Positions 1-64,000 of a DNA stretch of 64,000 bases are shown here, piece by piece. Source of the stretch: Ruminococcus sp. GTDB lineage: Bacteria; Bacillota; Clostridia; Oscillospirales; Ruminococcaceae. The stretch covers positions 49,055-113,054 of the forward strand of contig JAFXVT010000022.1 of NCBI GenBank assembly GCA_017534835.1. The letters are read 5' to 3'. Every line of letters starts with the position of its first letter. Position 1 is the stretch's first letter. Below the pieces are notes generated by a model. It was not told the DNA's origin, made no database searches, and was given only the letters and a program-made list of their open reading frames with translations. The translations under genes and the position numbers were made by a program.

Positions 1-1
1 C

Positions 2-3000
2 TATAAAACCACACATGTTTCGCAGTATCGCGGAATCGGATTAATGGCAAAGGTCAACGGCGAGGATACGATTATCACGGATAAGGCGGCATACGGCACA
101 GCCAATGCTACGGCCAAGGCTGACTATGATCTCGCTATTACGGATAGTTATGTTGTCGTCAATCCTACCGCTAAAAATAATCAGGTAACTTCAAAAACAA
201 TCACTCCGTATTTGGTTAAGAACTACGTTGATTCTACAAATCAAAATATTATTTATTGTCTTACAAATACTGGGACGGTTTGTGATATCGGATTTACTGG
301 TACAGCTGGCACATGGTATTTACCTGACGGTTTCAGAGGGCTTGGCAGTGTTGCATTTGGTTCAAACGAAAACCAATCCAAGCAAATGACACTTAGCGTT
401 AACAAAGTAAGCGGTCTGATTGGTTCAAATGTTGTCAACCTTGACCTCAACATGAATCTCAAGCATTATGATTATAGCTTTGATAACTACAGGCCTTATG
501 GTAATGGTGGATTTGGTTTATTCAACACTATCAGACATAATAGAGTAGATCAATTGCCGTCCGGTGTTACTATTCCCACAAATCTTGAAGAACGTACAAA
601 CGATGATTACAAGATCATGTATCTCGATATTTCGGGTAAGATTAATTATGATGTGGTACATAATAGTGGGAATATGGAATACACCCGTTTTAATGTATTG
701 GGAATAACAAGCGGAACATCAGTTGGTACAAATTATTTGCATACTGGTGGTCTTGCTGGATATTCCGGATTTGCCTCAAACGAAAACCTAAATGTTGAAC
801 ATATTGGCATAGACGGTCTCGAAGTCAATGGCTTTAAGACCTCAGGAGGTATCTTCGGTTATCTGAAAATGGCTGACTCCAGTGACCATTTAGCTACGAT
901 ATCTAATATCAATACAGATGATTTGACTGTAACTACCAAGCTGTATGCCGGAGGTATAGTCGGGTTTGTTGAACAAATCGGTATCACTATCGATGGAGTT
1001 ACAATAACAGATCCTGATATCCGGACGTATTTCATCGGTAACGATTATGAAAACGGAACAGCTGGAATCGTAGGCTGCGTTAAAAACACAGCAAATAATC
1101 GTCCTATAACTGTAAGCAATGTTACAATTGGTAGCTTGACAGCAACTGTAAACTCCATGATTGGGCGAGATCCTTCTGTACCATTATATAAGACAAACGC
1201 AGCATATAATAGAATTGCAGCAGCAGGAGTTGTTGGAGAAAGCAATACAAATTCATCAACCTATTATTCTTCATTATCATCAAATGAAAAGTATTCCTTA
1301 ATCCTTAACAGGTGTCATGTTTATAACGTTAATTTCTATGGAAATAGAGTAGCAGGTATTTTGGCACATGATGGTAACGGAGAAAGTAACAGAAGTAATT
1401 CAACTATTAAAATATCAAATGTGGAGGTCAAAAGTAATCTCAATTCTGTTATAGAGGGATTAACTTCTGTTAATAATCATAAAAATAGGGGCTGTGGAGG
1501 AATAGCAGGATATATAAAAATAAGCACAAATAAATATGCCCATTTTGATCATTGTACTGTAGATGGTTATTCATTTATATCTTATAATGATACAGCTGGT
1601 TTGTGTGCTAATTTACAAGATCAAGGAAGTGCTAAAGTACAGAATGTTCGATTAAGCAATCTTAAATTTGAATCAAGTTATAACGGTGGACTTTTTGCAT
1701 ATCTTAAAGTAGCAACTACGGGCTATAATATCCAAATGAATAACTTACAGTTCAAGAAGTATAGTAGTCAGAATTATATTGATGATAGTTTGGGATATCT
1801 TATTGGTAAAAATGCAGGTGTTAATGTTAGTATATCAGGATTTTCAAGACAAATACCAGAAGCGATAACTGATGGATATAGTGTTCCAGAACGAATGACA
1901 GGAACAAATAAAAATACGAATTCGGAATACTATTATGGAACAAGTGGCTACGTTATCTTCGCTGACTACAAAGGTGCAAGCTCAACTGAGCAGGAAAACG
2001 ACTGGTCTGTTCACAGCTACAATTTACCGACAGCAGATGAGGATACAGGAGAAATTACAGATATTGCAAAGAAAAAGCTCAACGAGTTCAATACTTTCTC
2101 TCCGGTCTACAAGGCTGTAAACAATGAATCTCCGAACGTAGCTATCAGCAGTCAGGACTATGTTATTCTTCCTAAGACTGTTGAAGTCAATGGAGTAACA
2201 AGATTCATCACCGATAAGGATGGCAATACCATCACCTACAAGGATTACTACAACATTGCACAGAACTTCCCATTTGTAACATCCAGTCCGTTTATGAACA
2301 TCGGCGTACAATCTGTAGATTCGACTAATGAGAATCGAAAGCATATGCAGTTCCTGACCGGTGACGGTGTGAGCAGCTTGGACTACGAACATTCTGCCGC
2401 GAACAAGATACTTGACGATTTGCAGCTTTCCACTAAGCCGAAAAACTACTATAATAAGGTCACACTCAATGCGGAGGATCTTGACAGTCTTCTCACCGAG
2501 AAGAGTTCAACATTCCAGACTGTTATGTCTACTCAGTATCCCGCTGATTTGAAAACGCTCGGCATTAATTTCCCGGTTCTGATCGTAGATAATACAAACG
2601 GCTCGTATCTCGATACATTCTTGAATGGCTATCTTCAGACTTTAACAAACACTAACTATATTTTTTCTGCAAACGATCAATCAAGTATCTATAACCTTCG
2701 CATTGCAAAATGCGAGTATAATTCAGAAAATAAAAATTTTGATGTAACTTATAAGTCAAATCTGAACGATACGCCTGCGGCAGATGGTGTAAGCCTATAC
2801 ACGAAGAATGGTAACTTTACCTTTGATATCAACCATGTTGACAGTGGTAAGGTTCAGTTTACGCTGATTGATGTTGAGTTTTATAACCCCGGTACCACTG
2901 CTGAAGTAGCTTATCATCTTTATGTTCCGCTTTATGTCAGTCAGATGTTGAAATTTGATTTTCAGGTTTCTTCCAAGTCTGGTTCAAACTACAAGCTTTC

Positions 3001-5074
3001 CGAGTACACATCTGACCGTGGCAATTCAACACTTGAAAATGCAGGTACTCCCATTACAATCGAAGCGCGTTATGTGTATCAGCGCGATGAGAGTGAATGG
3101 CAACAGGCTGCAGAGAATGGCGAAAGCTTACTCAGAAGCATTCCGAAAACATGGAGCATCTCGGATCAGGCAAACCATCATGGATTTCCTAAGGATACTA
3201 AAATGGTTCTGATTGATCCTAATAATGGTAATAAGGCTTATTACAGTTCAGTAACTGGAGGTCAGGTTTATGGATCAGGCAGTGATGTCGTAACAGATCA
3301 AACGGCACCTGGCGGTATAGTATCTAAGCTGTACTTAAATCGTTTTGTTGATTTGACAGGAAATGAGACCTTTACATCAACGCAACTCAATGATTACTTT
3401 GACATTACACTTGCGACATCAAATGCAACGGACGGAAAGTTCATCGCATGTTCCAATCAGACGAATCATACTGATGCAACGGTTTGTGGAATATATAATG
3501 GCACAAAAATCTGGCTGAAACCGAAAACAGATGAAACTTCCGGCAGCTTTTACAACATCAGCACCATGACGTATAAATCCACAGCACCTACCATAGTAAA
3601 CGGCTCTAAAACATATCTTAAGGAAGATTATTATGTAACAATATTCACGAAAAATGATGGTAATTTGTATCACTGGAATATCGTTGCACCAAATGATCTT
3701 GGCGAAAGCCAATATCCTTCGCTTTATTCCAGATTGGATAATCAGAGAACACAGCAATCTACACAGATCGTAACAGGCGACTTGTTTGTTATTACGGATG
3801 ATGCACTGACTACCGAAATTTACGAAGGCAGTAACGGAAGTTATGTAGCTAAGAATGCAAATGATGTGGATATCGCATCGCGTATTACCGTGGATGTAAC
3901 AAACAAAATCGGAATGACAGAGCAAATGTTTAAAAATAAATCGTTCCTTGGTAATTCATCGGTACATATTTTTCAGACATTCCTGCTTTCCATGAATAAA
4001 CAGACAGGAATCGATGAGTCCAGCAGAGGTATTGAAGCAAAGCCGGCTGTGGAAATGAATGAGTATACGGTTGGATCTTATAATGTTCTTACGGATACTG
4101 CCAACAGCTACTATTCTCGCTATCAGAGTACAATACCGCGATATGATTCCAATTACATCTACCTTGAAAACGGCAAGGATCTTCGTCAAATGCTCTACAA
4201 TTCAAATTCCAGCGTTTCTGATTTTGAAGATGCAATAGGAATTACGATCCATGCCAACCTCTATTTGACCTATTCAAATACCGGTGACATCGGCAACCAG
4301 TATCCTCAACGTGAAGAAGCCCAATTGAATGACAACACAATCGGTACATGGATAGGTTGTAATTCGAGCATTGCGTCTACTGAAGCAGCGGCAATAGCAA
4401 GTAAAACAACGGAGTACATAGCAGAATCGTCGAATACTCGTAATCTTTATTACAGCAGTTCTTCTTCCACAGCAAGTTTACTGTACAGTTCTGATGATTT
4501 TGACGGAAAGTATTCAGGTGGTAATCTATATGATCAGTTGGGTATTAACGCAAAAGACCTTCCGAGTACAGTTACAAACAACTTATGTTACATGAATACA
4601 GTAGCTGTTTATGATGTTTCAAAACTGATGAGTATCATCGATGATTCGGATGGCGTAGAATTGACATTCAGACTTGTCAGAAAAGATGCAAATGGAAAGT
4701 ATACACAAGATCTTGATATTGCTGATTATTTGACACCCCCAACATTTAAAACGCTGACTGTAACGTCAGATACAAGTAGCAATAGCAAAATATACACCTA
4801 CAGATTTGCTAAAGCAGATTTAACAAGTGTATACAATGGAGGTGTGTATACAATTCCTATTGACTTCACTGTAAAAACCAACTTCTCAGGTGCAGATCTT
4901 GCGGATCACTATTATTCCAATTATAAGGTGATTGTGAGCGCTAGCCTATATGAAATGCAAGAAATCGAGGTGGATGGCACAACTGAAACAAAACCTGTTC
5001 AAATGAGTGGAACCAATGCAGATGATCATATCATCTACACTAATGCTAAGATTGATGCTGACGCATTCGATTAA
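2..5074 (+). CDS. Giant secreted beta-repeat protein, 5' end outside window
   Basis: This frame is open back to the window edge, and the first ATG (position 44) has no good ribosome binding site. The gene therefore almost certainly starts before the window, and at least 1,690 residues are visible. Residues 230-590 (counted from that ATG) carry about ten spaced motifs of the form GG-I/L-x-G-Y/F, for example GGLAGY, GGIFGY, GGIVGF and GGIAGY, each followed by Thr/Asn/Ser-rich strands. This resembles the GLUG-type repeats of secreted beta-solenoid proteins. The rest is rich in Asn, Ser, Thr and Tyr. I see no LPxTG motif, membrane segment or dockerin at the C-terminus. The stretch around 1200-1950 is noticeably richer in A+T than its flanks, which hints at a mosaic. 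A surface or biofilm-matrix role is inferred from the composition and from the TasA-like gene nearby. The exact function is unknown. Confidence 0.85.
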   Translation, partial: YKTTHVSQYRGIGLMAKVNGEDTIITDKAAYGTANATAKADYDLAITDSYVVVNPTAKNNQVTSKTITPYLVKNYVDSTNQNIIYCLTNTGTVCDIGFTGTAGTWYLPDGFRGLGSVAFGSNENQSKQMTLSVNKVSGLIGSNVVNLDLNMNLKHYDYSFDNYRPYGNGGFGLFNTIRHNRVDQLPSGVTIPTNLEERTNDDYKIMYLDISGKINYDVVHNSGNMEYTRFNVLGITSGTSVGTNYLHTGGLAGYSGFASNENLNVEHIGIDGLEVNGFKTSGGIFGYLKMADSSDHLATISNINTDDLTVTTKLYAGGIVGFVEQIGITIDGVTITDPDIRTYFIGNDYENGTAGIVGCVKNTANNRPITVSNVTIGSLTATVNSMIGRDPSVPLYKTNAAYNRIAAAGVVGESNTNSSTYYSSLSSNEKYSLILNRCHVYNVNFYGNRVAGILAHDGNGESNRSNSTIKISNVEVKSNLNSVIEGLTSVNNHKNRGCGGIAGYIKISTNKYAHFDHCTVDGYSFISYNDTAGLCANLQDQGSAKVQNVRLSNLKFESSYNGGLFAYLKVATTGYNIQMNNLQFKKYSSQNYIDDSLGYLIGKNAGVNVSISGFSRQIPEAITDGYSVPERMTGTNKNTNSEYYYGTSGYVIFADYKGASSTEQENDWSVHSYNLPTADEDTGEITDIAKKKLNEFNTFSPVYKAVNNESPNVAISSQDYVILPKTVEVNGVTRFITDKDGNTITYKDYYNIAQNFPFVTSSPFMNIGVQSVDSTNENRKHMQFLTGDGVSSLDYEHSAANKILDDLQLSTKPKNYYNKVTLNAEDLDSLLTEKSSTFQTVMSTQYPADLKTLGINFPVLIVDNTNGSYLDTFLNGYLQTLTNTNYIFSANDQSSIYNLRIAKCEYNSENKNFDVTYKSNLNDTPAADGVSLYTKNGNFTFDINHVDSGKVQFTLIDVEFYNPGTTAEVAYHLYVPLYVSQMLKFDFQVSSKSGSNYKLSEYTSDRGNSTLENAGTPITIEARYVYQRDESEWQQAAENGESLLRSIPKTWSISDQANHHGFPKDTKMVLIDPNNGNKAYYSSVTGGQVYGSGSDVVTDQTAPGGIVSKLYLNRFVDLTGNETFTSTQLNDYFDITLATSNATDGKFIACSNQTNHTDATVCGIYNGTKIWLKPKTDETSGSFYNISTMTYKSTAPTIVNGSKTYLKEDYYVTIFTKNDGNLYHWNIVAPNDLGESQYPSLYSRLDNQRTQQSTQIVTGDLFVITDDALTTEIYEGSNGSYVAKNANDVDIASRITVDVTNKIGMTEQMFKNKSFLGNSSVHIFQTFLLSMNKQTGIDESSRGIEAKPAVEMNEYTVGSYNVLTDTANSYYSRYQSTIPRYDSNYIYLENGKDLRQMLYNSNSSVSDFEDAIGITIHANLYLTYSNTGDIGNQYPQREEAQLNDNTIGTWIGCNSSIASTEAAAIASKTTEYIAESSNTRNLYYSSSSSTASLLYSSDDFDGKYSGGNLYDQLGINAKDLPSTVTNNLCYMNTVAVYDVSKLMSIIDDSDGVELTFRLVRKDANGKYTQDLDIADYLTPPTFKTLTVTSDTSSNSKIYTYRFAKADLTSVYNGGVYTIPIDFTVKTNFSGADLADHYYSNYKVIVSASLYEMQEIEVDGTTETKPVQMSGTNADDHIIYTNAKIDADAFD

Positions 5075-5092
5075 GACATAACCCACAAAAAT

Positions 5093-5140
5093 AGCGGCTC
5101 CAGGAAGTCCTCAACAACTTCCAAGGAGCCGCTGTTTCTT
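5093..5140 (+). terminator. Intrinsic terminator after giant protein gene
   Basis: A 9-bp GC-rich stem (AGCGGCTCC with GGAGCCGCT), with an inner AGGAAGT/ACTTCC pairing, is followed by TTTCTT. It lies 19 bases after the stop codon. Confidence 0.85.
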
Positions 5141-5314
5141 TGCTGCTGTTGCTTTAACGATTAAAACCACTATGCATTAAATTGTGAGTGCATAGACAAT
5201 AAGTGCCAAATAAAGTAAACGTCAAATATAACATGTCTTCCCGAAAACAGTTCCAAAGTGTATAAAAGAGTTTAATCAAGTCCATAGACTTAATTAGACA
5301 TAGGAGGAACGATA

Positions 5315-5587
5315 ATGGGAGCAAAAAAATCTACAGCGATCACAACAGTGAAACAAGAATTGCATCCGCGTGAATGGAGTGAGCAGATAAAAGCTCAGAC
5401 GAAAACCGACCTGCGGCTTATGCTCAAGACTATATCCGATGAACTGGAAAATTACGATGACAGTATTATAAGATACAATGAAACAGCAGTCAGAAAGGTA
5501 GTCGAGTGCGTAAAGGTCGTGTCAAAAACGGAAATTGAGATTACGTTCAAAGGCGGATTTGATATGACAGTCGAGGTCGAGAAGTGA
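5315..5587 (+). CDS. Small protein resembling the C-terminus of a serine recombinase
   Basis: A 90-residue ORF with a strong ribosome binding site (AGGAGG, eight bases before ATG). The last 35 residues (TAVRKVVECVKVV, then FKGGFDMTVEVE) have the pattern I associate with the extreme C-terminus of large serine recombinases, where a short beta-rich tail follows the coiled coil. There is no catalytic domain here. It may be a companion ORF from a clostridial recombinase operon or a relic of one. A second, 54-residue frame overlaps its stop codon. The family link rests on pattern memory only. Confidence 0.55.
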   Translation: MGAKKSTAITTVKQELHPREWSEQIKAQTKTDLRLMLKTISDELENYDDSIIRYNETAVRKVVECVKVVSKTEIEITFKGGFDMTVEVEK

Positions 5588-5748
5588 AACGCCGCTCAGA
5601 ATGCGATTTAAGGCGCAGACCGTTTTCAGGGTGTGGTGAATACCAAATAGATGACGGAGCGGCAAATTCAAGTGTTTCTGAGCGTCTGGGAGAACAAATC
5701 CGAGAGATAAAACGAAACAACTTGTGGTGCTATTCCACAAGTTGTTAA
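5584..5748 (+). CDS. Possible 54-residue ORF coupled to the preceding gene
   Basis: A GTG codon overlaps the previous stop as GTGA, the usual arrangement for translational coupling. It opens a 54-residue Arg/Ser/Cys-rich frame that ends inside the downstream terminator hairpin. I do not recognise the protein. A frame running into a terminator could be the truncated start of a longer gene lost with a mobile element, or simply chance. Confidence 0.25.
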   Translation: MKRRSECDLRRRPFSGCGEYQIDDGAANSSVSERLGEQIREIKRNNLWCYSTSC

Positions 5749-5752
5749 TTTT
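5716..5752 (+). terminator. Intrinsic terminator
   Basis: A perfect 12-bp stem (AACAACTTGTGG / CCACAAGTTGTT) with a 7-base loop, followed by AATTTTC. It closes the small recombinase-like unit. Confidence 0.75.
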
Positions 5753-5825
5753 CTGATAACTCTTCCAGAAAGAGCAAAAAAATAAAGCCTATGTGGCTGA
5801 AAATCGGGAATTTTTATGCGGTCAT

Positions 5826-6008
5826 CTAAAAGGTGTGTGAGTCAATCGTAGAAAAAATCAGCATTATAATACTAAGAATGAGCATTGCGCTTACTTTAAC
5901 GAGCGACTTTTTCTGATTACGTTTCCTTTCGGCAAGTTCACCGGTCGCCTGACTGCTCGGAGAAGCAGACTGCGGCAGTTCGCCGATAGGATATTTTTTT
6001 TCATTCAT
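5826..6008 (-). CDS. Small single-span membrane peptide (60 aa)
   Basis: The start is set at the ATG seven bases after a strong AGGAGGT site; an upstream in-frame GTG lies inside that site and is rejected. The product has a polar 35-residue N-terminus rich in Ser/Pro/Gln, a basic stretch (ERKRNQKK), then a hydrophobic segment of about 20 residues (VSAMLILSIIMLIFST) close to the C-terminus. That predicts an N-in, single-pass membrane peptide. It lies downstream of a promoter and a structured leader-like region (6085-6309), so expression may depend on read-through. No family is recognised. Confidence 0.55.
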   Translation of the reverse strand: MNEKKYPIGELPQSASPSSQATGELAERKRNQKKSLVKVSAMLILSIIMLIFSTIDSHTF

Positions 6009-6084
6009 CTGCTTCACCTCCTGAGTTCCCGGAATCTGTTGCCGATTGATCCGTCACATCTTTGGCATCGGTATGAGCCATCGC

Positions 6085-6309
6085 GTGACAATTTTTTAGA
6101 AATACCGTATTTTCGGTGTTTATACGGTCACCTGTTTTAGTGAGGGTGGAAACGTCGACAGAGCTGCCGGAAGTGCCGCCGTGAGGAAGGAGAATGCGAT
6201 AAGCTCTGCTTTCTGTCGCTTTTGGGTTTTATGGATCTGCCGAAGGCTTTCATCTTCCCCCGCCCTTCCTGCGAGTGGGCAGAGCTGCCTCATAAACGCA
6301 TATTTACCC
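6085..6309 (-). ncRNA. Candidate structured RNA or leader, class unknown
   Basis: A good promoter (6316-6344) places the RNA start near 6309. The first ~190 nt can form long-range pairings: GTTTATGAGG near the 5' end with CCTCACTAAAAC (one bulge), and AGCTCTGC with GCAGAGCT. A 7-bp hairpin (6104-6128) followed by ATTTCT could end it. A 63-codon frame with a non-ATG start crosses the region, but it has no ribosome binding site and its predicted protein looks artefactual. A 6S-like, raiA-class or other leader RNA is possible; I cannot assign a class by eye. Confidence 0.35.
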
Positions 6310-6315
6310 AACTAT

Positions 6316-6344
6316 ATTATATCATTTTTATATGCCCTTTTCAA
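6316..6344 (-). promoter_or_regulatory. Promoter for the structured RNA / small peptide unit
   Basis: On the minus strand: TTGAAA, a 17-base spacer, TATAAT. The expected start is near 6309, with no good ribosome binding site for the first ~290 nt. Confidence 0.65.
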
Positions 6345-6519
6345 TACACATAATTGCTAATTCCGCCGTTTACCATTTGTAGTGTTTGTGCAATAAAAAT
6401 CTCGGTATCAACAAATAATTCCCGAAATTGCGTTATTTTTCAAATACATTATGTATATTTTTAGTGCACTATAACTATTGATATAGTTTCGGATCTTGCT
6501 ATCGCATTAGTATCCGGAC

Positions 6520-6557
6520 TAAACAAAGGTGCCCTCTCTGAAAAGAGAGGGCACCTT
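6520..6557 (-). terminator. Strong intrinsic terminator of the TasA-like gene
   Basis: A perfect 14-bp stem (AAGGTGCCCTCTCT and its complement) closed by a GAAA loop and followed on the minus strand by TTTGTTT. It lies about 55 bases after the stop at 6612. Confidence 0.85.
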
Positions 6558-6611
6558 ATAAGGAGAATCTGAGAAACTATATTATCGGAGGAAACAATTG
6601 GCACTTAATTA

Positions 6612-7586
6612 TCAGCTGATCGCTACGCCGGTGTCTGATGCCGCAGTTTCGAGAGTAACGAGCTTGAATTCAAGGTTTACAGTAAGCTCGTCAAGTGTAG
6701 CTGTGATATTATCAGACTTGCAGTTAGCGTCTTCGCCCTCGTACCACATATAAACGTATACGGGAGTTCCGTCCTGCTTAACGCCGGGAAGTGAAGTAAG
6801 AGCCGTAGCAACGGTCATCGGAGCATCATGTGTGCTTGCGGAACTGTCGGTCGCAGTCGTTGCAGACGATGCAGCGTTGACATAATACGTAGGAGTTGCG
6901 CCGGAGATAGGAGCGAAAATATAGAATTTACCGCCGATCTCGATGCCGACTCTCAATGCTTTATTGAGCTCGGTAGATGTCGTGTTCCCTGCAACATTGA
7001 CAACAGAAATGTTGACGTTCTGGTTTCCTACCGCTTTGCCTAAAGCAGTTGTTCCCTCTGTGGAAGTCTTGAGATAGTAGGTGTACTTCAGATAATACTT
7101 AGCATCACCAGTTGAATAACCGCTTGTTCCATCTGTATCAGAATAATAAACCTGCTTGAGTCCGTTCGCTCCTGAAGCAGCAGCCTGGAGCTCATTTGCT
7201 GTCAGGCTAAGAGTTGTATATCCGTCCGCCTTGAGCGCACTTGCTCCATCTTCGGTGGCAGCTGCCGCATTGTTAGCGGTCTTACTTGTTGCATGATACC
7301 ATGCACGGCTGTTAGCCGTGGAAGTGGGATACAGAGCTACCTTTGCACCGGCAGCTTCTGCTGTTGTATTTGCAGAATCGTCCCATACGCCGGAGGCATC
7401 AGCAACTTCTGAGATAAGGAGTCCGCCCTCAGCCTTTGCCTGTACCGCGAGATTCTGGACTGTAACTTCCTTGTTCATAGTGAACCAGGCATAGGTCGAT
7501 GTGCCGAGCATAGAAGCTGAAACAGCAAGCATAGCGGCAGCCGAAACTATCTTCATGGTCGGGTTTTTCTTGTTAGTTTTTCTCAT
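6612..7586 (-). CDS. TasA/camelysin-like secreted protein with SipW-type signal
   Basis: The start is taken at the ATG giving MRKTNKKN, eight bases after GAAAGGA; two earlier ATG/GTG options fit the ribosome site worse. The product is 324 residues. Residues 1-32 form a long signal peptide ending in the STYAWFT motif typical of SipW-dependent substrates (TasA, camelysin, CalY), followed by NKEVTVQNLAVQAKAEGGLLIS. The mature part is Ala/Thr/Ser-rich and beta-predicted, with no anchor. The family forms extracellular fibres or matrix in Bacillus; here that role is inferred. No SipW signal peptidase is visible in the window, but the upstream part of this locus lies outside it. The gene is monocistronic, with its own consensus promoter and a very strong terminator, which suggests high expression. 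Confidence 0.8.
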   Translation of the reverse strand: MRKTNKKNPTMKIVSAAAMLAVSASMLGTSTYAWFTMNKEVTVQNLAVQAKAEGGLLISEVADASGVWDDSANTTAEAAGAKVALYPTSTANSRAWYHATSKTANNAAAATEDGASALKADGYTTLSLTANELQAAASGANGLKQVYYSDTDGTSGYSTGDAKYYLKYTYYLKTSTEGTTALGKAVGNQNVNISVVNVAGNTTSTELNKALRVGIEIGGKFYIFAPISGATPTYYVNAASSATTATDSSASTHDAPMTVATALTSLPGVKQDGTPVYVYMWYEGEDANCKSDNITATLDELTVNLEFKLVTLETAASDTGVAIS

Positions 7587-7669
7587 AATCATTATCCTTT
7601 CATTGTGAATTTCGGCATTTAGCTGCCGAGCCGCTGTCAAATGAGACCAGTGGTGTATCTGTTGATTAT

Positions 7670-7698
7670 ATTATATCCTCAGGCGGTCGTTTTGTCAA
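7670..7698 (-). promoter_or_regulatory. Consensus promoter of the TasA-like gene
   Basis: Perfect TTGACA, 17-base spacer, perfect TATAAT on the minus strand, giving a leader of about 75 nt. Confidence 0.85.
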
Positions 7699-7943
7699 GG
7701 AAAATCCGCTATATTCCGTGAAATTCGGCAGCAAGCACTAATTGGAGACCGAGTTTTTATGCATTTTACCAAATGTAATATAGAGGTATTTTACAAGGTG
7801 TTATCGCAGCCGAAAATATACGCATTGTAGATTCGGCTGTTTGCTACTCCCGGTATTTTTACTGATCTTTAATACAGATGCGATGCATTATTCTTTAAGA
7901 AACGCGAATAACCTTCAACGCATACAGCCGCAGCGCTGATGAA

Positions 7944-7982
7944 TAAACAAAGAGCAGGCGTTCCTGAACAGGGAGCGCCTGC
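7944..7982 (-). terminator. Terminator of the CPBP-XRE operon
   Basis: The stem GCAGGCG(TTCC)/(GGGA)GCGCCTGC with one bulge is followed on the minus strand by TCTTTGTTT, five bases after the stop codon at 7988. The ~250 bases between here and the promoter at 7670 hold no gene that I can see. Confidence 0.75.
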
Positions 7983-7987
7983 GTATT

Positions 7988-8383
7988 TCATTTTGTCAAA
8001 CCGTTAATGGCAGCATATACGACAAATGATATTGCATCTATTGCAAGAATGATACCAAAGACAATAAGGGCTATCTTTGTGCCTTTCCTGACTTTTTTCT
8101 TATTATCATCGGTCAGGACGTGTTTCTTGATATCGCTGTAAAGCTCAGACTTTACAGGCACCTGCTCAACGGGTGCAGGCTCGGGAGATTTGTCCAGCAC
8201 CAGTTCATCAAGAGAAATGCCGAACAGGTCGCTCATAGCGACAAGCTTCTCCATATCAGGCGTAGAATCGCCGACCTCCCACTTCGAGACAGTCTGACGC
8301 GAGACATTCAGACGATTAGCAAGCTCCTCTTGAGAAAATCCCTTTTGCTTACGCAGTTCGTAAAGTTTATTGTTAAATTCCAT
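7988..8383 (-). CDS. XRE-family regulator with C-terminal membrane anchor
   Basis: A 131-residue protein. Residues 5-60 form a typical helix-turn-helix of the Cro/cI type (QEELANRLNVSRQTVSKWE). A Pro/Glu-rich linker follows, then a basic stretch (KKKVRKGTK) and one hydrophobic segment near residues 103-125 that would anchor it in the membrane. Membrane-tethered XRE regulators of this layout are common in Firmicutes, and their signal is generally unknown. It starts four bases after the stop of the CPBP protease gene and is clearly cotranscribed with it. That pairing suggests it senses or regulates something connected with the protease, for example a bacteriocin or peptide stress, but this is inference. 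Confidence 0.85.
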   Translation of the reverse strand: MEFNNKLYELRKQKGFSQEELANRLNVSRQTVSKWEVGDSTPDMEKLVAMSDLFGISLDELVLDKSPEPAPVEQVPVKSELYSDIKKHVLTDDNKKKVRKGTKIALIVFGIILAIDAISFVVYAAINGLTK

Positions 8384-8386
8384 ATT

Positions 8387-9310
8387 TCATGCCTGCCTTT
8401 CTGCGTTATTCTTTTTATATATTTGCCACAGCAGTACAGCTGCCGCAGCTATGACAATATCAGCGATAACGCTTGCTTCTATGCCGTAATTTCCGCCGTT
8501 GAGTAGATTTTCGCCGACGCTTTTCATGTTGATGAGCGCAGTTGAAGCTCCCTCACTGCCGCTGAGGTTGAGTCCGAGAACACAACTCAGACAGAAATTC
8601 CACACGGAATGAAGTCCGCAGGCAGCCCATATACTTCCGGTGCGGAGCGTAATGAATGAGAACACGCACGAGATAACAACTAAGCAGAGCAGTCCTGAAA
8701 AAACGTACTGCGGCTCAAATTCGCGGAGTGTACTCCAATGCGGATAAATAAAAGCAAGGGTGCTTGCCGCAACAGCGACAGGAAGCGGTACTCTGTCCCT
8801 GAGCGAACAGAGAACAAGTCCTCTGCACAGGAACTCCTCGGCTGACCCCTGAATAATAAACCCGCCGAGCATCAGTAATATCATTAAGACGTCAGGGGCA
8901 GCGAACAAGCCGTCAAATCTGATACTACCCGTGAGAGCGATAGCAGCAACGCAGACAGCCAGCAGTCCCACGCCTATGAGAGCACCGATAAGCCAGCCTC
9001 CGATGTGCTTAGTCACACCCATTTCTGAAAGCTTCTTTCTTTCTATAAGTTTCCAGCAAAGGATGGTTACGCCTATAATAACTATCATGCCATAGTATTT
9101 GAGCAAATTCATAACGCTGTCACTGAACATTTCGCCTTGCATAAAGTTTTTTCCGCAGGCGAGCATCACACCGATAACAGCTCCCTCTGCAAGCATCAAG
9201 CCCATCCAGTAGCATATAATGAACATCAGCAGCTTTTTCACTATGAGTATCAAAGCGGGCATTTCTGTTCTGTTGTTGAACGGGCTTATGTTTTTGATAA
9301 ATTCTTTCAT
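8387..9310 (-). CDS. CPBP-family intramembrane metalloprotease (CAAX-like)
   Basis: The start is chosen at the ATG giving MKEFIKNI, preceded by AGGAGG; this yields 307 residues. The protein is almost entirely hydrophobic, with about eight membrane spans. It carries the family's diagnostic motifs: EEFLCR (residues 158-163, the EExxxR motif), a following PHW histidine and a late HSVWNF histidine. In Firmicutes such proteins process prenylated or peptide substrates, or confer self-immunity to bacteriocins. No bacteriocin gene is visible beside it. It is the first gene of a two-gene operon with an XRE regulator, driven from a promoter about 190 bases upstream. Confidence 0.88.
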   Translation of the reverse strand: MKEFIKNISPFNNRTEMPALILIVKKLLMFIICYWMGLMLAEGAVIGVMLACGKNFMQGEMFSDSVMNLLKYYGMIVIIGVTILCWKLIERKKLSEMGVTKHIGGWLIGALIGVGLLAVCVAAIALTGSIRFDGLFAAPDVLMILLMLGGFIIQGSAEEFLCRGLVLCSLRDRVPLPVAVAASTLAFIYPHWSTLREFEPQYVFSGLLCLVVISCVFSFITLRTGSIWAACGLHSVWNFCLSCVLGLNLSGSEGASTALINMKSVGENLLNGGNYGIEASVIADIVIAAAAVLLWQIYKKNNAERQA

Positions 9311-9500
9311 AGATGAATTCCTCCTTCTATCGCTCGGCAATAGTTTTTCCTGATGAATCCATCGTACCATTTCTGTCCGCGAAAGTCTACCAACCGCGCT
9401 TGGAAATCCGTCAACGGGCGTTAACAATCACGTTAATCTCCGTTGCATTGGCTATTTATAGCCGAATTCTCAGCTGCGTCCATAAAGTGCTGCTGAATAC

Positions 9501-9529
9501 ATTATATCACAACAGTCTGCCTAAAGCAA
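9501..9529 (-). promoter_or_regulatory. Promoter of the CPBP-XRE operon
   Basis: Minus strand TTGCTT, 17-base spacer, TATAAT preceded by TG (extended -10). It implies a ~185-nt leader before the CPBP start; I saw no known riboswitch in it. Confidence 0.6.
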
Positions 9530-9811
9530 TACGCCGAATAGAATGAAAGCGCTCCGCGAGGAAGCGCAAACCGGTATTATATCAATCGATAAAGGAGTAG
9601 TCAAGACGCTTTAACAGAAGAACCGTCAGCCCGATGGACGAAAGTTCTATTCTGCTGATTTTTTATTGCCTTTATTCGTCCTTGATTTTGCAAGTATCGC
9701 AAAAAAGTGTAGGAAAAATGTAGGAAATCAACGAAAAAGGCACCTTCGATCTCTCGAAAGTGCCTATTCTTCTATGTATGTGGAATGATTTAGAACCGCT
9801 ATGGAACGCGG
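9530..9811. other. Gene-free stretch with short tandem repeats
   Basis: There is no convincing gene here. It holds a pair of near-identical 11-12-base direct repeats on the minus strand (TTCCTACATTT then TTCCTACACTT, about 9705-9728) and a hairpin at 9733-9765. It lies just downstream of a tRNA operon, a classic integration site, so it may be the scar of a lost element. Confidence 0.3.
9733..9765 (-). terminator. Second hairpin terminator downstream of the tRNA operon
   Basis: On the minus strand the 12-bp stem AGGCACTTTCGA...TCGAAGGTGCCT (one G-U pair) is followed by TTTTTCG. It is probably a backup terminator for the tRNA transcript. Confidence 0.6.
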
Positions 9812-9845
9812 AAAAAAATTCGCGGTCCAGATAAACTGAACCGCG
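9812..9845 (-). terminator. Terminator of the tRNA operon
   Basis: On the minus strand the 8-bp stem CGCGGTTC / GGACCGCG is followed by AATTTTTTT, 27 bases after the tRNA-His gene. Confidence 0.8.
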
Positions 9846-9872
9846 AAACTGCGCGCGCCCGCTTGGCGCTGG

Positions 9873-9947
9873 GGTGGGAGATGGGACTCGAACCCACGAT
9901 CTTCGGGACCACAATCCGACGCGTTAACCAGCTACGCTACACCCACC
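9873..9947 (-). tRNA. tRNA-His (GUG)
   Basis: On the minus strand the gene begins GGTGGGTGTAGC, has a D-arm with AGCTGG, an anticodon loop TTGTGGT with anticodon GTG, and a T-arm with GGTTCGAGTCC. The extra 5' G opposite the discriminator C is the identity element of tRNA-His. One T-T mismatch is seen in the acceptor stem. CCA is not encoded. Confidence 0.93.
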
Positions 9948-9972
9948 ATCAATATTTAATTGAAAACAAAAA

Positions 9973-10049
9973 TGGCGCGCCTTGCTGGATTCGAACCAGC
10001 GGCTTACTGCTTAGAAGGCAGTTACTCTATCCAGCTGAGTTAAAGGCGC
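9973..10049 (-). tRNA. tRNA-Arg (UCU)
   Basis: On the minus strand the acceptor stem GCGCCTT pairs with AAGGCGC. The anticodon stem ACTGC/GCAGT holds the loop CTTCTAA, anticodon TCT. A T-arm GGTTCGAATCC is present and the 3' CCA is encoded. Confidence 0.95.
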
Positions 10050-10078
10050 ACAATTAACAGCAGATAAACTGCTGAGAA

Positions 10079-10152
10079 TGGAGCGGGTGATGGGAATCGA
10101 ACCCACGTGTTCAGCTTGGAAGGCTGACATTCTACCATTGAACTACACCCGC
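10079..10152 (-). tRNA. tRNA-Gly (UCC)
   Basis: The acceptor stem GCGGGTG pairs with CACCCGC. The anticodon stem TCAGC/GCTGA holds CTTCCAA, anticodon TCC. The T-arm GGTTCGATTCC is present and CCA is encoded. It is the first gene of the Gly-Arg-His operon. Confidence 0.95.
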
Positions 10153-10174
10153 ATTCAGAGTTTCAACAGAAGAT

Positions 10175-10203
10175 ATTATATCACAACAGCAATTTGATGT
10201 CAA
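10175..10203 (-). promoter_or_regulatory. Consensus promoter of the tRNA operon
   Basis: Perfect TTGACA, 17-base spacer and perfect TATAAT on the minus strand, about 15 bases before the mature tRNA-Gly start. Confidence 0.88.
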
Positions 10204-10368
10204 TACCGCTGCCGAAAAAAGGTCAATCAGCACAAAAACCTAAGCCTATAGGTGCACGTTTTTGGCATTTCGGCATCTGATGATGCAGCTGACGGCTGAC
10301 CGGAAATCAGCATACACGTCATATTTTGCGAAGTTCGGGGCGAGAACGCAAAAAATCTGCAAAAGCTA

Positions 10369-10397
10369 TTGACAATTCAGAGCGGAAGTGTTATCAT
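10369..10397 (+). promoter_or_regulatory. Distal promoter of the transport operon
   Basis: TTGACA, 17-base spacer, TATCAT. The bases just upstream (GCAAAAAATCTGCAAAA) recur before the proximal promoter at 10595, so the two look like diverged copies. The leader to the first gene would be about 370 nt. Confidence 0.65.
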
Positions 10398-10456
10398 AAT
10401 AGCCGTAGGAACTGTATTATCATTATTAGTACGGATACAGCGGATGTATAGCATAC

Positions 10457-10474
10457 TGTTAACCGCGGTTAACA
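10457..10474. promoter_or_regulatory. 18-bp perfect palindrome, probable repressor operator
   Basis: TGTTAACCGCGGTTAACA is perfectly self-complementary and has a central CG, as in many LacI-family operators. It lies between the two promoters of the sugar-type transport operon, about 55 bases after the distal start. No LacI gene is adjacent, so the regulator must lie elsewhere. The operator role is inference. Confidence 0.5.
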
Positions 10475-10594
10475 ATATTCTTGCGCAGCTCTGTCTGCCT
10501 CAGACGATGCCGCGGTACTGTCGGCTCTTTTCTGTTCCCGACTGAAAATATGCGAAAAATCGGGAAAAGAAATGCAAAAAAATTGCAAAATCCA

Positions 10595-10623
10595 TTGACA
10601 CTTTATCGTCAATAGTGTATCAT
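10595..10623 (+). promoter_or_regulatory. Proximal promoter of the transport operon
   Basis: TTGACA, 17-base spacer, TATCAT: the same -10 variant and spacing as the distal promoter, and preceded by a similar A-rich GCAAAA block. The leader to the first gene is about 145 nt. Confidence 0.7.
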
Positions 10624-10774
10624 AATTAACGTAAAGAATGTACTGCTGATAGTTAAATGATAAAAATTTCTTGAAACTTCGTCTTTTTTGGCTTTTAAAG
10701 ACACTTATATATGAAAGCACTTTTTTTCAGGCAAAGAACAAAAGAATTTTACAGCAAAGAGGGTTAGCAAAGCT

Positions 10775-11659
10775 ATGAAAAAGAAAAACAGCCAGTGCGG
10801 AAGGAGAGGCGAGCGCGTTTTCAGCAATGTTTGCGTACTGCCAAGCTTTATAGGCGTGCTTATATTCTTCCTGATACCGTTCTGCATAGTCATCTACTAT
10901 TCTCTTATAAATAATCCGATCTCGGCACAGTTCGTAGGGCTTGACAACTTCAGGCGGCTATTCCAGACAGTTGCTTTCCGGAAGGCGGCGGCGAATACCG
11001 CGGCATTCTCGCTCATCTCGGTGCCGCTCGCAGTTATCATCTCACTGTGGCTCGCAACGCTGCTTGAGCGGAATATCCCCTACAAGAGCGTGATACGCAC
11101 ATTCTTCCTCAGTCCGATAATGGTGCCGACTGCTTCTGTCGTACTCGTATGGCAGGTGCTCTTCCACAACCACGGAACTATCAACCAGCTCCTTGAAACG
11201 TTCGGCTTCTCCGGCGTCGACTGGATGAAGTCCAGCTACGGTCAGCTCATTATAATAGTAATGTTCCTGTGGAAGAACGTCGGATACAATATGATACTGT
11301 TTATGTCAGCGCTCGCTGCAGTCCCGAGGGACATTCTCGAGGTCGCGGAGCTCGAGGGCGCAGGAAAGATATACCAGTTCTTCCACATCAAGCTCAGGTA
11401 TCTTTCGCCGACTCTCCTGTTCGTGCTGATACTTTCGATGATAAACTCATTCAAGATATTCCGCGAGGTCTACCTGCTGACGGGCGATTATCCATATGAT
11501 AAGATGTATATGCTCCAGCACTTTATGAACAACACGTTCAACAGCCTCGACTATCAGAAGCTCTCGTCAGCGGCGGTGCTCTTCTCGCTCGTGATGATAG
11601 TCATCATCGCCATACTCCTTATCGCCGAGGAGATATTCGGAAAGGATGTGGAGAGCTGA
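10775..11659 (+). CDS. Sugar-type ABC transporter permease (MalF/UgpA-like)
   Basis: A 294-residue protein with six predicted membrane spans. The cytoplasmic EAA loop is clear around residues 190-210 (EVAELEGAGKIYQFFHIKLR), where the ATPase docks. It corresponds to the first permease of carbohydrate importers (CUT1 type). The start lies a little after a GAGGG site and follows two tandem promoters. The stop overlaps the start of the second permease by one base (TGATG), so the two are coupled. No ATPase gene occurs in the operon; in Firmicutes a shared MsmK/UgpC-type ATPase encoded elsewhere often serves, which is inferred here. Substrate unknown. Confidence 0.92.
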   Translation: MKKKNSQCGRRGERVFSNVCVLPSFIGVLIFFLIPFCIVIYYSLINNPISAQFVGLDNFRRLFQTVAFRKAAANTAAFSLISVPLAVIISLWLATLLERNIPYKSVIRTFFLSPIMVPTASVVLVWQVLFHNHGTINQLLETFGFSGVDWMKSSYGQLIIIVMFLWKNVGYNMILFMSALAAVPRDILEVAELEGAGKIYQFFHIKLRYLSPTLLFVLILSMINSFKIFREVYLLTGDYPYDKMYMLQHFMNNTFNSLDYQKLSSAAVLFSLVMIVIIAILLIAEEIFGKDVES

Positions 11660-12612
11660 TGAGCAGACATACCAAAAAGCGGATCTTCAACATCATTATA
11701 ATGGTGTTCGCCGGGATAGCCGCGATACTCTTCCTGATGCCGACGGTGCTGACCATTGCAAACTCGTTTATGACATCGAACGAGATAACCGCCAACTACG
11801 GCGCGATGATAGGCAATATGACCGACGACAAAAAAACGTTCATATCCGAGAACGTCAACCTCAAGTTCATCCCCGACAAGGTAACATTCGACCAGTATGC
11901 CGGCGTGCTGCTGAAAAGCCCCGATTACCTGCTGAAATTCTGGAACTCTGTGATACTCACTGTCCCGATAACAGTATTTCAGGTGCTGCTTGCGATACTC
12001 ACAGCATACGGCTTTTCGAGGTATCCGAACAAGTTCAAGTCGATAATATTCTTTGCTTACATAATACTGCTGATAATGCCGTATCAGGTAACGCTCGTCC
12101 CGAACTTTCTCGTTGCCGACTTCATCAAGGACAACGCCGCTTCGATAGTTTCCGCAGCTCCCGATATGATAGCGGACAAGGTGAACAAGTCTATCTCGAA
12201 TATGCGCTGGGCGGTCATCCTGCCGGGCATATTCTCTCCGTTCAGCATATTCCTGCTGACGAAGGTGATGAAGCGCATACCTGTTTCCTATGTCGAAGCA
12301 GCAAAGCTCGACGGTGCGAGCGAGCTCCAGATACTCGCAAGGATACACGTTCCGCTCTGCAAGGGCGCGATAGTTTCGATAGCGATGCTCGTTTTCATCG
12401 ACTACTGGAATATGGTCGAGCAGCCTCTCGTGCTTATGAAGGACGCCGACCTGCATCCGCTCTCGGTGTTCCTCTCGCAGATAAACGCCGGCGACATCGG
12501 TCTTGCATTCGCTGTCGGAACAGTATATATGATACCGACGATACTGATGTTCCTCTACGGTGAGGATTACCTCATCGAGGGCATAACCTACTCCGGCGGT
12601 ATAAAGGGATAA
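11659..12612 (+). CDS. Sugar-type ABC transporter permease (MalG/UgpE-like)
   Basis: A 317-residue partner of the preceding permease, starting inside its stop codon. It has six membrane spans and an EAA loop (EAAKLDGASELQILARIHVP) near residues 212-232. Compared with ordinary MalG-type permeases there is an enlarged extracellular segment after the first span (roughly residues 30-95) and another extra segment near residues 155-185. These could contact the unusual partner proteins encoded downstream. Same operon as the adaptor, the MacB-like protein and the binding lipoprotein. Confidence 0.9.
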   Translation: MSRHTKKRIFNIIIMVFAGIAAILFLMPTVLTIANSFMTSNEITANYGAMIGNMTDDKKTFISENVNLKFIPDKVTFDQYAGVLLKSPDYLLKFWNSVILTVPITVFQVLLAILTAYGFSRYPNKFKSIIFFAYIILLIMPYQVTLVPNFLVADFIKDNAASIVSAAPDMIADKVNKSISNMRWAVILPGIFSPFSIFLLTKVMKRIPVSYVEAAKLDGASELQILARIHVPLCKGAIVSIAMLVFIDYWNMVEQPLVLMKDADLHPLSVFLSQINAGDIGLAFAVGTVYMIPTILMFLYGEDYLIEGITYSGGIKG

Positions 12613-12642
12613 CGCCGAAATATGATAAAGGAGAACGACACT

Positions 12643-14379
12643 ATGGCTGAAAATATAAAAGACGCCAAGGATATAAAGGGCGACGAAGAAATAAAAGACC
12701 CGAAAAAGAAGCGCGAGATCATCAAGACCGTCATCATCATCTTCCTCGCAGCGATGCTGGTGCTGACATTCTTCTCGAACACGATAATGAACCGCTCTCT
12801 CGCGGAGATAACCACCGAGCGTGTGAACTCCGGCAAGCTGACCGAGCGTCTGCGTGCGAGCGGAGCCGTGATGTCCAATCAGAGCTGGGACGTGACTGTT
12901 GAAGGCAACAAGACCATCGACACACTGATGTGCAAGAACGGTCAGGAGGTCAAGAAGGGCGATGTGCTCTTCACGGTCAGCGGAAGCGACAGTGAAGCTC
13001 TCACAGCCGCCGAGCAGACTTACTCACAGCTTGAGCTCGAATATCAGAAGGCTATACTCACTCCCCCTGCCGATTATTCCTCCGAGAATCAGGCGATAAA
13101 GAACGCACGCGAGGACCTCGCAGCCGCTATCAGCAAGCGCGATAACGCCGTTGCCGGTCAGAGCGGAGTTCAGGCTGCAAAGGCAAAATATGAGAACGAC
13201 AAGTCGCAGAGCGCGTACTACACCAAGCTTATGACAAAGCTCCAGACCGTCATCGCAGCGATAGACTCGGACGAATACTTCACAGCTCCTGCTGAGTATA
13301 CAGGTGACATTATCGCGCTCAAGAGCGCCGCGGACACTGCTGAATCCGATTACAGCGCATCAGCACAGATATACACCTCCCTCACGGAAGAGGGCTCAAC
13401 GGCGACCGAGGCTGAGATAACAGCCGCAAGGAACGATATGGAGACGAAGGAAGCTGCACGCAATGCCGCACGCAGCGAATACGAAACAGCAAAGATAAAC
13501 CTCCGCGCCGACATCGCAGCACAGCTTGCGGACGCCGAATCAAACGCGGACTGGTATGCGGCACAGGTGAGCGCCTACGAGAGCGACAACGCCGGCGCTT
13601 CAATGAGCATCGAGGAGCTCAACGCCGACATCACCGCAAAGCAGCGCGTTCTTGAGGAGCTCATAAACACCCTCAGCAAGACACAGAAGAACGACGAGAA
13701 CACCCAGAAGCTCAACAACCTCGATCTCGACGCCAAAAAGAAGGAGCTTGACAAGGCAAAGGAAAAGCTCGACAAGCTCAAGGCAGAGAATGAGGGCACG
13801 GAGATAGTTTCCAAATACAGCGGAGTTGTTACGAATATCCTTGTAAAGCCCGGCGATACAACTATCCCCGATTCGCCCGTTATGACAGTGAACCTCGCAG
13901 ATGAGGGCTACACCGTCGAGGCTTACGTAGAGGCTGACAAGACCAAGAAGATAAAGAAGGGCACCTCCGCAGACGTTGTGAACAACTGGAACGGCGATAT
14001 ATCAGCCGTTCTCACCGACATAAAGAATGATACGACCCCCGGCTCAAAGAACCGCATACTCGTCTTCTCCGTAACAGGAGATGTAGATCCCGGCTCATAC
14101 CTCGACCTTTCTATCCCGTGCGGAAGCGGCAACTACGATTCGATAGTTCCCAAGAACGCTCTCGGTCACGACAAGGACGGCGATTTCGTCCTCACAGTCG
14201 CTTCCAAGAGCTCTCCCCTCGGCAACAGATACTACGCCGAGCGCGTAGCTGTTCAGATACTTGCCTCCGACGAGACTTCAAGCGCTGTTTCCGGCGACCT
14301 CGGCTACGGAGCATACATCATAACAGCTTCCAGCAAGCCTGTCGAGCCGAAGGATCAGGTCCGTATGAAGGATAAATAA
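12643..14379 (+). CDS. HlyD/MacA-like membrane-fusion (adaptor) protein
   Basis: The start is set at the ATG giving MAENIKDA, nine bases after AGGAG; an ATG seven codons earlier has no ribosome site. The product is 578 residues. It has a charged cytoplasmic N-terminus, one membrane span near residues 27-45, then a half lipoyl/barrel-sandwich motif (GNKTIDTLMCKNGQEVKKGD). A long alpha-helical coiled-coil hairpin of about 270 residues rich in Ala/Glu/Lys follows, then the second half (SGVVTNILVKPGDTTI) and beta-barrel domains. This is the layout of efflux adaptors. Finding one inside a sugar-import operon is unexpected, and its role there is unknown. It may form an extracellular scaffold across the thick cell wall. 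Confidence 0.82.
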   Translation: MAENIKDAKDIKGDEEIKDPKKKREIIKTVIIIFLAAMLVLTFFSNTIMNRSLAEITTERVNSGKLTERLRASGAVMSNQSWDVTVEGNKTIDTLMCKNGQEVKKGDVLFTVSGSDSEALTAAEQTYSQLELEYQKAILTPPADYSSENQAIKNAREDLAAAISKRDNAVAGQSGVQAAKAKYENDKSQSAYYTKLMTKLQTVIAAIDSDEYFTAPAEYTGDIIALKSAADTAESDYSASAQIYTSLTEEGSTATEAEITAARNDMETKEAARNAARSEYETAKINLRADIAAQLADAESNADWYAAQVSAYESDNAGASMSIEELNADITAKQRVLEELINTLSKTQKNDENTQKLNNLDLDAKKKELDKAKEKLDKLKAENEGTEIVSKYSGVVTNILVKPGDTTIPDSPVMTVNLADEGYTVEAYVEADKTKKIKKGTSADVVNNWNGDISAVLTDIKNDTTPGSKNRILVFSVTGDVDPGSYLDLSIPCGSGNYDSIVPKNALGHDKDGDFVLTVASKSSPLGNRYYAERVAVQILASDETSSAVSGDLGYGAYIITASSKPVEPKDQVRMKDK

Positions 14380-14391
14380 GGCGGTGCGGCA

Positions 14392-15522
14392 ATGAGAGTG
14401 AAAAAACGACTGCTCTATGCCGTCATAGCTGGTCTGAATGCGGTATCGCTCACTGCGGCGCTCGCACTGACCATCGCCGGCAGCTCGATAGCGCGAACGC
14501 AGAGCTACAACCGCGCGGCTCAGAAATGGGACCGCGACGGCGAGAGTTCCCAGATAAGCTGCTATTTTTCGGACGATGCCGGCTTCACTACAGACGGCGT
14601 GTACGCCCTGAGGGCTCATCTGAACAAAACGCTTCAGGACGCCGTTTCACGACCGGACGGCAAGACCCCCGAGATCCCCGATGCCTACAGCACACCGATA
14701 GGCAGCGATCTTATAACAGGTGATAATACAGGACAAGGTGAAGCTGAGCTCACTGCCGTCGGCGGAGAATTCTTCCTCTTCCGCGATTTCAGGCTTCTCA
14801 GCGGTGCTTATTTCTCCGACAGGGACCTTATGCAGGACGGCGCTGTCATCGAGCGCTCGCTCGCGTGGACACTGTACGGCTCTGCGAATGTCGCCGGTCA
14901 GAATATCTATATCGGCGGCGTTCAGTTCTACATCGCCGCGGTCATCGACGACCCGACCGACAAGTATCAGAAGCGCACGATAAACGAGCTCCCGAGAGTT
15001 TATGTTTCCTATAAGGGCGCAGAACAGCTCCCGAGCGCGAGGTATTCCTCGCAGGAGCAGGGCTATGGCGGCTATACAGGCGGCGATGCTCCGGCTCAGC
15101 TCAGGAAGGTGAGCTGCTATGAATGCATAATGTATGACCCCGTAGAGAATTTCGCATACTCCACCGTCAACAAGTACCTCAAGGATATGTATAAAGGGAA
15201 GTACAAGGCGGTGAACAATACTAAGCGTTTCACTTCATCGGCAATGGTAAAGGCTTACAAGAAACGCTCAGACTACGCCGTCCGCAAGGACACGATAACG
15301 TATCCCTACTGGGAAAACGCCTCACGTATCGCAGAATTCAAGATCTCGCCGCTGTATTACATACGCCGGCTCTGCTTCGTGATACCGGCACTGACCTCTG
15401 TATGGCTGCTGTGGGTGCTCTTCTGCCTCGCAAAGAAGGGCGGAAAGGCTCTCATATCGACCATTTCAGATAAATATACAAAGGCTGCATACAGCCGAAG
15501 ACAAAAGAAAGATAACATATAA
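14392..15522 (+). CDS. MacB-like extracytoplasmic membrane protein
   Basis: A 376-residue protein with an N-terminal membrane span (residues 8-30), a large extracytoplasmic domain, and a second span near residues 325-348 followed by a basic tail. The middle (GAVIERSLAWTLYGS, then VAGQNIYIGGVQFYIAAVI) matches the pattern of the MacB periplasmic core domain found in FtsX/MacB-type permeases. The usual three C-terminal spans are reduced to one, so it is not a complete permease. It starts 12 bases after the HlyD-like gene, recalling the MacA-MacB pair, but there is no associated ATPase domain. Function in the operon unknown; a structural partner of the adaptor is the simplest guess. Confidence 0.7.
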   Translation: MRVKKRLLYAVIAGLNAVSLTAALALTIAGSSIARTQSYNRAAQKWDRDGESSQISCYFSDDAGFTTDGVYALRAHLNKTLQDAVSRPDGKTPEIPDAYSTPIGSDLITGDNTGQGEAELTAVGGEFFLFRDFRLLSGAYFSDRDLMQDGAVIERSLAWTLYGSANVAGQNIYIGGVQFYIAAVIDDPTDKYQKRTINELPRVYVSYKGAEQLPSARYSSQEQGYGGYTGGDAPAQLRKVSCYECIMYDPVENFAYSTVNKYLKDMYKGKYKAVNNTKRFTSSAMVKAYKKRSDYAVRKDTITYPYWENASRIAEFKISPLYYIRRLCFVIPALTSVWLLWVLFCLAKKGGKALISTISDKYTKAAYSRRQKKDNI

Positions 15523-15557
15523 ACTCAACACATATCGTAAGGAAAGGAACTAATTTG

Positions 15558-17978
15558 ATGAAAAACACAATCTCAAGAACAGCTGCTGCCTCTATTGCCG
15601 CAGCCTGCCTGCTCTCAGCTGCATCGTGCTCGCTCCCCGGAGGCGGGAACGGAAGCGGCAGCGGAGCGGAAAAGCCCAAGAAGACAGCCTCTGAGGTGAT
15701 CAAGCACTCCTACAGCGCCGAGCAGTTCGGAAGTTCGCCTGACTGTCAGTACATCGACACTATAATGCGCCTCGGTGATACCGACAATATCCTCGTCAGA
15801 GGCAACTCAGACGGCTCAAGCACATCTCAGATATTCATCACCGACGTCAGCTTTGAGGAGTTCAAGCCCCTCGAGGTAAAATACGATGCAGGTGAGAATT
15901 CAGAGGTCTACCTCAATTCTGCCGCCGCTCCCGACGGAACTATCTACGTTGTTGCTGCTATAACCGATTACGGCGACCAGAAGCTCCCCGACTGGAACGA
16001 CCCTGAGTTCGACTATGACAGCTTCAACTGGGACGCTTTCAATGCGGCTGCGACCAACACGACCGTACTCTATACCTTCGATGCATCAGGAAAACAGCTC
16101 ACCAAAGCTGAGGTAGAGCTTGAAGGCGTTGTAGACCCCGAAGCTGAAGGCAGCATCGCTTCCTACATCGGCAACGTTTACCCCATCGACAAGGATCACG
16201 CACTTGCATATATCGGCGGCGAGAAGGATACATACATCATCATCAACGCTGACGGAACATTCGGCGAAAGCGTTTCATTCCCGTCCGACTTATGGCTCGG
16301 GCCTATGTGCTCGACTCCCAGCGGCGACCTCGCCTTCACATCATGGTCCGGCGATTGCGCAACTATCGGCATTGTCAACAAGGACGATCTCAAGGTCAAG
16401 GCTGATGCTATCAAGCTCACCGATCTCAAGAATGAGAGCGTGAACACCCTTATCAAGGGCGACGGCGAATTCGACTACTATATCTCCACATACAGCGGAC
16501 TCTTCGGCATAAATCCGGACGGCTCGTCATCCGAGCTCATCAACTGGTCAGATTCCGACCTCGACGGCGACAGCATACGCGGTCTCGTCCAGCTCGGCAA
16601 TAACGAGTTTGCGATATACGTCTACAACTACTCAGACACGGCGATGAACGGCTTCTACCGCCTCACAGAGCGCGATGCTTCCGAGCTCGCAGACAAGACC
16701 CTCATCACTGTTGCAGTAGTGTACAGCGATTCGTCCTTCAAGTCTGAAGTGAGCAGCTTCAACAGAAGCAGCGACAAATACAGGATAAAGATAAACGATT
16801 ACAGCGAATACTACGAATGGGACGAGGAGAGCGAGAAATACCTCAACACTCCCTCAAAGCAGCTCAAGCTCGACATCATCGCAGGCAATTCGCCTGATAT
16901 GCTCTATTTCAGCGAGCCTGCTGCAATAAAGGGTCTCACCGGCAAGGGCGTCTTCGTCGACCTCTACGATTTCCTCGGCAAGGACGGCGGACTCTCAAAG
17001 GACGACCTCGTTCCGCCGGTCCTCAAAGCTTGCGAGGAGAACGGAAAGCTCTATTCGATCACTCCCTCACTCAGTATGTCAACAGCTGCTGTAAAGACTA
17101 AATACTGCGACAAGGAAAACTGGACCATTGATGATCTCATCGCTGCCTACAATAAGCTTCCCGCAGGTGCAAGGCTCACTCAGTGGAGCAACAGCAAGCT
17201 TTCTGCTTTCCAGTACCTCGTTTCAAATATGAGCTTTGTTGACTATGCTGCCGGCACCTGCAATTACGACAGCGACGAATTTGTCAAGATACTCGAATTC
17301 GCGAACCAGTTCCCCGAAGAGGAAGAGCAGCCCGACTGGGAGCATATGACCGAAGAGCAGACGGAGAAATACTACATCGACGAGCAGACAGTTCTCAGGA
17401 ACGACAAGGCACTCATCGGCAACTTCGACTTCTACGACTTCAGAGAATATAACAAACTCAGACAGGCAATGTTCGGCGAGGACATAACACTTGTCGGCTA
17501 TCCCTCCGCAAACGGCTGCGGAACACTTGTACAGCAGACAGCCAGCTTCGCTATCCTCAGCGATTCACCCAACAAGGACGAATGCTGGAAGTTCCTCTGC
17601 CGCTTCTTCACAGAGGACTATCAGGAGAAGAACAGCTGGTCCGTACCTGCTCTCAAGTCAGCATTTGAGAAGAAGCTCGATGAGTCTATGGAGGACCCTT
17701 ACTGGATCGACGAAAACGGTGAAAAGCACTACGAAAAAGGACAGTACAGCCTGGGTGACGAGACTATCGAGTACGACAACCTCTCAAAGGAGGACCGCGA
17801 CTACATAGAAGACCTTATCCTCAACGCAAATGTATCAGGTATGCAGATATGGGACAACGATGTTCAGGCGATCGTTGACGAAGAGGTACAGGCATTCTTC
17901 GCAGGCGAAAAGTCCGCAAAGGAGACTGCTGAAATAATTCAGAACCGCGTATCCATTCTGGTGAGCGAGCAGTCATAA
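15558..17978 (+). CDS. Lipoprotein: propeller-like domain fused to solute-binding domain
   Basis: The start is the ATG nine bases after GGAAAGGA; a TTG one codon earlier is ignored. The product is 806 residues with a lipoprotein signal (cleavage before Cys24, LLSAASC). Residues ~50-380 consist of repeated beta segments (for example APDGTIYVVAA, TPSGDLAFTSW, YISTYSGLFGINPDGSSS), which suggests a beta-propeller. From about residue 385 (LITVAVVYSDSSFKSEVSSFN) the sequence looks like a family-1 extracellular solute-binding protein, including the DIIAGNSPDMLYF pattern. It is probably the substrate receptor for the two permeases. Combined receptor/propeller proteins of ~800 residues are uncommon compared with the usual 400-450. 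Last gene of the operon, followed by a terminator. Confidence 0.82.
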   Translation: MKNTISRTAAASIAAACLLSAASCSLPGGGNGSGSGAEKPKKTASEVIKHSYSAEQFGSSPDCQYIDTIMRLGDTDNILVRGNSDGSSTSQIFITDVSFEEFKPLEVKYDAGENSEVYLNSAAAPDGTIYVVAAITDYGDQKLPDWNDPEFDYDSFNWDAFNAAATNTTVLYTFDASGKQLTKAEVELEGVVDPEAEGSIASYIGNVYPIDKDHALAYIGGEKDTYIIINADGTFGESVSFPSDLWLGPMCSTPSGDLAFTSWSGDCATIGIVNKDDLKVKADAIKLTDLKNESVNTLIKGDGEFDYYISTYSGLFGINPDGSSSELINWSDSDLDGDSIRGLVQLGNNEFAIYVYNYSDTAMNGFYRLTERDASELADKTLITVAVVYSDSSFKSEVSSFNRSSDKYRIKINDYSEYYEWDEESEKYLNTPSKQLKLDIIAGNSPDMLYFSEPAAIKGLTGKGVFVDLYDFLGKDGGLSKDDLVPPVLKACEENGKLYSITPSLSMSTAAVKTKYCDKENWTIDDLIAAYNKLPAGARLTQWSNSKLSAFQYLVSNMSFVDYAAGTCNYDSDEFVKILEFANQFPEEEEQPDWEHMTEEQTEKYYIDEQTVLRNDKALIGNFDFYDFREYNKLRQAMFGEDITLVGYPSANGCGTLVQQTASFAILSDSPNKDECWKFLCRFFTEDYQEKNSWSVPALKSAFEKKLDESMEDPYWIDENGEKHYEKGQYSLGDETIEYDNLSKEDRDYIEDLILNANVSGMQIWDNDVQAIVDEEVQAFFAGEKSAKETAEIIQNRVSILVSEQS

Positions 17979-18024
17979 ACAACGACATCTACATTTTCAT
18001 AAACTCCACCTCCTTATGAGGGAA

Positions 18025-18059
18025 CAGGCTATCCGTAAATGGATAGCCTGTTTCTTTTT
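18025..18059 (+). terminator. Terminator of the transport operon
   Basis: A perfect 10-bp stem (CAGGCTATCC / GGATAGCCTG), 6-base loop, then TTTCTTTTT. Confidence 0.9.
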
Positions 18060-18129
18060 CCGGGAGCAGAGGAGATGATCCTGCCGGACAACAAAAAAGG
18101 ACGCATTTCGCGTCCCTGATGTGGTATAA

Positions 18130-18645
18130 TCAATCGTCGAGTATTTTGGGAGAAGGCGCATTCTCGCGCTTTTCACGAGCTTCGCGGTGCCTGCGGCGCT
18201 CTTCGGCGGCTTCGTAGGAAAACAGCTGTATCAGCGCGATAACAGCCGCTATCACTGCCGGAGCGATGCAGGGGAGTATGCGTGCGCGGTACATATCGCT
18301 TATCGGCGTCATAGCGAATTTGTCCGTCCAGCCGGCGGCATCCGCGTGCGAGCAGAGCTTGTGCAGCATCGCAAGACACAGCGCAAGTCCGACGCCGGAG
18401 CATATGAGCGACACGATATTTGCAAGATTTTTCCTGAAAAGGCACAAAACTGCTCCCGCTGCCATTATCAGACCCGAAGCAATGAGCGCTGCTCCGACTG
18501 CCGCGATCTCGTTCCCGTAGCTGTCACCGTTATAGATCAGTCCGGCGCCGGACATTCCTGCCATAAACACCGGATAGACCGCCGTCAGGCACAGCAGCAC
18601 CGCCTTTGCAGCCTTTATAAACGGACTGCTTCTACGCTTTTTTTC
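18130..18645 (-). CDS. Four-span membrane protein of unknown function
   Basis: The start is taken at the ATG giving MEKKRRSS, seven bases after AGGAG; earlier ATG codons overlap that site. The product is 171 residues with four predicted membrane spans (about residues 14-36, 47-70, 75-97 and 122-145) between basic ends, and a highly charged C-terminal tail (EERRRHREAREKREN). I do not recognise the family. It is a single gene between the transport operon terminator and spoIVB, which is divergent from it. Confidence 0.7.
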   Translation of the reverse strand, partial: EKKRRSSPFIKAAKAVLLCLTAVYPVFMAGMSGAGLIYNGDSYGNEIAAVGAALIASGLIMAAGAVLCLFRKNLANIVSLICSGVGLALCLAMLHKLCSHADAAGWTDKFAMTPISDMYRARILPCIAPAVIAAVIALIQLFSYEAAEERRRHREAREKRENAPSPKILDD

Positions 18646-18769
18646 CATTATCTTACTCCTGTTCATCTTTCGGGGAATACTGCTCACTGTGAGTAATTCA
18701 CATTTATATAGTCAAAGCTGAGATATATAATACATTTAGTCGGACAAACCGACTGAAAGGAAATCCAGA

Positions 18770-19981
18770 ATGCAAATTGAAAAAATCATCAAAAAAACGG
18801 CTGCGATAGTATTATCTGCGGCAGTCTGCGGTATATTCGGAGCTGCCGGATACTATTCGCTTCGGCTTCCCGAGAGCGTCACCGTCAGCTCTGACGGCAG
18901 TGTCGGGTTTGCAATGTATCCCGAGCTGCGCTGCGACAGAGAGACAGCAGATGCCGGTATTTCGCCCGGAAAGGCAACTCTCTCGCTGTTCGGAGCTATC
19001 CCCGTGAAAAGCGTCAGCGTACACCGCGAGGAAGCTCCCACGCTTATCGCAGGCGGCAGACCCTTCGGTGTAAAGCTGCTTATGGAGGGCGTTATGGTAA
19101 CAGCGACCGGAAATGTCGACTGTCCCGGCGATGATGTCTGTCCGGCTGAGATAGCCGGAGTAGAGGTCGGGGACGTGATACGGCTCGCGGACGGCGTAAA
19201 GCTGAGCTCAAACGCTGACCTTCAGCAGGTCATCTCAGACAGCGCCGGAAAGGACGTTACTCTTTCGCTCACACGCGGAAGCGCCGAGCTTAAAGCCTGC
19301 CTGCACCCGGTCTACTCCGAAAGCGCCAAAACATGGCGCGGTGGGATGTGGGTCCGCGACAGCATAGCCGGGATAGGCACGATGACCTTCATAAACAAGG
19401 ATACCGGCGGATTTGCCGGACTCGGGCACCCCGTCTGCGACACTGATACCGGTGAGATAATACCGATACAGAGCGGCGAGGCTGTTCCCGTCGAGATAAC
19501 CGGAGCACGAAAGGGCTCTGTCGGCAAGCCCGGTGAGCTCCGCGGAAGGTTCACACGTTCGCCTTTTCTCGGTGTTCTTGAGCGCAACTGTGAGAGCGGT
19601 ATCTACGGACGGCTCTCCGATGAGGCGCTCAGCGAGCTTGCGGAGGGTGCCGGGGAATTCCGCCTCGGCTACCGGCAGGAAATAAAGACCGGCTCTGCGG
19701 AGATATACACGACGGTAAACGGCTCAGTTCCGCGCAGCTACTCCGCCGAGATCGAGAGCATCGACTATAACGGCTCTGAGACGACGAAAAATATGGTCAT
19801 CCACATCACCGACCCTGACCTTATCAGTGAAACAGGCGGTATCGTTCAGGGAATGAGCGGCAGCCCCATTATCCAGGACGGCAGGCTCATCGGCGCTGTG
19901 ACGCACGTCTTTGTCTCAGACCCGACGCGAGGCTATGCGATATTTGCCGAAAATATGCTTGAAGGCGATATGCCGCAATAA
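18770..19981 (+). CDS. spoIVB: SpoIVB-type serine peptidase (sporulation checkpoint)
   Basis: A 403-residue protein that starts seven bases after AAAGGAA. Residues 1-30 form a signal/anchor. A PDZ-like domain occupies about 105-180 (AGVEVGDVIRLADG). The S55 peptidase domain follows, with the histidine motif FAGLGHP (His220) and the serine motif GIVQGMSGSPI (Ser365), then the conserved ending VFVSDPTRGYAIFAENML. In Bacillus it is secreted into the forespore-mother cell space and cleaves SpoIVFA to release pro-sigma-K processing. In many clostridia spoIVB sits directly before spo0A; no spo0A is seen after it here. The terminator follows immediately. This indicates a sporulating ancestry, not proof that the strain sporulates. 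Confidence 0.92.
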   Translation: MQIEKIIKKTAAIVLSAAVCGIFGAAGYYSLRLPESVTVSSDGSVGFAMYPELRCDRETADAGISPGKATLSLFGAIPVKSVSVHREEAPTLIAGGRPFGVKLLMEGVMVTATGNVDCPGDDVCPAEIAGVEVGDVIRLADGVKLSSNADLQQVISDSAGKDVTLSLTRGSAELKACLHPVYSESAKTWRGGMWVRDSIAGIGTMTFINKDTGGFAGLGHPVCDTDTGEIIPIQSGEAVPVEITGARKGSVGKPGELRGRFTRSPFLGVLERNCESGIYGRLSDEALSELAEGAGEFRLGYRQEIKTGSAEIYTTVNGSVPRSYSAEIESIDYNGSETTKNMVIHITDPDLISETGGIVQGMSGSPIIQDGRLIGAVTHVFVSDPTRGYAIFAENMLEGDMPQ

Positions 19982-19990
19982 AACAAAACG

Positions 19991-20024
19991 GGGCGTTACA
20001 GCTGTAACGCCCTTGATCTTGCCA
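19991..20024. terminator. Bidirectional terminator between spoIVB and HPr genes
   Basis: A perfect 22-bp palindrome (GGGCGTTACAGCTGTAACGCCC). Minus-strand read-out continues into GTTTTGTTT, so it serves the HPr gene best; the plus strand has only a weak T run. Confidence 0.8.
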
Positions 20025-20038
20025 GTGCAAAATTTTCT

Positions 20039-20311
20039 TTATCTGTTTTCCTCACTGAAACCGCTGTCTACGAGCTCGATAAGAGCATCAACAGCAGCTC
20101 TCTCGTCAGCACCGTCAGCGATGACCTTAACATTGGTTCCGCCTACGATACCGAGGGAAAGGATTCCGAGGAGGCTCTTGGCATTGACTCTGCGCTCTTC
20201 CTTCTCTATCCAGATAGATGACTTGAATTCGTTAGCCTTCTGGATGAAGAATGTTGCCGGTCTTGCGTGGAGACCTACCTGATTCTTGACCATTACTTCT
20301 CTGACAAACAT
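20039..20311 (-). CDS. ptsH: HPr phosphocarrier protein
   Basis: A 90-residue HPr. The active histidine is His15 in VGLHARPA, and the regulatory serine is at the expected position 46 (NAKSLLG), so both the PEP-dependent and the HPr-kinase sites look intact. The start follows GGAGAG. It stands alone, not in a ptsHI operon. In gut clostridia with little PTS transport, such orphan HPr proteins act mainly in CcpA-type carbon catabolite control, which would fit the ABC sugar transport operon nearby. That functional link is inferred. Confidence 0.93.
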   Translation of the reverse strand: MFVREVMVKNQVGLHARPATFFIQKANEFKSSIWIEKEERRVNAKSLLGILSLGIVGGTNVKVIADGADERAAVDALIELVDSGFSEENR

Positions 20312-20391
20312 ATTACAACTCTCCTATTCTCTGTAGTCGCTCAATGTGCTGGTTGAGCATTTCATGCAAATTGTTTCAGTTGCTGATATTT

Positions 20392-20420
20392 ATTATACAT
20401 TCATTTTTTTTCAGAGTCAA
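20392..20420 (-). promoter_or_regulatory. Promoter of the HPr gene
   Basis: Minus strand TTGACT, 17-base spacer, TATAAT; the leader is about 75 nt. Confidence 0.8.
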
Positions 20421-20911
20421 CGCATTTTTACCTCAAAACCGTTCAAAACCTTCAAATTCTACATTTAGATTAAATGACTGATAGATTTATAGAGTCTGCT
20501 TGTGAATTATCACCACAAAGAAGAGTTAATTTTTATTGTTCAAAGTGTATAGTTATCCCCAGAAGAATATGTTCACTATTGCTAAACGGAAAAAGCATTT
20601 CTCACTATACGAATTGTTTATGTGCATTTGCAATAGCGATATATTGATATTATATATCAAACATAAGAATTGAGTAACATATTTTTCTTGATTTTTGAGC
20701 TCCCTCGGCAGATTTTTGCACAGCGCGTTTAGCTAAATTATCCTGCTTAAATTATTGATACAGCCCATAAAATAGACTGATAGAGCACCTCTCATTTTAT
20801 GCCGCTTTGCTTAAACGTGTGCAGGTCCGGTGCGCTTCACGCACAAAGCCGGCTAAACCAGCGTCCTGCGCCGCTTTTCTCTTACATTTTAAAAGGAAAA
20901 GCCGGCGGCTG
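20421..20911. other. A+T-rich intergenic stretch, nothing recognised
   Basis: About 490 bases between the HPr and purB promoters. There is no ORF with a ribosome site, no tRNA and no clear hairpin. One sequence (TTATCCCCA near 20553) is only loosely like a DnaA box and is not called. Confidence 0.5.
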
Positions 20912-20940
20912 TTGACACACCGCCCCTGAAATGATATAAT
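20912..20940 (+). promoter_or_regulatory. Consensus promoter of purB
   Basis: TTGACA, 17-base spacer, TATAAT; the leader is about 80 nt and ends in AAAGGAG before the purB ATG. Confidence 0.88.
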
Positions 20941-21028
20941 TAGTGTGTCTGCAATGACCGGCTTTTTGCGGCCGTTGCACCGGAATATCAGAAAATTCAC
21001 GCCTGTACGCTGAAAAGGAGTAATCAAT

Positions 21029-22468
21029 ATGAGCGGAAACAAGAACAGCTATGAAAGCCCATTCTGTACACGTTATGCAAGCGAGGAGATGCAGTACATT
21101 TTCTCCGCAGATAAAAAATTCACGACCTGGCGCAAGCTCTGGGTCGCACTCGCAAGAGCTGAAATGAAGCTCGGTCTGCCCGTAACTGAGGAACAGGTAA
21201 AGCAGCTCGAGGAGCACGTAAACGATATCGACTACGAGGCTGCCGAGGCAAGAGAGCGCATCACACGCCACGATGTTATGGCTCACGTTTTCACCTACGG
21301 ACAGGCTTGTCCCGACGCTGCCGGCATTATCCACCTCGGCGCGACCTCCTGCTATGTCGGCGATAACACTGACGTTATCATTATGCGCGATGCCCTTCAG
21401 GTGGTACGCCGCAAGCTCCTTAACGTTATGAACAATCTTGCAAAATTCGCTGACGAGTACAAGAATATGCCCTGCCTCGCTTATACTCACCTCCAGCCTG
21501 CACAGCTCACAACTGTCGGCAAGAGAGCTACTCTCTGGCTCAATGAGCTCCTTATGGACTTCGAGGACCTCGAATACCGCATCTCTACCCTCAAGCTCCT
21601 CGGCAGCAAGGGTACTACCGGCACTCAGGCTTCATTTATGGAGCTTTTCGAGGGCGATACAGACAAGATAAAGCAGCTTGAAAAGATGATAGCTGAGGAA
21701 ATGGGATTCGACGCTGTTGTGCCCGTTTCCGGTCAGACCTACTCACGCAAGGTCGATTCAAAGGTGCTTGAGGTGCTCAGCGACATCGCCCAGTCTGCAA
21801 GCAAATTCTCGAACGATATGCGTATCCTCCAGTCCTTCAAGGAAATGGAGGAGCCGCGTGAGAAGAAGCAGATAGGCTCTTCCGCAATGGCTTATAAGCG
21901 CAATCCTATGCGCTGTGAGAGAATAACCTCCCTCGCACGCTACGTGATGATAGACAGCCTCAACCCTGCATTCACAGCAGGTACACAGTGGTTCGAGAGA
22001 ACTCTCGATGACTCTGCTAACAAGCGTATCTCCGTTGCTGAGGCTTTCCTCGGAGTTGACGCTATCCTCAACATTATGATGAACGTCACCGACGGTCTCG
22101 TCGTTTATCCCGAGATGATACGCCGCCGCGTTATGGCTGAGCTTCCCTTTATGGCGAGCGAGAACATTATGATGGACGCAGTAAAGAAGGGCGGCAACCG
22201 TCAGGAGCTCCATGACCGCATTATGGACTATTCTATGGAAGCAGGCGCAAATGTAAAGGTGCGCGGCCTCGATAACAACCTCTGCGAGCTCATCGAGGCT
22301 GACCCGATGTTTATGGTAACAAAGGAGGAGCTCGACGCTGTTCTCAAGCCTGAGAATTACGTCGGAAGAAGCCCTCAGCAGGTCGATGAGTTCCTCTCAG
22401 AGTGCATAAACCCCATTCTTGAGGCAAACAAGGAGCTTCTCGGCGAGAACTTCGAGATGAAGAACTGA
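21029..22468 (+). CDS. purB: Adenylosuccinate lyase
   Basis: A 479-residue member of the fumarase/aspartase superfamily. It catalyses the cleavage of SAICAR to AICAR and of adenylosuccinate to AMP in purine synthesis, in the cytoplasm as a tetramer. The catalytic signature is GSSAMAYKRNP (residues 283-293), and the THLQPAQ histidine motif is at 153-159. The start follows AAAGGAG. It has its own consensus promoter and stands apart from other pur genes in this window. The next gene lies 125 bases on, after a GC-rich hairpin. Confidence 0.95.
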   Translation: MSGNKNSYESPFCTRYASEEMQYIFSADKKFTTWRKLWVALARAEMKLGLPVTEEQVKQLEEHVNDIDYEAAEARERITRHDVMAHVFTYGQACPDAAGIIHLGATSCYVGDNTDVIIMRDALQVVRRKLLNVMNNLAKFADEYKNMPCLAYTHLQPAQLTTVGKRATLWLNELLMDFEDLEYRISTLKLLGSKGTTGTQASFMELFEGDTDKIKQLEKMIAEEMGFDAVVPVSGQTYSRKVDSKVLEVLSDIAQSASKFSNDMRILQSFKEMEEPREKKQIGSSAMAYKRNPMRCERITSLARYVMIDSLNPAFTAGTQWFERTLDDSANKRISVAEAFLGVDAILNIMMNVTDGLVVYPEMIRRRVMAELPFMASENIMMDAVKKGGNRQELHDRIMDYSMEAGANVKVRGLDNNLCELIEADPMFMVTKEELDAVLKPENYVGRSPQQVDEFLSECINPILEANKELLGENFEMKN

Positions 22469-22541
22469 GAACAGGCTCATTTACTGTGAACGATACGGCG
22501 GAGCAGCAGCTTTTGCCGTATGCACAACGGATAAACAGATC

Positions 22542-22574
22542 GGGCGGACAGGCGGAGATCTCCCTTGTCCGCCC
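22542..22574 (+). other. GC-rich hairpin after purB
   Basis: A 9-bp stem GGGCGGACA / TGTCCGCCC encloses GGAGATCTCC. No T run follows, so it may stabilise the purB mRNA 3' end or attenuate read-through. It is not a standard terminator. Confidence 0.45.
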
Positions 22575-22593
22575 CTGAAATAAGGATAATAAT

Positions 22594-23361
22594 ATGAAAA
22601 AAGCACTTGCTATCGGCGGAGCTGTCCTCGGCGCCCTGCTTGCGGCGGCACTGGTGATATTCGTATTTTTTCCGGGACTTCCTACATATTTCAAGGTCAG
22701 GCACAGATTCGAGCACACCGATGAAAAAGTTCCCGTGTTCGCGACAGAAGATATTCCCGGCGATTTTGAGAGCCACACTCTGAGAGGTCTGCGGTTCAGC
22801 GCCCCTCCGGACTGGAAGGAGTATTCCTCGATAGAGGGGATGGAGCCGAATTCGTACCACTCAGACGTAGGCGATACTATCTTCATCACGCACGGCGATT
22901 ACAGCGAGGACGAGGAGAATTATCTGAAGGCACAGGAAACTCTCGGCTCCGGATATGATATGTGGAGCGGCTATGAATACGATGAGTCGGATTACAGGCA
23001 TATGTTCGCATCGCTCGGAACTGAGCTACCTCAGTCATACCTTTCTCTGCGTATGCTGTGGTATATAAGGGACGGTTTTTCCGCTAAGGACTGCATAAAG
23101 CTGCGCGGCCGCGACAAAAAAGTGTTCCTCGAGCTCGCACAGGTCAAGGACGAATCTATCCGCGAGGAGGACATCTGGAAGATAGACGGCGACGGATTCA
23201 CTGCCTATGCCGGACAAATAACCGGTTTCGGCTATGAGGGAAAGCTATGGACGGTCAACGTCTTTCCTGACGGCGATGAAAACGCCTATTTTATGGCAAG
23301 TATAAAGTGCTCCGATGAGGAGACGGCTAAGCAGATGATAAGCTCGATAGAGCTTGGATAA
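22594..23361 (+). CDS. Membrane-anchored protein, paralogue of the next gene
   Basis: A 255-residue protein with an N-terminal Ala-rich membrane segment (residues 5-28) and a soluble extracytoplasmic domain. The segment PVFATEDIPGDFESHTLRGL followed by RFSAPPDW has a clear counterpart in the downstream gene (FKECSIKGIDFKAPEG), so the two are tandem paralogues. The domain is rich in acidic and aromatic residues, and I do not recognise it. It lacks a lipobox cysteine. It starts after AAGGATAATA and ends 13 bases before its paralogue. Possibly a cell-surface stress or lipid-related protein, but function is unknown. Confidence 0.72.
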   Translation: MKKALAIGGAVLGALLAAALVIFVFFPGLPTYFKVRHRFEHTDEKVPVFATEDIPGDFESHTLRGLRFSAPPDWKEYSSIEGMEPNSYHSDVGDTIFITHGDYSEDEENYLKAQETLGSGYDMWSGYEYDESDYRHMFASLGTELPQSYLSLRMLWYIRDGFSAKDCIKLRGRDKKVFLELAQVKDESIREEDIWKIDGDGFTAYAGQITGFGYEGKLWTVNVFPDGDENAYFMASIKCSDEETAKQMISSIELG

Positions 23362-23374
23362 AAGAGGTCTGTAT

Positions 23375-24190
23375 ATGAAAAAAGGTCTAAAAATAGCTGC
23401 CGGCGCTGCGGCAGCTCTACTGGTATTGGGCGGCGCAGGTCTGTATCTTTCACAGACCATTTTCAAGTGGAAAAAAATTGAATATGAGATCATGCCTGTT
23501 TTCACAGACGGGACATACCTGACAGAGCCGTATCCGTATGCTGATATAGAAGTCCCCGAAAGCTTCAAGGAGTGCTCGATAAAGGGCATCGACTTTAAGG
23601 CTCCCGAAGGGCTTGACTGGATGTATCCGCTCGAGACGAAAGGCATAAAATCAGGAATAATTGTCGATAATGCCGATGTATCGAAGCGCAACCTGCTTAT
23701 ATGTGTAGAGGATAAAGAGGAAAACGGTATTCGGGTAGAGGACTTTGAATTCTTTTTTGACAAGCGCACGCTCAGAGGAATGAAGAAGCTCGGCCTTGAA
23801 AAGCCCGAGAATTCCCATGACCTGATGTTCCTGTGCGAGACCTTCGACTATAAGAAATGCAATAAGTTCTCGCCTTCCGAGGTCAGTGCGGCATATAACA
23901 TAATGATGATGAAGGGGATATTGGTACCTGCTGGTATGGCTATGGATCTCAGCGATCGGAAGGTCGATCTCGGCGAGGAAATTGAAAATAAGCGGTACTG
24001 GTACGACACCGACAGAATGAGGTCCTTCATTCAGCAGGGGACAGCTGAGAACGGCTCATATGAACTCGTGTTAGACGTATGCAGTCCGGATGACCCCAAC
24101 AGCTATCAATTGGTAATGATAATCGGAAATGACATCGACACGGTGCGGCAGATAGCCAAAACTGTCACCATAGCGGAGGATGCGGAATGA
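23375..24190 (+). CDS. Membrane-anchored protein, paralogue of the previous gene
   Basis: The start is the ATG giving MKKGLKIA, seven bases after AGAGGT. The product is 271 residues with an N-terminal membrane anchor (residues 5-27) and an extracytoplasmic domain. It shares the shape and several motifs of the gene before it, including the final segment around QIAKTVTIAED that matches QMISSIELG, so it arose by duplication. The stop overlaps the rimM start as ATGA, which couples this unknown protein to ribosome-maturation genes. The placement may be accidental. No family recognised. Confidence 0.72.
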   Translation: MKKGLKIAAGAAAALLVLGGAGLYLSQTIFKWKKIEYEIMPVFTDGTYLTEPYPYADIEVPESFKECSIKGIDFKAPEGLDWMYPLETKGIKSGIIVDNADVSKRNLLICVEDKEENGIRVEDFEFFFDKRTLRGMKKLGLEKPENSHDLMFLCETFDYKKCNKFSPSEVSAAYNIMMMKGILVPAGMAMDLSDRKVDLGEEIENKRYWYDTDRMRSFIQQGTAENGSYELVLDVCSPDDPNSYQLVMIIGNDIDTVRQIAKTVTIAEDAE

Positions 24191-24690
24191 AAAAGGAATA
24201 CCTCGAAGCAGGCAAAATAGTCACGACCCACGGCATCCGCGGCGAGGTCAAGATAATGCCCTATACTGATACGCCTGAGCTGCTCGCGGAGTTCGACCGC
24301 CTGTTCATCGGCAAAAACAAGGACGAGCTCATCATCGAGCGCTCGCGTGTTTTCAAGAATATGGTAATAGCGAAGATAGAGGGAGTCGATACGCCCGAAG
24401 CCGCGGAAAAGCTCAGGAACAAGGTGCTTTTTATGCACCGCGGTGACCTTGAGCTCGATGACGATACATACTTCATTCAGGATCTCATCGGTATGGAGGT
24501 CCGCGATGCCGACTCAGACGAGCTCTACGGCATCATCGACGACGTTATGCAGACCGGCGCGAACGATGTTTACGTCGTAAAATCAGCGGATAAGGAGCTT
24601 CTCGTCCCTGCGATAGCGGACGTTGTCGTCTCCACCGACATCGACGGCAATGTTATGACGATACGCCCTCTCGACGGGCTTTTCGACTGA
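24187..24690 (+). CDS. rimM: Ribosome maturation factor RimM
   Basis: A 167-residue protein. The N-terminal domain opens with the conserved AGKIVTTHGIRGEVK, and the PRC-barrel domain contains DDTYFIQDLIGMEV and ANDVYVVK. RimM binds S19 and helps mature the 30S subunit head. Its start overlaps the stop of the membrane protein gene by four bases. It is followed ten bases later by trmD, the usual order, but the rpsP and KH-domain genes that normally precede it are absent here. Confidence 0.95.
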   Translation: MKKEYLEAGKIVTTHGIRGEVKIMPYTDTPELLAEFDRLFIGKNKDELIIERSRVFKNMVIAKIEGVDTPEAAEKLRNKVLFMHRGDLELDDDTYFIQDLIGMEVRDADSDELYGIIDDVMQTGANDVYVVKSADKELLVPAIADVVVSTDIDGNVMTIRPLDGLFD

Positions 24691-24700
24691 CGGAGGACGT

Positions 24701-25399
24701 ATGAAGATAGAAATAGCTACACTTTTTCCCGAGATGTGCGAGGCTGTGCTCGGCGAGAGCATAGTCGGCAGAGCTCGGAAAGCCGACAAGATAGAGGTGC
24801 ATTGCCGGCAGATACGTGATTATTCCCTCGATAAGCACCGCCGCGTGGACGATAATCCCTACGGCGGCGGAATGGGTATGGTGATGCAGTGTGATCCAAT
24901 TTACAACTGCTATAACGCAGTCTGTGAGGATATGGGCACAAAGCCGCATACTATATATATGTCGCCGAAAGGCAAGGTGCTCACTCAGCAGAGAGCTATC
25001 GAGCTTTCAAAAATGGATAATATCCTCATAATCTGCGGTCACTACGAGGGCGTCGATCAGCGTGTCATCGACAAGATCGTCGATGAGGAAATATCTATCG
25101 GCGACTATGTCCTGACGGGCGGCGAGCTTCCGGCAATGGTCCTCACCGACTGTATCGCAAGAATGTGTCCCGGCGTTCTCGCGGACGATGAATGCTTTGA
25201 GGATGAGAGCATCTACGGCGGACTTCTCGAATATCCGCATTACACACGCCCCGAGGTATGGGAGGGCGAGAGCGTTCCGCCTGTCCTGCTCTCCGGACAT
25301 CACGCGAATATACTGAAATGGCGCCATGAGCAGAGCGTCGAGCTCACAAAAGAACGCCGCCCCGACCTGTACGAGGAATACTGCAAATCAAATAAATAA
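24701..25399 (+). CDS. trmD: tRNA (guanine-37-N1)-methyltransferase TrmD
   Basis: A 232-residue SPOUT-class methyltransferase that modifies G37 next to the anticodon and prevents frameshifting. The motifs are all in place: IATLFPEM at the start, DDNPYGGGMGMVM, the knot segment CGHYEGVDQRV, and LTGGELPAMVL for S-adenosylmethionine binding. It starts after GGAGG. It is the last gene of the unit; an 8-bp stem (GTTTCCAC / GTGGAAAC, 25419-25460) downstream may contribute to termination. rplS, which often follows, is not present. Confidence 0.96.
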   Translation: MKIEIATLFPEMCEAVLGESIVGRARKADKIEVHCRQIRDYSLDKHRRVDDNPYGGGMGMVMQCDPIYNCYNAVCEDMGTKPHTIYMSPKGKVLTQQRAIELSKMDNILIICGHYEGVDQRVIDKIVDEEISIGDYVLTGGELPAMVLTDCIARMCPGVLADDECFEDESIYGGLLEYPHYTRPEVWEGESVPPVLLSGHHANILKWRHEQSVELTKERRPDLYEEYCKSNK

Positions 25400-25514
25400 C
25401 AAAACTGCCCCGTTTGCCGTTTCCACTGTGGGAGGTACATACCTGCTGATCGGTGGAAACCTTTCTGATGTAAGATGTGATTAACGCAGAAAAGTGAATC
25501 AAATAGGATAGGAC

Positions 25515-25547
25515 AAAAATAACGCTCTCCGCTTTACGGAGAGCGTT
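25515..25547 (-). terminator. Terminator of the PadR-HAAS-secreted protein operon
   Basis: A perfect 11-bp stem (AACGCTCTCCG / CGGAGAGCGTT) followed on the minus strand by ATTTTTG. The plus-strand T run is weak, so it mainly stops minus-strand transcription. Confidence 0.8.
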
Positions 25548-25613
25548 CTTATGTTATTCAGCAAACAGTATGTTGACAAACCGAAAGATCAACGCATACG
25601 ACCTGCTTTTACT

Positions 25614-26096
25614 TTATGAAAGAGTTCCGTTAGCGCTGCATGACAAAGTCAGATCGCGAGTGACTGATTCAACAGTAAATCCAAGCAGCTTACGATCCAT
25701 TGTTACAGAACCATAAGCTGTGTTGCCGCTTTTCCAGTGATAGCGACTGTTTAAATGCCAATTAGAATTGCTTATTGTGTAACTATCAGACACAGACGTG
25801 CAGCTTGAGCTTGAACCGTTGTAAGAAAATGAAGCATCAATTGTATAGGTCCAAACAGTGTTGCCGGAAACAATATGTTCATATATTTTGCTTCCTTCTT
25901 TAACCGAACGCAAAGAACCTGTAGGGTGTTCTATGATTGTAACAATTGAATAAGAGCCGTCATCATAGTATTCATTGTATGATGTTATAATATCGTTAGC
26001 CGAATAACTGTCATATGAATCTGCATTTGCACAAAAGGGAGTGCAAGAGCAAACCAGTGATAACGCAACTAAAAGTGAAGATGCTTTTTTTCTCAT
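25614..26096 (-). CDS. Small secreted Ser/Tyr-rich protein
   Basis: A 160-residue protein with a signal peptide (MRKKASSLLVALSLVCSCTP, cleavage near FCANA-D). The mature ~135 residues are rich in Ser, Tyr and Thr and look all-beta, with segments such as VWTYTIDASFSYNG and NWHLNSRYHWKSGNTAYGSV. The pattern (Trp-rich strand, then GNTAYGSV) recalls small secreted clostridial proteins of unknown function. It is the last gene of an operon with a PadR regulator and a HAAS-domain protein, so its level is probably controlled by them. Two cysteines remain in the mature part and could form a disulfide. Function unknown. Confidence 0.7.
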   Translation of the reverse strand: MRKKASSLLVALSLVCSCTPFCANADSYDSYSANDIITSYNEYYDDGSYSIVTIIEHPTGSLRSVKEGSKIYEHIVSGNTVWTYTIDASFSYNGSSSSCTSVSDSYTISNSNWHLNSRYHWKSGNTAYGSVTMDRKLLGFTVESVTRDLTLSCSANGTLS

Positions 26097-26122
26097 AATT
26101 ACCTCCTCATGATAATAACAGT

Positions 26123-26533
26123 TTAATATACAATCGATGAAGTCGTTTCGTCTTCATATATCGTACCTTTGTCAATGATATAAACCTCACCGCGAGAATT
26201 ACGATTTTTGTATGCATCAAAAATCAATAAAACACAGACAGCTACAATGATCAAAACTCCTAAAGTAATAGGAACTAAAGTTATTCGAGCGATAGAAGAT
26301 CGTTTTTTGATATCTTTCGGGGAAATATTTGCTATAAATCCCTCAGCAATTTCCTGAGGAGAACCCATAGCATTTCTGAGATCTTCTATGCTTGCTTCAG
26401 GATCATCACTGATATAATCATCAATGTTGCTCTCAAATTCCTTGATGAATCTGCGGCGTTCCTTAGCACTGCAAACAAGCAGCTCCTGAATTTCCTTTAG
26501 GTATTTCCTGCGTTCCTTATCCGTTATCTTCAT
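26123..26533 (-). CDS. HAAS/DUF1700-like membrane protein
   Basis: A 136-residue protein. Residues 1-72 have the HAAS (DUF1700-like) pattern: a basic helix (KERRKYLKEIQELL), FIKEFESNIDDYI, and the MGSPQEIAEGFI motif. One membrane span lies near residues 85-107, followed by a short extracytoplasmic tail. Such proteins usually pair with PadR regulators and may transduce envelope signals to them. The gene overlaps the padR-like gene by 17 bases, which confirms the pairing. Confidence 0.82.
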   Translation of the reverse strand: MKITDKERRKYLKEIQELLVCSAKERRRFIKEFESNIDDYISDDPEASIEDLRNAMGSPQEIAEGFIANISPKDIKKRSSIARITLVPITLGVLIIVAVCVLLIFDAYKNRNSRGEVYIIDKGTIYEDETTSSIVY

Positions 26534-26870
26534 TTGAAGCCTCCTGATAATTCAATATATTGCTGATACCTTCCGTAATAAAGAAGTACTCTGCTTTGAT
26601 CTCTTCAAGATACTGTTTCCCTTCATCTGTAAGGCTGTAATATACACGTGTGCGGCGCTTCCCCACAAGGACCTGCTTATCTGTTATCAGACCTTTGTCT
26701 ATCATACGGTACATAATAGGGTACATAGAGCCGTCCTTGAGCGTGAATTTTCCTTTGCTCCGTTCATTCATCTCCTGAAGCAGCTCATAGCCGTACATAT
26801 CACGTTCCTGTAACAGGTGGAGCAGTATCATTTCGACCGTTCCGCGTTTTAGGTTTTCACGTACCTGCAT
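26517..26870 (-). CDS. PadR-family transcriptional regulator
   Basis: A 117-residue winged-helix repressor with the PadR signatures LKRGTVEMILLHLL, YGYELLQEM, GSMYPIMYRM and RTRVYYSLTDEGK. It probably controls its own operon. A palindrome (GTGATTT-N5-AAATCAC) lies just downstream of its promoter, within the leader. The divergent promoter for a dockerin protein is only about 25 bases from its -35 box, so cross-control of the two directions is plausible. Confidence 0.9.
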   Translation of the reverse strand: MQVRENLKRGTVEMILLHLLQERDMYGYELLQEMNERSKGKFTLKDGSMYPIMYRMIDKGLITDKQVLVGKRRTRVYYSLTDEGKQYLEEIKAEYFFITEGISNILNYQEASNEDNG

Positions 26871-26888
26871 GGAAACATTTCCTTTCTT

Positions 26889-26907
26889 GTGATTTTTTAC
26901 AAATCAC
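26889..26907. promoter_or_regulatory. Inverted repeat, possible PadR operator
   Basis: GTGATTT / AAATCAC with a 5-base spacer, immediately after the start of the padR-like transcript. The size and place fit an autoregulatory operator (inferred). Confidence 0.45.
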
Positions 26908-26920
26908 TGTCGACGCTTTT

Positions 26921-26949
26921 ATTATATCATACGAAATTTGCGTTGTCAA
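26921..26949 (-). promoter_or_regulatory. Promoter of the PadR operon
   Basis: Minus strand TTGACA, 17-base spacer, TATAAT. Confidence 0.82.
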
Positions 26950-26971
26950 TACTATACGCGGCGATATATAC

Positions 26972-27000
26972 TTGACAAGCGGAATATTGCATTCTATAAT
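26972..27000 (+). promoter_or_regulatory. Promoter of the dockerin-repeat gene
   Basis: TTGACA, 17-base spacer, TATAAT on the plus strand, back-to-back with the PadR promoter. The leader is about 105 nt. Confidence 0.82.
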
Positions 27001-27113
27001 AACAGTAGTAATAAACTATTTGTAATATTTAAAACAAATAACGGAAGGAGAACTGAGTCTTATAATCATATCTCATTCACAAACCGCATTTTCAAACTAA
27101 GGAGTTGATTTAT

Positions 27114-27722
27114 ATGAAAAAAACTGTAATGACTATTGCTATACTATTAGCAAGCGCAATGGCAACGCCATTTAATGCGGCTGCAATTGTACCTCAGCCT
27201 CAAAAAACAGTTGAAGAATTCATAGAGATATACCGAAATAGTGAAGATCAGTTTGATTTCAATCTTGATGGCGTGGTCGATACTATAGATGCGAAGTGTG
27301 TACTGACACGCTATTCAGAATTAGTTGTAGGAAAAAACACTAATGTCGTGGTTGTAGATGAATATGAATCTGAAAAAGGCGAACAGTCCATATTTGAATT
27401 TACTGACAAAATGCGTGAAAAGATAGATGAATTTGGCGACATGGATGGAGACAGCATTATTTCATCAATAGATTCATCCTATCTCCTTGCAGCCTATTAC
27501 AGTGATAAAGAGGCTGGCGATGTCAATATCGACGGAAAACTTGATGCAAGAGATGCTTCAAAAATGCTGTCATTCTATTCCGCTAATTCCGTAAACATTC
27601 AAAGCGACTACGTCACTGAAAAGAATATGGAATACCTCGGTGACCTCAACGGTGACGGCAAGGTTGATTCTACTGATGCTTCATATGCTCTTTTGGAGTA
27701 TTCAAAAATAGCTACCGAATAA
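27114..27722 (+). CDS. Secreted protein made only of dockerin-like calcium repeats
   Basis: The start is the ATG giving MKKTVMTI, nine bases after AAGGAG. The product is 202 residues with a signal peptide ending near PFNAAA. The mature part carries four EF-hand-like dockerin half-repeats: DFNLDGVVDTIDAKCVL, DMDGDSIISSIDSSYLL, DVNIDGKLDARDASKML and DLNGDGKVDSTDASYALL. That amounts to two dockerin-like pairs with no catalytic or binding module. Dockerins dock enzymes onto cohesins in cellulosomes; a protein of dockerins alone could bridge cohesins or act as a regulator. The first two repeats are less canonical. It is divergent from the PadR operon and followed by a terminator. Confidence 0.8.
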   Translation: MKKTVMTIAILLASAMATPFNAAAIVPQPQKTVEEFIEIYRNSEDQFDFNLDGVVDTIDAKCVLTRYSELVVGKNTNVVVVDEYESEKGEQSIFEFTDKMREKIDEFGDMDGDSIISSIDSSYLLAAYYSDKEAGDVNIDGKLDARDASKMLSFYSANSVNIQSDYVTEKNMEYLGDLNGDGKVDSTDASYALLEYSKIATE

Positions 27723-27744
27723 TTCTCCTCATAAATTATCAAAA

Positions 27745-27774
27745 CAGCGACACCTAAATGGTGCTGCTGCTTTT
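27745..27774 (+). terminator. Probable terminator of the dockerin-repeat gene
   Basis: CAGC-GA-CACC pairs with GGTG-CT-GCTG (one mismatch and one G-U pair), followed by CTTTT. A moderately stable terminator. Confidence 0.6.
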
Positions 27775-27813
27775 GGAAAAACAATAATTAGAAAGGTAAT
27801 ATCTTGATTCATA

Positions 27814-28176
27814 ATGATCTATGCAACTGATTTCGGACAATTCATATCCGAACAAAAATATAAACACTTCCTGCGAAGCACGGAGCTTGCGGAAATGCTC
27901 AACATATCATCAAGCTACCTCAGCCAGATCGAGCACGGAAAGAGGATATGTCCTGATAAGGATCTGCTTAACAGGATCATTGAGGTGTTCGACTTGAATG
28001 AAAAAGATAAGATCCGGTTTTTTGAGTCATATGAAAATGCGTCCGGTAAATTATCGCCCGACATAGTTGAATACGTGAAAGAAAATGAGATAGTAAAAAA
28101 GGCTTTGCGAATGGCTAAAGCTTATGATGCAACTGATAGCGATTGGGAAATGTTTATTGCCAGTATTAAAAAATGA
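27814..28176 (+). CDS. XRE-family regulator
   Basis: A 120-residue protein with an N-terminal helix-turn-helix (STELAEMLNISSSYLSQIEHG, split around residues 20-45) and a charged helical tail without a membrane segment. The GAAAGG site is about 20 bases before the ATG, further than usual, and no nearer in-frame start exists, so translation may be weak. It is followed at once by a terminator and then by a decayed recombinase, so it is probably left over from a mobile element. Confidence 0.75.
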   Translation: MIYATDFGQFISEQKYKHFLRSTELAEMLNISSSYLSQIEHGKRICPDKDLLNRIIEVFDLNEKDKIRFFESYENASGKLSPDIVEYVKENEIVKKALRMAKAYDATDSDWEMFIASIKK

Positions 28177-28178
28177 AC

Positions 28179-28213
28179 AATAATTATGTGGCTTTGACCG
28201 CATAATTATTTTT
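28179..28213 (+). terminator. Terminator after the XRE gene
   Basis: A 13-bp stem (AATAATTATGTGG / CCGCATAATTATT, one G-U pair) with a 6-base loop, then TTTTT. It directly follows the stop codon. Confidence 0.8.
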
Positions 28214-28235
28214 GGAGGTTTAGCTGAGCAGCTAA

Positions 28236-29021
28236 TTCAAAGGGGAGTATGCCCGTGACTGCTCGAAGAAGATACGCGCTGTGCAGCGTGCCAAAGGCGA
28301 ACGCGGAGAACGTATTGCAGCATGGATAGCATACGGTTATATGAGAGATCCAAGCAGCCCAAAGCAAATCATACCCGATCCCGAGACTGCACCTGTCGTC
28401 AAGCGAATCTTTGAAATGTACGCAAGTGGAATAGGCATAAAGCGAATCTGCGGAATTCTTGAGCAGGAACAGGTACTATCGCCCGGCGTTTACAACTACA
28501 AGAAGAACGGCAGCCGTTCAAGAGACCTCAAGCTCGACAAGCCTTACGCATGGGCGAACAACACTATCCGAAAGATGCTTTCCAATCAGATTTACTGTGG
28601 AGATACGGTCAACTTCAAGACTTATTCAAAGTCCAACAAGCTGAAAAAGCGTATCAAGAACGCTCCTGAGAATATGATGATATTTCCAAATACGCACGAA
28701 GCGATCATCGACCGAACGACGTTTGATCTTGTACGGAAGCACTTTGAAGGACGCAAGCGTGCTGATAAACGTGGTGAGCTGGATAAGTATGCAGGTTACC
28801 TTTACTGTGCAGAATGCGGTTCGAGGCTATACCGTAATCGAGACAATGCCCACGGGTACGAAAGCTACCGCTGCGGACACTATGAAAGCCGCAAAAGCGA
28901 CAGCACTTCACATTACATTCGTGAAAGTGTGCTCGACGAGATAGTTTTAAGAGCAATGAAAAAGGTAACGAAATACGCAAGGGAGCGCTCGGACGAGTTT
29001 GAAACAACCAAGTTTGCATAA
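28236..29021 (+). pseudogene. 5'-truncated large serine recombinase
   Basis: The open frame begins just after a stop codon, and its first readable residues (EYARDCSKKIRAVQRAKGER) match the linker that follows the catalytic domain in Tn-type serine recombinases. The whole N-terminal resolvase domain with its catalytic serine is missing. What remains is the recombinase DNA-binding domain (IPDPETAPVVKRIFEMYASG, then WANNTIRKMLSNQIYCGD), the zinc-ribbon (YCAECGSRLYRNRD, then YRCGHYESRK) and the start of the coiled coil, ending early at ERSDEFETTKFA. The C-terminal coil is also gone. An internal GTG could start a 246-residue product, but it would be inactive as a recombinase. It marks a decayed mobile element together with the XRE gene. 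Confidence 0.85.
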
Positions 29022-29027
29022 TAAAAA

Positions 29028-29056
29028 TCTCCGAGGATGACCTCCTCGGAGAAAAC
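29028..29056. terminator. Bidirectional hairpin after the recombinase relic
   Basis: A perfect 10-bp stem (TCTCCGAGGA / TCCTCGGAGA) with a 5-base loop. A runs lie on both sides, so it terminates best on the minus strand. Confidence 0.65.
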
Positions 29057-29094
29057 ATACATATTAACTGCGTTAAGAACACCATGCAGAAGAA

Positions 29095-29340
29095 AGGTTC
29101 CGCCAACAGCGGCGGTCCCCTCTGTCGCTGTGCGACATCTCCCCACACTGTGGGGAGTCACCCCCGAACCTCCTTCCAAAGACTTCCAGCTTTGTTTTTC
29201 CCCTCCTATGGGGTCACGTTAGCAAGTTAAGCCAAGACAGCAATTCTGTCAGCGTGACCCCATAGGAGGGGAAAAACGGAGTTAAAAGTTTTAGGAAAGG
29301 AGTTTGAGGGAGAACCCTTTTTCAAAAGGGTTTCCCTCAA
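29095..29340. repeat. Block of nested palindromes, probable intergenic repeat element
   Basis: No gene is seen in 29053-29395. Instead there are small hairpins GTCGC-TGT-GCGAC and CTCCCCACACTGTGGGGAG, then a perfect 24-bp inverted repeat (29195-29218 with 29253-29276, containing CCCCTCCTATGGGGTCACG) around a 34-base loop that itself holds GACAG/CTGTC. Finally TTGAGGGA...TCCCTCAA flanks a run of CCCTTTTTC. Such G/C-rich hairpin blocks recur between genes in many gut Firmicutes; I infer a REP- or MITE-like repeat. It lies next to the recombinase relic and after the nfn operon. Confidence 0.6.
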
Positions 29341-29395
29341 TTAACAGGTGTGTACCCCTCGCAGCAGAAGCAGCAGACGGGGCAGTTTTTGCTGT

Positions 29396-30781
29396 TTACT
29401 TGTTCTGTATGTACTCGTCGATCGCTGCGGCAGCCTTCTTGCCTGCGCCCATAGCGAGGATAACGGTAGCAGCGCCTGTTACGGCGTCGCCGCCTGCGTA
29501 AACGCCTTCCTTTGAGGTAAGACCGTCCTCGTCGGCGATGATACCGCCCCACTTCTGGGTGTCAAGACCTTCTGTTGTAGCCTTGATGAGCGGATTCGGA
29601 GAGGTACCGATGGACATAATAACGCAGTCTGCCTCTATCTCGAAGAATGCGCCGTCTATCGGAACAGGCTTTGCGCGTCCGGAAGCATCGGGCTCTGAGA
29701 GCTCCATCTGCTGGCAGATAACGCCCTTTACCCAGCCGTCCTCGGTAGCTGTGATCTCAGTGGGATTTGTGAGGAACTTGAAGTTGATGCCCTCTTCCAT
29801 TGCGTGCTCAACTTCCTCTGCACGTGCAGGGAGCTCCTTTTCTGTACGGCGGTAAACGATAGTGACGTCAGCTCCGAGACGCTTTGCGCAGCGTGCAGCG
29901 TCCATAGCAACGTTGCCGCCGCCTACGATAACTGCACTTGAGCCAGCCTTGATAGGAGTTGCGCTGCCTTCCTTGTAAGCCTTCATAAGGTTGATACGTG
30001 TGAGGAACTCGTTTGCGGAATATACGCCGCTGAGGTTCTCGCCGGGGATATTCATAAATCTGGGGAGACCTGCGCCGGAGCCGATGAATACGCTCTCGAA
30101 GCCCTCCTCCTTCATAAGCTCGTCAACAGATACAGTTCTGCCGACAACGGTGTTTGTCTCGACCTTTACGCCGAGAGCCTTGAGACCTTCTATCTCCTTC
30201 TGAACTATAGCTTTGGGGAGACGGAACTCCGGGATGCCGTAGGAAAGAACGCCGCCGGCAACGTGGAGAGCCTCGAATATAGTAACGTCATAGCCCTTCT
30301 TTATGAGGTCGCCTGCGCAGGCGAGACCGGAAGGACCTGAGCCGATGATAGCGACCTTGTGACCGTTCGGAGCGGGCTTCTCAACGGGAGCTTCGGGCTG
30401 TGCGTTGTGCCAGTCTGCAACGAAGCGCTCGAGACGTCCGATAGCAACGGGTTCGCCCTTGATACCGCGGACGCACTTGCCCTCGCACTGGTTTTCCTGC
30501 GGACAAACTCTTCCGCATACAGCCGGAAGCGAGCTTGACTGTGTGATTATCTTGTAAGCCTCGGCAAAGTTGCCTTCAGCGACCTGCGCGATGAATGCAG
30601 GGATGTCTATCTGTACCGGGCAGCCTGTCGTGCAGGGCTTGTTCTTGCAGTTGAGGCAGCGCTTAGCCTCATCTATAGCCTGCTCCTCAGTGTAGCCGAG
30701 AGCTACCTCGGAGAAGTTCTTGTTTCTTACGTCAGGTGCCTGTACGGGCATTTCATTTTTCTTCAGAGACATATTTGCCAT
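29396..30781 (-). CDS. NfnB-type NADPH-linked flavoprotein (glutamate synthase small-chain family)
   Basis: A 461-residue protein starting eight bases after AGGAGGT. The N-terminus holds two [4Fe-4S] cysteine sets (CLNCKNKPCTTGCP and CGRVCPQENQCEGKC). FAD-binding (GSGPSGLACAGDL) and NADPH-binding (GGGNVAMDAARCAKRLGA) Rossmann motifs follow. Because it lies two bases after a dihydroorotate-dehydrogenase-electron-transfer-like gene, it is best read as the large subunit of NfnAB, the cytoplasmic enzyme that couples NADH and reduced ferredoxin to NADPH formation by electron bifurcation. The alternative, a homotetrameric glutamate synthase (GltA), is less likely because of the neighbour. No large GltB chain is present. 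Confidence 0.9.
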   Translation of the reverse strand: MANMSLKKNEMPVQAPDVRNKNFSEVALGYTEEQAIDEAKRCLNCKNKPCTTGCPVQIDIPAFIAQVAEGNFAEAYKIITQSSSLPAVCGRVCPQENQCEGKCVRGIKGEPVAIGRLERFVADWHNAQPEAPVEKPAPNGHKVAIIGSGPSGLACAGDLIKKGYDVTIFEALHVAGGVLSYGIPEFRLPKAIVQKEIEGLKALGVKVETNTVVGRTVSVDELMKEEGFESVFIGSGAGLPRFMNIPGENLSGVYSANEFLTRINLMKAYKEGSATPIKAGSSAVIVGGGNVAMDAARCAKRLGADVTIVYRRTEKELPARAEEVEHAMEEGINFKFLTNPTEITATEDGWVKGVICQQMELSEPDASGRAKPVPIDGAFFEIEADCVIMSIGTSPNPLIKATTEGLDTQKWGGIIADEDGLTSKEGVYAGGDAVTGAATVILAMGAGKKAAAAIDEYIQNK

Positions 30782-30782
30782 T

Positions 30783-31622
30783 TCACTTTACCTCCTTGAA
30801 CAGATTGCAGGCTTCCTCGTGGGCGCGGCGCTCGAAGGGCTTATACATTGCGCCTCTTGCCATAGCCTCGTCGAAGTCGATGAGGTGACCGTCGAACTCG
30901 GGACCGTCAACGCAGGCGAACTTTGTCTCGCCGCCGACAGTCAGACGACAGCCGCCGCACATTCCTGTACCGTCTATCATAATGGGGTTCATGGAAGCAA
31001 CAGTGGGTATCTCATACTCCTTTGTGAGACGACAGACGAACTTCATCATTATCAGCGGACCGATAGTGATAACGCGGTCATACTTCTCGCCGCTCTCGAT
31101 GAGCTTCTTGAGCGCGTCGGTAACAAGACCCTTTTCGCCTGCTGTTCCGTCATCGGACATAAGCACGAACTTTGAGCTTGCTGCTCTGAACTCGTCCTCG
31201 AGGATAACGAGGTCCTTGTTTCTGAAGCCGACGATGGAGTGTACCTCAACGCCGAGCTCGTGGAGCTTCTTTGCAACGGGGTAAGCGATAGCACAGCCAA
31301 CGCCGCCGCCTACGACAGCGACCTTCTTCAGACCCTCTGTCTCTGTGGGACGTCCGAGAGGACCAACGAAGTCCTGGAGGCAGTCGCCCACGTTCATATG
31401 GTTGAGCTTTTCAGTAGTTCCGCCGACTATCTGGAAGATGATGGTGATAGTGCCGGCTTCGCGGTCATAGTCTGCAACTGTGAGGGGGATGCGCTCGCCC
31501 TCGCTGTCTGTTCTCAGGATTATGAACTGACCCGGCTCCGCCTTTTTAGCGACTCTCGGAGCGTGTATCTTCATAAGAGTAACAGTAGGGTTGAGACTTT
31601 TCTTTTCAAGGATTTCAAACAT
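30783..31622 (-). CDS. NfnA-type FAD/NAD-binding electron-transfer subunit
   Basis: A 279-residue protein of the ferredoxin-NADP reductase / PyrK family. The FAD-binding beta-barrel spans residues 1-95 (IPLTVADYDREAG), the NAD-binding part begins VAVVGGGVGCAIAYPVA, and the C-terminal cysteines CGGCRLTVGGETKFAC bind a [2Fe-2S] cluster. With the downstream gene it forms the NfnAB pair. It is first in the operon, behind a promoter at 31719-31747. The start is taken at the ATG after AAGGT. Confidence 0.9.
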   Translation of the reverse strand: MFEILEKKSLNPTVTLMKIHAPRVAKKAEPGQFIILRTDSEGERIPLTVADYDREAGTITIIFQIVGGTTEKLNHMNVGDCLQDFVGPLGRPTETEGLKKVAVVGGGVGCAIAYPVAKKLHELGVEVHSIVGFRNKDLVILEDEFRAASSKFVLMSDDGTAGEKGLVTDALKKLIESGEKYDRVITIGPLIMMKFVCRLTKEYEIPTVASMNPIMIDGTGMCGGCRLTVGGETKFACVDGPEFDGHLIDFDEAMARGAMYKPFERRAHEEACNLFKEVK

Positions 31623-31718
31623 TGTCTTTACCTTCTATCGAATGGATTTGCAATGCGGGATATTCCAGTCAGTCGCCCTTGACGTCTCCGGATACAGACA
31701 TTGCAGTATACGGATAAC

Positions 31719-31747
31719 ATTATACCATATCTTTTTAAAGATATCAA
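31719..31747 (-). promoter_or_regulatory. Promoter of the nfn operon
   Basis: Minus strand TTGATA, 17-base spacer, TATAAT; the spacer forms ATATCTTT/AAAGATAT, a small inverted repeat between the boxes that could bind a regulator. Confidence 0.78.
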
Positions 31748-31805
31748 GCGTTTTCCGCATTTTTTCGCCCGGCATAAGCAAAAACGGCTTTTTGTCCGGT
31801 AATTG

Positions 31806-31834
31806 TTGACATATTGCGCCGGAGAGGGTATAAT
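31806..31834 (+). promoter_or_regulatory. Promoter of the unknown gene at 31881
   Basis: TTGACA, 17-base spacer, TATAAT, divergent from the nfn promoter. It rules out any translation start before about 31841. Confidence 0.82.
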
Positions 31835-31880
31835 AACAGAAGGCAGCAGTGCCGCTAATATGGAGTATGGAGTTGATATT

Positions 31881-32495
31881 ATGGGAAGCTTCCTTGATAC
31901 GATAAAGAAAGTAGAGAATCAGTACGGTGACGGTGTTCTCGTTGGGGAGTATGAACAGCTTGAAGAGACCAAGCCTGCTTGTGAGGAGTTCATCTGCAAG
32001 CACGTTGAGGAAGTTAAAAACCAGCTTCTGAAGAATGCAGAGAGTCAATTTAAAGTGTATAATGAAAAAACTATACTCGGCAAGAAAATAAAGACCTCGC
32101 CTATTTATGCGGCAAGCCTCTTTTTCAACTGCTGCTATGAGCCGTATTACGCTCATTTTGAAGAATCATCCTACTCGGAGCCGTATTCTGATTATCCGAC
32201 AGGCTGCTACTCTACACATTCGCCTGAAATGGTCAATTACTTTATTTCTGAGATCTGCCGCAGACTTTCTGCTGAGGGGATCACGCCATTTGAATGGAAA
32301 AAGTCGGGAAAACAGTATTCGGGCGACAAGAAGCACGTCAGCACGTCTTATCCGAACACCGAGCAGAAGGACAGAATAAAAACCACATACAAGGAAATGC
32401 ATAAGGCAATAAAGAAAAAAGAATTCGTCAAGGTCAAAAACAAGCAGTTTCACTTTAATATCAGCATGGCTTTTATGGTCGAAGCCGACAAATGA
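31881..32495 (+). CDS. Unknown soluble protein (204 aa)
   Basis: The start is set at the ATG giving MGSFLDTI, eight bases after GGAG; upstream in-frame codons lie in or before the promoter. The product is 204 residues, soluble, and rich in Lys/Glu and aromatic residues. Its central region is Tyr/Ser-rich (CCYEPYYAHFEESSYSEPYS) and the C-terminus is basic (KEMHKAIKKKEFVKVKNKQF). I see no signal, membrane segment or known motif. It is a single gene between nfnAB and the thrS T-box. Function unknown. Confidence 0.68.
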   Translation: MGSFLDTIKKVENQYGDGVLVGEYEQLEETKPACEEFICKHVEEVKNQLLKNAESQFKVYNEKTILGKKIKTSPIYAASLFFNCCYEPYYAHFEESSYSEPYSDYPTGCYSTHSPEMVNYFISEICRRLSAEGITPFEWKKSGKQYSGDKKHVSTSYPNTEQKDRIKTTYKEMHKAIKKKEFVKVKNKQFHFNISMAFMVEADK

Positions 32496-32516
32496 ATGCG
32501 TCCGCTGCAAAATTGC

Positions 32517-32545
32517 TTGACAAACGCGGATATTTGTGGTATCAT
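32517..32545 (+). promoter_or_regulatory. Promoter of the thrS T-box transcript
   Basis: TTGACA, 17-base spacer, TATCAT; RNA start expected near 32552. Confidence 0.8.
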
Positions 32546-32551
32546 TAGTCT

Positions 32552-32787
32552 ACAGTCAAAGCTATGACGAGGAAGGCTCTATCCGCAGAGCTGCTTTCAG
32601 AGAGCTGCCGCACGGTGCGAGGCAGTAGCAGACAGGATAACGCATACCCCCTCCGAGCGCGTCCAATAAACGCCGGCTGCTCCCGTTACAGAGCCAATGA
32701 GATACGGAGACAGCTCCGTGTGAATCAGGGTGGAACCACGGTATTTTATCGTCCCTTGTGCCTATCAAAGGCGTAAGGGACTTTTTT
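32552..32787 (+). promoter_or_regulatory. T-box riboswitch, threonyl-tRNA
   Basis: A long structured leader ends in the T-box core AGGGTGGAACCACGG (32727-32741). A terminator hairpin follows (GTCCCTTGTGCCT / AAGGCGTAAGGGAC, 32751-32781) with TTTTTT. The core can pair with the terminator's 5' side to form the antiterminator when uncharged tRNA is bound. Stem I carries the AGAGAGCTGCC stretch. I could not place the specifier triplet with certainty; threonine specificity is taken from thrS downstream. Confidence 0.93.
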
Positions 32788-32815
32788 GTCCTCTTGCGCA
32801 CAGGAGGTGAGAAAT

Positions 32816-33196
32816 TTGAGCAATATCACATACAACAAGCAGGAAGAAGCCTTCGAGCTGCCGTACAAGCTGTGGGGCGAGATGAAAACTGTCCGTTTCT
32901 ACGTCGAGGAGGAGGCGGAAATAATGGAGCACCTCAGCTCTGTTGCAGAAAAGCTCGCTAAGCTCGACGCAGGCCGCGGTCAGATAGCCGAGCTCCTCAT
33001 AGACGAGGGCTACTACGAGGGCGGAGACTCCGAGGCTCTTGCCAAAAAGCTTATCCTCACAAATCCATACGTCGATTTCGATGAGGACGATGTCACCCTC
33101 TGCTTCGATGTAAGCACGGGCGACGGATATATGATGTCGCCGGCTCACGGCGAGCTCTTCGGCGAGCTTTTCGAGATAACCGGCTGGGTCGAATGA
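32816..33196 (+). CDS. Conserved small protein in the thrS transcript, DUF2262-like
   Basis: The start is a TTG, seven bases after a perfect AGGAGGT; no ATG lies nearby. The product is 126 residues, acidic and soluble. It contains LPYKLWGEMKTVRFYVEEEA, then a helical middle, and ends LCFDVSTGDGYMMSPAHGEL plus FEITGW. The overall pattern resembles DUF2262 proteins, but the match is from memory and weak. It sits between the T-box terminator and thrS, so it is under threonine control. The rare TTG start suggests its level is deliberately kept low. Function unknown. Confidence 0.7.
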   Translation: MSNITYNKQEEAFELPYKLWGEMKTVRFYVEEEAEIMEHLSSVAEKLAKLDAGRGQIAELLIDEGYYEGGDSEALAKKLILTNPYVDFDEDDVTLCFDVSTGDGYMMSPAHGELFGELFEITGWVE

Positions 33197-33262
33197 TATG
33201 GGATTCCCGATACGCAAGGAACATCAGTGATAATAAAGAATTATTTTTAAGGAGAGATAATT

Positions 33263-35203
33263 ATGATAAAACTCACATTAAAGGACGGCAGCGTGCGTGA
33301 GATAGAGTCCGCACAGGCAGCCTCCGAGATCATCAAGGGCATCGGAATGGGTCTTTACAAGGCAGCCTGCTGCGTGAAGATCAACGGCGAGGTCAAGGAC
33401 CTCCGCACCGTTGTTGACAGCGACTGCGACTTCGAGGTCTGCACCTTCGACACTCTCGACGGCAAGAAGACCTTCTGGCACACAGCCTCACACATTATGG
33501 CACAGGCTGTAAAGAGGCTCTACCCCGAGGCAAAGCTCGCTATCGGTCCTGCTATCGACAACGGTTTCTACTACGATTTCGACCTCGAAAAGCCCTTCAC
33601 TCCCGAGGAGCTTGAGAAGATAGAGGCTGAGATGAAGAACATCGTCAAGGAGGGTCTCGTTCTCGAGCAGTTCGAGCTTTCTCCTGCTGATGCTATCGCC
33701 AAGCTCAAGGAAATGGACGAGCCTTACAAGGTGGAGCTCTGCGAGGAGCACGCTGACAAGGGCGAGCCTATCTCATTCTACAAGCAGGGCGATTTCACCG
33801 ACCTCTGTGCAGGTCCTCACCTTATGGATACTTCCCCTGTAAAGGCATTCAAGCTCATCTCATGTACCGGTGCTTACTGGAGAGGCAACGAGAAGAACAA
33901 GATGCTCAGCCGTGTTTACGCTATCGCTTTCCCGAAGGCTTCACAGCTTGACGAATACCTCAAAATGATAGAGGAGGCAAAGCTCCGCGACCACAAGAAG
34001 CTCGGCAAGGAGCTCGGCCTCTTTATGTTCGACCACACCGCTCCCGGTATGCCCTACTGGCTCCCGAGAGGCTGGAAGCTCTTCAATGCCCTGCTCGACT
34101 ACTGGAGAGGAGTTCACGAGGAGCACAGCTATACCGAGATCTCCGGACCCGTTCTTTCCAAGAAGGAACTCTGGGTAACTTCCGGTCACTGGGACCACTA
34201 TCAGGACGGTATGTTCGTTATCCCGGCTGAGGAGGACAACGAGGTATACTGCGCAAAGCCGATGAACTGCCCGAACGCTATCAAGGTCTATATGAACAGA
34301 CAGCGCTCTTACAAGGAGCTCCCGCTCAAGTTCAATCAGGTAGACGTTATCCACCGCAAGGAGAAGTCCGGCGAGCTCAACGGTCTGTTCCGCGTTCAGC
34401 AGTTCAGACAGGACGATGCCCACATCCTCGTTACAGAGGAGCAGATAGCTTCTGAGATAAACGATATAATGGACATCGCGACTGAGATGTATAACACCTT
34501 CGGTCTCGAGTACAAGGCAGAGCTTTCAACACGTCCCGATGATTATATGGGCGACATCAACGTATGGAACAAGGCTGAGGCTGACCTCAAGGCTATCCTT
34601 GAGGAGAAGTACGGTCCCGACGGCTATGAGCTCAACGAGGGCGACGGCGCATTCTACGGTCCCAAGATAGACCTCAAGATGAAGGACGCTATCGGACGTG
34701 AGTGGCAGATGGGCACTATCCAGCTCGACTTCCAGCTCCCGCTCAACTTCAAGATGAAGTACATCGCATCTGACGGCTCAGAGAAGCAGCCCGTTATGAT
34801 ACACCGCGCTATATTCGGCTCATTCGAGCGCTTCATCGGTATCATCACCGAGAACTTCAAGGGCGCATTCCCGTTCTGGCTCTCACCTATGCAGGTAGGT
34901 ATCGTTCCTATCCGCACAGAGCACAACGAATACGCAAAGAAGGTAGCTGACCTCCTCAAGAAGAACCGCATCAGAGCAGAGGTCGACTACACCGATGACA
35001 ATATGAAGAACAAGATAAGAAAGTTCAAGGACTACAAGGATCCATATGTAGTCATCATCGGCGACAGCGAAGCAGAGAACGAGCAGGTATCTATCAATAT
35101 CCGCGGCAACAAGCAGCTCAAGAACGTTCCGCTCGACAAGTTCATCGAGATGTGCAGAACTATGAACGAGGAGCACTCGCTTGATGTCATCGACACTCTC
35201 TGA
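33263..35203 (+). CDS. thrS: Threonyl-tRNA synthetase
   Basis: A full-length 646-residue class II synthetase. A TGS domain occupies residues 1-60. The editing domain follows with HTASHIMAQ and the CAGPH motif. The catalytic core holds the zinc-binding cysteine in CAKPMNCPNA, motif 2 (FRVQQFRQDDAH) and motif 3 (HRAIFGSFERFIGI), and the anticodon-binding domain is C-terminal (VGIVPIRTEHNEYA). It charges tRNA-Thr. The start follows AAGGAGAGATAATT. Transcription is controlled by the T-box upstream. Confidence 0.97.
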   Translation: MIKLTLKDGSVREIESAQAASEIIKGIGMGLYKAACCVKINGEVKDLRTVVDSDCDFEVCTFDTLDGKKTFWHTASHIMAQAVKRLYPEAKLAIGPAIDNGFYYDFDLEKPFTPEELEKIEAEMKNIVKEGLVLEQFELSPADAIAKLKEMDEPYKVELCEEHADKGEPISFYKQGDFTDLCAGPHLMDTSPVKAFKLISCTGAYWRGNEKNKMLSRVYAIAFPKASQLDEYLKMIEEAKLRDHKKLGKELGLFMFDHTAPGMPYWLPRGWKLFNALLDYWRGVHEEHSYTEISGPVLSKKELWVTSGHWDHYQDGMFVIPAEEDNEVYCAKPMNCPNAIKVYMNRQRSYKELPLKFNQVDVIHRKEKSGELNGLFRVQQFRQDDAHILVTEEQIASEINDIMDIATEMYNTFGLEYKAELSTRPDDYMGDINVWNKAEADLKAILEEKYGPDGYELNEGDGAFYGPKIDLKMKDAIGREWQMGTIQLDFQLPLNFKMKYIASDGSEKQPVMIHRAIFGSFERFIGIITENFKGAFPFWLSPMQVGIVPIRTEHNEYAKKVADLLKKNRIRAEVDYTDDNMKNKIRKFKDYKDPYVVIIGDSEAENEQVSINIRGNKQLKNVPLDKFIEMCRTMNEEHSLDVIDTL

Positions 35204-35217
35204 TAAATAAAAAAATC

Positions 35218-35278
35218 AAGCCCTGAGGAAGATCAGGCTGTTTCCTTTAGCGGAAAGCCTTTTCCTCAGGGCTTTTTG
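35218..35278. terminator. Bidirectional terminator between thrS and the TetR gene
   Basis: A 13-bp stem AAGCCCTGAGGAA / TTCCTCAGGGCTT followed by TTTTG on the plus strand; A runs on the other side let it serve the minus strand too. The loop contains an inner hairpin (TTTCC/GGAAA). Confidence 0.85.
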
Positions 35279-35283
35279 TATCG

Positions 35284-35901
35284 TCATTCGTTAGGCTCGT
35301 CCAGCCTGTGCTGAGCGATCATCAGCTTCATCGTATCGTAGAGATACGGCTTCAGCTCGCCGAGCGTACACGGATCATTGTAGAGTATCGCGGAATAGCA
35401 GGTCGACGAAACGAGCTCTATTATCATAAACACCATTATCTCCGGGTCGCGCAGCTTATACGGCGCCTTTGCTATGATAAGGTCATATACCTCACTGAAA
35501 TCGACATCGTTTCCGGAAGCCGGCGAGGTAAGTGCCGACTTGAACACGCCCCAGCTGAGGTTCTTCGAGATGAACGTCAGGAGCGACTGGTTCTCGTTGA
35601 GCTGATTGATGATGTTGTCGACTATGCGTATCATCTTTTCCTCATATGGCACATTCTCCAGCTCGGGACCAAGCTGCTTCATAGCGTTCATAAACAGCTG
35701 GCTCGATTTGTGTGCGATGAGCTTGTTGCGAATATCGCATTTGTCCTTGAAGTAGAGGTAGAAAGTTCCCTTTGCTACTCCTGCCTTCCCAGCGATGTCA
35801 GAGATAGAGGTCTTGCTGAACCCTTTGGTCGTGAAGAACTCGAATGCAGTCTTCAGCAGCGATGATTCCTTCTGCTGCTTATTAACATCAACTTTTCCCA
35901 T
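35284..35901 (-). CDS. TetR-family repressor of the adjacent exporter
   Basis: A 205-residue protein with the N-terminal TetR helix-turn-helix (FFTTKGFSKTSISDIAGKAG, then AKGTFYLYFKDK) and a helical ligand-binding domain. It is divergent from the MMPL exporter gene, and the 270-base gap holds three copies of TGAC-N5-GTCA, one of which overlaps the exporter's -35 box. It therefore very likely represses the exporter operon and may modulate its own promoter. Ligand unknown; regulators in this setting often answer to membrane-active compounds or fatty acids. Confidence 0.92.
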   Translation of the reverse strand: MGKVDVNKQQKESSLLKTAFEFFTTKGFSKTSISDIAGKAGVAKGTFYLYFKDKCDIRNKLIAHKSSQLFMNAMKQLGPELENVPYEEKMIRIVDNIINQLNENQSLLTFISKNLSWGVFKSALTSPASGNDVDFSEVYDLIIAKAPYKLRDPEIMVFMIIELVSSTCYSAILYNDPCTLGELKPYLYDTMKLMIAQHRLDEPNE

Positions 35902-35952
35902 ATTATCCTCCTCGCCCGGAAAGCTCCGGGCGATTTTTTATACATCAATCAT

Positions 35953-35981
35953 ATTATAGCCGATAAACGCGGCAGTGTCAA
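35953..35981 (-). promoter_or_regulatory. Promoter of the TetR gene
   Basis: Minus strand TTGACA, 17-base spacer, TATAAT. Operator 1 begins ten bases upstream of its -35 box. Confidence 0.8.
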
Positions 35982-35990
35982 GCTCACAAA

Positions 35991-36007
35991 ATTGACCATT
36001 AGTCAAT
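35991..36007. promoter_or_regulatory. TetR operator, copy 1
   Basis: ATTGACCATTAGTCAAT: 6-bp arms around a 5-base centre, the best of three copies. Confidence 0.7.
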
Positions 36008-36044
36008 GTTTGTACAAGCCCGATTTGTGCAGGTCTACAAAAAT

Positions 36045-36060
36045 ATGACCGAAAGTCAAT
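36045..36060. promoter_or_regulatory. TetR operator, copy 2
   Basis: ATGACCGAAAGTCAAT: TGAC-N5-GTCA, centre 53 bases from copy 1. Confidence 0.62.
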
Positions 36061-36077
36061 TTTTGTAGCTTCAAGAT

Positions 36078-36093
36078 ATTGACTTGTGGTCAT
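36078..36093. promoter_or_regulatory. TetR operator, copy 3, overlapping exporter -35
   Basis: ATTGACTTGTGGTCAT: TGAC-N5-GTCA, centre 34 bases from copy 2. Its left arm is the exporter's -35 element TTGACT, so binding would block RNA polymerase. Confidence 0.7.
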
Positions 36094-36107
36094 TTTTGGA
36101 ATATACT
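36079..36107 (+). promoter_or_regulatory. Promoter of the exporter operon
   Basis: TTGACT, 17-base spacer, TATACT; the leader is about 55 nt. Confidence 0.78.
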
Positions 36108-36170
36108 ATTTACATAAAGCGTATCAGGTGCCGCTCCAATGGCACATACAATACAGAAGGAGACGATATT

Positions 36171-38282
36171 ATGCTCAGGTTCGGCGAATTCATCGCAAAG
36201 CACCGCGTGCTTATCCTGCTGACAGGGATAATTCTTCTTATCCCGTCGGTTTTCGGATACATCAACACAAGAGTCAACTACGATATTCTTTCTTACCTGC
36301 CAAAGGATATAAACACAATGGTCGGTCAGGACATTCTGATAGACGAATTCGGACAGGGCGGATTTTCATTCGTAATGGTCGACGGCATGACCGAAAAGGA
36401 GATCGCCGACACCGCCGATAAAATATCAGAGGTAGACGGCGTTTCTGACGTTGTCTGCTACGAGAGCCTCACAGACCTGAAGGTCCCGAAGGAGGTGCTC
36501 CCGCAGAAGGTGTATGACTTCTTCAACAAAGGAGACACGACGCTTATGGCAGTATTCTTCGAGGAGTCCACTTCCGCTGACAGGACCCTTGCTGCTGTCG
36601 ACGAGATGAGGGACATCACCTCAGAACAGTGCTTCATCAGCGGAATGAGCGCTATCACCACCGATATGAAGCATCTTTCAGACAGCGAATCCATAATCTA
36701 TGCCGTCATCGCAGTCATACTCACCTCAGCAGTTCTCGTCCTCACGATGGACAGCTTCCTGATACCGGTATTCTTTATGCTCAGCATCGGTATAGCGATA
36801 GTATGGAACCTCGGCACGAATTTCGCGTTGGGAGAGATCTCGTTCATCACACAGGCGCTTGCACTTGTCCTCCAGCTCGGCGTAACTATGGACTATTCGA
36901 TATTCCTCTGGCACAGCTACAAGGAACAACAGAACAGCTTCCCTGACAGCAAGGCTGAGGCAATGGCACACGCTATCGCCGCTACCGTAACATCGGTCGT
37001 AAGCAGCTCGTTCACAACAGTTGCCGGCTTCCTTGCGATGTGCTTTATGAGCTTCACGCTCGGACTTGACCTCGGCATCGTAATGGCAAAGGGCGTCATC
37101 TGCGGCGTTATCGCCTGCATAACGGTTCTTCCGGCAATGATACTCATATTCGACAAGGCTATCGAAAAAACATCACACCGCGATTTTATGCCTGCCTTCT
37201 CGCGGACCTCATCGTTCATAGTAAAGCATTCCGGTGCATTTCTCGTGCTTGCGGTTGTGCTCATAATACCGGCAGTTTTCGGCTATACCCACTACGACGT
37301 CTACTACAAGCTCGACAGCACGCTCCCTAAGGACCTCGCAAGCGTCACGGCAAATATGAAGCTCGAAGAAGAATACAATATGAACAGCACTCATATCCTC
37401 CTCGCCGATTCGGATATGGACGCCAAAACAGCCACGGCAATGCTGAACGAAATGGACGATGTGGACGGAGTTCAGTTCACGCTCGGCTACAATACACTGG
37501 TCGGACCTGCTATCCCCGATGAGGTGATACCGGATTCGATAAAGAGCAAGCTCAAGAGCGAGAACAGACAGCTGATGCTCATCGGCTCGGAATACGAGGT
37601 CGCTTCTGATGAGGTGAATGAGCAGGTCGCACAGCTCAACAAGATAGTGAGCAAATATGACCCGAACGGTATGCTCATCGGCGAGGCTCCTGCCACAAAA
37701 GACCTCATCGAAATAACGAACCGCGATTTCAAGGTCGTCAGCGTGCTCTCGATAGCGGCGATATTCATTATCATCGCATTTACCTTCAAATCGGTCACGC
37801 TTCCTGTGATACTTGTTTCGGTCATCGAGCTCGCGATAATGATAAACCTCGGCATCTCCTACTTCACCAACACTGAGCTGCCGTTCATCGCATCGGTCGT
37901 TATCGGTACGATACAGCTCGGCGCGACTGTCGATTATGCGATACTTATGACGACGAGATACCGCACAGAGCGCTCGTCCGGAAAGGATAAAAAGGAGGCA
38001 GTAAGGATCGCGCTCTCGACGTCAGTGCGCTCGGTCATCACATCTGCACTCGGTTTCTTTGCGGCAACAGTCGGCGTTGCGGTCTACTCCGAGATAGGTA
38101 TGATCTCCTCGCTGTGCGTTCTGCTTTCAAGAGGCGCGCTCATCTCGATGGTCGTAGTTATAACGGTGCTCCCGTCGATGTTTATGGTGTTCGACAGCAT
38201 CATCTGCAAGACGAGCGCCGGATTCCTTCCCAAGCATGAGGGCAGCACACACAGACGTCACCTTCACGTTTTCAGTCATTGA
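36171..38282 (+). CDS. MMPL/RND-superfamily exporter
   Basis: The start is the ATG giving MLRFGEFI after GAAGGAG; a longer frame runs back into the promoter and is rejected. The product is 703 residues. It has two repeats, each with one span, an extracytoplasmic loop and five or six spans. Both halves show the RND/MMPL pattern, LQLGVTMDYSIFLWHSYKEQ in the first and IQLGATVDYAILMTTRYRTE in the second, where the Asp-Tyr pair takes part in proton relay. Loops are short (about 150 residues), as in Gram-positive YdfJ/MmpL-type lipid or hydrophobe exporters. It is controlled by the divergent TetR protein and followed by its repeat-protein partner. Confidence 0.92.
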   Translation: MLRFGEFIAKHRVLILLTGIILLIPSVFGYINTRVNYDILSYLPKDINTMVGQDILIDEFGQGGFSFVMVDGMTEKEIADTADKISEVDGVSDVVCYESLTDLKVPKEVLPQKVYDFFNKGDTTLMAVFFEESTSADRTLAAVDEMRDITSEQCFISGMSAITTDMKHLSDSESIIYAVIAVILTSAVLVLTMDSFLIPVFFMLSIGIAIVWNLGTNFALGEISFITQALALVLQLGVTMDYSIFLWHSYKEQQNSFPDSKAEAMAHAIAATVTSVVSSSFTTVAGFLAMCFMSFTLGLDLGIVMAKGVICGVIACITVLPAMILIFDKAIEKTSHRDFMPAFSRTSSFIVKHSGAFLVLAVVLIIPAVFGYTHYDVYYKLDSTLPKDLASVTANMKLEEEYNMNSTHILLADSDMDAKTATAMLNEMDDVDGVQFTLGYNTLVGPAIPDEVIPDSIKSKLKSENRQLMLIGSEYEVASDEVNEQVAQLNKIVSKYDPNGMLIGEAPATKDLIEITNRDFKVVSVLSIAAIFIIIAFTFKSVTLPVILVSVIELAIMINLGISYFTNTELPFIASVVIGTIQLGATVDYAILMTTRYRTERSSGKDKKEAVRIALSTSVRSVITSALGFFAATVGVAVYSEIGMISSLCVLLSRGALISMVVVITVLPSMFMVFDSIICKTSAGFLPKHEGSTHRRHLHVFSH

Positions 38283-38347
38283 CAGTTAAGCAGTTCCCGA
38301 TACAAATACACGAAGATATATCATCATAGAGAAAGGATATGACCTTT

Positions 38348-41065
38348 ATGAAAAATTACAAGAGGATAGTCGCAGCGGCTCTCGCAGTCGCAGTTTCCGC
38401 AGCAGCTACAGGCTCTATCGCCTACGCCAAGAACACAGACAAGGCAGCTGCTCCCGAAAAGACCTCCGGAAAGGCAGAAAAGTCAGTTTCCGCAGAACGC
38501 ACGGCTTCCGACAGCGGGGCTTTCAAGGACGAGACCGTGTATGTCCTCTGCAACACCGATTCCTCTGTGAAGAATGTGGTCGTCAGCGACTGGCTCAAGA
38601 ATGCTCCGGCACTCAGCAGTATCAGCGACATCTCAGACCTCGAGGACATCGTGAACGTCAAGGGCGATGAAAAGCTTACACAGACCGGTGATTCACTCAG
38701 CTGGGAGGCTGGCGGAAACGATATCTACTACAAGGGAACGACCGACAAGGAGCTCCCCGTAGATGTCACTATCACCTATTTCCTCGACGGAAAGGAAATA
38801 TCTCCGGCTGACCTCGCAGGCAAGAGCGGTCATATCACTATCCGCTGGGACTACAAGAACAAGCAGAAGGTCACAAAGGAGATAAACGGCAAAAAGACCG
38901 ATATTTATGTGCCCTTTATGGCTGCGAGCGCCGCAGTCCTCGATACGGAAAAATTCGTGAACGTCGAGGTGACAAACGGCAAGGTCATCTCTGACGGAAA
39001 CAGACTCATCGCAGTCGGCGCTGCATTTCCGGGTCTGACCGAAAGCCTTGCGCTCGATGAGATAAAGTCGATGGATATACAGCTACCCGAGAGCTTTGAG
39101 CTCTCCGCGGACGTTACGGATTTCGAGATGAACACTTCTGTGACCGTCGTATCCAGCGAGATATTCTCGCAGCTTGAGCTCGATGACAGCTTCGATATGG
39201 GCGACCTCGAGGGCAAGCTCCGCGAGCTCAGCAACGGTGCGGCACAGCTCACTGACGGCACTGCGAAGCTGTATGACGGTATCTGCCAGCTTTCCGACAA
39301 GTCAGGTGCTCTCACGGACGGTATCGGCAAGCTCTATGACGGCTCGCTCTCGCTCAAAAACGGTACAGCAGAGCTCAGCAGCGGCGCAAAGCAGCTTGCT
39401 GACGGCACAAAGACACTCTCGGATTCCGCAAAAAAGTTCGGTGAAGGTGTGAGCTCCGCTAAAAACGGCTCAGGCGAGCTCGTATCCGGACTTGAAAAGG
39501 TGAAGACAGGCTCCGGCGCACTCTGCGAAGGGGCAGAAAAGGTGAATAATGGTGCAGGAACACTGAATAAAGGACTCTCAGAGGCAAAATCAGGCTCAGA
39601 TGAGCTTGTAAAAGGATTTGAAAAGGTGAATAATGGTGTTTCCGCACTTTCTGACGGTGCGTCACAGCTCACCGGCGGAATCGGTACTCTCACGGAGGGG
39701 AGCTCAGCTCTCAGGGACGGCTCTGCAAAGGTATCTTCCGGCGCAGACGCGCTCTCTCAGGGTGCTGAGACACTCAGCACTTCTGCCGGACAGCTCGCGG
39801 AGGGTATCGGCTCTGCAAGATCGGGTGCGGACCAGCTCGCAGCAGGTATCGGCTCGGCAAAAACAGGTGCGGATGCACTCGGCGCAGGAGCTTCACAGCT
39901 CACAACAGGTGCTGACGAGCTCGCAGCAGGTGCCAAGCAGCTCACCGCAGGCGCAGACCAGCTCGCGGAAGGTCTCGGTGCAGCAGGCACAGGGCTCGAT
40001 ACGACTATAGCTGCAAATGAGCAGGCTCTTGCAGCTTTACAGGCTCTGTATCAGGCTTCGCCCTCAGAGGAGCTCGCGGTCGCAGTCGGCACTCTCAGGC
40101 AGACTATAGAAGCGCAGAAGCAGATAGCTGCTTCGATGAAGGAGGGCGGTCAGCTCAAAGACGGTGCTTCCGCTCTTTCGGCAGGCGCAGGACAGCTAAA
40201 TACAGGAGCAGCCTCGCTCTCAGCCGGCGCGAAGGAGTTAGGCGGCGGACTCGGTCAGCTCTCAGCAGGTCTTGAAGCTGCACAGACCGGCGGCTCGGCA
40301 CTTCAGGAGGGGATGGCTCAGCTCGACGAGGGCGGAAAGGCTCTCGCACAGGGCGCAGCAACACTCTCCGGCTCTACATCACAGCTTGCAGCAGGCGCTA
40401 AATCGGTATCCGACGGCGCTGCTCAGCTCGACGGCGGTATCGCGCAGCTCTCATCAGGCAGCGGAAGTCTTACAGGCGGACTTGAACAGCTCATTGCCGG
40501 TATCGCACAGCTCTCCGCCGGAAACACCTCGCTCAACGGCGGTCTTGCTCAGCTCGCAGCAGGCGCAGTCGACCTCAGCGGCGGAACATCACAGCTCTTC
40601 GCAGGCGCAAATGCTCTTGACGCAGGTATCGGTCAGGCTTACGCCGGCTCGTATGCCCTCGACAGCGGTCTCGCTCAGCTCGTAACAGCAAGCGGTCAGC
40701 TCGGAGGCGGCGCTGATACCATATTCCAGAATATGCTCAGGCTCAGCAGCGGAGCAGATCAGCTCAACACCGGCGCCGGCTCACTCTATACCGGTATCGG
40801 CACTCTGCACGACAGCGTGCCTGCTCTCACTGACGGTATCGGACAGCTCCGCTCCGGCTCAAAGGAGCTGAATGACGGTATGAAGAAGTTCAACGACGAG
40901 GGCATCAGCAAGATGAGCGAGGTCATCGACGAGGCTCTCCCGGACATTACAGAGCGCTTCAAGGCTGTAAGGGATGCCGCTAAGGACTACGGCACTTTCT
41001 CGGGCAAGTCGGAGGATATGGACGGCAGTGTCAAGTTCATCTACCTCTTCGACGGCACAAATTAA
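38348..41065 (+). CDS. YhgE/Pip-like secreted protein with xxxLxxG heptad repeats
   Basis: The start is taken at the ATG giving MKNYKRIV; an ATG three codons earlier sits too close to GAAAGGA. The product is 905 residues with a signal peptide (cleavage near SIAYA-K). A beta-rich domain spans roughly 40-280. From about 290 to 850 there are dozens of seven-residue xxxLxxG repeats (LTDGTAKLYDGICQLSDKSG style), which form a long coiled helix. The C-terminal segment FSGKSEDMDGSVKFIY is the conserved motif of these proteins. The multi-span Pip/YhgE membrane domain is absent, so this is a fully extracellular rod. It probably acts as the extracytoplasmic partner of the MMPL exporter. The DNA of the repeats is diverged, not an exact tandem array. 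Confidence 0.85.
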   Translation: MKNYKRIVAAALAVAVSAAATGSIAYAKNTDKAAAPEKTSGKAEKSVSAERTASDSGAFKDETVYVLCNTDSSVKNVVVSDWLKNAPALSSISDISDLEDIVNVKGDEKLTQTGDSLSWEAGGNDIYYKGTTDKELPVDVTITYFLDGKEISPADLAGKSGHITIRWDYKNKQKVTKEINGKKTDIYVPFMAASAAVLDTEKFVNVEVTNGKVISDGNRLIAVGAAFPGLTESLALDEIKSMDIQLPESFELSADVTDFEMNTSVTVVSSEIFSQLELDDSFDMGDLEGKLRELSNGAAQLTDGTAKLYDGICQLSDKSGALTDGIGKLYDGSLSLKNGTAELSSGAKQLADGTKTLSDSAKKFGEGVSSAKNGSGELVSGLEKVKTGSGALCEGAEKVNNGAGTLNKGLSEAKSGSDELVKGFEKVNNGVSALSDGASQLTGGIGTLTEGSSALRDGSAKVSSGADALSQGAETLSTSAGQLAEGIGSARSGADQLAAGIGSAKTGADALGAGASQLTTGADELAAGAKQLTAGADQLAEGLGAAGTGLDTTIAANEQALAALQALYQASPSEELAVAVGTLRQTIEAQKQIAASMKEGGQLKDGASALSAGAGQLNTGAASLSAGAKELGGGLGQLSAGLEAAQTGGSALQEGMAQLDEGGKALAQGAATLSGSTSQLAAGAKSVSDGAAQLDGGIAQLSSGSGSLTGGLEQLIAGIAQLSAGNTSLNGGLAQLAAGAVDLSGGTSQLFAGANALDAGIGQAYAGSYALDSGLAQLVTASGQLGGGADTIFQNMLRLSSGADQLNTGAGSLYTGIGTLHDSVPALTDGIGQLRSGSKELNDGMKKFNDEGISKMSEVIDEALPDITERFKAVRDAAKDYGTFSGKSEDMDGSVKFIYLFDGTN

Positions 41066-41104
41066 GCATTCTCCATTATAATAGTTCCTCTATATAGAAA
41101 AGGC

Positions 41105-41160
41105 TCCGCAGCGAGATCCTTACGGGAATACCGTGGGATCTGCTGCGGACCTTTGTCTTT
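41105..41160 (+). terminator. Terminator of the exporter operon
   Basis: The stem TCCGCAGC(G)AGATCC / GGATCTGCTGCGGA, with one bulge and an inner CGGGAATACCG hairpin, is followed by CCTTTGTCTTT. Confidence 0.8.
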
Positions 41161-41230
41161 CCGGTATCCTGCGCTCTGCGGAGATCAGCCACAAAATATG
41201 AGCGAAAAAAATACCGGAGGTCTTATAAAA

Positions 41231-41270
41231 CGAAAAATGGGTGAAGCCTTTCTTCTGAAAGGTCTCACCC
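41231..41270 (-). terminator. Terminator of the psd operon
   Basis: A 12-bp stem with a two-base internal mismatch (GGGTGA-AG-CCTTTC / GAAAGG-TC-TCACCC), followed on the minus strand by ATTTTTCGTTTT. Confidence 0.78.
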
Positions 41271-41322
41271 GGCAGATACCGCTGTGCTTCCGTGCAGACA
41301 GGAGCATAAGCGGTCGTTTGTT

Positions 41323-42186
41323 TTATTTTGCTGAAATGCCGATCTTTTCGCCGAATTTGACTACGGTCTCGAAGCCGCCGGCAGTATTCCGGAGCAGGTC
41401 GGGATCGGGAATGACGGAGTCCCTGCCGAAGAGGAGGACAACGGTCGAGCCGCCGAACTCAAATCTGCCCTTTTCCGCGCCCCTGTGGAAGGAGCAGGCT
41501 TCGTGGCGGTTGCAGATACGTCCGACGAGCATCGCTCCGACCTCTATCTGTGCGACATCGCCGAAATTATCGGTGTGGAGGAGCGTATATTCGCGGCAGT
41601 TGCGCTTGTAGATGTTATAGCGCTCAAGCGCGATTGGATTGACGGTGTGGAGCTCGCCTTTTATAAATGTGTTGCCGGTCTTGGTGCCGCTGTCTATGTA
41701 GCAGTAGCGGTGGTAATCGTCGACCTCAAGGCGGAAAATGAAGCAGTATCCGCCCTCGAAGCGCCTTGCGAGGAAGTCGTTTTTCAGCAGGTCGCGGACG
41801 CGGTAGTGCGAATCCTTGATGCGGAAGATGCTGTTTTCGTTTATCGGATATACCGACAGCTTTGAGTCGCAGGGACTGATGAGGTGACCGGGAGTGAAGT
41901 CCACCGGGCGCATTCCCGGCTTGATGCGGCGCGTGAAGAACTGGTTGTAGGAGTGGAAATCGCGCATGATGTACTGTGATGTGTCGATGCCGTTTTTGCT
42001 GATAAACGGCTTTATCAGCGGCTTTGAAAGCGGAGAGTCCATATACGCGCCGGCAGCGGCGGACACTGCCGGAAGTGTGAGCACTTTCAGAAGGCATCTG
42101 CCCCACGCAGTTCCGTAGAGCTGCTTCAGGAGCAAATTCTGTTTTTCATTTGTGACGATGATCTCGCCTTTTCTTGTCTTTATCAT
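41323..42186 (-). CDS. psd: Phosphatidylserine decarboxylase proenzyme
   Basis: A 287-residue protein of the psd family, which converts phosphatidylserine to phosphatidylethanolamine at the membrane. It shows FFTRRIKPGMRPVD, SPCDSKL, the catalytic-histidine regions (DDYHRYCYID, GELHTVNP) and the self-cleavage site FEFGGST near residue 255, where Gly-Ser cleavage generates the pyruvoyl group. The usual LGST motif is GGST here, a conservative change. The gene lies 35 bases after the dehydratase-related gene and is probably cotranscribed with it. No pssA is present in the window. Confidence 0.92.
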   Translation of the reverse strand: MIKTRKGEIIVTNEKQNLLLKQLYGTAWGRCLLKVLTLPAVSAAAGAYMDSPLSKPLIKPFISKNGIDTSQYIMRDFHSYNQFFTRRIKPGMRPVDFTPGHLISPCDSKLSVYPINENSIFRIKDSHYRVRDLLKNDFLARRFEGGYCFIFRLEVDDYHRYCYIDSGTKTGNTFIKGELHTVNPIALERYNIYKRNCREYTLLHTDNFGDVAQIEVGAMLVGRICNRHEACSFHRGAEKGRFEFGGSTVVLLFGRDSVIPDPDLLRNTAGGFETVVKFGEKIGISAK

Positions 42187-42221
42187 AGTATCTCCTGAGT
42201 CTGCACGGGGGCGGATGAGAG

Positions 42222-43451
42222 TTATCTTTTAGCGTTCGCGAGCATAAGTTTTATGCGGTTTTCCTGATTTACCCGTGTTGCACCGGGGTCGTAGTCGATA
42301 GCTACGATGTTGGCATTGGGATTGTCCTGCTTTATCGCGCGGCTCATTCCCTTTGCGACGATGTGGTTCGGCAGACAGCCAAACGGCTGAGTGCAGATGA
42401 TATTGTCCACTCCGGACTGCGAGAGTGCAGCCATTTCGGCAGGGATAAGCCAGCCCTCGCCCATTACAACGCCCTGACTGATGTACTTGTCGGCGAGCGA
42501 GCGGAGGTGCTCGAAGTCGTGGAGCGGCTCGAAGCTGCCCTGTTCCTTCATTATCCTTATGAGCTCCTTCTGCTTGGAGTAGATGAGCTTGTAGCCGAGT
42601 TTGTAAATGCGCGACTGAGTGTTCTTGTTGTCGTAGAATTCAGCGTCCGTGAACGTGCCGGATGCGCAGTACATAACGAATTCGAGCAGCGACGGTACGA
42701 CGGGCTCGCAGCCCTCTGAGAGCAGGAAGTCCTCGAGGTGGTTGTTTGCGAGGGGGGAATACTTAACGTATATCTCGCCGACGATGCCGACACGTATCTT
42801 CTTCTCGTCCGAGAGCTTTATCGAAGCGAAATCGTTCAATATCTCGGGATAGAGCTTCTTTGTCTTGAGATATTCGCGGCTTCCCCTGCGGAAAATGTCG
42901 CCGAGCCTGTCCTGCCACTTGTCGAGCATCGCCTTCGCATCGCCCTTGTTTATCTCGTATGCGCGGCACTTGTTATAGCAGGTCATCAGCAGGTCGCCGT
43001 AGAGTACCGCGTATAGCAGACGCAGGAACATCGGTGCGGTTATGCGGAATGCGCTGTCCTTTTCAAGTCCGCTGAAATTGAGTGAAACGACGGGTATCTG
43101 CGGATAATTCTTCGCAACAGCCTTTCTCAGAAGGTGGATATAGTTCGATGCACGGCAGCCGCCGCCTGTCTGTGTTATCATCAGAGCGGTCTTGTCGGGG
43201 TCATATTTTCCGCTCGCGAGCGCGTCCATGAACTGTCCTATTACGAGCAGAGCCGGATAGCAGGCATCGTTGTGGACATTTTTGAGTCCCTCATCGACGA
43301 CGTTGCGCGAATCGTTCTCAAGCAGCTTGAGCTTGTAGCCCTTGTGCTCGAATATCGCCATAAGCAGCCTGAAATGCACCGGAAGCATATTTGGTACGAG
43401 GATAGTATGGGTCTTTATCATATCCTCGGTAAATCTTACGTAGTCAGCCAT
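42222..43451 (-). CDS. 2-hydroxyacyl-CoA dehydratase D-like protein (COG3581 type)
   Basis: The start is the ATG giving MADYVRFT after AAGGAGA. The product is 409 residues. It has the pattern of the conserved domain that in many clostridia forms the C-terminal part of ~1,400-residue activase fusions: THTILVPNMLPVHFRLL, NDACYPALLVIGQF, ITQTGGGCRASNYIHLLRKA, GEIYVKYSPLANN and a late MGEGWLIPAEMAAL with CTQPFGCLPNHIVAKG. Several cysteines (NDACYP, GGGCRA, QPFGCLP) could bind an iron-sulfur cluster. It lies 13 bases after the activase gene, so here the fusion is split into two genes. Substrate unknown. Confidence 0.82.
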   Translation of the reverse strand: MADYVRFTEDMIKTHTILVPNMLPVHFRLLMAIFEHKGYKLKLLENDSRNVVDEGLKNVHNDACYPALLVIGQFMDALASGKYDPDKTALMITQTGGGCRASNYIHLLRKAVAKNYPQIPVVSLNFSGLEKDSAFRITAPMFLRLLYAVLYGDLLMTCYNKCRAYEINKGDAKAMLDKWQDRLGDIFRRGSREYLKTKKLYPEILNDFASIKLSDEKKIRVGIVGEIYVKYSPLANNHLEDFLLSEGCEPVVPSLLEFVMYCASGTFTDAEFYDNKNTQSRIYKLGYKLIYSKQKELIRIMKEQGSFEPLHDFEHLRSLADKYISQGVVMGEGWLIPAEMAALSQSGVDNIICTQPFGCLPNHIVAKGMSRAIKQDNPNANIVAIDYDPGATRVNQENRIKLMLANAKR

Positions 43452-43464
43452 TCTGTTCTCCTTA

Positions 43465-46425
43465 TCAGCGCTTTTGTTCAGTATTATCGCCGGCGGAAGC
43501 TCCGCCCTCCATTGCTGCGACAAGGCTGCGGAGCCTTATGCGTGCAGCACCGAGGTTGTTTATCTCATCTATTTTCAGCTGAGTGTAGAGCTTGCCCTTT
43601 CTCTCAAGGATCGAACGCACTTCATCGCTCGTTACGGCATCTATGCCGCAGCCGAATGATACGAGCTGTATCAGCTGCATATCCGGCTGAGTCGTAACGT
43701 ACTCCGCTGCTTTGTAGAGACGGGCGTGGTATGTCCACTGATTGAGGACGCCGAGCTTGGGCGTATGCGCGAGCCGAGCGACGCTGTCCTCGGTGATAAC
43801 AGCCATTCCGAGGCTCGTCACGAGCTTGTGTATGCCGTGGTTTATCTCCTTGTCGATGTGGTAGGGGCGTCCTGCGAGGACGATTATCTTGCGGTACTCC
43901 TCGCGCGCCTGACGGATAATATCATCAGCCTTGGCGGCGATGTCCTTGTGATAGCGGTCGAGAGCCTCGTATGCCTTATCGACAGCGGCAGGTATCCTTC
44001 CCCTGATGTTGAAGCGCTTTAATGAATCCTTCATCACTCTTATGACGTTTTTGCGGATATTGAGATCCATATACGGATGAATGAAGTTCTGCTCACTGAG
44101 GCGCGGGTTGTTCCTGAGCAGGAGCTCGGGATAGTATGCGACAACGGGGCAGTTGAAGTGGTTGTCAGAGCCGCCCTCGTCGATGTTGTAGCTCATACAG
44201 GGGTAGAAGATGAAATCCACGCCCTTGTCGAGGAGGTCCTCGATGTGTCCGTGTGTGAGCTTTGCCGGATAGCAGACCGTATCGGACGCTATCGTGTGCT
44301 GTCCGAGGTAGTACATATCGCGCGAGCTCTCGCCGCTGAATACGACCTCGAAGCCGAGCTCGGTGAAGAGCGCGTGCCAGAAAGGCATCTGCTCATAGAA
44401 GCTGAGCGCGAGCGGAAGTCCTACCTTTGCTATCGGGCGGACCGGCTGAGCAGTCTTTTCGAGTGCGAGGATACTGTTGTATTTGTATTCGACGAGGTTG
44501 GGAACGTTGTTCTTCTTTGCCTTGCCGCCGCCCTTTTCACAGCGGTTGCCGGAGATGAAGTTCCTGCCCTTGCCGAAGCTGATAACGTTGAGCTGGCAGT
44601 TCGCAGTACAGCCGCCGCACTGTACTGAGCGCGAGGTATAGGCGAATGAAGCGAGCTCGTCCCTGCCGATGAGCGTGGACTCGCCTGCCGAGCGCTCCTT
44701 CGCGTAGAGAGCGCAGCCGAATGCGCCCATAAGTCCCGATATAGCCGGACGGATAACGTTCCGTCCGAGCTCCTTCTCGAATGAGCGGAGAACTGCGTCG
44801 TTGAGGAACGTGCCTCCCTGAACGACGATGTTCGTGCCGAGCTCGTCGGGGGAATTCGCACGGATCACCTTGTATATCGCATTTTTTATGATAGACGATG
44901 ACAGACCGGCTGAGATGTCCTCAACGGACGCGCCGTCCTTCTGAGCCTGCTTTACGGAGCTGTTCATAAATACCGTACAGCGCGAGCCGAGGTCGACGGG
45001 GTGCTCGGCGAAGAGTCCGAGCTGCGAGAATTCAGCGATATTGTAGCCGAGAGCCATCGCGAAGGTCTGTATGAATGAGCCGCAGCCCGATGAGCAGGCT
45101 TCGTTGAGCATTATGCTGTCGATGCTGTGGTTCTTTATGCGGAAGCATTTGATGTCCTGTCCGCCGATGTCGATGATGAAGTCAACGTCGGGGCAGAAGT
45201 AGGCTGCCGCCTTGAAATGGGCAACTGTCTCGACGATGCCGTGGTCGACGGAGAGCCCTGCCTTGATGAGGTCCTCTCCGTAGCCTGTGACAGCTGAGCC
45301 CTTTATCGTTATATCGGGGTTCATCGCCTCGTAGATGCGTCCGAGCTGTTCGGCTATCTTATCGAGCGGCTGACCCTGATTCGAGCTGTAATAGTGGAAG
45401 AGGATGCGTCCGTCATCGGTGATGAGTACGAGCTTTGTCGTGGTCGAGCCTGCATCTATACCGAGGTAGGCATCGCCCTTGTATGTACGTATATCGGCAT
45501 AGCCGAGGTCGCATTTCTTGTGGCGCTCGATGAACTCGTCGTATTCGGCGTGCGAGCGGAAAAGGGGCTCGCCGGTCACGATGTCGTCGGAAGCCTTTGC
45601 GGTCCTGACCTTGTTGATGATGTCTGTTATGTGGAAGCTGTCCGCGGACTGTGATGCATATACAGCACAGCCGTATGCCACGAAAACTGGTCCGTCCTCG
45701 GGGAAAACAGCGTGCTCGTCATCAAGACCGAGAGTCTTTACGAATGCGTTCTGCAAGCCTCTGAGGAAGTGAAGAGGTCCGCCGAGAAAGAGCACCTTAC
45801 CCTCGATGGTGCGTCCCTGTGCAAGACCGGAAACAGTCTGGTCGACAACTGCCTGAAAGATGCTTGCGGCAACGTCCTCACGGCGTGCGCCCTGATTCAG
45901 GAGCGGCTGAATATCCGATTTTGCGAAAACGCCGCAGCGCGATGCGATGGGATATATCTTCTGTGCGCGGAGAGACAGCTCGTCGAGCTGGTCGGCAGTT
46001 ATACCGAGGAGCGTAGCCATCTGGTCGATGAATGCGCCGGTGCCGCCTGCGCAGGAGCCGTTCATACGCTGCTCGACTCCGCCTGTGAGGAAGATTATCT
46101 TCGCGTCCTCGCCGCCCAGCTCGATAACAGCATCAGCGTCCGGCTGCTTCTGCTTGACAGCGAGAAATGCAGCGTGGACCTCCTGTACGAAGGGTATCTC
46201 CGCAGAATTCGCAAGCCCGAGACCTGCCGAGCCTGTGATGCACACGCTGAATTCAGCGTCCGGATAGTCCGCCTGTATCAGCTTTAGCTGGTCAGTCACG
46301 GTCTCCTTTACCCTGGAGAGGTGACGCTGATATTTCGAGTAGAGTATATTGCCGTCAGTGTCGATGATGACGGTCTTTACGGTGGTCGAACCGACGTCGA
46401 TACCGAGTGAGAGCTTATTCGCCAT
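43465..46425 (-). CDS. Double-domain acyl-CoA dehydratase activase (BcrA/BadF-type ATPase)
   Basis: A 986-residue protein with two ASKHA ATPase modules. The first begins LGIDVGSTTVKTVII (residue 7) and has SCAGGTGAFIDQMATLLG; the second begins YLGIDAGSTTTKLVLI (near 322) and has EACSSGCGSFIQTFAMALG. The paired Cys motifs bind the bridging [4Fe-4S] cluster that donates an ATP-driven, low-potential electron. The C-terminal third includes QCGGCTANCQLNV and the DUF2229 region (VGLPLALSFYEQMPFW, SDTVCYPAKLTHGH). Such proteins reductively activate partner enzymes; the partner is probably the COG3581 protein encoded next. It starts after GAGGT. Confidence 0.88.
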   Translation of the reverse strand: MANKLSLGIDVGSTTVKTVIIDTDGNILYSKYQRHLSRVKETVTDQLKLIQADYPDAEFSVCITGSAGLGLANSAEIPFVQEVHAAFLAVKQKQPDADAVIELGGEDAKIIFLTGGVEQRMNGSCAGGTGAFIDQMATLLGITADQLDELSLRAQKIYPIASRCGVFAKSDIQPLLNQGARREDVAASIFQAVVDQTVSGLAQGRTIEGKVLFLGGPLHFLRGLQNAFVKTLGLDDEHAVFPEDGPVFVAYGCAVYASQSADSFHITDIINKVRTAKASDDIVTGEPLFRSHAEYDEFIERHKKCDLGYADIRTYKGDAYLGIDAGSTTTKLVLITDDGRILFHYYSSNQGQPLDKIAEQLGRIYEAMNPDITIKGSAVTGYGEDLIKAGLSVDHGIVETVAHFKAAAYFCPDVDFIIDIGGQDIKCFRIKNHSIDSIMLNEACSSGCGSFIQTFAMALGYNIAEFSQLGLFAEHPVDLGSRCTVFMNSSVKQAQKDGASVEDISAGLSSSIIKNAIYKVIRANSPDELGTNIVVQGGTFLNDAVLRSFEKELGRNVIRPAISGLMGAFGCALYAKERSAGESTLIGRDELASFAYTSRSVQCGGCTANCQLNVISFGKGRNFISGNRCEKGGGKAKKNNVPNLVEYKYNSILALEKTAQPVRPIAKVGLPLALSFYEQMPFWHALFTELGFEVVFSGESSRDMYYLGQHTIASDTVCYPAKLTHGHIEDLLDKGVDFIFYPCMSYNIDEGGSDNHFNCPVVAYYPELLLRNNPRLSEQNFIHPYMDLNIRKNVIRVMKDSLKRFNIRGRIPAAVDKAYEALDRYHKDIAAKADDIIRQAREEYRKIIVLAGRPYHIDKEINHGIHKLVTSLGMAVITEDSVARLAHTPKLGVLNQWTYHARLYKAAEYVTTQPDMQLIQLVSFGCGIDAVTSDEVRSILERKGKLYTQLKIDEINNLGAARIRLRSLVAAMEGGASAGDNTEQKR

Positions 46426-46616
46426 TATATTACCTCAAACCTGTATTTCTCCGCCTGCCGGAGATCCTTGTATCCGAATATATGTAGTTATAATAATTAT
46501 ACTATATTTCAAGTGAAAAATAAAGTGGAAAATTATTTTTTTTCGGAAAATAGCACTTTTTACAAAAATACAGGGAAAAATCCGCTTTTTGTATCGTTTC
46601 GACGAATAAAAACAGC

Positions 46617-47210
46617 TCACAGCGAGGCTATCAGATACGCGCGGCAGGGAGCGCCGTCGCAGCCCTCAAGGTTGAGCGGAGCGGCACTGAGAAAATAGCG
46701 ACCGTCCGCGACGCCGTCGAGCACTATCCCTTCGAGCAGTATGACGTCTGCGCCGAGCAATATCAGGTGGACCTCCTTCGGAGCGTCCTCGGGTCCGACG
46801 GTCTGGCTCTCGTTGCCGAGCAGCTTTATCCCTGCGCCGGCGAAGACACGTGCTGCTCCGGCTGTGACGGTCGCTTTTCCGGCGATGAGGATACGCTCTG
46901 CCGCACCTGCATTTGCAGCCCTTTCCATTATCTCTGCGGCATTTTCGGCAGTAACGTCTCCGCTGTGACGTGCGACGAAGCAGTCGCCGACAAATGCGTC
47001 AAGCCCGACCTGCTCGACAGTTTTTCCGGTGCTGATGAAATGGAAGGGCGCGTCGATGTGTGTTCCGTTGTGTGCGCACATCGAAAGATCGGTAAGGTTG
47101 CACACGTCGCCGTTTGCGATGCTCATTGCCTGACGCTTCTCCGGAGCTGTATCGCCGGGGAAGACCTTGCAGGAGAACACCTTCTGCGAAATATCGATCA
47201 TCCTGTTCAT
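46617..47210 (-). CDS. Cyclase-family metallohydrolase (kynurenine formamidase-like)
   Basis: A 197-residue protein with the metal-binding signature HNGTHIDAPFHFI (residues 44-56) and a later LLGNESQTVG stretch, as in the cyclase/KynB family of Mn- or Zn-dependent amidohydrolases. The substrate cannot be read from the sequence. It starts after AGAGGTGG. The ~165-base leader upstream is unusually structured. It lies before the activase gene on the same strand, but 190 A+T-rich bases separate them, so the activase may have its own promoter; I could not fix one with confidence. Confidence 0.87.
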   Translation of the reverse strand: MNRMIDISQKVFSCKVFPGDTAPEKRQAMSIANGDVCNLTDLSMCAHNGTHIDAPFHFISTGKTVEQVGLDAFVGDCFVARHSGDVTAENAAEIMERAANAGAAERILIAGKATVTAGAARVFAGAGIKLLGNESQTVGPEDAPKEVHLILLGADVILLEGIVLDGVADGRYFLSAAPLNLEGCDGAPCRAYLIASL

Positions 47211-47376
47211 TTTTCCACCTCTTTCATAAGTCTGCTGCGCAAGGGGAGCCCCCTTTGGCGGTTTCGCAGGATACCGAATAAGCGCCGTCAGTTTACGGCT
47301 CGGTAGCCCACTATTTCCGATAAGGTAAGCACACTAATGGCAGCATCTCCTCTCCGGCAGAAAAATGCCGGCTTTT
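47211..47376 (-). promoter_or_regulatory. Structured leader of the cyclase gene, type unknown
   Basis: From the promoter at 47383-47411 the transcript would begin near 47376 and run about 165 nt before the ATG. It can form CCGGCA/TGCCGG at its 5' end, GCCGT/ACGGC, GGCGCTTATTCGGTATCC paired with GAAACCGCC, and AAGGGG/CCCCTT close to the ribosome site. This is more structure than an ordinary leader. None of the riboswitch cores I know (SAM, TPP, cobalamin, guanidine, c-di-GMP) fits. Confidence 0.35.
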
Positions 47377-47382
47377 TGATAA

Positions 47383-47411
47383 ATTATACTACATTCTGTA
47401 CGATTAATCAA
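47383..47411 (-). promoter_or_regulatory. Promoter of the cyclase gene
   Basis: Minus strand TTGATT, 17-base spacer, TATAAT. Confidence 0.72.
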
Positions 47412-47459
47412 TAACGACTGTCAGACTTTGTGAATGATGTGCAAAATTCACAAATCCCA

Positions 47460-47488
47460 TTGACTTTATCGCTCAATTATGGTACAAT
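47460..47488 (+). promoter_or_regulatory. Promoter of the mcrBC-like operon
   Basis: TTGACT, 17-base spacer, TACAAT; the leader is about 30 nt. Confidence 0.72.
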
Positions 47489-47522
47489 CTCCGTAGAATA
47501 AGATTGAAAGGCAGCCGTTTTT

Positions 47523-49289
47523 ATGGAAAGAATGATGTTGATAGACGAACTAAAGCGCAAAAATGAGATACTGCCTAATGAATATGACGGAACCTACCGC
47601 TCGGTGCGCAAGGCGGTGGAATACTACGCAAAGCTGAGGAGGATGTCGGTCATCGACCACAGCGACCTCGACCTGCTCTACTTCCTTTCGCTCGGCATAT
47701 GGAAGGGCGAAAAACGCGACTGGAAGCCGTATATCCAGAAGTGTCACCTGCTGCATAACGATAAGCTCCTGCTCGAAACGACGGTCGACAGGGTGTGGAG
47801 CAAGGACTCGAGAAAGCAGTTCAGCCACGCTCCGAAAAAGCAGGAAATGGAGTTCCTGACGGAGCCGGTCGCATTCAGGAACTTGCCTGTCTCAGCTGCT
47901 CCCGACGCTATACAGCACTTTTTCAAGATGTGCATAAACCTTTCGGGGCTCGAGATAGACAGCAAGCTCTATGACACGGTCGAGGAAATGCTCGCTTCAC
48001 AGACCGGCGAACTGAAAATGCCGGTGTATGTCCTGTCGCGTATACTTCACTGCCTCAAGCCGTTCACATTCCCTATCCTCGGTGAAGAGACGACCGGCTC
48101 GCGGATATTCGGCGCGCTCGGGATAAAGCTGGAGGATATTGACGATATTTCGCAGTATGTCCCGAATTGCCGCAAGATACTCGAATTCCGAAGCTCACAT
48201 TTCAAATTCAAGAATATGCGCGTTTTCGATATTATGTCGTGGGAGCTGCTGAAGCTGCACAGCGAGCCTGTGCAGTCCGCAGAGCATACCGAAGCTCCTG
48301 AGGTCCAGCCGCTGAAGCGGTTCTCGGCTCCGCTGAACCAGATATTATACGGTCCTCCCGGTACAGGAAAGACCTACAATGTCGTGAGGTATGCGGTCGA
48401 GCTCATCGAGGGGAAAAAGCTCCCCGACAGCGAGAGCTATGCCGCTATAAAGGAGAGATACGAGAAGTATGCCTCCTTGGGGCAGATAAAATTCACAACG
48501 TTCCACCAGTCGCTCAGCTATGAGGAATTCGTCGAGGGTATCCGTCCTGTCGTTGTTGACAAATACGGCAACGATTCCAACGTTGCCCACTCTGATACAA
48601 CGGTCATCTACCGCCCGTACAACGGCGTTTTCAAGTCGCTGTGCGAGAAGGCGGCAAAGTCGCCGTATATGAACTTCGTAGCTATCATCGACGAGATAAA
48701 CCGCGGAAATATCTCGCGTATCTTCGGCGAGCTCATCACTCTTATCGAGGAGTCGAAGCGCGGCACGAAGGTCATCCTCCCGTATTCTCAGACGGAATTT
48801 CACGTTCCCCCGAATCTGTATATCCTCGGCACGATGAATACCGCCGACCGCTCTATCGCTATGCTCGACATCGCGCTCAGACGCAGGTTCCACTTCATCG
48901 AGATGATGCCGCAGCCCTCTGTACTCGGGGACTGCGACGGCGTAGACCTGTGCGAGCTGCTGACCGCGCTGAATGAGCGCATCGAGTATTACTACGACCG
49001 CGAGCACGCTATCGGTCATGCCTATTTTATGAATGCCTACGGCTGCATACAGAGCATTTCCGAGCTCAGAGAGGTGTTCTCAGCGAAGATAATACCGCTG
49101 CTGCAGGAGTATTTCTTCGACGATTACGAGCGGATAAGGCTGATACTGAACGACGATAATACCTTCATCGAATGCGTTACGCCGAAGTACGTCCGGCATT
49201 TCGATTCCGGACAGAAGCTCTACCGCCTCGGCGACCCGATGAAATGGAACAGGGAGCACTTCATCCGCATATACAGCGACAATCCCTGA
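47523..49289 (+). CDS. McrB-like AAA+ NTPase (type IV restriction)
   Basis: A 588-residue protein. The N-terminal ~260 residues are a helical domain of unknown specificity, not the classical 5-methylcytosine-binding fold that I can recognise. The AAA+ module has Walker A GPPGTGKT (277-284), Walker B VAIIDEINRGN (386-396) and the McrB-type MNTADRS signature (438-444), with arginine-finger segment LRRRFHF. McrB proteins form rings that translocate on modified DNA and activate McrC. It is followed 15 bases later by an McrC-like gene, but that protein lacks its nuclease, which questions the restriction function. Confidence 0.9.
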   Translation: MERMMLIDELKRKNEILPNEYDGTYRSVRKAVEYYAKLRRMSVIDHSDLDLLYFLSLGIWKGEKRDWKPYIQKCHLLHNDKLLLETTVDRVWSKDSRKQFSHAPKKQEMEFLTEPVAFRNLPVSAAPDAIQHFFKMCINLSGLEIDSKLYDTVEEMLASQTGELKMPVYVLSRILHCLKPFTFPILGEETTGSRIFGALGIKLEDIDDISQYVPNCRKILEFRSSHFKFKNMRVFDIMSWELLKLHSEPVQSAEHTEAPEVQPLKRFSAPLNQILYGPPGTGKTYNVVRYAVELIEGKKLPDSESYAAIKERYEKYASLGQIKFTTFHQSLSYEEFVEGIRPVVVDKYGNDSNVAHSDTTVIYRPYNGVFKSLCEKAAKSPYMNFVAIIDEINRGNISRIFGELITLIEESKRGTKVILPYSQTEFHVPPNLYILGTMNTADRSIAMLDIALRRRFHFIEMMPQPSVLGDCDGVDLCELLTALNERIEYYYDREHAIGHAYFMNAYGCIQSISELREVFSAKIIPLLQEYFFDDYERIRLILNDDNTFIECVTPKYVRHFDSGQKLYRLGDPMKWNREHFIRIYSDNP

Positions 49290-49304
49290 TGAACGGAGCG
49301 AAAA

Positions 49305-50138
49305 ATGTATAACAGACATATTTGCGTATCAGCAGGAGAGATGATCCCCGACAACGGAGGACTTTCCGCTCTGCTCGGTGACTTTGCCGAGGTCTGTGCA
49401 GCCGACGGCAGAAGGGCTGTCTTGCTTGCAGAGGAGAACGGTGAGCGATGCTTCAAGGCAGGCTCTTACTGCGGCTTCATCTGCTTCACTGACGGGACCT
49501 TTGTCGAGATACTGCCGTATCCCGGCGGCGCCGAAGCGCGGAAAAGGCTCTGTGCCGAGTTTTGCAGACGGTGCGGAGCAGAGTTCAGCCGGTACGTCTT
49601 TGACCCGGATACCAGTTTTCTTGAGTTCTTCATCTCCGTTTTTGCAGGCGAAACGATGAAGCTGATCAAGAGCGGCGTGCTCTCGACCTATGCGAGCCGC
49701 GAGGAGAATATGACCTCGGTGCAGGGAACTATCCTGTTTGCCGAGAATATCCGCCGAAACCTCGTACACAGGGAGAGGCTCTATGTGCGGCACGAGGTCT
49801 TTACGCCCGACCGTGCGGAGAATCGCCTCATCAAAGCCGCTGCAAAGCTGCTCATCGGTCTGACCGCCGATGCTCACAGCTCGCACCACCTGAACGAGAG
49901 CCTTTCTTATCTCGGGGAGGTCGCTGTTCCGCGCAACACAGACGAGGAGTTCGGGAAGTGTGTAAACACGCGGAATACGCGGAAATACAGCACTGTCCTC
50001 GGCATTTGCAGGATGCTTTTTGACAAGAATGAGGGAGCGGCGTTCACGGGGAAGTATATCGCCTGTGCGCAGCTTTACGATATGGGACACGATACCGCGC
50101 CAGCCACGGAAATAAAAAAAGCGTCTCAGGACACCTGA
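49305..50138 (+). CDS. McrC-like protein lacking the nuclease domain
   Basis: A 277-residue protein. It shows the McrC N-terminal pattern: beta-rich start, GYxx-like YASREENMTSVQGTILFAENIRR, then NLVHRERLYVRHEVFTPDRAENRLIKAAAKLL. In complete McrC proteins (about 350-450 residues) the next part begins with a segment like ALLFPM-x-LFE and carries the PD-(D/E)xK nuclease. Here the resemblance stops at IACAQLYDM, after which only GHDTAPATEIKKASQDT remains. The nuclease is therefore missing, by a frameshift, deletion or design. A strong terminator follows 12 bases on, so no separate nuclease gene exists downstream. Confidence 0.8.
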   Translation: MYNRHICVSAGEMIPDNGGLSALLGDFAEVCAADGRRAVLLAEENGERCFKAGSYCGFICFTDGTFVEILPYPGGAEARKRLCAEFCRRCGAEFSRYVFDPDTSFLEFFISVFAGETMKLIKSGVLSTYASREENMTSVQGTILFAENIRRNLVHRERLYVRHEVFTPDRAENRLIKAAAKLLIGLTADAHSSHHLNESLSYLGEVAVPRNTDEEFGKCVNTRNTRKYSTVLGICRMLFDKNEGAAFTGKYIACAQLYDMGHDTAPATEIKKASQDT

Positions 50139-50150
50139 ACCGCAGAAATG

Positions 50151-50190
50151 ACAGCAGCCGGAGGTATCCCTCCGGCTGCTGTTAGTTTTT
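50151..50190 (+). terminator. Strong terminator after the mcrBC-like operon
   Basis: A perfect 14-bp stem (ACAGCAGCCGGAGG and its complement), 4-base loop, then TAGTTTTT. It overlaps the end of the converging flavodoxin-like gene. Confidence 0.9.
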
Positions 50191-50722
50191 ACAGTGACTT
50201 TCCGAGCTCATATGCCTGCTGAGGATATTTCGTCTCCTTCAGCATCGCGAGCGTCCAGCAGTTCACGCCGACTACAGTTCCGGCTATCTCCCATCCGAGG
50301 AAGTTCGTCATTCCCTTGAATGAGGCGACAGCGCCGTCAGCGGATTCCGTAGTGTCGTCCGCCATCGTCAGCATAAGGACTGCTCTCTTGTTGTTATGAA
50401 GAGCGGCATCATTCGCGTAGAAACGGTCGATCACAGCCTTGAGCTGTGCGTTTATATCGTAGTAATAGATAGGCGATACAAGTGCGATAACGTCCGCGTC
50501 CAGCAGGTGCGGATTCAGTTCTTCCATATCGTCCTTGAACGCACAGGAAGGTGAATCTCCGTGACATTTCTCACAGGCGATACAGGGGTGAACGTTCTTG
50601 TAGGCTGCGTCGAAGCGGAATACCTCGTGACCTGCCTCCTCTGCTCCCTTGATGAACTGCTCTGTCAGATAGGCTGTTGTGCCGTTCTTGTGAGCACTTC
50701 CGGTTATGACGGTGATCTTCAT
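50189..50722 (-). CDS. Flavodoxin-like NAD(P)H-dependent FMN reductase
   Basis: The start is the ATG giving MKITVITG, eight bases after GGAGG. The product is 177 residues with an FMN-binding flavodoxin-like fold: ITGSAHKNGTTAYL at the phosphate loop and VSPIYYYDINAQLKAVIDR around the flavin. The cysteine pattern HPCIACEKCHGDSPSC resembles that of iron-sulfur flavoproteins, but here it is probably only partial. It is the last gene of the AKR-ECF-DUF1893 operon. Likely a reductase of small organic substrates. Confidence 0.85.
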   Translation of the reverse strand: MKITVITGSAHKNGTTAYLTEQFIKGAEEAGHEVFRFDAAYKNVHPCIACEKCHGDSPSCAFKDDMEELNPHLLDADVIALVSPIYYYDINAQLKAVIDRFYANDAALHNNKRAVLMLTMADDTTESADGAVASFKGMTNFLGWEIAGTVVGVNCWTLAMLKETKYPQQAYELGKSL

Positions 50723-50743
50723 AAGCTTGCCCTCCATGATGTA

Positions 50744-51163
50744 TTATTTTTTCTGCATAAGCTCCCGGCGTTTTGCCTCAAGAGCTGAATAGCCCTTCTC
50801 AGTATCGCTGATACCGGCGACCGCTTTCTCCATAGGGCAGATGTCTGTGCCCTGTCTGTTGATTATCTTCTCGGTCAGTGTATCGCAGGTGTTGGGTATG
50901 CCGTGCAAGTCGAGGAATCCCTTTCCGGCTTCGGACATCACATTTCCGTGAACACAGACGATACCTGCCTTGACGAACAGCATTGCAGCTGCCTTTCCGA
51001 CGATGACATCGGCTGCGGAGTATCCGGAAAGGTCCTTCCCCTCTGCGAGGGCTGTCATCATCGGTGAGATGCCCCTTCCGTCGTCGGTGAAGCAGGCTCC
51101 GTCCTTGCAGAGGCATATAGAATGTCCTGCGAGCTCTTTTTTCGCGATCTCTATATCAGTCAT
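50744..51163 (-). CDS. DUF1893-domain protein
   Basis: A 139-residue protein. Residues 1-115 match the DUF1893 pattern (a deaminase-like fold of unknown function): HSICLCKDGACFTDDGRGI, GYSAADVIVGKAAAMLFVKAG and the cysteines CDTLTEKIINRQGTDICPME. The C-terminal tail is charged. It overlaps the end of the ECF S-component gene by eight bases, so translation is coupled. Its place beside an ECF transporter component suggests a shared small-molecule substrate, by inference. Confidence 0.82.
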   Translation of the reverse strand: MTDIEIAKKELAGHSICLCKDGACFTDDGRGISPMMTALAEGKDLSGYSAADVIVGKAAAMLFVKAGIVCVHGNVMSEAGKGFLDLHGIPNTCDTLTEKIINRQGTDICPMEKAVAGISDTEKGYSALEAKRRELMQKK

Positions 51164-51740
51164 CTGTCTTGTCCTTTATCAGAAGCGCTCTGAGTCCGAT
51201 TATGATGAGCGGAACGAGCACAGCCTGTACTGCAAGACCGATCGAGCCGGTCTTTATCTGTCCCCATATCATCGCTGAGGTGAACTGTGTGAAGCTCTGT
51301 GTGACAGCTATCGCGCCGAGGAATACGGCTCTGCCGCAGAGCTGTGCGAGTATGACAGCCGGGAATGCCCACAGACCGTTTGCGGCGACCTTTTTTGTGA
51401 AAAGACCGGAAACTGCTGCGAATACGGCTAATTCAAGCATCATAAAGGGAAGTCTTGCAGCCATAGGCATAGGTGAGCCAATCGCTGTGGTTACAAGGAA
51501 GCTTGCGAGCGGCGAGAGTATGCCGACTGCGAGTCCCCATTCCGTGCCGAGGAGACAGCCTCCGATAAGCACAGGCAGATACATCGGGAGCCACCGGATC
51601 CCTCCCGGCTGACCGAGTGCCATATGTACTATCTGCGGAAGTATGACAGCAAGCGCGATAAGTCCTGCTGAAACGAGCGTTTTACAGGTGATTTTCGTTC
51701 CGGCGGACACGTTTCTCATAGTGAGTGCATTTTCAAGCAT
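51156..51740 (-). CDS. ECF transporter S component
   Basis: A 194-residue integral membrane protein with six predicted spans. It fits the substrate-capture subunit of an energy-coupling-factor vitamin transporter, with the early ALAVILPQIVHMALGQPGG and a long PVLIGGCLLGTEWGLAVGIL. The T and A components would come from a shared module encoded elsewhere. Which vitamin or cofactor is bound cannot be read off. It lies 15 bases after the aldo/keto reductase gene and overlaps DUF1893. Confidence 0.85.
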   Translation of the reverse strand: MLENALTMRNVSAGTKITCKTLVSAGLIALAVILPQIVHMALGQPGGIRWLPMYLPVLIGGCLLGTEWGLAVGILSPLASFLVTTAIGSPMPMAARLPFMMLELAVFAAVSGLFTKKVAANGLWAFPAVILAQLCGRAVFLGAIAVTQSFTQFTSAMIWGQIKTGSIGLAVQAVLVPLIIIGLRALLIKDKTDD

Positions 51741-51755
51741 AGTAATTCCTCCTTA

Positions 51756-52880
51756 TCAGCCTTCCATAGAAGTGCAGGTCCTGAGCAGTTCGATTATCGG
51801 GAGATGCTGGGGACACGCGTCCTCGCACTGTCCGCATCCGAGGCATTCCGAAGCCTTTCCCTTGCCCTGTGTAGCGATAGCGTAAGCCTGTCTTCCGCCG
51901 TCCCAGCTCGCTTTGAGCCCCTCGGAATTCTTTACGCCGAATATCTCGGGGATAGCAATGCCCATAGGACAGCCCTCAACGCAGTAATGACAGGCGGTAC
52001 ATTTTATCGAATTATCCTTTGTAAGCTCCTCCTGTGCGCGTTTTATGACCTCCTGTTCCTCTGCGGAAAGAGGCTTGAAATCACGCATATACGAGAGATT
52101 GTCGTCCATTTGCTCAAGGTTCGACATACCTGAGAGAACAGTGAGGATACCGTCCATCGAGGCAACGTAGCGTATCGCCCACGAAGCCATTGAAGCATCC
52201 GGAGCAGCCCGGCGGAATATGCTCTTGACTCCCTCGGGCGGTGATGCGAGAGCTCCGCCCTTGACGGGCTCCATAACTGTTATGGATTTGCCGTGCCTGC
52301 GGGCTGTCTCGTAGCATTCACGCGATGCAACGCCGGGATTTTCCCAGTCGGCATAGTTTATCTGGAGCTGTATGAAGTCAACATCGGGGTGAGCTGTGAG
52401 GAGCTCCTCAAGAAGCTCGGGGTCAGCGTGGAAGGAGAAGCCGTAATAGCGGATGAGGCCCTTCGCCTTCTGCTCCTTTACGAAGTCCCAGATGTGGTAT
52501 TCATCGTATTTTTTGTAGTTGTTCCTCTGGAGCGCGTGGAGGAGATAATAGTCAAAATAGCCTGCGCCGGTGCGTTCAAGGCTGGTGTAGAACTGCTGTT
52601 TTGCGCTTGCCTCGTCGTGGCACTGCATCCACGCATTCAGCTTTGTACAGACAGTGAAGCTCTCTCTCGGGTGACGCTCGACGACTGCCTTGCGGAAAGC
52701 CTCCTCCGAGCCGCCGTTGTCGTAGACGTAGGCGGTATCGAAATATGTTCCGCCTGCCGCTAAGAATCTGTTTGCCATTTCTGCTGTCTGCTCAATGTCG
52801 ATAGAACCGTCTTTCAGCTTGGGCAGGCGCATAAGTCCGAAGCCCAGCTTGAAGACCTCTTTTCCGAAATAGTCGCTCAT
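51756..52880 (-). CDS. Aldo/keto reductase with C-terminal ferredoxin-like domain
   Basis: The start is the ATG giving MSDYFGKE after AAGGAGG. The product is 374 residues. The TIM-barrel AKR part has the catalytic set in GGTYFDTAYVYDNG (Asp, Tyr), the Lys in TVCTKLN and the His in DYYLLHAL. The C-terminus holds two [4Fe-4S] sets, CTACHYCVEGCP and CLGCGQCEDACP, as in the ferredoxin-linked AKR group common in anaerobes. It is first in its operon, behind a promoter at 52936-52964. Substrate unknown. Confidence 0.92.
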   Translation of the reverse strand: MSDYFGKEVFKLGFGLMRLPKLKDGSIDIEQTAEMANRFLAAGGTYFDTAYVYDNGGSEEAFRKAVVERHPRESFTVCTKLNAWMQCHDEASAKQQFYTSLERTGAGYFDYYLLHALQRNNYKKYDEYHIWDFVKEQKAKGLIRYYGFSFHADPELLEELLTAHPDVDFIQLQINYADWENPGVASRECYETARRHGKSITVMEPVKGGALASPPEGVKSIFRRAAPDASMASWAIRYVASMDGILTVLSGMSNLEQMDDNLSYMRDFKPLSAEEQEVIKRAQEELTKDNSIKCTACHYCVEGCPMGIAIPEIFGVKNSEGLKASWDGGRQAYAIATQGKGKASECLGCGQCEDACPQHLPIIELLRTCTSMEG

Positions 52881-52935
52881 AAGTACCTCCTTGATGTTAT
52901 ATTCCTGCGGTGTGATAGCAAAATGTGTCACACAC

Positions 52936-52964
52936 ATTATACCACATTTAGCACAATTAATCAA
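52936..52964 (-). promoter_or_regulatory. Promoter of the AKR operon
   Basis: Minus strand TTGATT, 17-base spacer, TATAAT. A TGTGTGACACA palindrome lies right at the start of transcription, and GTGTGA/TCACAC form a wider inverted repeat in the leader: a possible redox-type operator (speculative). Confidence 0.72.
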
Positions 52965-53086
52965 TAGAGTTGGCAAAAATTATGTGAAAAGCGTCGGTCG
53001 CAGCGCTCCCCTCAGCGGAAATAGCGGGCTGCTGAGCAGTAAACTTATGGAATATATCCGGTATCCTGCAAAAACGGCTGAAGGGA

Positions 53087-53533
53087 CTATATCCCGGGAG
53101 CTCTGTAGAAGAAGAGTCCTTCCGCACGGGCGAGCTGCGAAATGAGCTCCTTCACATCGCCGGAAGCGTTGTATACGGTCATATACAGGTCACCGCCGCT
53201 GAATGCGAGGAGAGTGTCACATTCCGGGAGCAGGATATTCACGAAGCCGGACGCTTTGCTGTATCCGTTCTCAATGACCGCGATGAGCTGTTCCGGAGCA
53301 GGAGCTTCAAGCTCGGTGTCCTGCGTTACGACTGACATATCATAGTAGCAGTAAAGCTTTATCACGATACGTGCAAGGGCGCTCTCGAAGCCGGCTCGGC
53401 TGCGCTGAAGGTATTTTTCCACGACGAAATAGCGGTCATCGTCCTTCCGGGGGACGGTTTTCGGGAATATGTCTATCAGGTACGCTTCCTTTTCAAAAAG
53501 AGCCTCGACCCTTTCGCTGATGTCTCGGTGCAT
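53087..53533 (-). CDS. Unknown protein cotranscribed with an AraC regulator
   Basis: A 148-residue soluble protein starting eight bases after GAGGAGG. It begins MHRDISERVEALFEKEAYLI, has a helical middle and a beta-rich end (CDTLLAFSGGDLYMTVYNASG). I do not recognise it, but the shape (helix, short loop, antiparallel sheet) resembles small immunity- or sensor-type proteins. It follows the AraC regulator by 13 bases and is thus in the same operon. Confidence 0.7.
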   Translation of the reverse strand: MHRDISERVEALFEKEAYLIDIFPKTVPRKDDDRYFVVEKYLQRSRAGFESALARIVIKLYCYYDMSVVTQDTELEAPAPEQLIAVIENGYSKASGFVNILLPECDTLLAFSGGDLYMTVYNASGDVKELISQLARAEGLFFYRAPGI

Positions 53534-53546
53534 TTCCGGATCCTCC

Positions 53547-54344
53547 TCAGTTATCCTTCGTGTTTGTCTTACGGTAGACGGCAGGCGTTACGCCGGTCTT
53601 TTCGCGGAACAGCTTCACAAAATGCGAAACGCTGCTGTAGCCGCAGGTCTCAGCGATGTCCTCTATCTTCTGCTCTGTTTCAGACAAAAGCTCGCAGCTT
53701 CGGCGGATACGGCTGTCGATTATGTCCTGCATCATCGTCGAGCCGAAGGCTGTGATGTAGAGATGCTGGAAGCGCGAGCGGCTGATGCCGAGCTCGGCGG
53801 CGAAGAGGTCGGCATTCCATTCCTGCTCGGGCCAGCGGAATATTGATTCGCGTATCCAAAGCAGATCCGGTATATATTTCGTCTCTGTGAGAAAGGTGTC
53901 GCTGTAGCGGAAGCTCGCAAGCTCGTTGAATTTGTACAGCATCATACGCAGGTATAGCGATACTATCTCATTGCGGTTCTGATGCGCGGAATAGAATTCA
54001 AAGCAGATGTTGCGCATTATCGCGGAAACAGCGTTCACATCGCCGATATGGACGGGCTTGTTGAGCGGTATACCGAGCTCGCGGAGCAGGCGCAGGTCCT
54101 CCTCGTCTGGGAAGAAATGCAGCCAGTCGTCGATGTAGTCAGCTCTGTCGGCGGAGTAGTAAAGCGGCGCGTGCAGCGGAAAAATTATGTATGAGCCTGC
54201 CTTTGTGTGTATCTCCTCGCCGTCGATACGGAACACAGCAGGGCTTTTCACGATGAGTAGCAGCCAGTCTCCCGAGCCGTCGGGACGTTCGACAGTGAAC
54301 TCCTTGTCGTGTATATGATGATATCCAACGCAAAGACATCTCAT
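53547..54344 (-). CDS. AraC-family transcriptional regulator
   Basis: The start is set at the ATG giving MRCLCVGY, six bases after GAGGTG; two codons further upstream are possible. The product is 265 residues. The N-terminal ~150 residues look like a cupin-type sugar sensor (AVFRIDGEEIHTKAGSYIIF). The C-terminal 100 form the double helix-turn-helix of AraC (FAAELGISRSRFQHLYITAF, IEDIAETCGYSSVSHFVKLF, REKTGVTPAVYRK). Divergent from the hybrid regulator at 54618; the 265-base gap probably holds operators for both, though I cannot identify them. Confidence 0.9.
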   Translation of the reverse strand: MRCLCVGYHHIHDKEFTVERPDGSGDWLLLIVKSPAVFRIDGEEIHTKAGSYIIFPLHAPLYYSADRADYIDDWLHFFPDEEDLRLLRELGIPLNKPVHIGDVNAVSAIMRNICFEFYSAHQNRNEIVSLYLRMMLYKFNELASFRYSDTFLTETKYIPDLLWIRESIFRWPEQEWNADLFAAELGISRSRFQHLYITAFGSTMMQDIIDSRIRRSCELLSETEQKIEDIAETCGYSSVSHFVKLFREKTGVTPAVYRKTNTKDN

Positions 54345-54617
54345 CTTCATCACCTCAGTATAATAATACCATATTCTGCGCGAAATAGCAAGGAGACGCG
54401 GCGACAGACCTCCGCGCCGGACAGCTCTGCCGCGGCACAGGGGCAGCGATACGCTGCAACGGAAAAAATTGCCGTTATGGTGAAATCATTAACGGTAATA
54501 TCGCATTTGTGCTGCTTTCATAGCACAAATCCGCATTTACTTTTTCAGGATTTTGATGTAGAATAGTATCATAGAGAGAATAACTACGCTCGTTCAGAGG
54601 AAACGGAGGTGCGGTAT

Positions 54618-56825
54618 ATGGAGGCAAAAGGAAGATTCGGGCTGCTCATACCCGAGATAAACAGTCCGCTCGACCGTGATCTTGTAGAGGGTGCTTTTGC
54701 TCAGGCAAGACAGCTCGGCTATGACCTTATCGTATACACGGGGATATACAATTGTCAGCGCGAATTCAGATACGATTCGTACATCTCGGGGCTTGAGAAC
54801 ATCTACACGCTCATCTGCACGCAGAAGCTCGACGGTATCATCTTCGCGGAGGAGCGATTCCATACCCGGGACGTCATCGACAAGGTGAGCAGCTGTCTGA
54901 TGCAGACGGATACGCCCTGTCTCGTGCTCGGCGGCAGTTCTAACAGGGCAAACACTATGAATGCGGACGAATACGGCAGTATGTACCGCATTACCCGTCA
55001 TATGACCGATGAGCACGGCTGCCGGAAAATATACTGCCTCGCCGGTGTGCCGGGGCACAAGTCCTCGGAGGAGCGGCTGAGAGGATTCAGGGACGCTTGC
55101 AGGGATTCGGGAGTGAGCGTGAATGACAGCGACATCTTCTACGGCTGGTTCTGGAAGGATGTTCCGAGACAGCTCGGACAGGACATCGCCGAAGGGAAGC
55201 TCGAACGTCCCGAGGCTGTTGTATGCTGCAACGATGTTATGGCTGCGGCACTGATTGAGAGCCTCGCCGATAACGGGATCAAAGTGCCCGGGGACGTGAA
55301 GGTCACGGGATTCGACGGCGGCTTGGACAGTATTATATGTCAGCCCTCGGTCACAACTATCGCCGGACGCGATAAGCAGTTCGGGGCTGACGCAGTTTGC
55401 AGGCTTTACGCGATGATCGCCGGCGCTATGCCGAAGCAGGAGCTTTTCCGGCAGAGCATACGCTTCGGGAGAAGCTGCGGCTGCTGCCGTGAGTCGGCGC
55501 TTGATCCGCATATCCTCGATATGATAAGGATGAACCGCGAAAGGCGCACGTTCATCGCAACTGACTTCATACACCATATGAACGAGGCGGCGTCTGCTGA
55601 GGAGCTCTCTGCTCACATCGACGAGGTCGGTCACATATTCAGGGGCGTGGAATGGCTCGATATATGCCTTTGCAGCGACTGGCTGGGCGATCCTGACAAT
55701 CCCGATGACTACAGACAGTATGGCTATCCTGACGAGATGTATCTGCTGCTCTCGAAGAGAAGAGGCGGCAATGAGAACGCCTTCTACAGCTTCCGGACTT
55801 CGGATATCCTCCCTGCGCTCAGCGAGGAGCATTCCCCTCATCTCATAGTGATAACGTCTCTGCACTGCGGCGGACAGATATTCGGCTATGCGGCAGCGGC
55901 TTACTCAGATACCGGATATATCGCGGCGGACGAGTATTACGTGAGCTGGTGCGATTCTGTCTCAAACGGCGTGAAGAGCCTGCAAAAAAGAATGTTTGAG
56001 CAGCATTTCAGCCGACAGCTCGAAAAGCTGTCGGAAACCGACCCCGTTACCGGTATCTGCAACAGGCGCGGATTTATGCTCCGTGCACCGGAAATGATAA
56101 ATCAGTACAGCAGCGAAAACAGGAAGAGCTATCTGCTTCTCATCACGTATTTCCCCGAAAATACAGGTGCTGTAGAACCGGGGCAGGCTATCGAGGGTAT
56201 ACTCACAGAGCTGTGTATGAACAGGCTTTGTGCGAGGATGAGCGAGAATATCTATGCTGTCGTTATCCCGTCGCAGGACGAGGGCGGTATCATCAACACC
56301 TCTGAGAATCTCGTTGCCGCGGTCGAATCCGGACTGCGTGACAGATACGGTGATGTGAGGATACCCGAGTTCATCACGGATACATCTGTGCTGGATACAG
56401 CGGAAAAAAACGGTATCGAAAAGGTCGTCAGGGAGGCGATACAGTCCCTCTCCGACAGAAAAAAAGCCGCGGAAAGCTACATCACCGACTATAAAGACCT
56501 CATATACCGACTGAGAAGAAATATCGTCTCGCAGCCGCAGAAGGACTGGGAGATGGAGAGCATCTCACGCGAGATAGGCATAAGCAAGAGCCATCTTCAG
56601 CGGCTCTACAAGCAGATGTTTTCAACAAGCATCAAGGACGATGTTATAAACTCAAGGATAAAGCGTGCAATGCAGCTCCTTGAGCATACGGATATGAGAG
56701 TCGCCGACATCGCGGAGCAGTGCGGCTACAACAACGAGAACCATTTTATGCGGCAGTTCAAGGAAAAAAGCAGCCGGACAGCCGCTCAGTTCAGAAAAGA
56801 AAAAAGAGCTTTACAGCTCAGATAA
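54618..56825 (+). CDS. Hybrid regulator: PBP1-type sensor, degenerate GGDEF-like region, AraC HTH
   Basis: The start is the ATG seven bases after GGAGGT; a GTG three codons earlier lies inside that site. The product is 735 residues. Residues ~5-280 form a periplasmic-binding-like sensor domain of the LacI type (PEINSPLDRDLVEGAFAQAR, VVCCNDVMAAALIESLADNG, VKVTGFDGG), but there is no N-terminal LacI helix-turn-helix. Around 465-480 a GGDEF-family opening (DPVTGICNRRGF) appears, but no GGDEF active-site motif follows. Residues 635-730 form an AraC double helix-turn-helix (ISKSHLQRLYKQMF, VADIAEQCGYNNENHFMRQF). It probably binds a sugar inside the cell and controls the dockerin esterase gene 17 bases downstream. 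Confidence 0.87.
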   Translation: MEAKGRFGLLIPEINSPLDRDLVEGAFAQARQLGYDLIVYTGIYNCQREFRYDSYISGLENIYTLICTQKLDGIIFAEERFHTRDVIDKVSSCLMQTDTPCLVLGGSSNRANTMNADEYGSMYRITRHMTDEHGCRKIYCLAGVPGHKSSEERLRGFRDACRDSGVSVNDSDIFYGWFWKDVPRQLGQDIAEGKLERPEAVVCCNDVMAAALIESLADNGIKVPGDVKVTGFDGGLDSIICQPSVTTIAGRDKQFGADAVCRLYAMIAGAMPKQELFRQSIRFGRSCGCCRESALDPHILDMIRMNRERRTFIATDFIHHMNEAASAEELSAHIDEVGHIFRGVEWLDICLCSDWLGDPDNPDDYRQYGYPDEMYLLLSKRRGGNENAFYSFRTSDILPALSEEHSPHLIVITSLHCGGQIFGYAAAAYSDTGYIAADEYYVSWCDSVSNGVKSLQKRMFEQHFSRQLEKLSETDPVTGICNRRGFMLRAPEMINQYSSENRKSYLLLITYFPENTGAVEPGQAIEGILTELCMNRLCARMSENIYAVVIPSQDEGGIINTSENLVAAVESGLRDRYGDVRIPEFITDTSVLDTAEKNGIEKVVREAIQSLSDRKKAAESYITDYKDLIYRLRRNIVSQPQKDWEMESISREIGISKSHLQRLYKQMFSTSIKDDVINSRIKRAMQLLEHTDMRVADIAEQCGYNNENHFMRQFKEKSSRTAAQFRKEKRALQLR

Positions 56826-56842
56826 ACCGGAGGTAGAAACAT

Positions 56843-58240
56843 ATGAAAAAAATCACATCAGCGTTACTGGCTGCCGCGGCAGCAGTGAGCAGCATCACCT
56901 TTGCAGCTCCGTGTGCAGATTCGTTCGGCGCCGAGCTCACGTCCGTGACAGAAGTCACCGCACCGGCAGCCGCAAAGACTGCGTATGAGGGAGCAAACCC
57001 TGTTATAAGCAGGGGAGTTCCGGCGTATTCGGGAAAGTCCGACAGCGCTTCTATGGGAAACGATGAACACTATTTCACTTCGTGGAGCGCTTCATCGGGC
57101 GACTATCTCGCATACGACCTCTCGGGCGTTCCGCAGGAACAGCGCAGAAAGGTGCTCGCGGCTTGGTACAATCTGAGCAGCTATGATGCTCTCGGGCAGT
57201 ATGTGAGCAGGTCGGCAGAGCCGGAAGACTACACTATCGAGATAAACAAAGCAGCAGGCGGGAGCTGTCCGGAGTCCGGCTGGGAGGTCGTTGAGACCGT
57301 CACCGGCAACGGCTACAGCTCACGTCAGCACATCGTTGATATGGAAGGCTATAACTGGATACGTATGAACGTAACAAAGGCTCTCGGCGACAGAGTGACG
57401 CTCAATCTCGATATTCACGATGTATCGGAAGGTGTTTTCGACAGCTGGATATTCTTCGGCGATTCCATTACAGCCGGAGGTATGGTAAATGCCTATGGTA
57501 CGAGCTTTGCGAACTATGTGAACAGGATAGACAGCCGCTTCTTCCCGGCACAGGAGAACGGCGGTATCGGCGGTATCACGAGCAAGGACGGCAAGGAGAA
57601 TATCGACAGGTGGCTCTCGACCTGCAACGCCCATTTCGTGAGCATCGCCTACGGTACGAACGACTGCTGGGGAAACCCTGACAATGCGCAGTCCTATTAC
57701 AGCAATACGAAGTATATGATAGACGCCGTCCTGAAGGCAGGAAAGGTGCCGGTACTGCCGAAGATACCTTCCTCGACGAACAAGGATGTCGGTCCGAATA
57801 CGGGCTATTACAACGCGATGATAGACAAGCTCTATGAGGAATACGGCGACAAGCTCGTTCACGGTCCCGATTTTGATGCGCTCTTCAAGGAATATCCCGA
57901 GGGTCTCAGCTCTGACGGCGTTCACCCGAGCTCTGAGGGCTACGAGGCAATGAAAAAGCTGTGGGCGGAAACAGCATATGAAAATGTGTACAAGAAGATC
58001 GGCGCACAGACTCCCTCCGGATACGTGAAGGGCGATGTGAACGATGACGGCGAAGCAAATGCCGCCGACCTCGTGCTTCTGAGCAAATTCCTGCTCGGAG
58101 ATAAGAGCGCAAAGCTGAAAAGCTGGCAGGCAGGCGACCTCTGCGATGACGGAAGGCTCGATACATTCGACCTCGCTGCGCTGAGAAAGCTCATCATAGA
58201 ACAGGGAGAGTCAGCGACCTCTGCAAGGACGAACGTATAG
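56843..58240 (+). CDS. Secreted SGNH-family esterase with C-terminal dockerin
   Basis: A 465-residue protein starting after CGGAGGT. The signal peptide ends near TFAAPCADS. A beta-sandwich-like domain spans about 45-195. The SGNH hydrolase then shows all four blocks: FFGDSITAGG (nucleophile Ser, about 210), a glycine in NGGIGG, YGTNDCWG (Asn) and DGVHPSSEG (Asp/His pair). The two-domain layout suggests a carbohydrate esterase of the CE2/CE3-like type, perhaps deacetylating xylan or mannan. The C-terminus is a type I dockerin: GDVNDDGEANAADLVLLSKF and GDLCDDGRLDTFDLAALRKL, which would plug it into a cellulosome. The second repeat is duplicated, out of frame, right after the stop. Confidence 0.92.
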   Translation: MKKITSALLAAAAAVSSITFAAPCADSFGAELTSVTEVTAPAAAKTAYEGANPVISRGVPAYSGKSDSASMGNDEHYFTSWSASSGDYLAYDLSGVPQEQRRKVLAAWYNLSSYDALGQYVSRSAEPEDYTIEINKAAGGSCPESGWEVVETVTGNGYSSRQHIVDMEGYNWIRMNVTKALGDRVTLNLDIHDVSEGVFDSWIFFGDSITAGGMVNAYGTSFANYVNRIDSRFFPAQENGGIGGITSKDGKENIDRWLSTCNAHFVSIAYGTNDCWGNPDNAQSYYSNTKYMIDAVLKAGKVPVLPKIPSSTNKDVGPNTGYYNAMIDKLYEEYGDKLVHGPDFDALFKEYPEGLSSDGVHPSSEGYEAMKKLWAETAYENVYKKIGAQTPSGYVKGDVNDDGEANAADLVLLSKFLLGDKSAKLKSWQAGDLCDDGRLDTFDLAALRKLIIEQGESATSARTNV

Positions 58241-58290
58241 ATACCTTCGATCTCTGTATGCTCAGAGGTGTGCTTGAGTTGAATAACTGA
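58210..58290 (+). pseudogene. Out-of-frame relic of an extra dockerin half-repeat
   Basis: In a frame shifted from the esterase gene the sequence reads SDLCKDERIDTFDLCMLR, then GVLELNN and a stop. It closely matches the esterase's own second dockerin repeat GDLCDDGRLDTFDLAALRKL. It overlaps the last ten codons of the esterase and continues 50 bases past its stop. A tandem duplication followed by a small indel, or an ancestral C-terminus replaced by frameshift, explains it. Confidence 0.75.
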
Positions 58291-58330
58291 CAGTTCAAGG
58301 GGTGTCCCCTTTGGAGTAGTCGAGAAAACA

Positions 58331-58368
58331 AACTACCGGGTCCATAATTTCGGGCTCGGTAGTTTTTC
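58331..58368 (+). terminator. Terminator of the esterase transcript
   Basis: An 8-bp stem AACTACCG / CGGTAGTT with an inner CCCG/CGGG-type pairing, followed by TTTCTG. Confidence 0.7.
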
Positions 58369-58448
58369 TGTGTAATCGGCTGAAGGGACGCGCTCCCTTG
58401 ACATTTGCGGAGTTTTGTGGGAGGGAAAGCCGGACGGAAAAGTCACAG

Positions 58449-58491
58449 AAAAGGCAGAACAGCTGTAAATGCTGGTCTGCCTTTTCGTTTT
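58449..58491. terminator. Bidirectional terminator
   Basis: A 15-bp stem with one mismatch (AAAAGGCAGAACAGC / GCTGGTCTGCCTTTT), loop TGTAAAT, with TTTTCGTTTT on the plus side and TTTTCTGTG on the minus side. It serves the flavodoxin-like gene on the minus strand. Confidence 0.85.
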
Positions 58492-58545
58492 GTATCACTG
58501 CACAGTCCCGGGGACAAGGTCAAGGATATGAATTGTATCCCCTCT

Positions 58546-59088
58546 TTATTCAAGAGATCTTCCGAAGTCGAACGCAGCCTTCAGATGCTTTTCTGCGCCG
58601 GAAGCTTCACCGCTGTCGTTCAGTCCGCCGCAGAACAGCGAGCCTGACAGCTCTGCCTTTTCAAAGCAGTCCACCCAGCCCTGAAGTCCGCTTACTGCCT
58701 TTTCGGGAACAAAGGCTTCGTCCTCGGCAGCGGTCGAGAGCATATAGATGTTACGGAACCTGTAATCCGCAGAATAAAGCGGATTCAGACGATCGAGCAG
58801 AGTCTTCATCTGACCGGACATCTCATAGTAATAGATAGGTGTAACGAATACGAGTGTGTCGGCGTTCAGCACTTTGTCAGCGATACCGGGCGCATCGTCC
58901 TTCTGTATGCAGCGCTGAGTTTTCTGACAGGCAAGACATCCGATGCAGAAGCGTATCTCCTTGCCCTTCAGCGAGATGAGACCGACGCTGTGACCTGCCT
59001 CCTTTGCACCTGCGATGAGCTGCTCGGCAAGAATATCAGAGTTGCTTCCTGCGCGCAGACTTGTTGTGATTACTAAAACATTGCTCAT
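58546..59088 (-). CDS. Flavodoxin-like NAD(P)H-dependent oxidoreductase
   Basis: The start is the ATG giving MSNVLVIT after AAAGGAGG. The product is 180 residues with TTSLRAGSNSDILAEQLI at the FMN phosphate site, FCIGCLACQKTQRC, and TPIYYYEMSGQMKTLLDRLNPL at the flavin edge. It is a distant paralogue of the gene at 50189-50722. Last gene of a minus-strand cluster of small enzymes. Confidence 0.86.
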   Translation of the reverse strand: MSNVLVITTSLRAGSNSDILAEQLIAGAKEAGHSVGLISLKGKEIRFCIGCLACQKTQRCIQKDDAPGIADKVLNADTLVFVTPIYYYEMSGQMKTLLDRLNPLYSADYRFRNIYMLSTAAEDEAFVPEKAVSGLQGWVDCFEKAELSGSLFCGGLNDSGEASGAEKHLKAAFDFGRSLE

Positions 59089-59102
59089 AGTGATCCTCCT
59101 TT

Positions 59103-59477
59103 TCATATTTCCTTTTTGTATACTGCAATGACATAAAGCTCGCGGCTGTCATCTCTGCGGTCATAGATAACGTTGCCGACAACGGGCAGAAGGTGGTGAA
59201 AACCGTTCCTGTTTGTGCAGTATACGCAGTATGTACCGCTGTCCAGTACAAGCTGACCTACCTTCAAATCGTTATATCCCTCCAGCCTGTTGATACCGTG
59301 CGACGCCATATACCGGCTGAAAACGCGCTCGTCATTGAAGGTGTCAATGCCGAGTCCGTTAGCAAGTGCAGTCAGCTCGGATTTTACGGTATCATATTCC
59401 TTGCCTGTAAGCTTTGTCATCGTCCGGACGACACAGCTTCTCTTGTCGTCGCTGGGGCTGTAGTATTCAAATTCCAT
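59103..59477 (-). CDS. Possible papain-like cysteine peptidase
   Basis: The start is taken at the ATG giving MEFEYYSP after AGGTGAG. The product is 124 residues. The pattern RSCVVRTMTKLTGKEYDTVK followed later by GFHHLLPVVGNVIYD resembles small papain-fold proteins in which the early Cys and a later His, with Asp, form the catalytic set. This is a weak resemblance: no signal peptide is present, and the family is not one I can name. It lies between a flavodoxin-like reductase gene and an esterase gene, overlapping neither. Confidence 0.5.
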   Translation of the reverse strand: MEFEYYSPSDDKRSCVVRTMTKLTGKEYDTVKSELTALANGLGIDTFNDERVFSRYMASHGINRLEGYNDLKVGQLVLDSGTYCVYCTNRNGFHHLLPVVGNVIYDRRDDSRELYVIAVYKKEI

Positions 59478-59478
59478 C

Positions 59479-60147
59479 TCATATCTCACCTGCTATCCAT
59501 TTTATTCCCTTTGCAATACGTGCCTCCGGCTCGTTGAAGTGTCCGCCCTCGTTCCATTCGAGGATTTGGCGCGACACGTTTTTGTCTCCGCAGACGAGCT
59601 CGTACTGTCTCCTTGTGCAGTCACCGACAGTCGCCATAATGCGGTCACGCGCCTTTTCCTCGCGGTCGCCGAGGCTGAGGTAGACCGCGCTGTCCGGCGG
59701 AGCGGAGCGGCTTTCTGCATAGTCTGTCCAGCCGCCGAACCACAGCGAGCCCGAACAGCTGACGACTCCGCTGAATGCCTGACTTTCATAGAATGCCCAC
59801 AGACTGAAAAGTCCGGCGAGCGAATAGCCGCAGAGTATGCGCTTCCCGGTCAGACCGTACTCCTTCTCGCAGAAGGGAACACACTCATTTACGAGCCAAT
59901 TGAGCGTTCTGCGTCCGCCGCCGGGAAAGGACATCTTTCGGTTGAGCGTGAATTCCCACGGTGAAAAGGCACTGTTCCAGTCGCCGGCTTCAAAAATGAT
60001 GAAGTTGCACTTCACGCCCTCACACAGCGAGAGGACTTTTCCGATCGTTCCGCTGCTGTCCTTCATTTCACCCCAGTATATCGTCGGCAGATCAGTCCCG
60101 TTTATGATGATATGGCAGGTGTATCCGCATATTTCCATAGTTTCCAT
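59479..60147 (-). CDS. Alpha/beta-hydrolase, esterase-like
   Basis: A 222-residue cytoplasmic protein with the nucleophile elbow GYSLAGLF (GxSxxG) and a terminal GGHFNEP histidine, the usual serine-hydrolase arrangement of the putative esterase (Fes/EstA) family. The acid residue is probably in the SLGDREEKARD loop. Its start overlaps the DUF3795 stop by one base (TAATG), so the two are coupled. Substrate unknown. Confidence 0.82.
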   Translation of the reverse strand: METMEICGYTCHIIINGTDLPTIYWGEMKDSSGTIGKVLSLCEGVKCNFIIFEAGDWNSAFSPWEFTLNRKMSFPGGGRRTLNWLVNECVPFCEKEYGLTGKRILCGYSLAGLFSLWAFYESQAFSGVVSCSGSLWFGGWTDYAESRSAPPDSAVYLSLGDREEKARDRIMATVGDCTRRQYELVCGDKNVSRQILEWNEGGHFNEPEARIAKGIKWIAGEI

Positions 60148-60548
60148 TAGTCTCTTTCCCCTGTCGCTATGTATCTGATAAGCTGTTCGAGGTCATCGAA
60201 TTCGTCATAGTCACCCATTATGCCCTCGCGGTGATAGACTATGCCTGCTTTTTCGTTGCGTTCAAGGCAGTCGAGGAGTGCTTCGATACCGTGACGCTTC
60301 GCAAATTCCGCAAATGCGCGCGCCTTTATCTTGTCCTTGTACAGTCCTTTCCGGCAGCCGGACGGCTCGCATTCATAGCAGCCGTTGATGTTCTTCCCAA
60401 GCACACATTTTCTGTTCTCGCACCATTCGGCGTCCTTGCACCACGAAAGGTCGAGGAAGCCGTCCTGTCTGCACCCCTTGCATTCGACATTTTCGCTGCA
60501 CAGACAGCAGGCGAGTCCGCAGCGTGCTATCCCAAGTTCACGTTTCAT
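60147..60548 (-). CDS. DUF3795-type cysteine-rich protein
   Basis: The start is the ATG giving MKRELGIA after GGAGGT. The product is 133 residues. It shows the DUF3795 pattern: ARCGLACCLCSENVECKGCR, then CKDAEWCENRKCVLGK and CYECEPSGCRKGLY, about eleven cysteines that probably bind zinc. The family is common in anaerobic Firmicutes and its function is unknown. Confidence 0.85.
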   Translation of the reverse strand: MKRELGIARCGLACCLCSENVECKGCRQDGFLDLSWCKDAEWCENRKCVLGKNINGCYECEPSGCRKGLYKDKIKARAFAEFAKRHGIEALLDCLERNEKAGIVYHREGIMGDYDEFDDLEQLIRYIATGERD

Positions 60549-60562
60549 ATACGTACCTCCGT

Positions 60563-60940
60563 TCATACGGTAATTTCGATAAGGTTATCTTCGACGGCAG
60601 CGATACAGCTCTCATAGTATCCGTCACCGGTAACTCGCGGACCGCTTTTCACTTCATATCTGTCCGCGCGAAGCCACTCGGTCAGCTCATCGACCTTCTC
60701 CCTGCTGCCGACGCTGAATGCTATATGAGCGTAGCCGGTGCGGTCGGCTGTTTTATCTGCATCGGCAACGTCCGGCTTGTTCATAAGTTCAAGTCTTGCG
60801 CCGCCTTCAAAGCTTATGAAATAGGAGCGGAACCCGGTCTTTTTATTGTGATAGCCGGCATTCGCGTCTCCGCCGAGATACTTCACGAAGAAGTCTCTTG
60901 CGGCTGCTAAGCCGATAGCCTGAACGAGCAGATCGGATAA
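60563..60940 (-). pseudogene. VOC/glyoxalase-family protein, N-terminus lost
   Basis: The open frame runs from just after a stop codon. Its first readable residues (LAAARDFFVKYLGGDANAGY) match the interior of VOC-family proteins (the ARDFFxKYLG helix), with no ATG, GTG or TTG before them; only an internal GTG at 60886 could start translation. The family's opening strand with its first metal ligand is therefore missing. The rest (YFISFEGGARLELMNKP, GYAHIAFSVGSREKVDEL, DNLIEITV) is intact. A good promoter still lies upstream. Either a truncated pseudogene, or a sequencing error hides a start. Confidence 0.6.
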
Positions 60941-60975
60941 TTACGGTCATTCCTAATAGTAGTTTGGTATGTGTT

Positions 60976-61004
60976 ATTATAACACAGCTTTGCAGATAGA
61001 TCAA
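60976..61004 (-). promoter_or_regulatory. Promoter of the VOC-DUF3795-esterase cluster
   Basis: Minus strand TTGATC, 17-base spacer, TATAAT, about 30 bases before the readable VOC frame. Confidence 0.65.
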
Positions 61005-61063
61005 CAATAAATCTCCTGCGGCGCATTTGTTTTAATAACATTATTTGTTGCTGGCAGTTTGAT

Positions 61064-61564
61064 TTATTTTCTTATCCTTACATATAATTTCGTATCTTCA
61101 TAATGGTGGATATATCCGCCGTTGTTCAGCATGACCTTCAGTGATGCGGGATTGTCCCTATTCACACGCAGATATATCTCATCTTCCTGTATGCTGTTTT
61201 TAACCTTTTCGATCAGCATTTTCAGTCCCATTGACGCATAACCATTACCGCGGTATTCCGGCGCAATGTAGTACCCGATGTGTCCTGAGCCTTCTATAAG
61301 CGACTGGCACAGAAAATGCCGGAAGTGGAATGTCCCAACGATGGTATCATTTACCCACAGATAGTACACTGTCTGCGGAACATAGCCATCAGGCAGCTTT
61401 TCTCCCCTGGACTGCGCTATCATTGTTTCAAGAGCAGAGTCAAAGTCCTCGCGGCTTATGTCAGGATAATCGTTGATAAAACTGTTTGCGTCCGCAGGTA
61501 TACTGCGTTGGAACAGCCATTCCTTTTCTATATCATTGTAGTTTGCAGATTTTAAATATAGCAT
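61064..61564 (-). CDS. GNAT-family N-acetyltransferase
   Basis: A 166-residue acetyl-CoA-dependent acetyltransferase. Motif A is HIGYYIAPEYRGNGYASMGL (Q/RxxGxG/A-like), and the C-terminal strand is SLKVMLNNGGYIHHYED. It starts after GAGGT and lies seven bases after the fused SDR gene, so it is the last gene of the GyrI-SUKH-SDR unit. Substrate unknown; such orphan GNATs often acetylate small molecules or antibiotics. Confidence 0.88.
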   Translation of the reverse strand: MLYLKSANYNDIEKEWLFQRSIPADANSFINDYPDISREDFDSALETMIAQSRGEKLPDGYVPQTVYYLWVNDTIVGTFHFRHFLCQSLIEGSGHIGYYIAPEYRGNGYASMGLKMLIEKVKNSIQEDEIYLRVNRDNPASLKVMLNNGGYIHHYEDTKLYVRIRK

Positions 61565-61571
61565 ATTTACC

Positions 61572-63032
61572 TCATTTCAGCTCCCAGCCGTTGTCACCGT
61601 GGTATATCATAAGCTTTGTCATACCGCCGTCAATGCAGATGTTCTCGCCTGTGATGAAGCCTGCCTTGTCGGAGCAGAGAAACAGCACCATATTTGCAAT
61701 ATCCATGGGGTTCCCCACACGTCCGCAGGGCTGCTGATAGGCGTCGGGACCCTCATAGACCTTATATGATGTATCTATCCAGCCGGGCGAAATGGAGTTC
61801 ACACGCACCTTCCCTGCAAGGCTCACTGCCAGTGCGTGAGTGAGGGCAGCTATACCGCCTTTTGCCGCAGTGTAGCTCTCGGTCTGCGGCTGACTCATAC
61901 GGTCCCGGGAGGAGGAAATATTGATGATACTGCCGCCATTGCTGAAGTGCGGTGCGAACAGCTTCGACAGGTAAAACGGCGCAGTTACTCCCACTGACAG
62001 TGCGTACTGGAATTCCTCATAACTGCATTCGTCAATGCCCTTCATCAGCGGCAGCGCATTGTTGACAAGAAAGTCGATGTATCCGTGCTTTGCAATGACT
62101 TCCGCCGCAAACCTTTCAAGCACGGACTTGTCGGAAATATCACCGACGAAGTGTTCTCCCTCAGCCTTGTCGATAACGCAAACTGTCGCTCCGTTTCTGC
62201 GGAATTCTTCGGCTATGCACTTGCCGATACCATTTGCGCCGCCTGTTACTACGGCTACTTTATTTTTGAACACATCGCTGATATTCCGAGTGTTTTTCAC
62301 ATCAGAAAGAGTGCAAAACGTTTTTTTATCATCAGAAGCATTCTTGACCAATTCTTCGATCAGACTTTTGATAGTATCGCGAGTTGGTTCATCTTTGCTG
62401 ATTATAAAATAATCTCTGACGGAAAATCTGCGGAATGTTACGACCTGTATCAGATCACGTTCAATACCTGTTTCCCTGCATAGCTTATCAATGATCTCGC
62501 TGAAATACACATCTTCCTTTTTGCGGCTGCGATGATTATAGATTATCACTGATTTGTTTTGTGCGAGATAGTCTCTGACCTCATTGTAATAAGTGTATTT
62601 GACACTTTGAGGAGTTCCCATTTTTACCGAATCACAAAGAAGTCCATTGTCAGGGTCCAGAAAAACAATGTCGCTCATTTCAAGCTTTTTAAGTGCAGCT
62701 TTGTGCCAGTTTTTTCGCTCGTCTATGTCTCGTGGGACTTTTTCTCCGAAGTAGACAGCACCGTCAACGAGTTCCAATCCTTGGAGAATCTGTATTGAAT
62801 GATTATTCTTTATTTTTTCCAATTCATCGGCGAGCTTATCGTCATATTTTCTTACGCTTGAAAAGTCACGGTACTTTCCGTCCTCCTGCTTGAATTCACC
62901 ATTTTTGTCACGCTCAAAATCAAGCTTTCCGGGATCGTACCAGTTTATTCCGATACTAAACTTTTCTGACAACTTCCGAAGAAGTCCGAGCTTGCCATAA
63001 TCGCCGATATCGCCTGCATATCTGTCCTGCAT
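61572..63032 (-). CDS. Fusion of unknown RYAGDIGD-type domain with short-chain dehydrogenase
   Basis: The start is the ATG giving MQDRYAGD after GAGGTG. The product is 486 residues. Residues 1-240 belong to a conserved family opening RYAGDIGDYGKLGLLR, with a later FLDPDNGL and YNHRSRKK; its function is unknown to me. A short linker (TLSDVKNTRN) joins a complete SDR beginning near residue 254: VAVVTGGANGIGK (NAD site), a truncated VNNA, SxxxYxxxK as ESYTAAKGG, and the ending GENICIDGGM. The DNA of the first part is A+T-rich and that of the SDR part is G+C-rich. The SDR's first 40 bases occur again just upstream of the fusion start, so the first domain looks inserted into the SDR gene. Confidence 0.85.
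   Translation of the reverse strand: MQDRYAGDIGDYGKLGLLRKLSEKFSIGINWYDPGKLDFERDKNGEFKQEDGKYRDFSSVRKYDDKLADELEKIKNNHSIQILQGLELVDGAVYFGEKVPRDIDERKNWHKAALKKLEMSDIVFLDPDNGLLCDSVKMGTPQSVKYTYYNEVRDYLAQNKSVIIYNHRSRKKEDVYFSEIIDKLCRETGIERDLIQVVTFRRFSVRDYFIISKDEPTRDTIKSLIEELVKNASDDKKTFCTLSDVKNTRNISDVFKNKVAVVTGGANGIGKCIAEEFRRNGATVCVIDKAEGEHFVGDISDKSVLERFAAEVIAKHGYIDFLVNNALPLMKGIDECSYEEFQYALSVGVTAPFYLSKLFAPHFSNGGSIINISSSRDRMSQPQTESYTAAKGGIAALTHALAVSLAGKVRVNSISPGWIDTSYKVYEGPDAYQQPCGRVGNPMDIANMVLFLCSDKAGFITGENICIDGGMTKLMIYHGDNGWELK
62232..62272 (-). repeat. SDR 5'-end repeat, copy C (in frame in the fusion)
   Basis: On the minus strand it encodes VFKNKVAVVTGGAN. It is about 85-90% identical over ~41 bases to copy B at 63072-63112. 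Confidence 0.75.
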
Positions 63033-63071
63033 ATTTTCACCTCGTTTCAAATTCTGTTTGTATCAGCCTCA

Positions 63072-63112
63072 AATAGCACCGCCTGTTACTGCGACTACTT
63101 TATTTTTGAACA
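63072..63112 (-). repeat. SDR 5'-end repeat, copy B (relic between genes)
   Basis: On the minus strand it reads ATGTTCAAAAATAAAGTAG and so on, encoding MFKNKVVAVTGGAI, then a stop. It is the start of an SDR gene, cut off after about 14 codons and placed between the SUKH gene and the fusion. Confidence 0.75.
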
Positions 63113-63114
63113 TA

Positions 63115-63591
63115 TCAATCACACTCAAATCTTTCGTCATAAATATCGCCCCAATCTGCACCAAGATATTCCTCAGCGGAATGCTCCATAAAACCTGAAA
63201 GACACGTTAGAAGGTCATCGAAATCTTCATATTCTTCTATTTCACCTTCAAATATGGAATACATTTTGCTGTCAGTACACGAGATATAGGCTGTTTCACC
63301 ATCACCAATTATTGAAGCTATTATAATAATATCATTTTTTTCGTTAAGTGTACCGATTGTAGGCCATGAAAAATCTATATACATATCAAGAATGCTTGAT
63401 TCCGCTGTCAGCAAAAGCCAGCTTTTGTACTGATGCGGCAATTTGACATTATTGTCTTTTTCCCATTGTTCAATTTTTTCTATTTCAGCCGGCGGACCAA
63501 ACTCAGAATCCTTAAACTCCGACAATAACGCGCACATATTTTTGTAATAGTCAAACTGCTCTTTTATAATATCATCTATTTCAAAAGTCAT
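63115..63591 (-). CDS. SMI1/KNR4 (SUKH)-family protein, possible immunity protein
   Basis: The start is set at the ATG giving MTFEIDDI; an in-frame GTG three codons before is less likely. The product is 158 residues, acidic. The SUKH core reads EIEKIEQWEKDNNVKLPHQYKSWLLL, and a Trp/Pro loop plus an acidic C-terminus follow. SUKH proteins commonly act as immunity proteins to nuclease toxins in polymorphic toxin systems; no toxin gene is next to it, so that role is only possible. Its start overlaps the GyrI-like stop by 11 bases, and a relic of an SDR 5' end follows at once. Confidence 0.85.
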   Translation of the reverse strand: MTFEIDDIIKEQFDYYKNMCALLSEFKDSEFGPPAEIEKIEQWEKDNNVKLPHQYKSWLLLTAESSILDMYIDFSWPTIGTLNEKNDIIIIASIIGDGETAYISCTDSKMYSIFEGEIEEYEDFDDLLTCLSGFMEHSAEEYLGADWGDIYDERFECD

Positions 63592-64000
63592 AATTTGCAC
63601 CGCCTTTTCTTATCGGGTGACGAATAACAGTCTTCCACTTTTCGGGAAGCGTTTTCCTCGGGTCTGAGAGGTATATCTCATGGTGCAGGCGGTCACTGCT
63701 GATGTCGTTCTGACAGCCATTTTCTGCGACAAACTTGTCCATCAGCTCGACTATTGCAGGCTCGTCATCGTAGGAGCCATTGTGCATTATCTGAACACAA
63801 AGTCCCTCGTTTATCGTGAGGAACTCTGCCGCTGAACAGTCCAGCTTTTTCTTCTTTGAAGCAGTTTCGATCGCCCACCTGAAGTTCTTCTCCGTTACAA
63901 AGTCGGGAAGCCTGATAACAGATATCCACCTGAGCTGCGACTTGTCCGCATAGTCGAAAGCTCCGCCATTTTCGCTCCACCAGAAGCCCTCCAGCGGCGG
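63581..64000 (-). CDS. GyrI-like small-molecule-binding protein, start outside window
   Basis: The minus frame is open to the window end (139 residues visible). Segments such as PPLEGFWWSENGGAFDYA, LRWISVIRLPDFV, LCVQIMHNGSYDDEPAIVEL and HHEIYLSDPRKTLPEKWKTV match stand-alone GyrI-like domain proteins, which bind hydrophobic or cationic compounds. The usual ending is RHPV plus a few residues; here it is RHPIRKGGANYDF, whose last bases (AGGCGGTGCAAAT) resemble the SDR repeat. The tail seems to have been replaced at that junction. Confidence 0.85.
   Translation of the reverse strand, partial: PPLEGFWWSENGGAFDYADKSQLRWISVIRLPDFVTEKNFRWAIETASKKKKLDCSAAEFLTINEGLCVQIMHNGSYDDEPAIVELMDKFVAENGCQNDISSDRLHHEIYLSDPRKTLPEKWKTVIRHPIRKGGANYDF
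63593..63605 (-). repeat. Short SDR-like match, copy A
   Basis: AGGCGGTGCAAAT on the minus strand, at the end of the GyrI-like gene; it differs by one base from AGGCGGCGCAAAT in the SDR (copy C). It is short enough to be chance, but it falls exactly at a gene junction. Confidence 0.4.

Follow-up and report, generated by a model that had tools for sequence, protein, structure and literature searches.

A conserved gene cassette of gut bacteria related to Ruminococcus, best read as a CUT1-type importer with a fixed MacA/MacB-like module

Membrane fusion proteins and MacB cores are familiar chiefly from efflux systems, and Gram-positive cells have no outer membrane for such adaptors to bridge. 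The window analysed here, a stretch of 64,000 nucleotides from a Ruminococcus sp. contig (JAFXVT010000022.1), contains an operon in which an adaptor gene and a MacB-like gene follow two permease genes of the CUT1 importer type, which raises the question whether it encodes an importer, an efflux pump, or some other device. An earlier note on this DNA had proposed an importer with an extracellular scaffold. Its description of five genes, with gaps of 30 bases between permease B and the membrane fusion protein (MFP), 12 between the MFP and the MacB-like gene, and 35 between the latter and the solute-binding protein (SBP), agrees exactly with the gene coordinates, and the Pfam domains agree as well. 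The features of the operon are listed below.

10369..10397, + strand: sigma-70-like candidate promoter, upstream copy (11 of 12 consensus matches, spacer 17, TG before the second hexamer)
10595..10623, + strand: sigma-70-like candidate promoter, proximal copy (11 of 12 consensus matches, spacer 17)
10775..11659, + strand: permease A, CUT1 type, MalF/UgpA-like (PF00528 6e-18; six spans by hydropathy)
11339..11410, + strand: EAA (ATPase-docking) loop of permease A (EVAELEGAG..., E at 11339, read by eye)
11659..12612, + strand: permease B, CUT1 type, MalG/UgpE-like (PF00528 4.8e-11; start overlaps the permease A stop)
12295..12366, + strand: EAA loop of permease B (EAAKLDGAS..., E at 12295, read by eye)
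12643..14379, + strand: MFP, a MacA/HlyD/EmrA-type adaptor (HlyD_3 4.6e-7; one N-terminal span)
12763..12792, + strand: membrane-proximal MFP signature LTFFSNTIMN
12988..13791, + strand: predicted alpha-hairpin between the lipoyl halves of the MFP (288 residues between the lipoyl glycines)
14392..15522, + strand: MacB-like protein consisting of a span, a MacB periplasmic core and a span, without nucleotide-binding domain (MacB_PCD 7e-9)
15558..17978, + strand: receptor (SBP lipoprotein) with propeller-like N-terminal and solute-binding C-terminal domain (SBP_bac_1 1.3e-6, 430-680)
15675..16733, + strand: beta-propeller-like N-terminal domain of the receptor (best matches of profile A5: v31Bagel8 2.2e-8, nvBagel4 1.4e-4)
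18018..18057, + strand: intrinsic terminator hairpin (17 pairs; 66-base segment -33.9 kcal/mol, z -6.0)

The operon unit is bounded by two predicted promoters upstream and a strong predicted terminator hairpin downstream, the latter being absent from the output of the consensus scan. All Pfam assignments (BPD_transp_1 twice, HlyD_3, MacB_PCD, and SBP_bac_1) score above the curated cut-offs, and the EAA loops of both permeases, which had been described as intact, look intact by eye. Besides two such permeases and an SBP_bac_1-type lipoprotein, a CUT1 importer takes a MalK-type ATPase, which is available here as a standalone gene in the genome rather than in the operon.

The five-gene order is conserved far beyond the strain, contrary to the outcome that the earlier note had named as fatal to its proposal. 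The locus table received 132 entries, from which L042, L142, and L152 were set aside (no permease A frame, contig cut), leaving 129; not entered were L169, L170, L172, and L173 (SBP-only or cut) and the ordinary MacB loci L053-L055 and L154. Permease A is accompanied by the MFP in 129 of 129 loci, and two full permeases are likewise present in all of them, with no receptor within 9 kb in 21 loci, some of which are cut by contig ends. Loci L032-L051 and L138-L157, having been retrieved by way of the MacB-like protein, are no test of its linkage; loci L056-L135, retrieved by way of permease A, provide a valid one. All 80 contigs fetched via permease A alone contained permease B and the MFP, the latter starting 0.9-1.9 kb after permease A, and 75 contained the MacB-like gene, the remaining five ending too early. 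This 80/80 linkage of the MFP rules out a chance neighbourhood, and the occurrence in many other genomes rules out a chimeric or strain-specific operon. Relatives of permease A are 56-81% identical in 19 other genomes of the family and 41% in the divergent locus L052; in a phylum-wide draw permease A was found in 8 of 398 genomes at nine places, with the MFP in all nine. Moreover, protein distances of permease A correlate with those of the MFP (r 0.87) and the MacB-like protein (r 0.89) over 106 loci, against 0.23 for the best of 500 label shuffles, correlations that carry no control gene and that shared descent alone could produce. The cassette is thus conserved as a unit in gut bacteria related to Ruminococcus and not a local oddity.

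The lack of an ATPase gene in the five-gene operon (10775-17978), pointed out earlier, is borne out for the set itself and ceases to be puzzling because the same genome contains a single OB_MalK ATPase, standing alone and best matched by 7x0q (6.8e-175) and MsmX, and because at 11 of the 129 loci a gene for a MalK/MsmX-type ATPase lies immediately next to the cassette, ten times directly after the MacB-like gene. Presence of the ATPase requires five to six changes on a quick tree, so the gene was apparently gained or lost repeatedly.

The adaptor and MacB-like assignments, which unrelated folds in profile searches would have undone, held up. The family profile of the MFP matches solved chains of EmrA, MacA, and hemolysin D, with the MFP scoring 8.9e-24 against RND_mfp (84.0 bits, below the cut-off of 94.9), and that of the MacB-like protein matches solved domains of MacB (1.2e-8) and YknZ (1.9e-4). 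Two parts of an efflux pump, a membrane fusion protein and a MacB periplasmic core, are thereby present; the MacB nucleotide-binding domain and the four-span FtsX-type membrane domain are not, as the MacB-like protein has two spans and no FtsX or ABC domain listed by Pfam. Among viral contigs no MacB-like relative was confirmed. The adaptor had been deemed odd in a Gram-positive import operon, yet adaptors as such are ordinary here: of 61 family genomes, 60 have an RND_mfp-type match with E no higher than 0.001, and in 22 the match exceeds the curated cut-off. What remains odd is the importer partner. The cassette MFPs are recognizable by their membrane-proximal signature, found in 114 of 129 cassette MFPs and 0 of 29 ordinary ones with the wider pattern (104 of 125 and 0 of 4 with a narrower pattern), the serine of which is invariant across 114 non-redundant rows. 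The hairpin is the least conserved part of the MFP (0.30), and its profile gives weak matches to the coiled coils of SMC6, RAD50, and myosin. Its length is no peculiarity of the cassette and was rejected as proof of wall crossing, since the lipoyl spacers of 28 ordinary adaptors (53-382) overlap in length; spacers were counted where both glycines aligned, which held for 28 of the 29 ordinary adaptors and for 102 of the 125 cassette MFPs of sufficient length, four others among the 129 being too short. Several deep members combine short adaptors (spacer 107 in L177-L180, 143 in L151 and L153) with a MacB-like protein of 5-6 spans, so that reach through the wall may not be ancestral. Spacers are longer, however, in L171 (285) and L052 (370).

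The operon's lipoprotein is probably a beta-propeller fused to a binding domain. The designed propeller v31Bagel8 was the best match of its N-terminal profile, and PQQ_2 reached 3.5e-5, below cut-off, in the relative L175; phmmer with the receptor alone against the PDB gave nothing at E up to 0.01, and only the family profile yielded matches. The lipobox cysteine (Cys24) is invariant in 20 aligned rows, and 86 of the 108 SBPs nearest to cassettes carry a lipobox-like motif.

The cassette is best read as an importer with a fixed MacA/MacB-like module rather than as an efflux pump, and we assign a probability of roughly 55% to an ATP-driven solute importer of the CUT1 kind with this module as fixed subunits, a shared MsmX-type ATPase, and several receptors. 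As predicted from sequence, permeases A and B would form the channel, with the shared ATPase docking at their EAA loops; the MacB-like protein, reduced to a periplasmic core on two spans, would stand beside the channel, and the MFP would oligomerise on this core as MacA does on MacB, possibly as a hexamer, its long hairpin barrel extending into the wall. The operon's own receptor and about ten encoded elsewhere would deliver their ligands, probably oligosaccharides, via this platform to one permease pair, and receptor relatives with anti-sigma-like or BlaR1-type parts would report ligands to transcription. Weighing against this reading are the C. thermocellum findings given below, the missing glycan theme around cassettes, the short adaptors of several deep members, the loci and genomes in which cassette and receptor do not coincide, and the repeated gain or loss of the ATPase gene.

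The receptor repertoire fits such sharing. The genome that harbors the operon encodes eleven receptor paralogues, compared with one MFP match and one MacB-like match, and ten of the eleven lie on contigs where no PF00528 permease was found. Across 197 family genomes, with presence of the cassette defined by the MacB-like search, the receptor family occurs in 21 of 21 genomes with the canonical cassette and in 2 of 176 others; receptor numbers in this survey are lower bounds, at most five candidates per genome having been scored, and G145, which carries the divergent cassette L052, is placed among the 176. Receptors with no cassette permease found were seen in G123 and G133, which are 82% and 75% complete. 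Some receptor relatives may signal to transcription: 14 of 55 SBPs have an ECF sigma gene within 3 kb, in L243, L247, L248, L254, and L258 the sigma gene runs on into a fusion of a one-span segment with a receptor, and L253 encodes a BlaR1-receptor fusion. SusCD systems of Bacteroides employ ECF sigma/anti-sigma signalling, and a Gram-positive counterpart can be imagined in which one permease-MFP-MacB tower serves many interchangeable trans receptors, whose relatives (anti-sigma-like one-span or BlaR1) report the captured glycan; by this analogy, which we consider speculative and rather unlikely, transport and sensing perhaps share one receptor fold and also a docking platform through the wall.

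The same observations could indicate a sensing complex, in which the cassette, together with its receptors, would sense glycans or wall fragments outside the cell, and flux through the permease would be small or would mainly reset the sensor. The sigma-gene neighbours and the one-span and BlaR1 fusions speak for it, as do genes for a carboxypeptidase and a response regulator close to the cassette of L177 and a histidine kinase adjoining that of L179. Further support comes from transporter C of C. thermocellum, a relative whose receptor CbpC is matched by our receptor profile at 8e-40: the mBio 2022 report (PMC9601137) describes a CbpC pocket blocked by a loop and no growth phenotype on three substrates upon inactivation of transporter C, and sugars may thus not be what the receptor binds. 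In the genome that was read, however, the MFP of that cluster occupies two frames, and the cluster may therefore be defective. Against sensing, two full permeases in 129 of 129 loci and an MsmX-type ATPase adjoining some of them would be superfluous for a pure sensor, and the excess of Sigma70_r2 among neighbours of orphan receptors (11 of 146) over those of cassettes (3 of 122) is not significant (p 0.096 like for like; a p of 0.036 mixed two Pfam models). We regard the sensing complex as possible but doubtful.

Two independent machines, an importer and an MFP/MacB-like export or secretion device with a borrowed ATPase, would account for the homology of the MFP and MacB core to efflux parts, and ordinary MFP-MacB pairs do exist within the family (L053-L055). 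Such an arrangement is improbable, given that the window's set contains no MacB-type ATPase or FtsX domain, that the MFP accompanies permease A at all 129 loci, that the ATPase joining the cassette is of MalK type, and that a permease match occurs in none of 30 ordinary MFP loci (2.7-4.0 kb each).

Flanking genes give no glycan theme, and a general cellulosome link was rejected. In 122 same-strand genes flanking cassettes (129 proteins, seven dropped for length or as cassette genes; those above 900 aa, e.g., the dockerin-LRR protein flanking the cassette of L039, were excluded beforehand), 158 families were seen, and the 25 commonest of them include no glycoside hydrolases. Cellulases adjoin the cassette at two loci that belong to a single family (GH9-CBM3 in L138, GH5 in L148). 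Of 154 proteins neighbouring orphan receptors 146 were scanned, and 8 of these are dockerin proteins; both scans are reported for the 25 commonest families. The extracellular scaffold proposed earlier thus keeps the conserved importer, adaptor, and MacB-core unit, a compatible long hairpin, and a large two-domain receptor in its favour; its cellulosome link is not general and has weak support. Sphingomonas imports long polysaccharide through its alginate superchannel, and a similar conduit, with a chain threaded down the MFP barrel to the permease, would suit the long hairpins, the large receptor, and the occurrence of cellulases or dockerin proteins around some of the loci, but is very improbable in view of the missing hydrolase theme, the short adaptors of several deep members, and a lumen that is conjecture.

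If the cassette is an importer family carrying an MFP and a MacB core, the module would prove to be a general platform, open to use in import as well, and a testable answer to the role of adaptors in cells without outer membrane would be at hand. Should many orphan receptors feed one hub, some of the sugar-binding proteins of gut Ruminococcaceae now classed as 'orphan' could be assigned a transporter, with a bearing on the question of which fibre each bacterium consumes.

Compared with CUT1 importers served by MsmX or MsmK (MalFGK2 type), the cassette has the same permease families, EAA loops, SBP_bac_1 receptor, and one MsmX-type ATPase, and adds the adaptor and MacB core, as well as a propeller-like domain on the receptor. 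No description of these two as CUT1 importer subunits was found in the literature, apart from an 'acra' gene among the C. thermocellum sugar-transporter clusters in the legend to Fig. 1 of PMC9601137. Transporter C (cbpC), read in a genome with identical CbpC, holds the same set in one cluster, i.e., CbpC, two permeases, an MFP, and a MacB-like gene, and is a divergent relative; it differs in SBP position, in the roughly six spans of its MacB-like protein, and in its 460-aa CbpC, which is too short for the N-terminal propeller. The efflux pumps MacAB, YknXYZ, and Spr0693-0694-0695 share the MFP beside a MacB periplasmic core, and for the Streptococcus Spr0693-type MFP PMC5768738 gives a hexameric tube with a modelled reach of about 154 angstroms above the membrane. 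Unlike these pumps, the cassette lacks a MacB ATPase, its MacB-like protein has two spans where theirs has four, and its partner is an importer. Finally, SusCD with ECF sigma/anti-sigma pairs offers an analogy only: many surface receptors, some of them sigma/anti-sigma-coupled, are common to both, whereas the cassette works without outer membrane or TonB and its hub would be an ABC importer.

The unit reads directly from the window as a five-gene cassette:

10775-11659, + strand, permease A
11659-12612, + strand, permease B
12643-14379, + strand, MFP, a MacA/HlyD-type adaptor
14392-15522, + strand, MacB-like protein
15558-17978, + strand, SBP, the receptor, a binding lipoprotein with a propeller-like N-terminal domain

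The stop of permease A contains the start of permease B, and gaps of 30, 12 and 35 bases precede the MFP, MacB-like and SBP genes, in agreement with the operon described in the earlier note. It is bounded by two promoter-like sites and a strong terminator hairpin; by eye, the promoter regions (10345-10420 and 10570-10645) look like diverged copies, with an A-rich stretch before each TTGACA. The Pfam scan assigned BPD_transp_1 (twice), HlyD_3, MacB_PCD and SBP_bac_1 to the operon proteins and listed no ABC or FtsX domain in them, and the closest NCBIfam models (UgpA and GlcU permeases, RND_mfp) all scored below curated cut-off. The MacB-like protein has two spans by hydropathy, and its match is confined to the MacB periplasmic core; its family profile finds the solved MacB (1.2e-8) and YknZ (1.9e-4) domains. 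The kinship of adaptor and MacB-like folds with named efflux parts was thereby upheld. The best reading of the cassette is an importer with the MacA/MacB-like module as integral parts, to which we assign a probability of roughly 0.55.

The gene order is not restricted to one strain, and the earlier proposal stands in this respect too, as the cassette was recovered elsewhere in the family, on named contigs, and in other orders and classes. Within the family, 25 of 197 genomes encode the MacB-like protein. Among 24 loci from other genomes fetched at length, 20 (L032-L051) hold the canonical cassette, including one cut before the permeases by the contig start (L042) and two with MFP and MacB-like genes in exchanged order (L048, L050); L052 is a divergent cassette with the permeases at its end, and L053-L055 hold ordinary MFP-MacB pairs and lack these permeases. 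The permease A alignment, run against named genome contigs, yielded at least 80 loci, the best 80 of which derive from Ruminococcus (including R. flavefaciens 007c and ATCC 19208), Lachnospiraceae, Butyrivibrio, Parablautia and others. All 80 carry permease B and the MFP, which starts 0.9-1.9 kb past permease A, and 75 carry the MacB-like gene, the remaining five contigs stopping at most 2.9 kb from permease A. A phylum-wide draw of 398 genomes gave nine places, in 8 genomes, where permease A exceeded the threshold, and the MFP is present at all nine. Searched class-wide, the MacB-like profile matched in 55 of 391 genomes at 1e-10, the weakest matches being probably ordinary MacB; both wider searches added cassettes in further orders and classes. 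Over 129 permease A loci, permease B and the MFP were present at 129 each, the MacB-like gene at 124, an SBP within 9 kb at 108, and an MsmX-type ATPase at 11. Permease A scored 461-534 bits in the 80 named loci and 296-365 in the 13 most divergent ones, and two ordinary CUT1 (sugar-import) permeases in the same stretches as cassettes scored 79 and 114. Pairwise distances between cassette proteins correlate at 0.86-0.93, which shared descent alone could give. The association of permeases, MFP and MacB-like protein is firm and broad. A contig labelled Alistipes senegalensis (L072, a MAG) carries a Ruminococcus-like cassette with a 74% identical permease A and is probably a mislabelled bin. The divergent cassettes L150, L151, L153, L168, L171, L174 and L177-L182 encode MacB-like proteins of 407-485 aa with 5-6 spans. 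The two-span form is present in 101 of 124 loci, and an apparent reduction of the membrane domain marks the gut lineages.

The membrane-proximal signature LTFFSNTIMN occurs in 114 of 129 cassette MFPs versus 0 of 29 ordinary ones, and conservation is highest in the span region (0.66), followed by the lipoyl and barrel parts (0.51-0.53) and the hairpin (0.30). Since the span region is the best-conserved part, a specific membrane partner is suggested. Between the lipoyl halves lie 288 residues in the window MFP, a median of 304.5 (range 107-506) in 102 cassette MFPs, 107 in those of L177-L180, and 53-382 in 28 of the 29 ordinary MFPs of the family. These ranges overlap; long hairpins are therefore common in gut lineages and not diagnostic of cassette MFPs.

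The 11 adjoining ATPase genes, of MalK/MsmX type, lie directly 3' of the MacB-like gene in L112, L118, L151, L153 and L175-L180, and after permease B in L052; the ATPase of L175 has ABC, OB_MalK and TOBE domains. The one OB_MalK ATPase of the window's own genome, 379 aa long, stands alone on contig C18, with 7x0q as its closest solved match and MsmX second. In our reading, 7x0q is the ATPase of C. thermocellum whose structure the mBio 2022 paper (PMC9601137) reports, because its entry code continues those of CbpB and CbpC. According to the same paper, the C. thermocellum gene stands alone, growth on cellobiose and Avicel depends on it, and a homologue in another Clostridium is common to several transporters. 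Adjoining MsmX-type genes, the lone ATPase and the shared homologue together make it most likely that the operon has no ATPase of its own because a shared one serves it. A quick 52-permease tree, with two very long outgroup branches, needs five to six changes of the ATPase label; the gene was therefore repeatedly acquired or lost.

The window SBP lacks a Pfam match over its N-terminal 350 residues; the best PDB matches of a profile of this part (2.2e-8 and 1.4e-4) are designed propellers, and one relative has a sub-threshold PQQ_2 match. The receptor profile returned 12 rows in the own genome, two from one frame, representing 11 proteins, of which ten are orphans on contigs C15, C20, C23, C48 and C62 (L225-L230) and one belongs to the cassette. 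No BPD_transp_1 permease was found on these five contigs of the 67-contig assembly, where the receptor genes of C62 and C48 are close to contig ends and may have distant neighbours. Of the 197 genomes in the family, members of the receptor family (E up to 1e-45) occur in 21 of 21 with the canonical cassette versus 2 of 176 others (Fisher 3e-26; genomes are not independent samples, and the receptor of the cassette itself adds to the count). The non-trivial part lies in G028, G139, G136 and G090, which all have orphans although a receptor next to the cassette was found in none of them (just 3.4 kb of contig remains downstream in G136), and in the incompleteness of G123 and G133, which have receptors with no cassette permease found.

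Some relatives of the receptor may act as sensors, also within the importer reading; the main rival explanation, a sensing machine, we consider rather unlikely. The 43 receptor stretches, 37 of them from relatives and six from the own genome, several being short contigs, hold 55 SBPs. An ECF sigma gene lies within 3 kb of 14 of these, including six in the own genome, where L225 has the order sigma, one-span protein, receptor, the first two directly upstream of the third, and L229 two such pairs. Fusions support a sensing role of receptor relatives: in L243, L247, L248, L254 and L258, from two genomes that belong to one genus, the sigma gene runs straight into a single protein made of a short N-terminus, one span and a receptor region with an SBP domain, and L253:5293-8838 joins a BlaR1 M56 domain (1e-43) to SBP_bac_1 (1.1e-7) in a single frame. 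The one-span parts beside sigma genes, to which Pfam assigned no family, would be anti-sigma factors by position and topology. Compared like for like, however, the sigma excess of orphan-receptor over cassette neighbours is not significant (Sigma70_r2, 11/146 versus 3/122, p 0.096), and the case for such sensors rests on the fusions. A cassette gene adjoins a receptor stretch only in L267, whose MFP, cut by the contig end, is probably the remainder of the G194 cassette; an MFP match in L245 is weak (20 bits).

For the importer, the ligand may be plant-glycan or wall-derived. Cassette-flanking genes are unremarkable (158 families, 122 proteins), with no glycoside hydrolase among the 25 commonest families; cellulases adjoin the cassette in L138 (GH9-CBM3) and L148 (GH5), and a dockerin-LRR protein lies near it in L039. 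Next to orphan receptors, 8 of 146 neighbour proteins have dockerin domains, an excess over cassette neighbours not being established from the 25 commonest families compared. A small window protein (27105-27722) has two dockerin-like repeats by motif match, which suggests that this organism has a cellulosome. Directly upstream of the cassette lie a D-alanyl-D-alanine carboxypeptidase (Peptidase_S11) at L177:10418-11485 and a histidine kinase at L179:11569-12711.

Among known systems, the MacA homologue of Streptococcus is described in PMC5768738 as a hexameric tube. The best solved match of the receptor profile is CbpC, the binding protein of C. thermocellum transporter C. A genome with identical CbpC (G540) encodes it in one cluster with an MFP, a MacB-like protein of 473 aa and two permeases, and one further gene stands between CbpC and permease A. 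PMC9601137 describes a CbpC pocket blocked by a loop, and unaffected growth on glucose, cellobiose and Avicel after inactivation of transporter C; the receptor may for these reasons be no plain sugar binder. In G540 the transporter C MFP is split over two frames (L168:4134-5487), a possible reason for the absent phenotype, and a short partial CbpC copy lies nearby. The Fig. 1 legend of that paper places an 'acra' gene among the sugar-transporter clusters, and the transporter C findings are a partial prior notice of the association.
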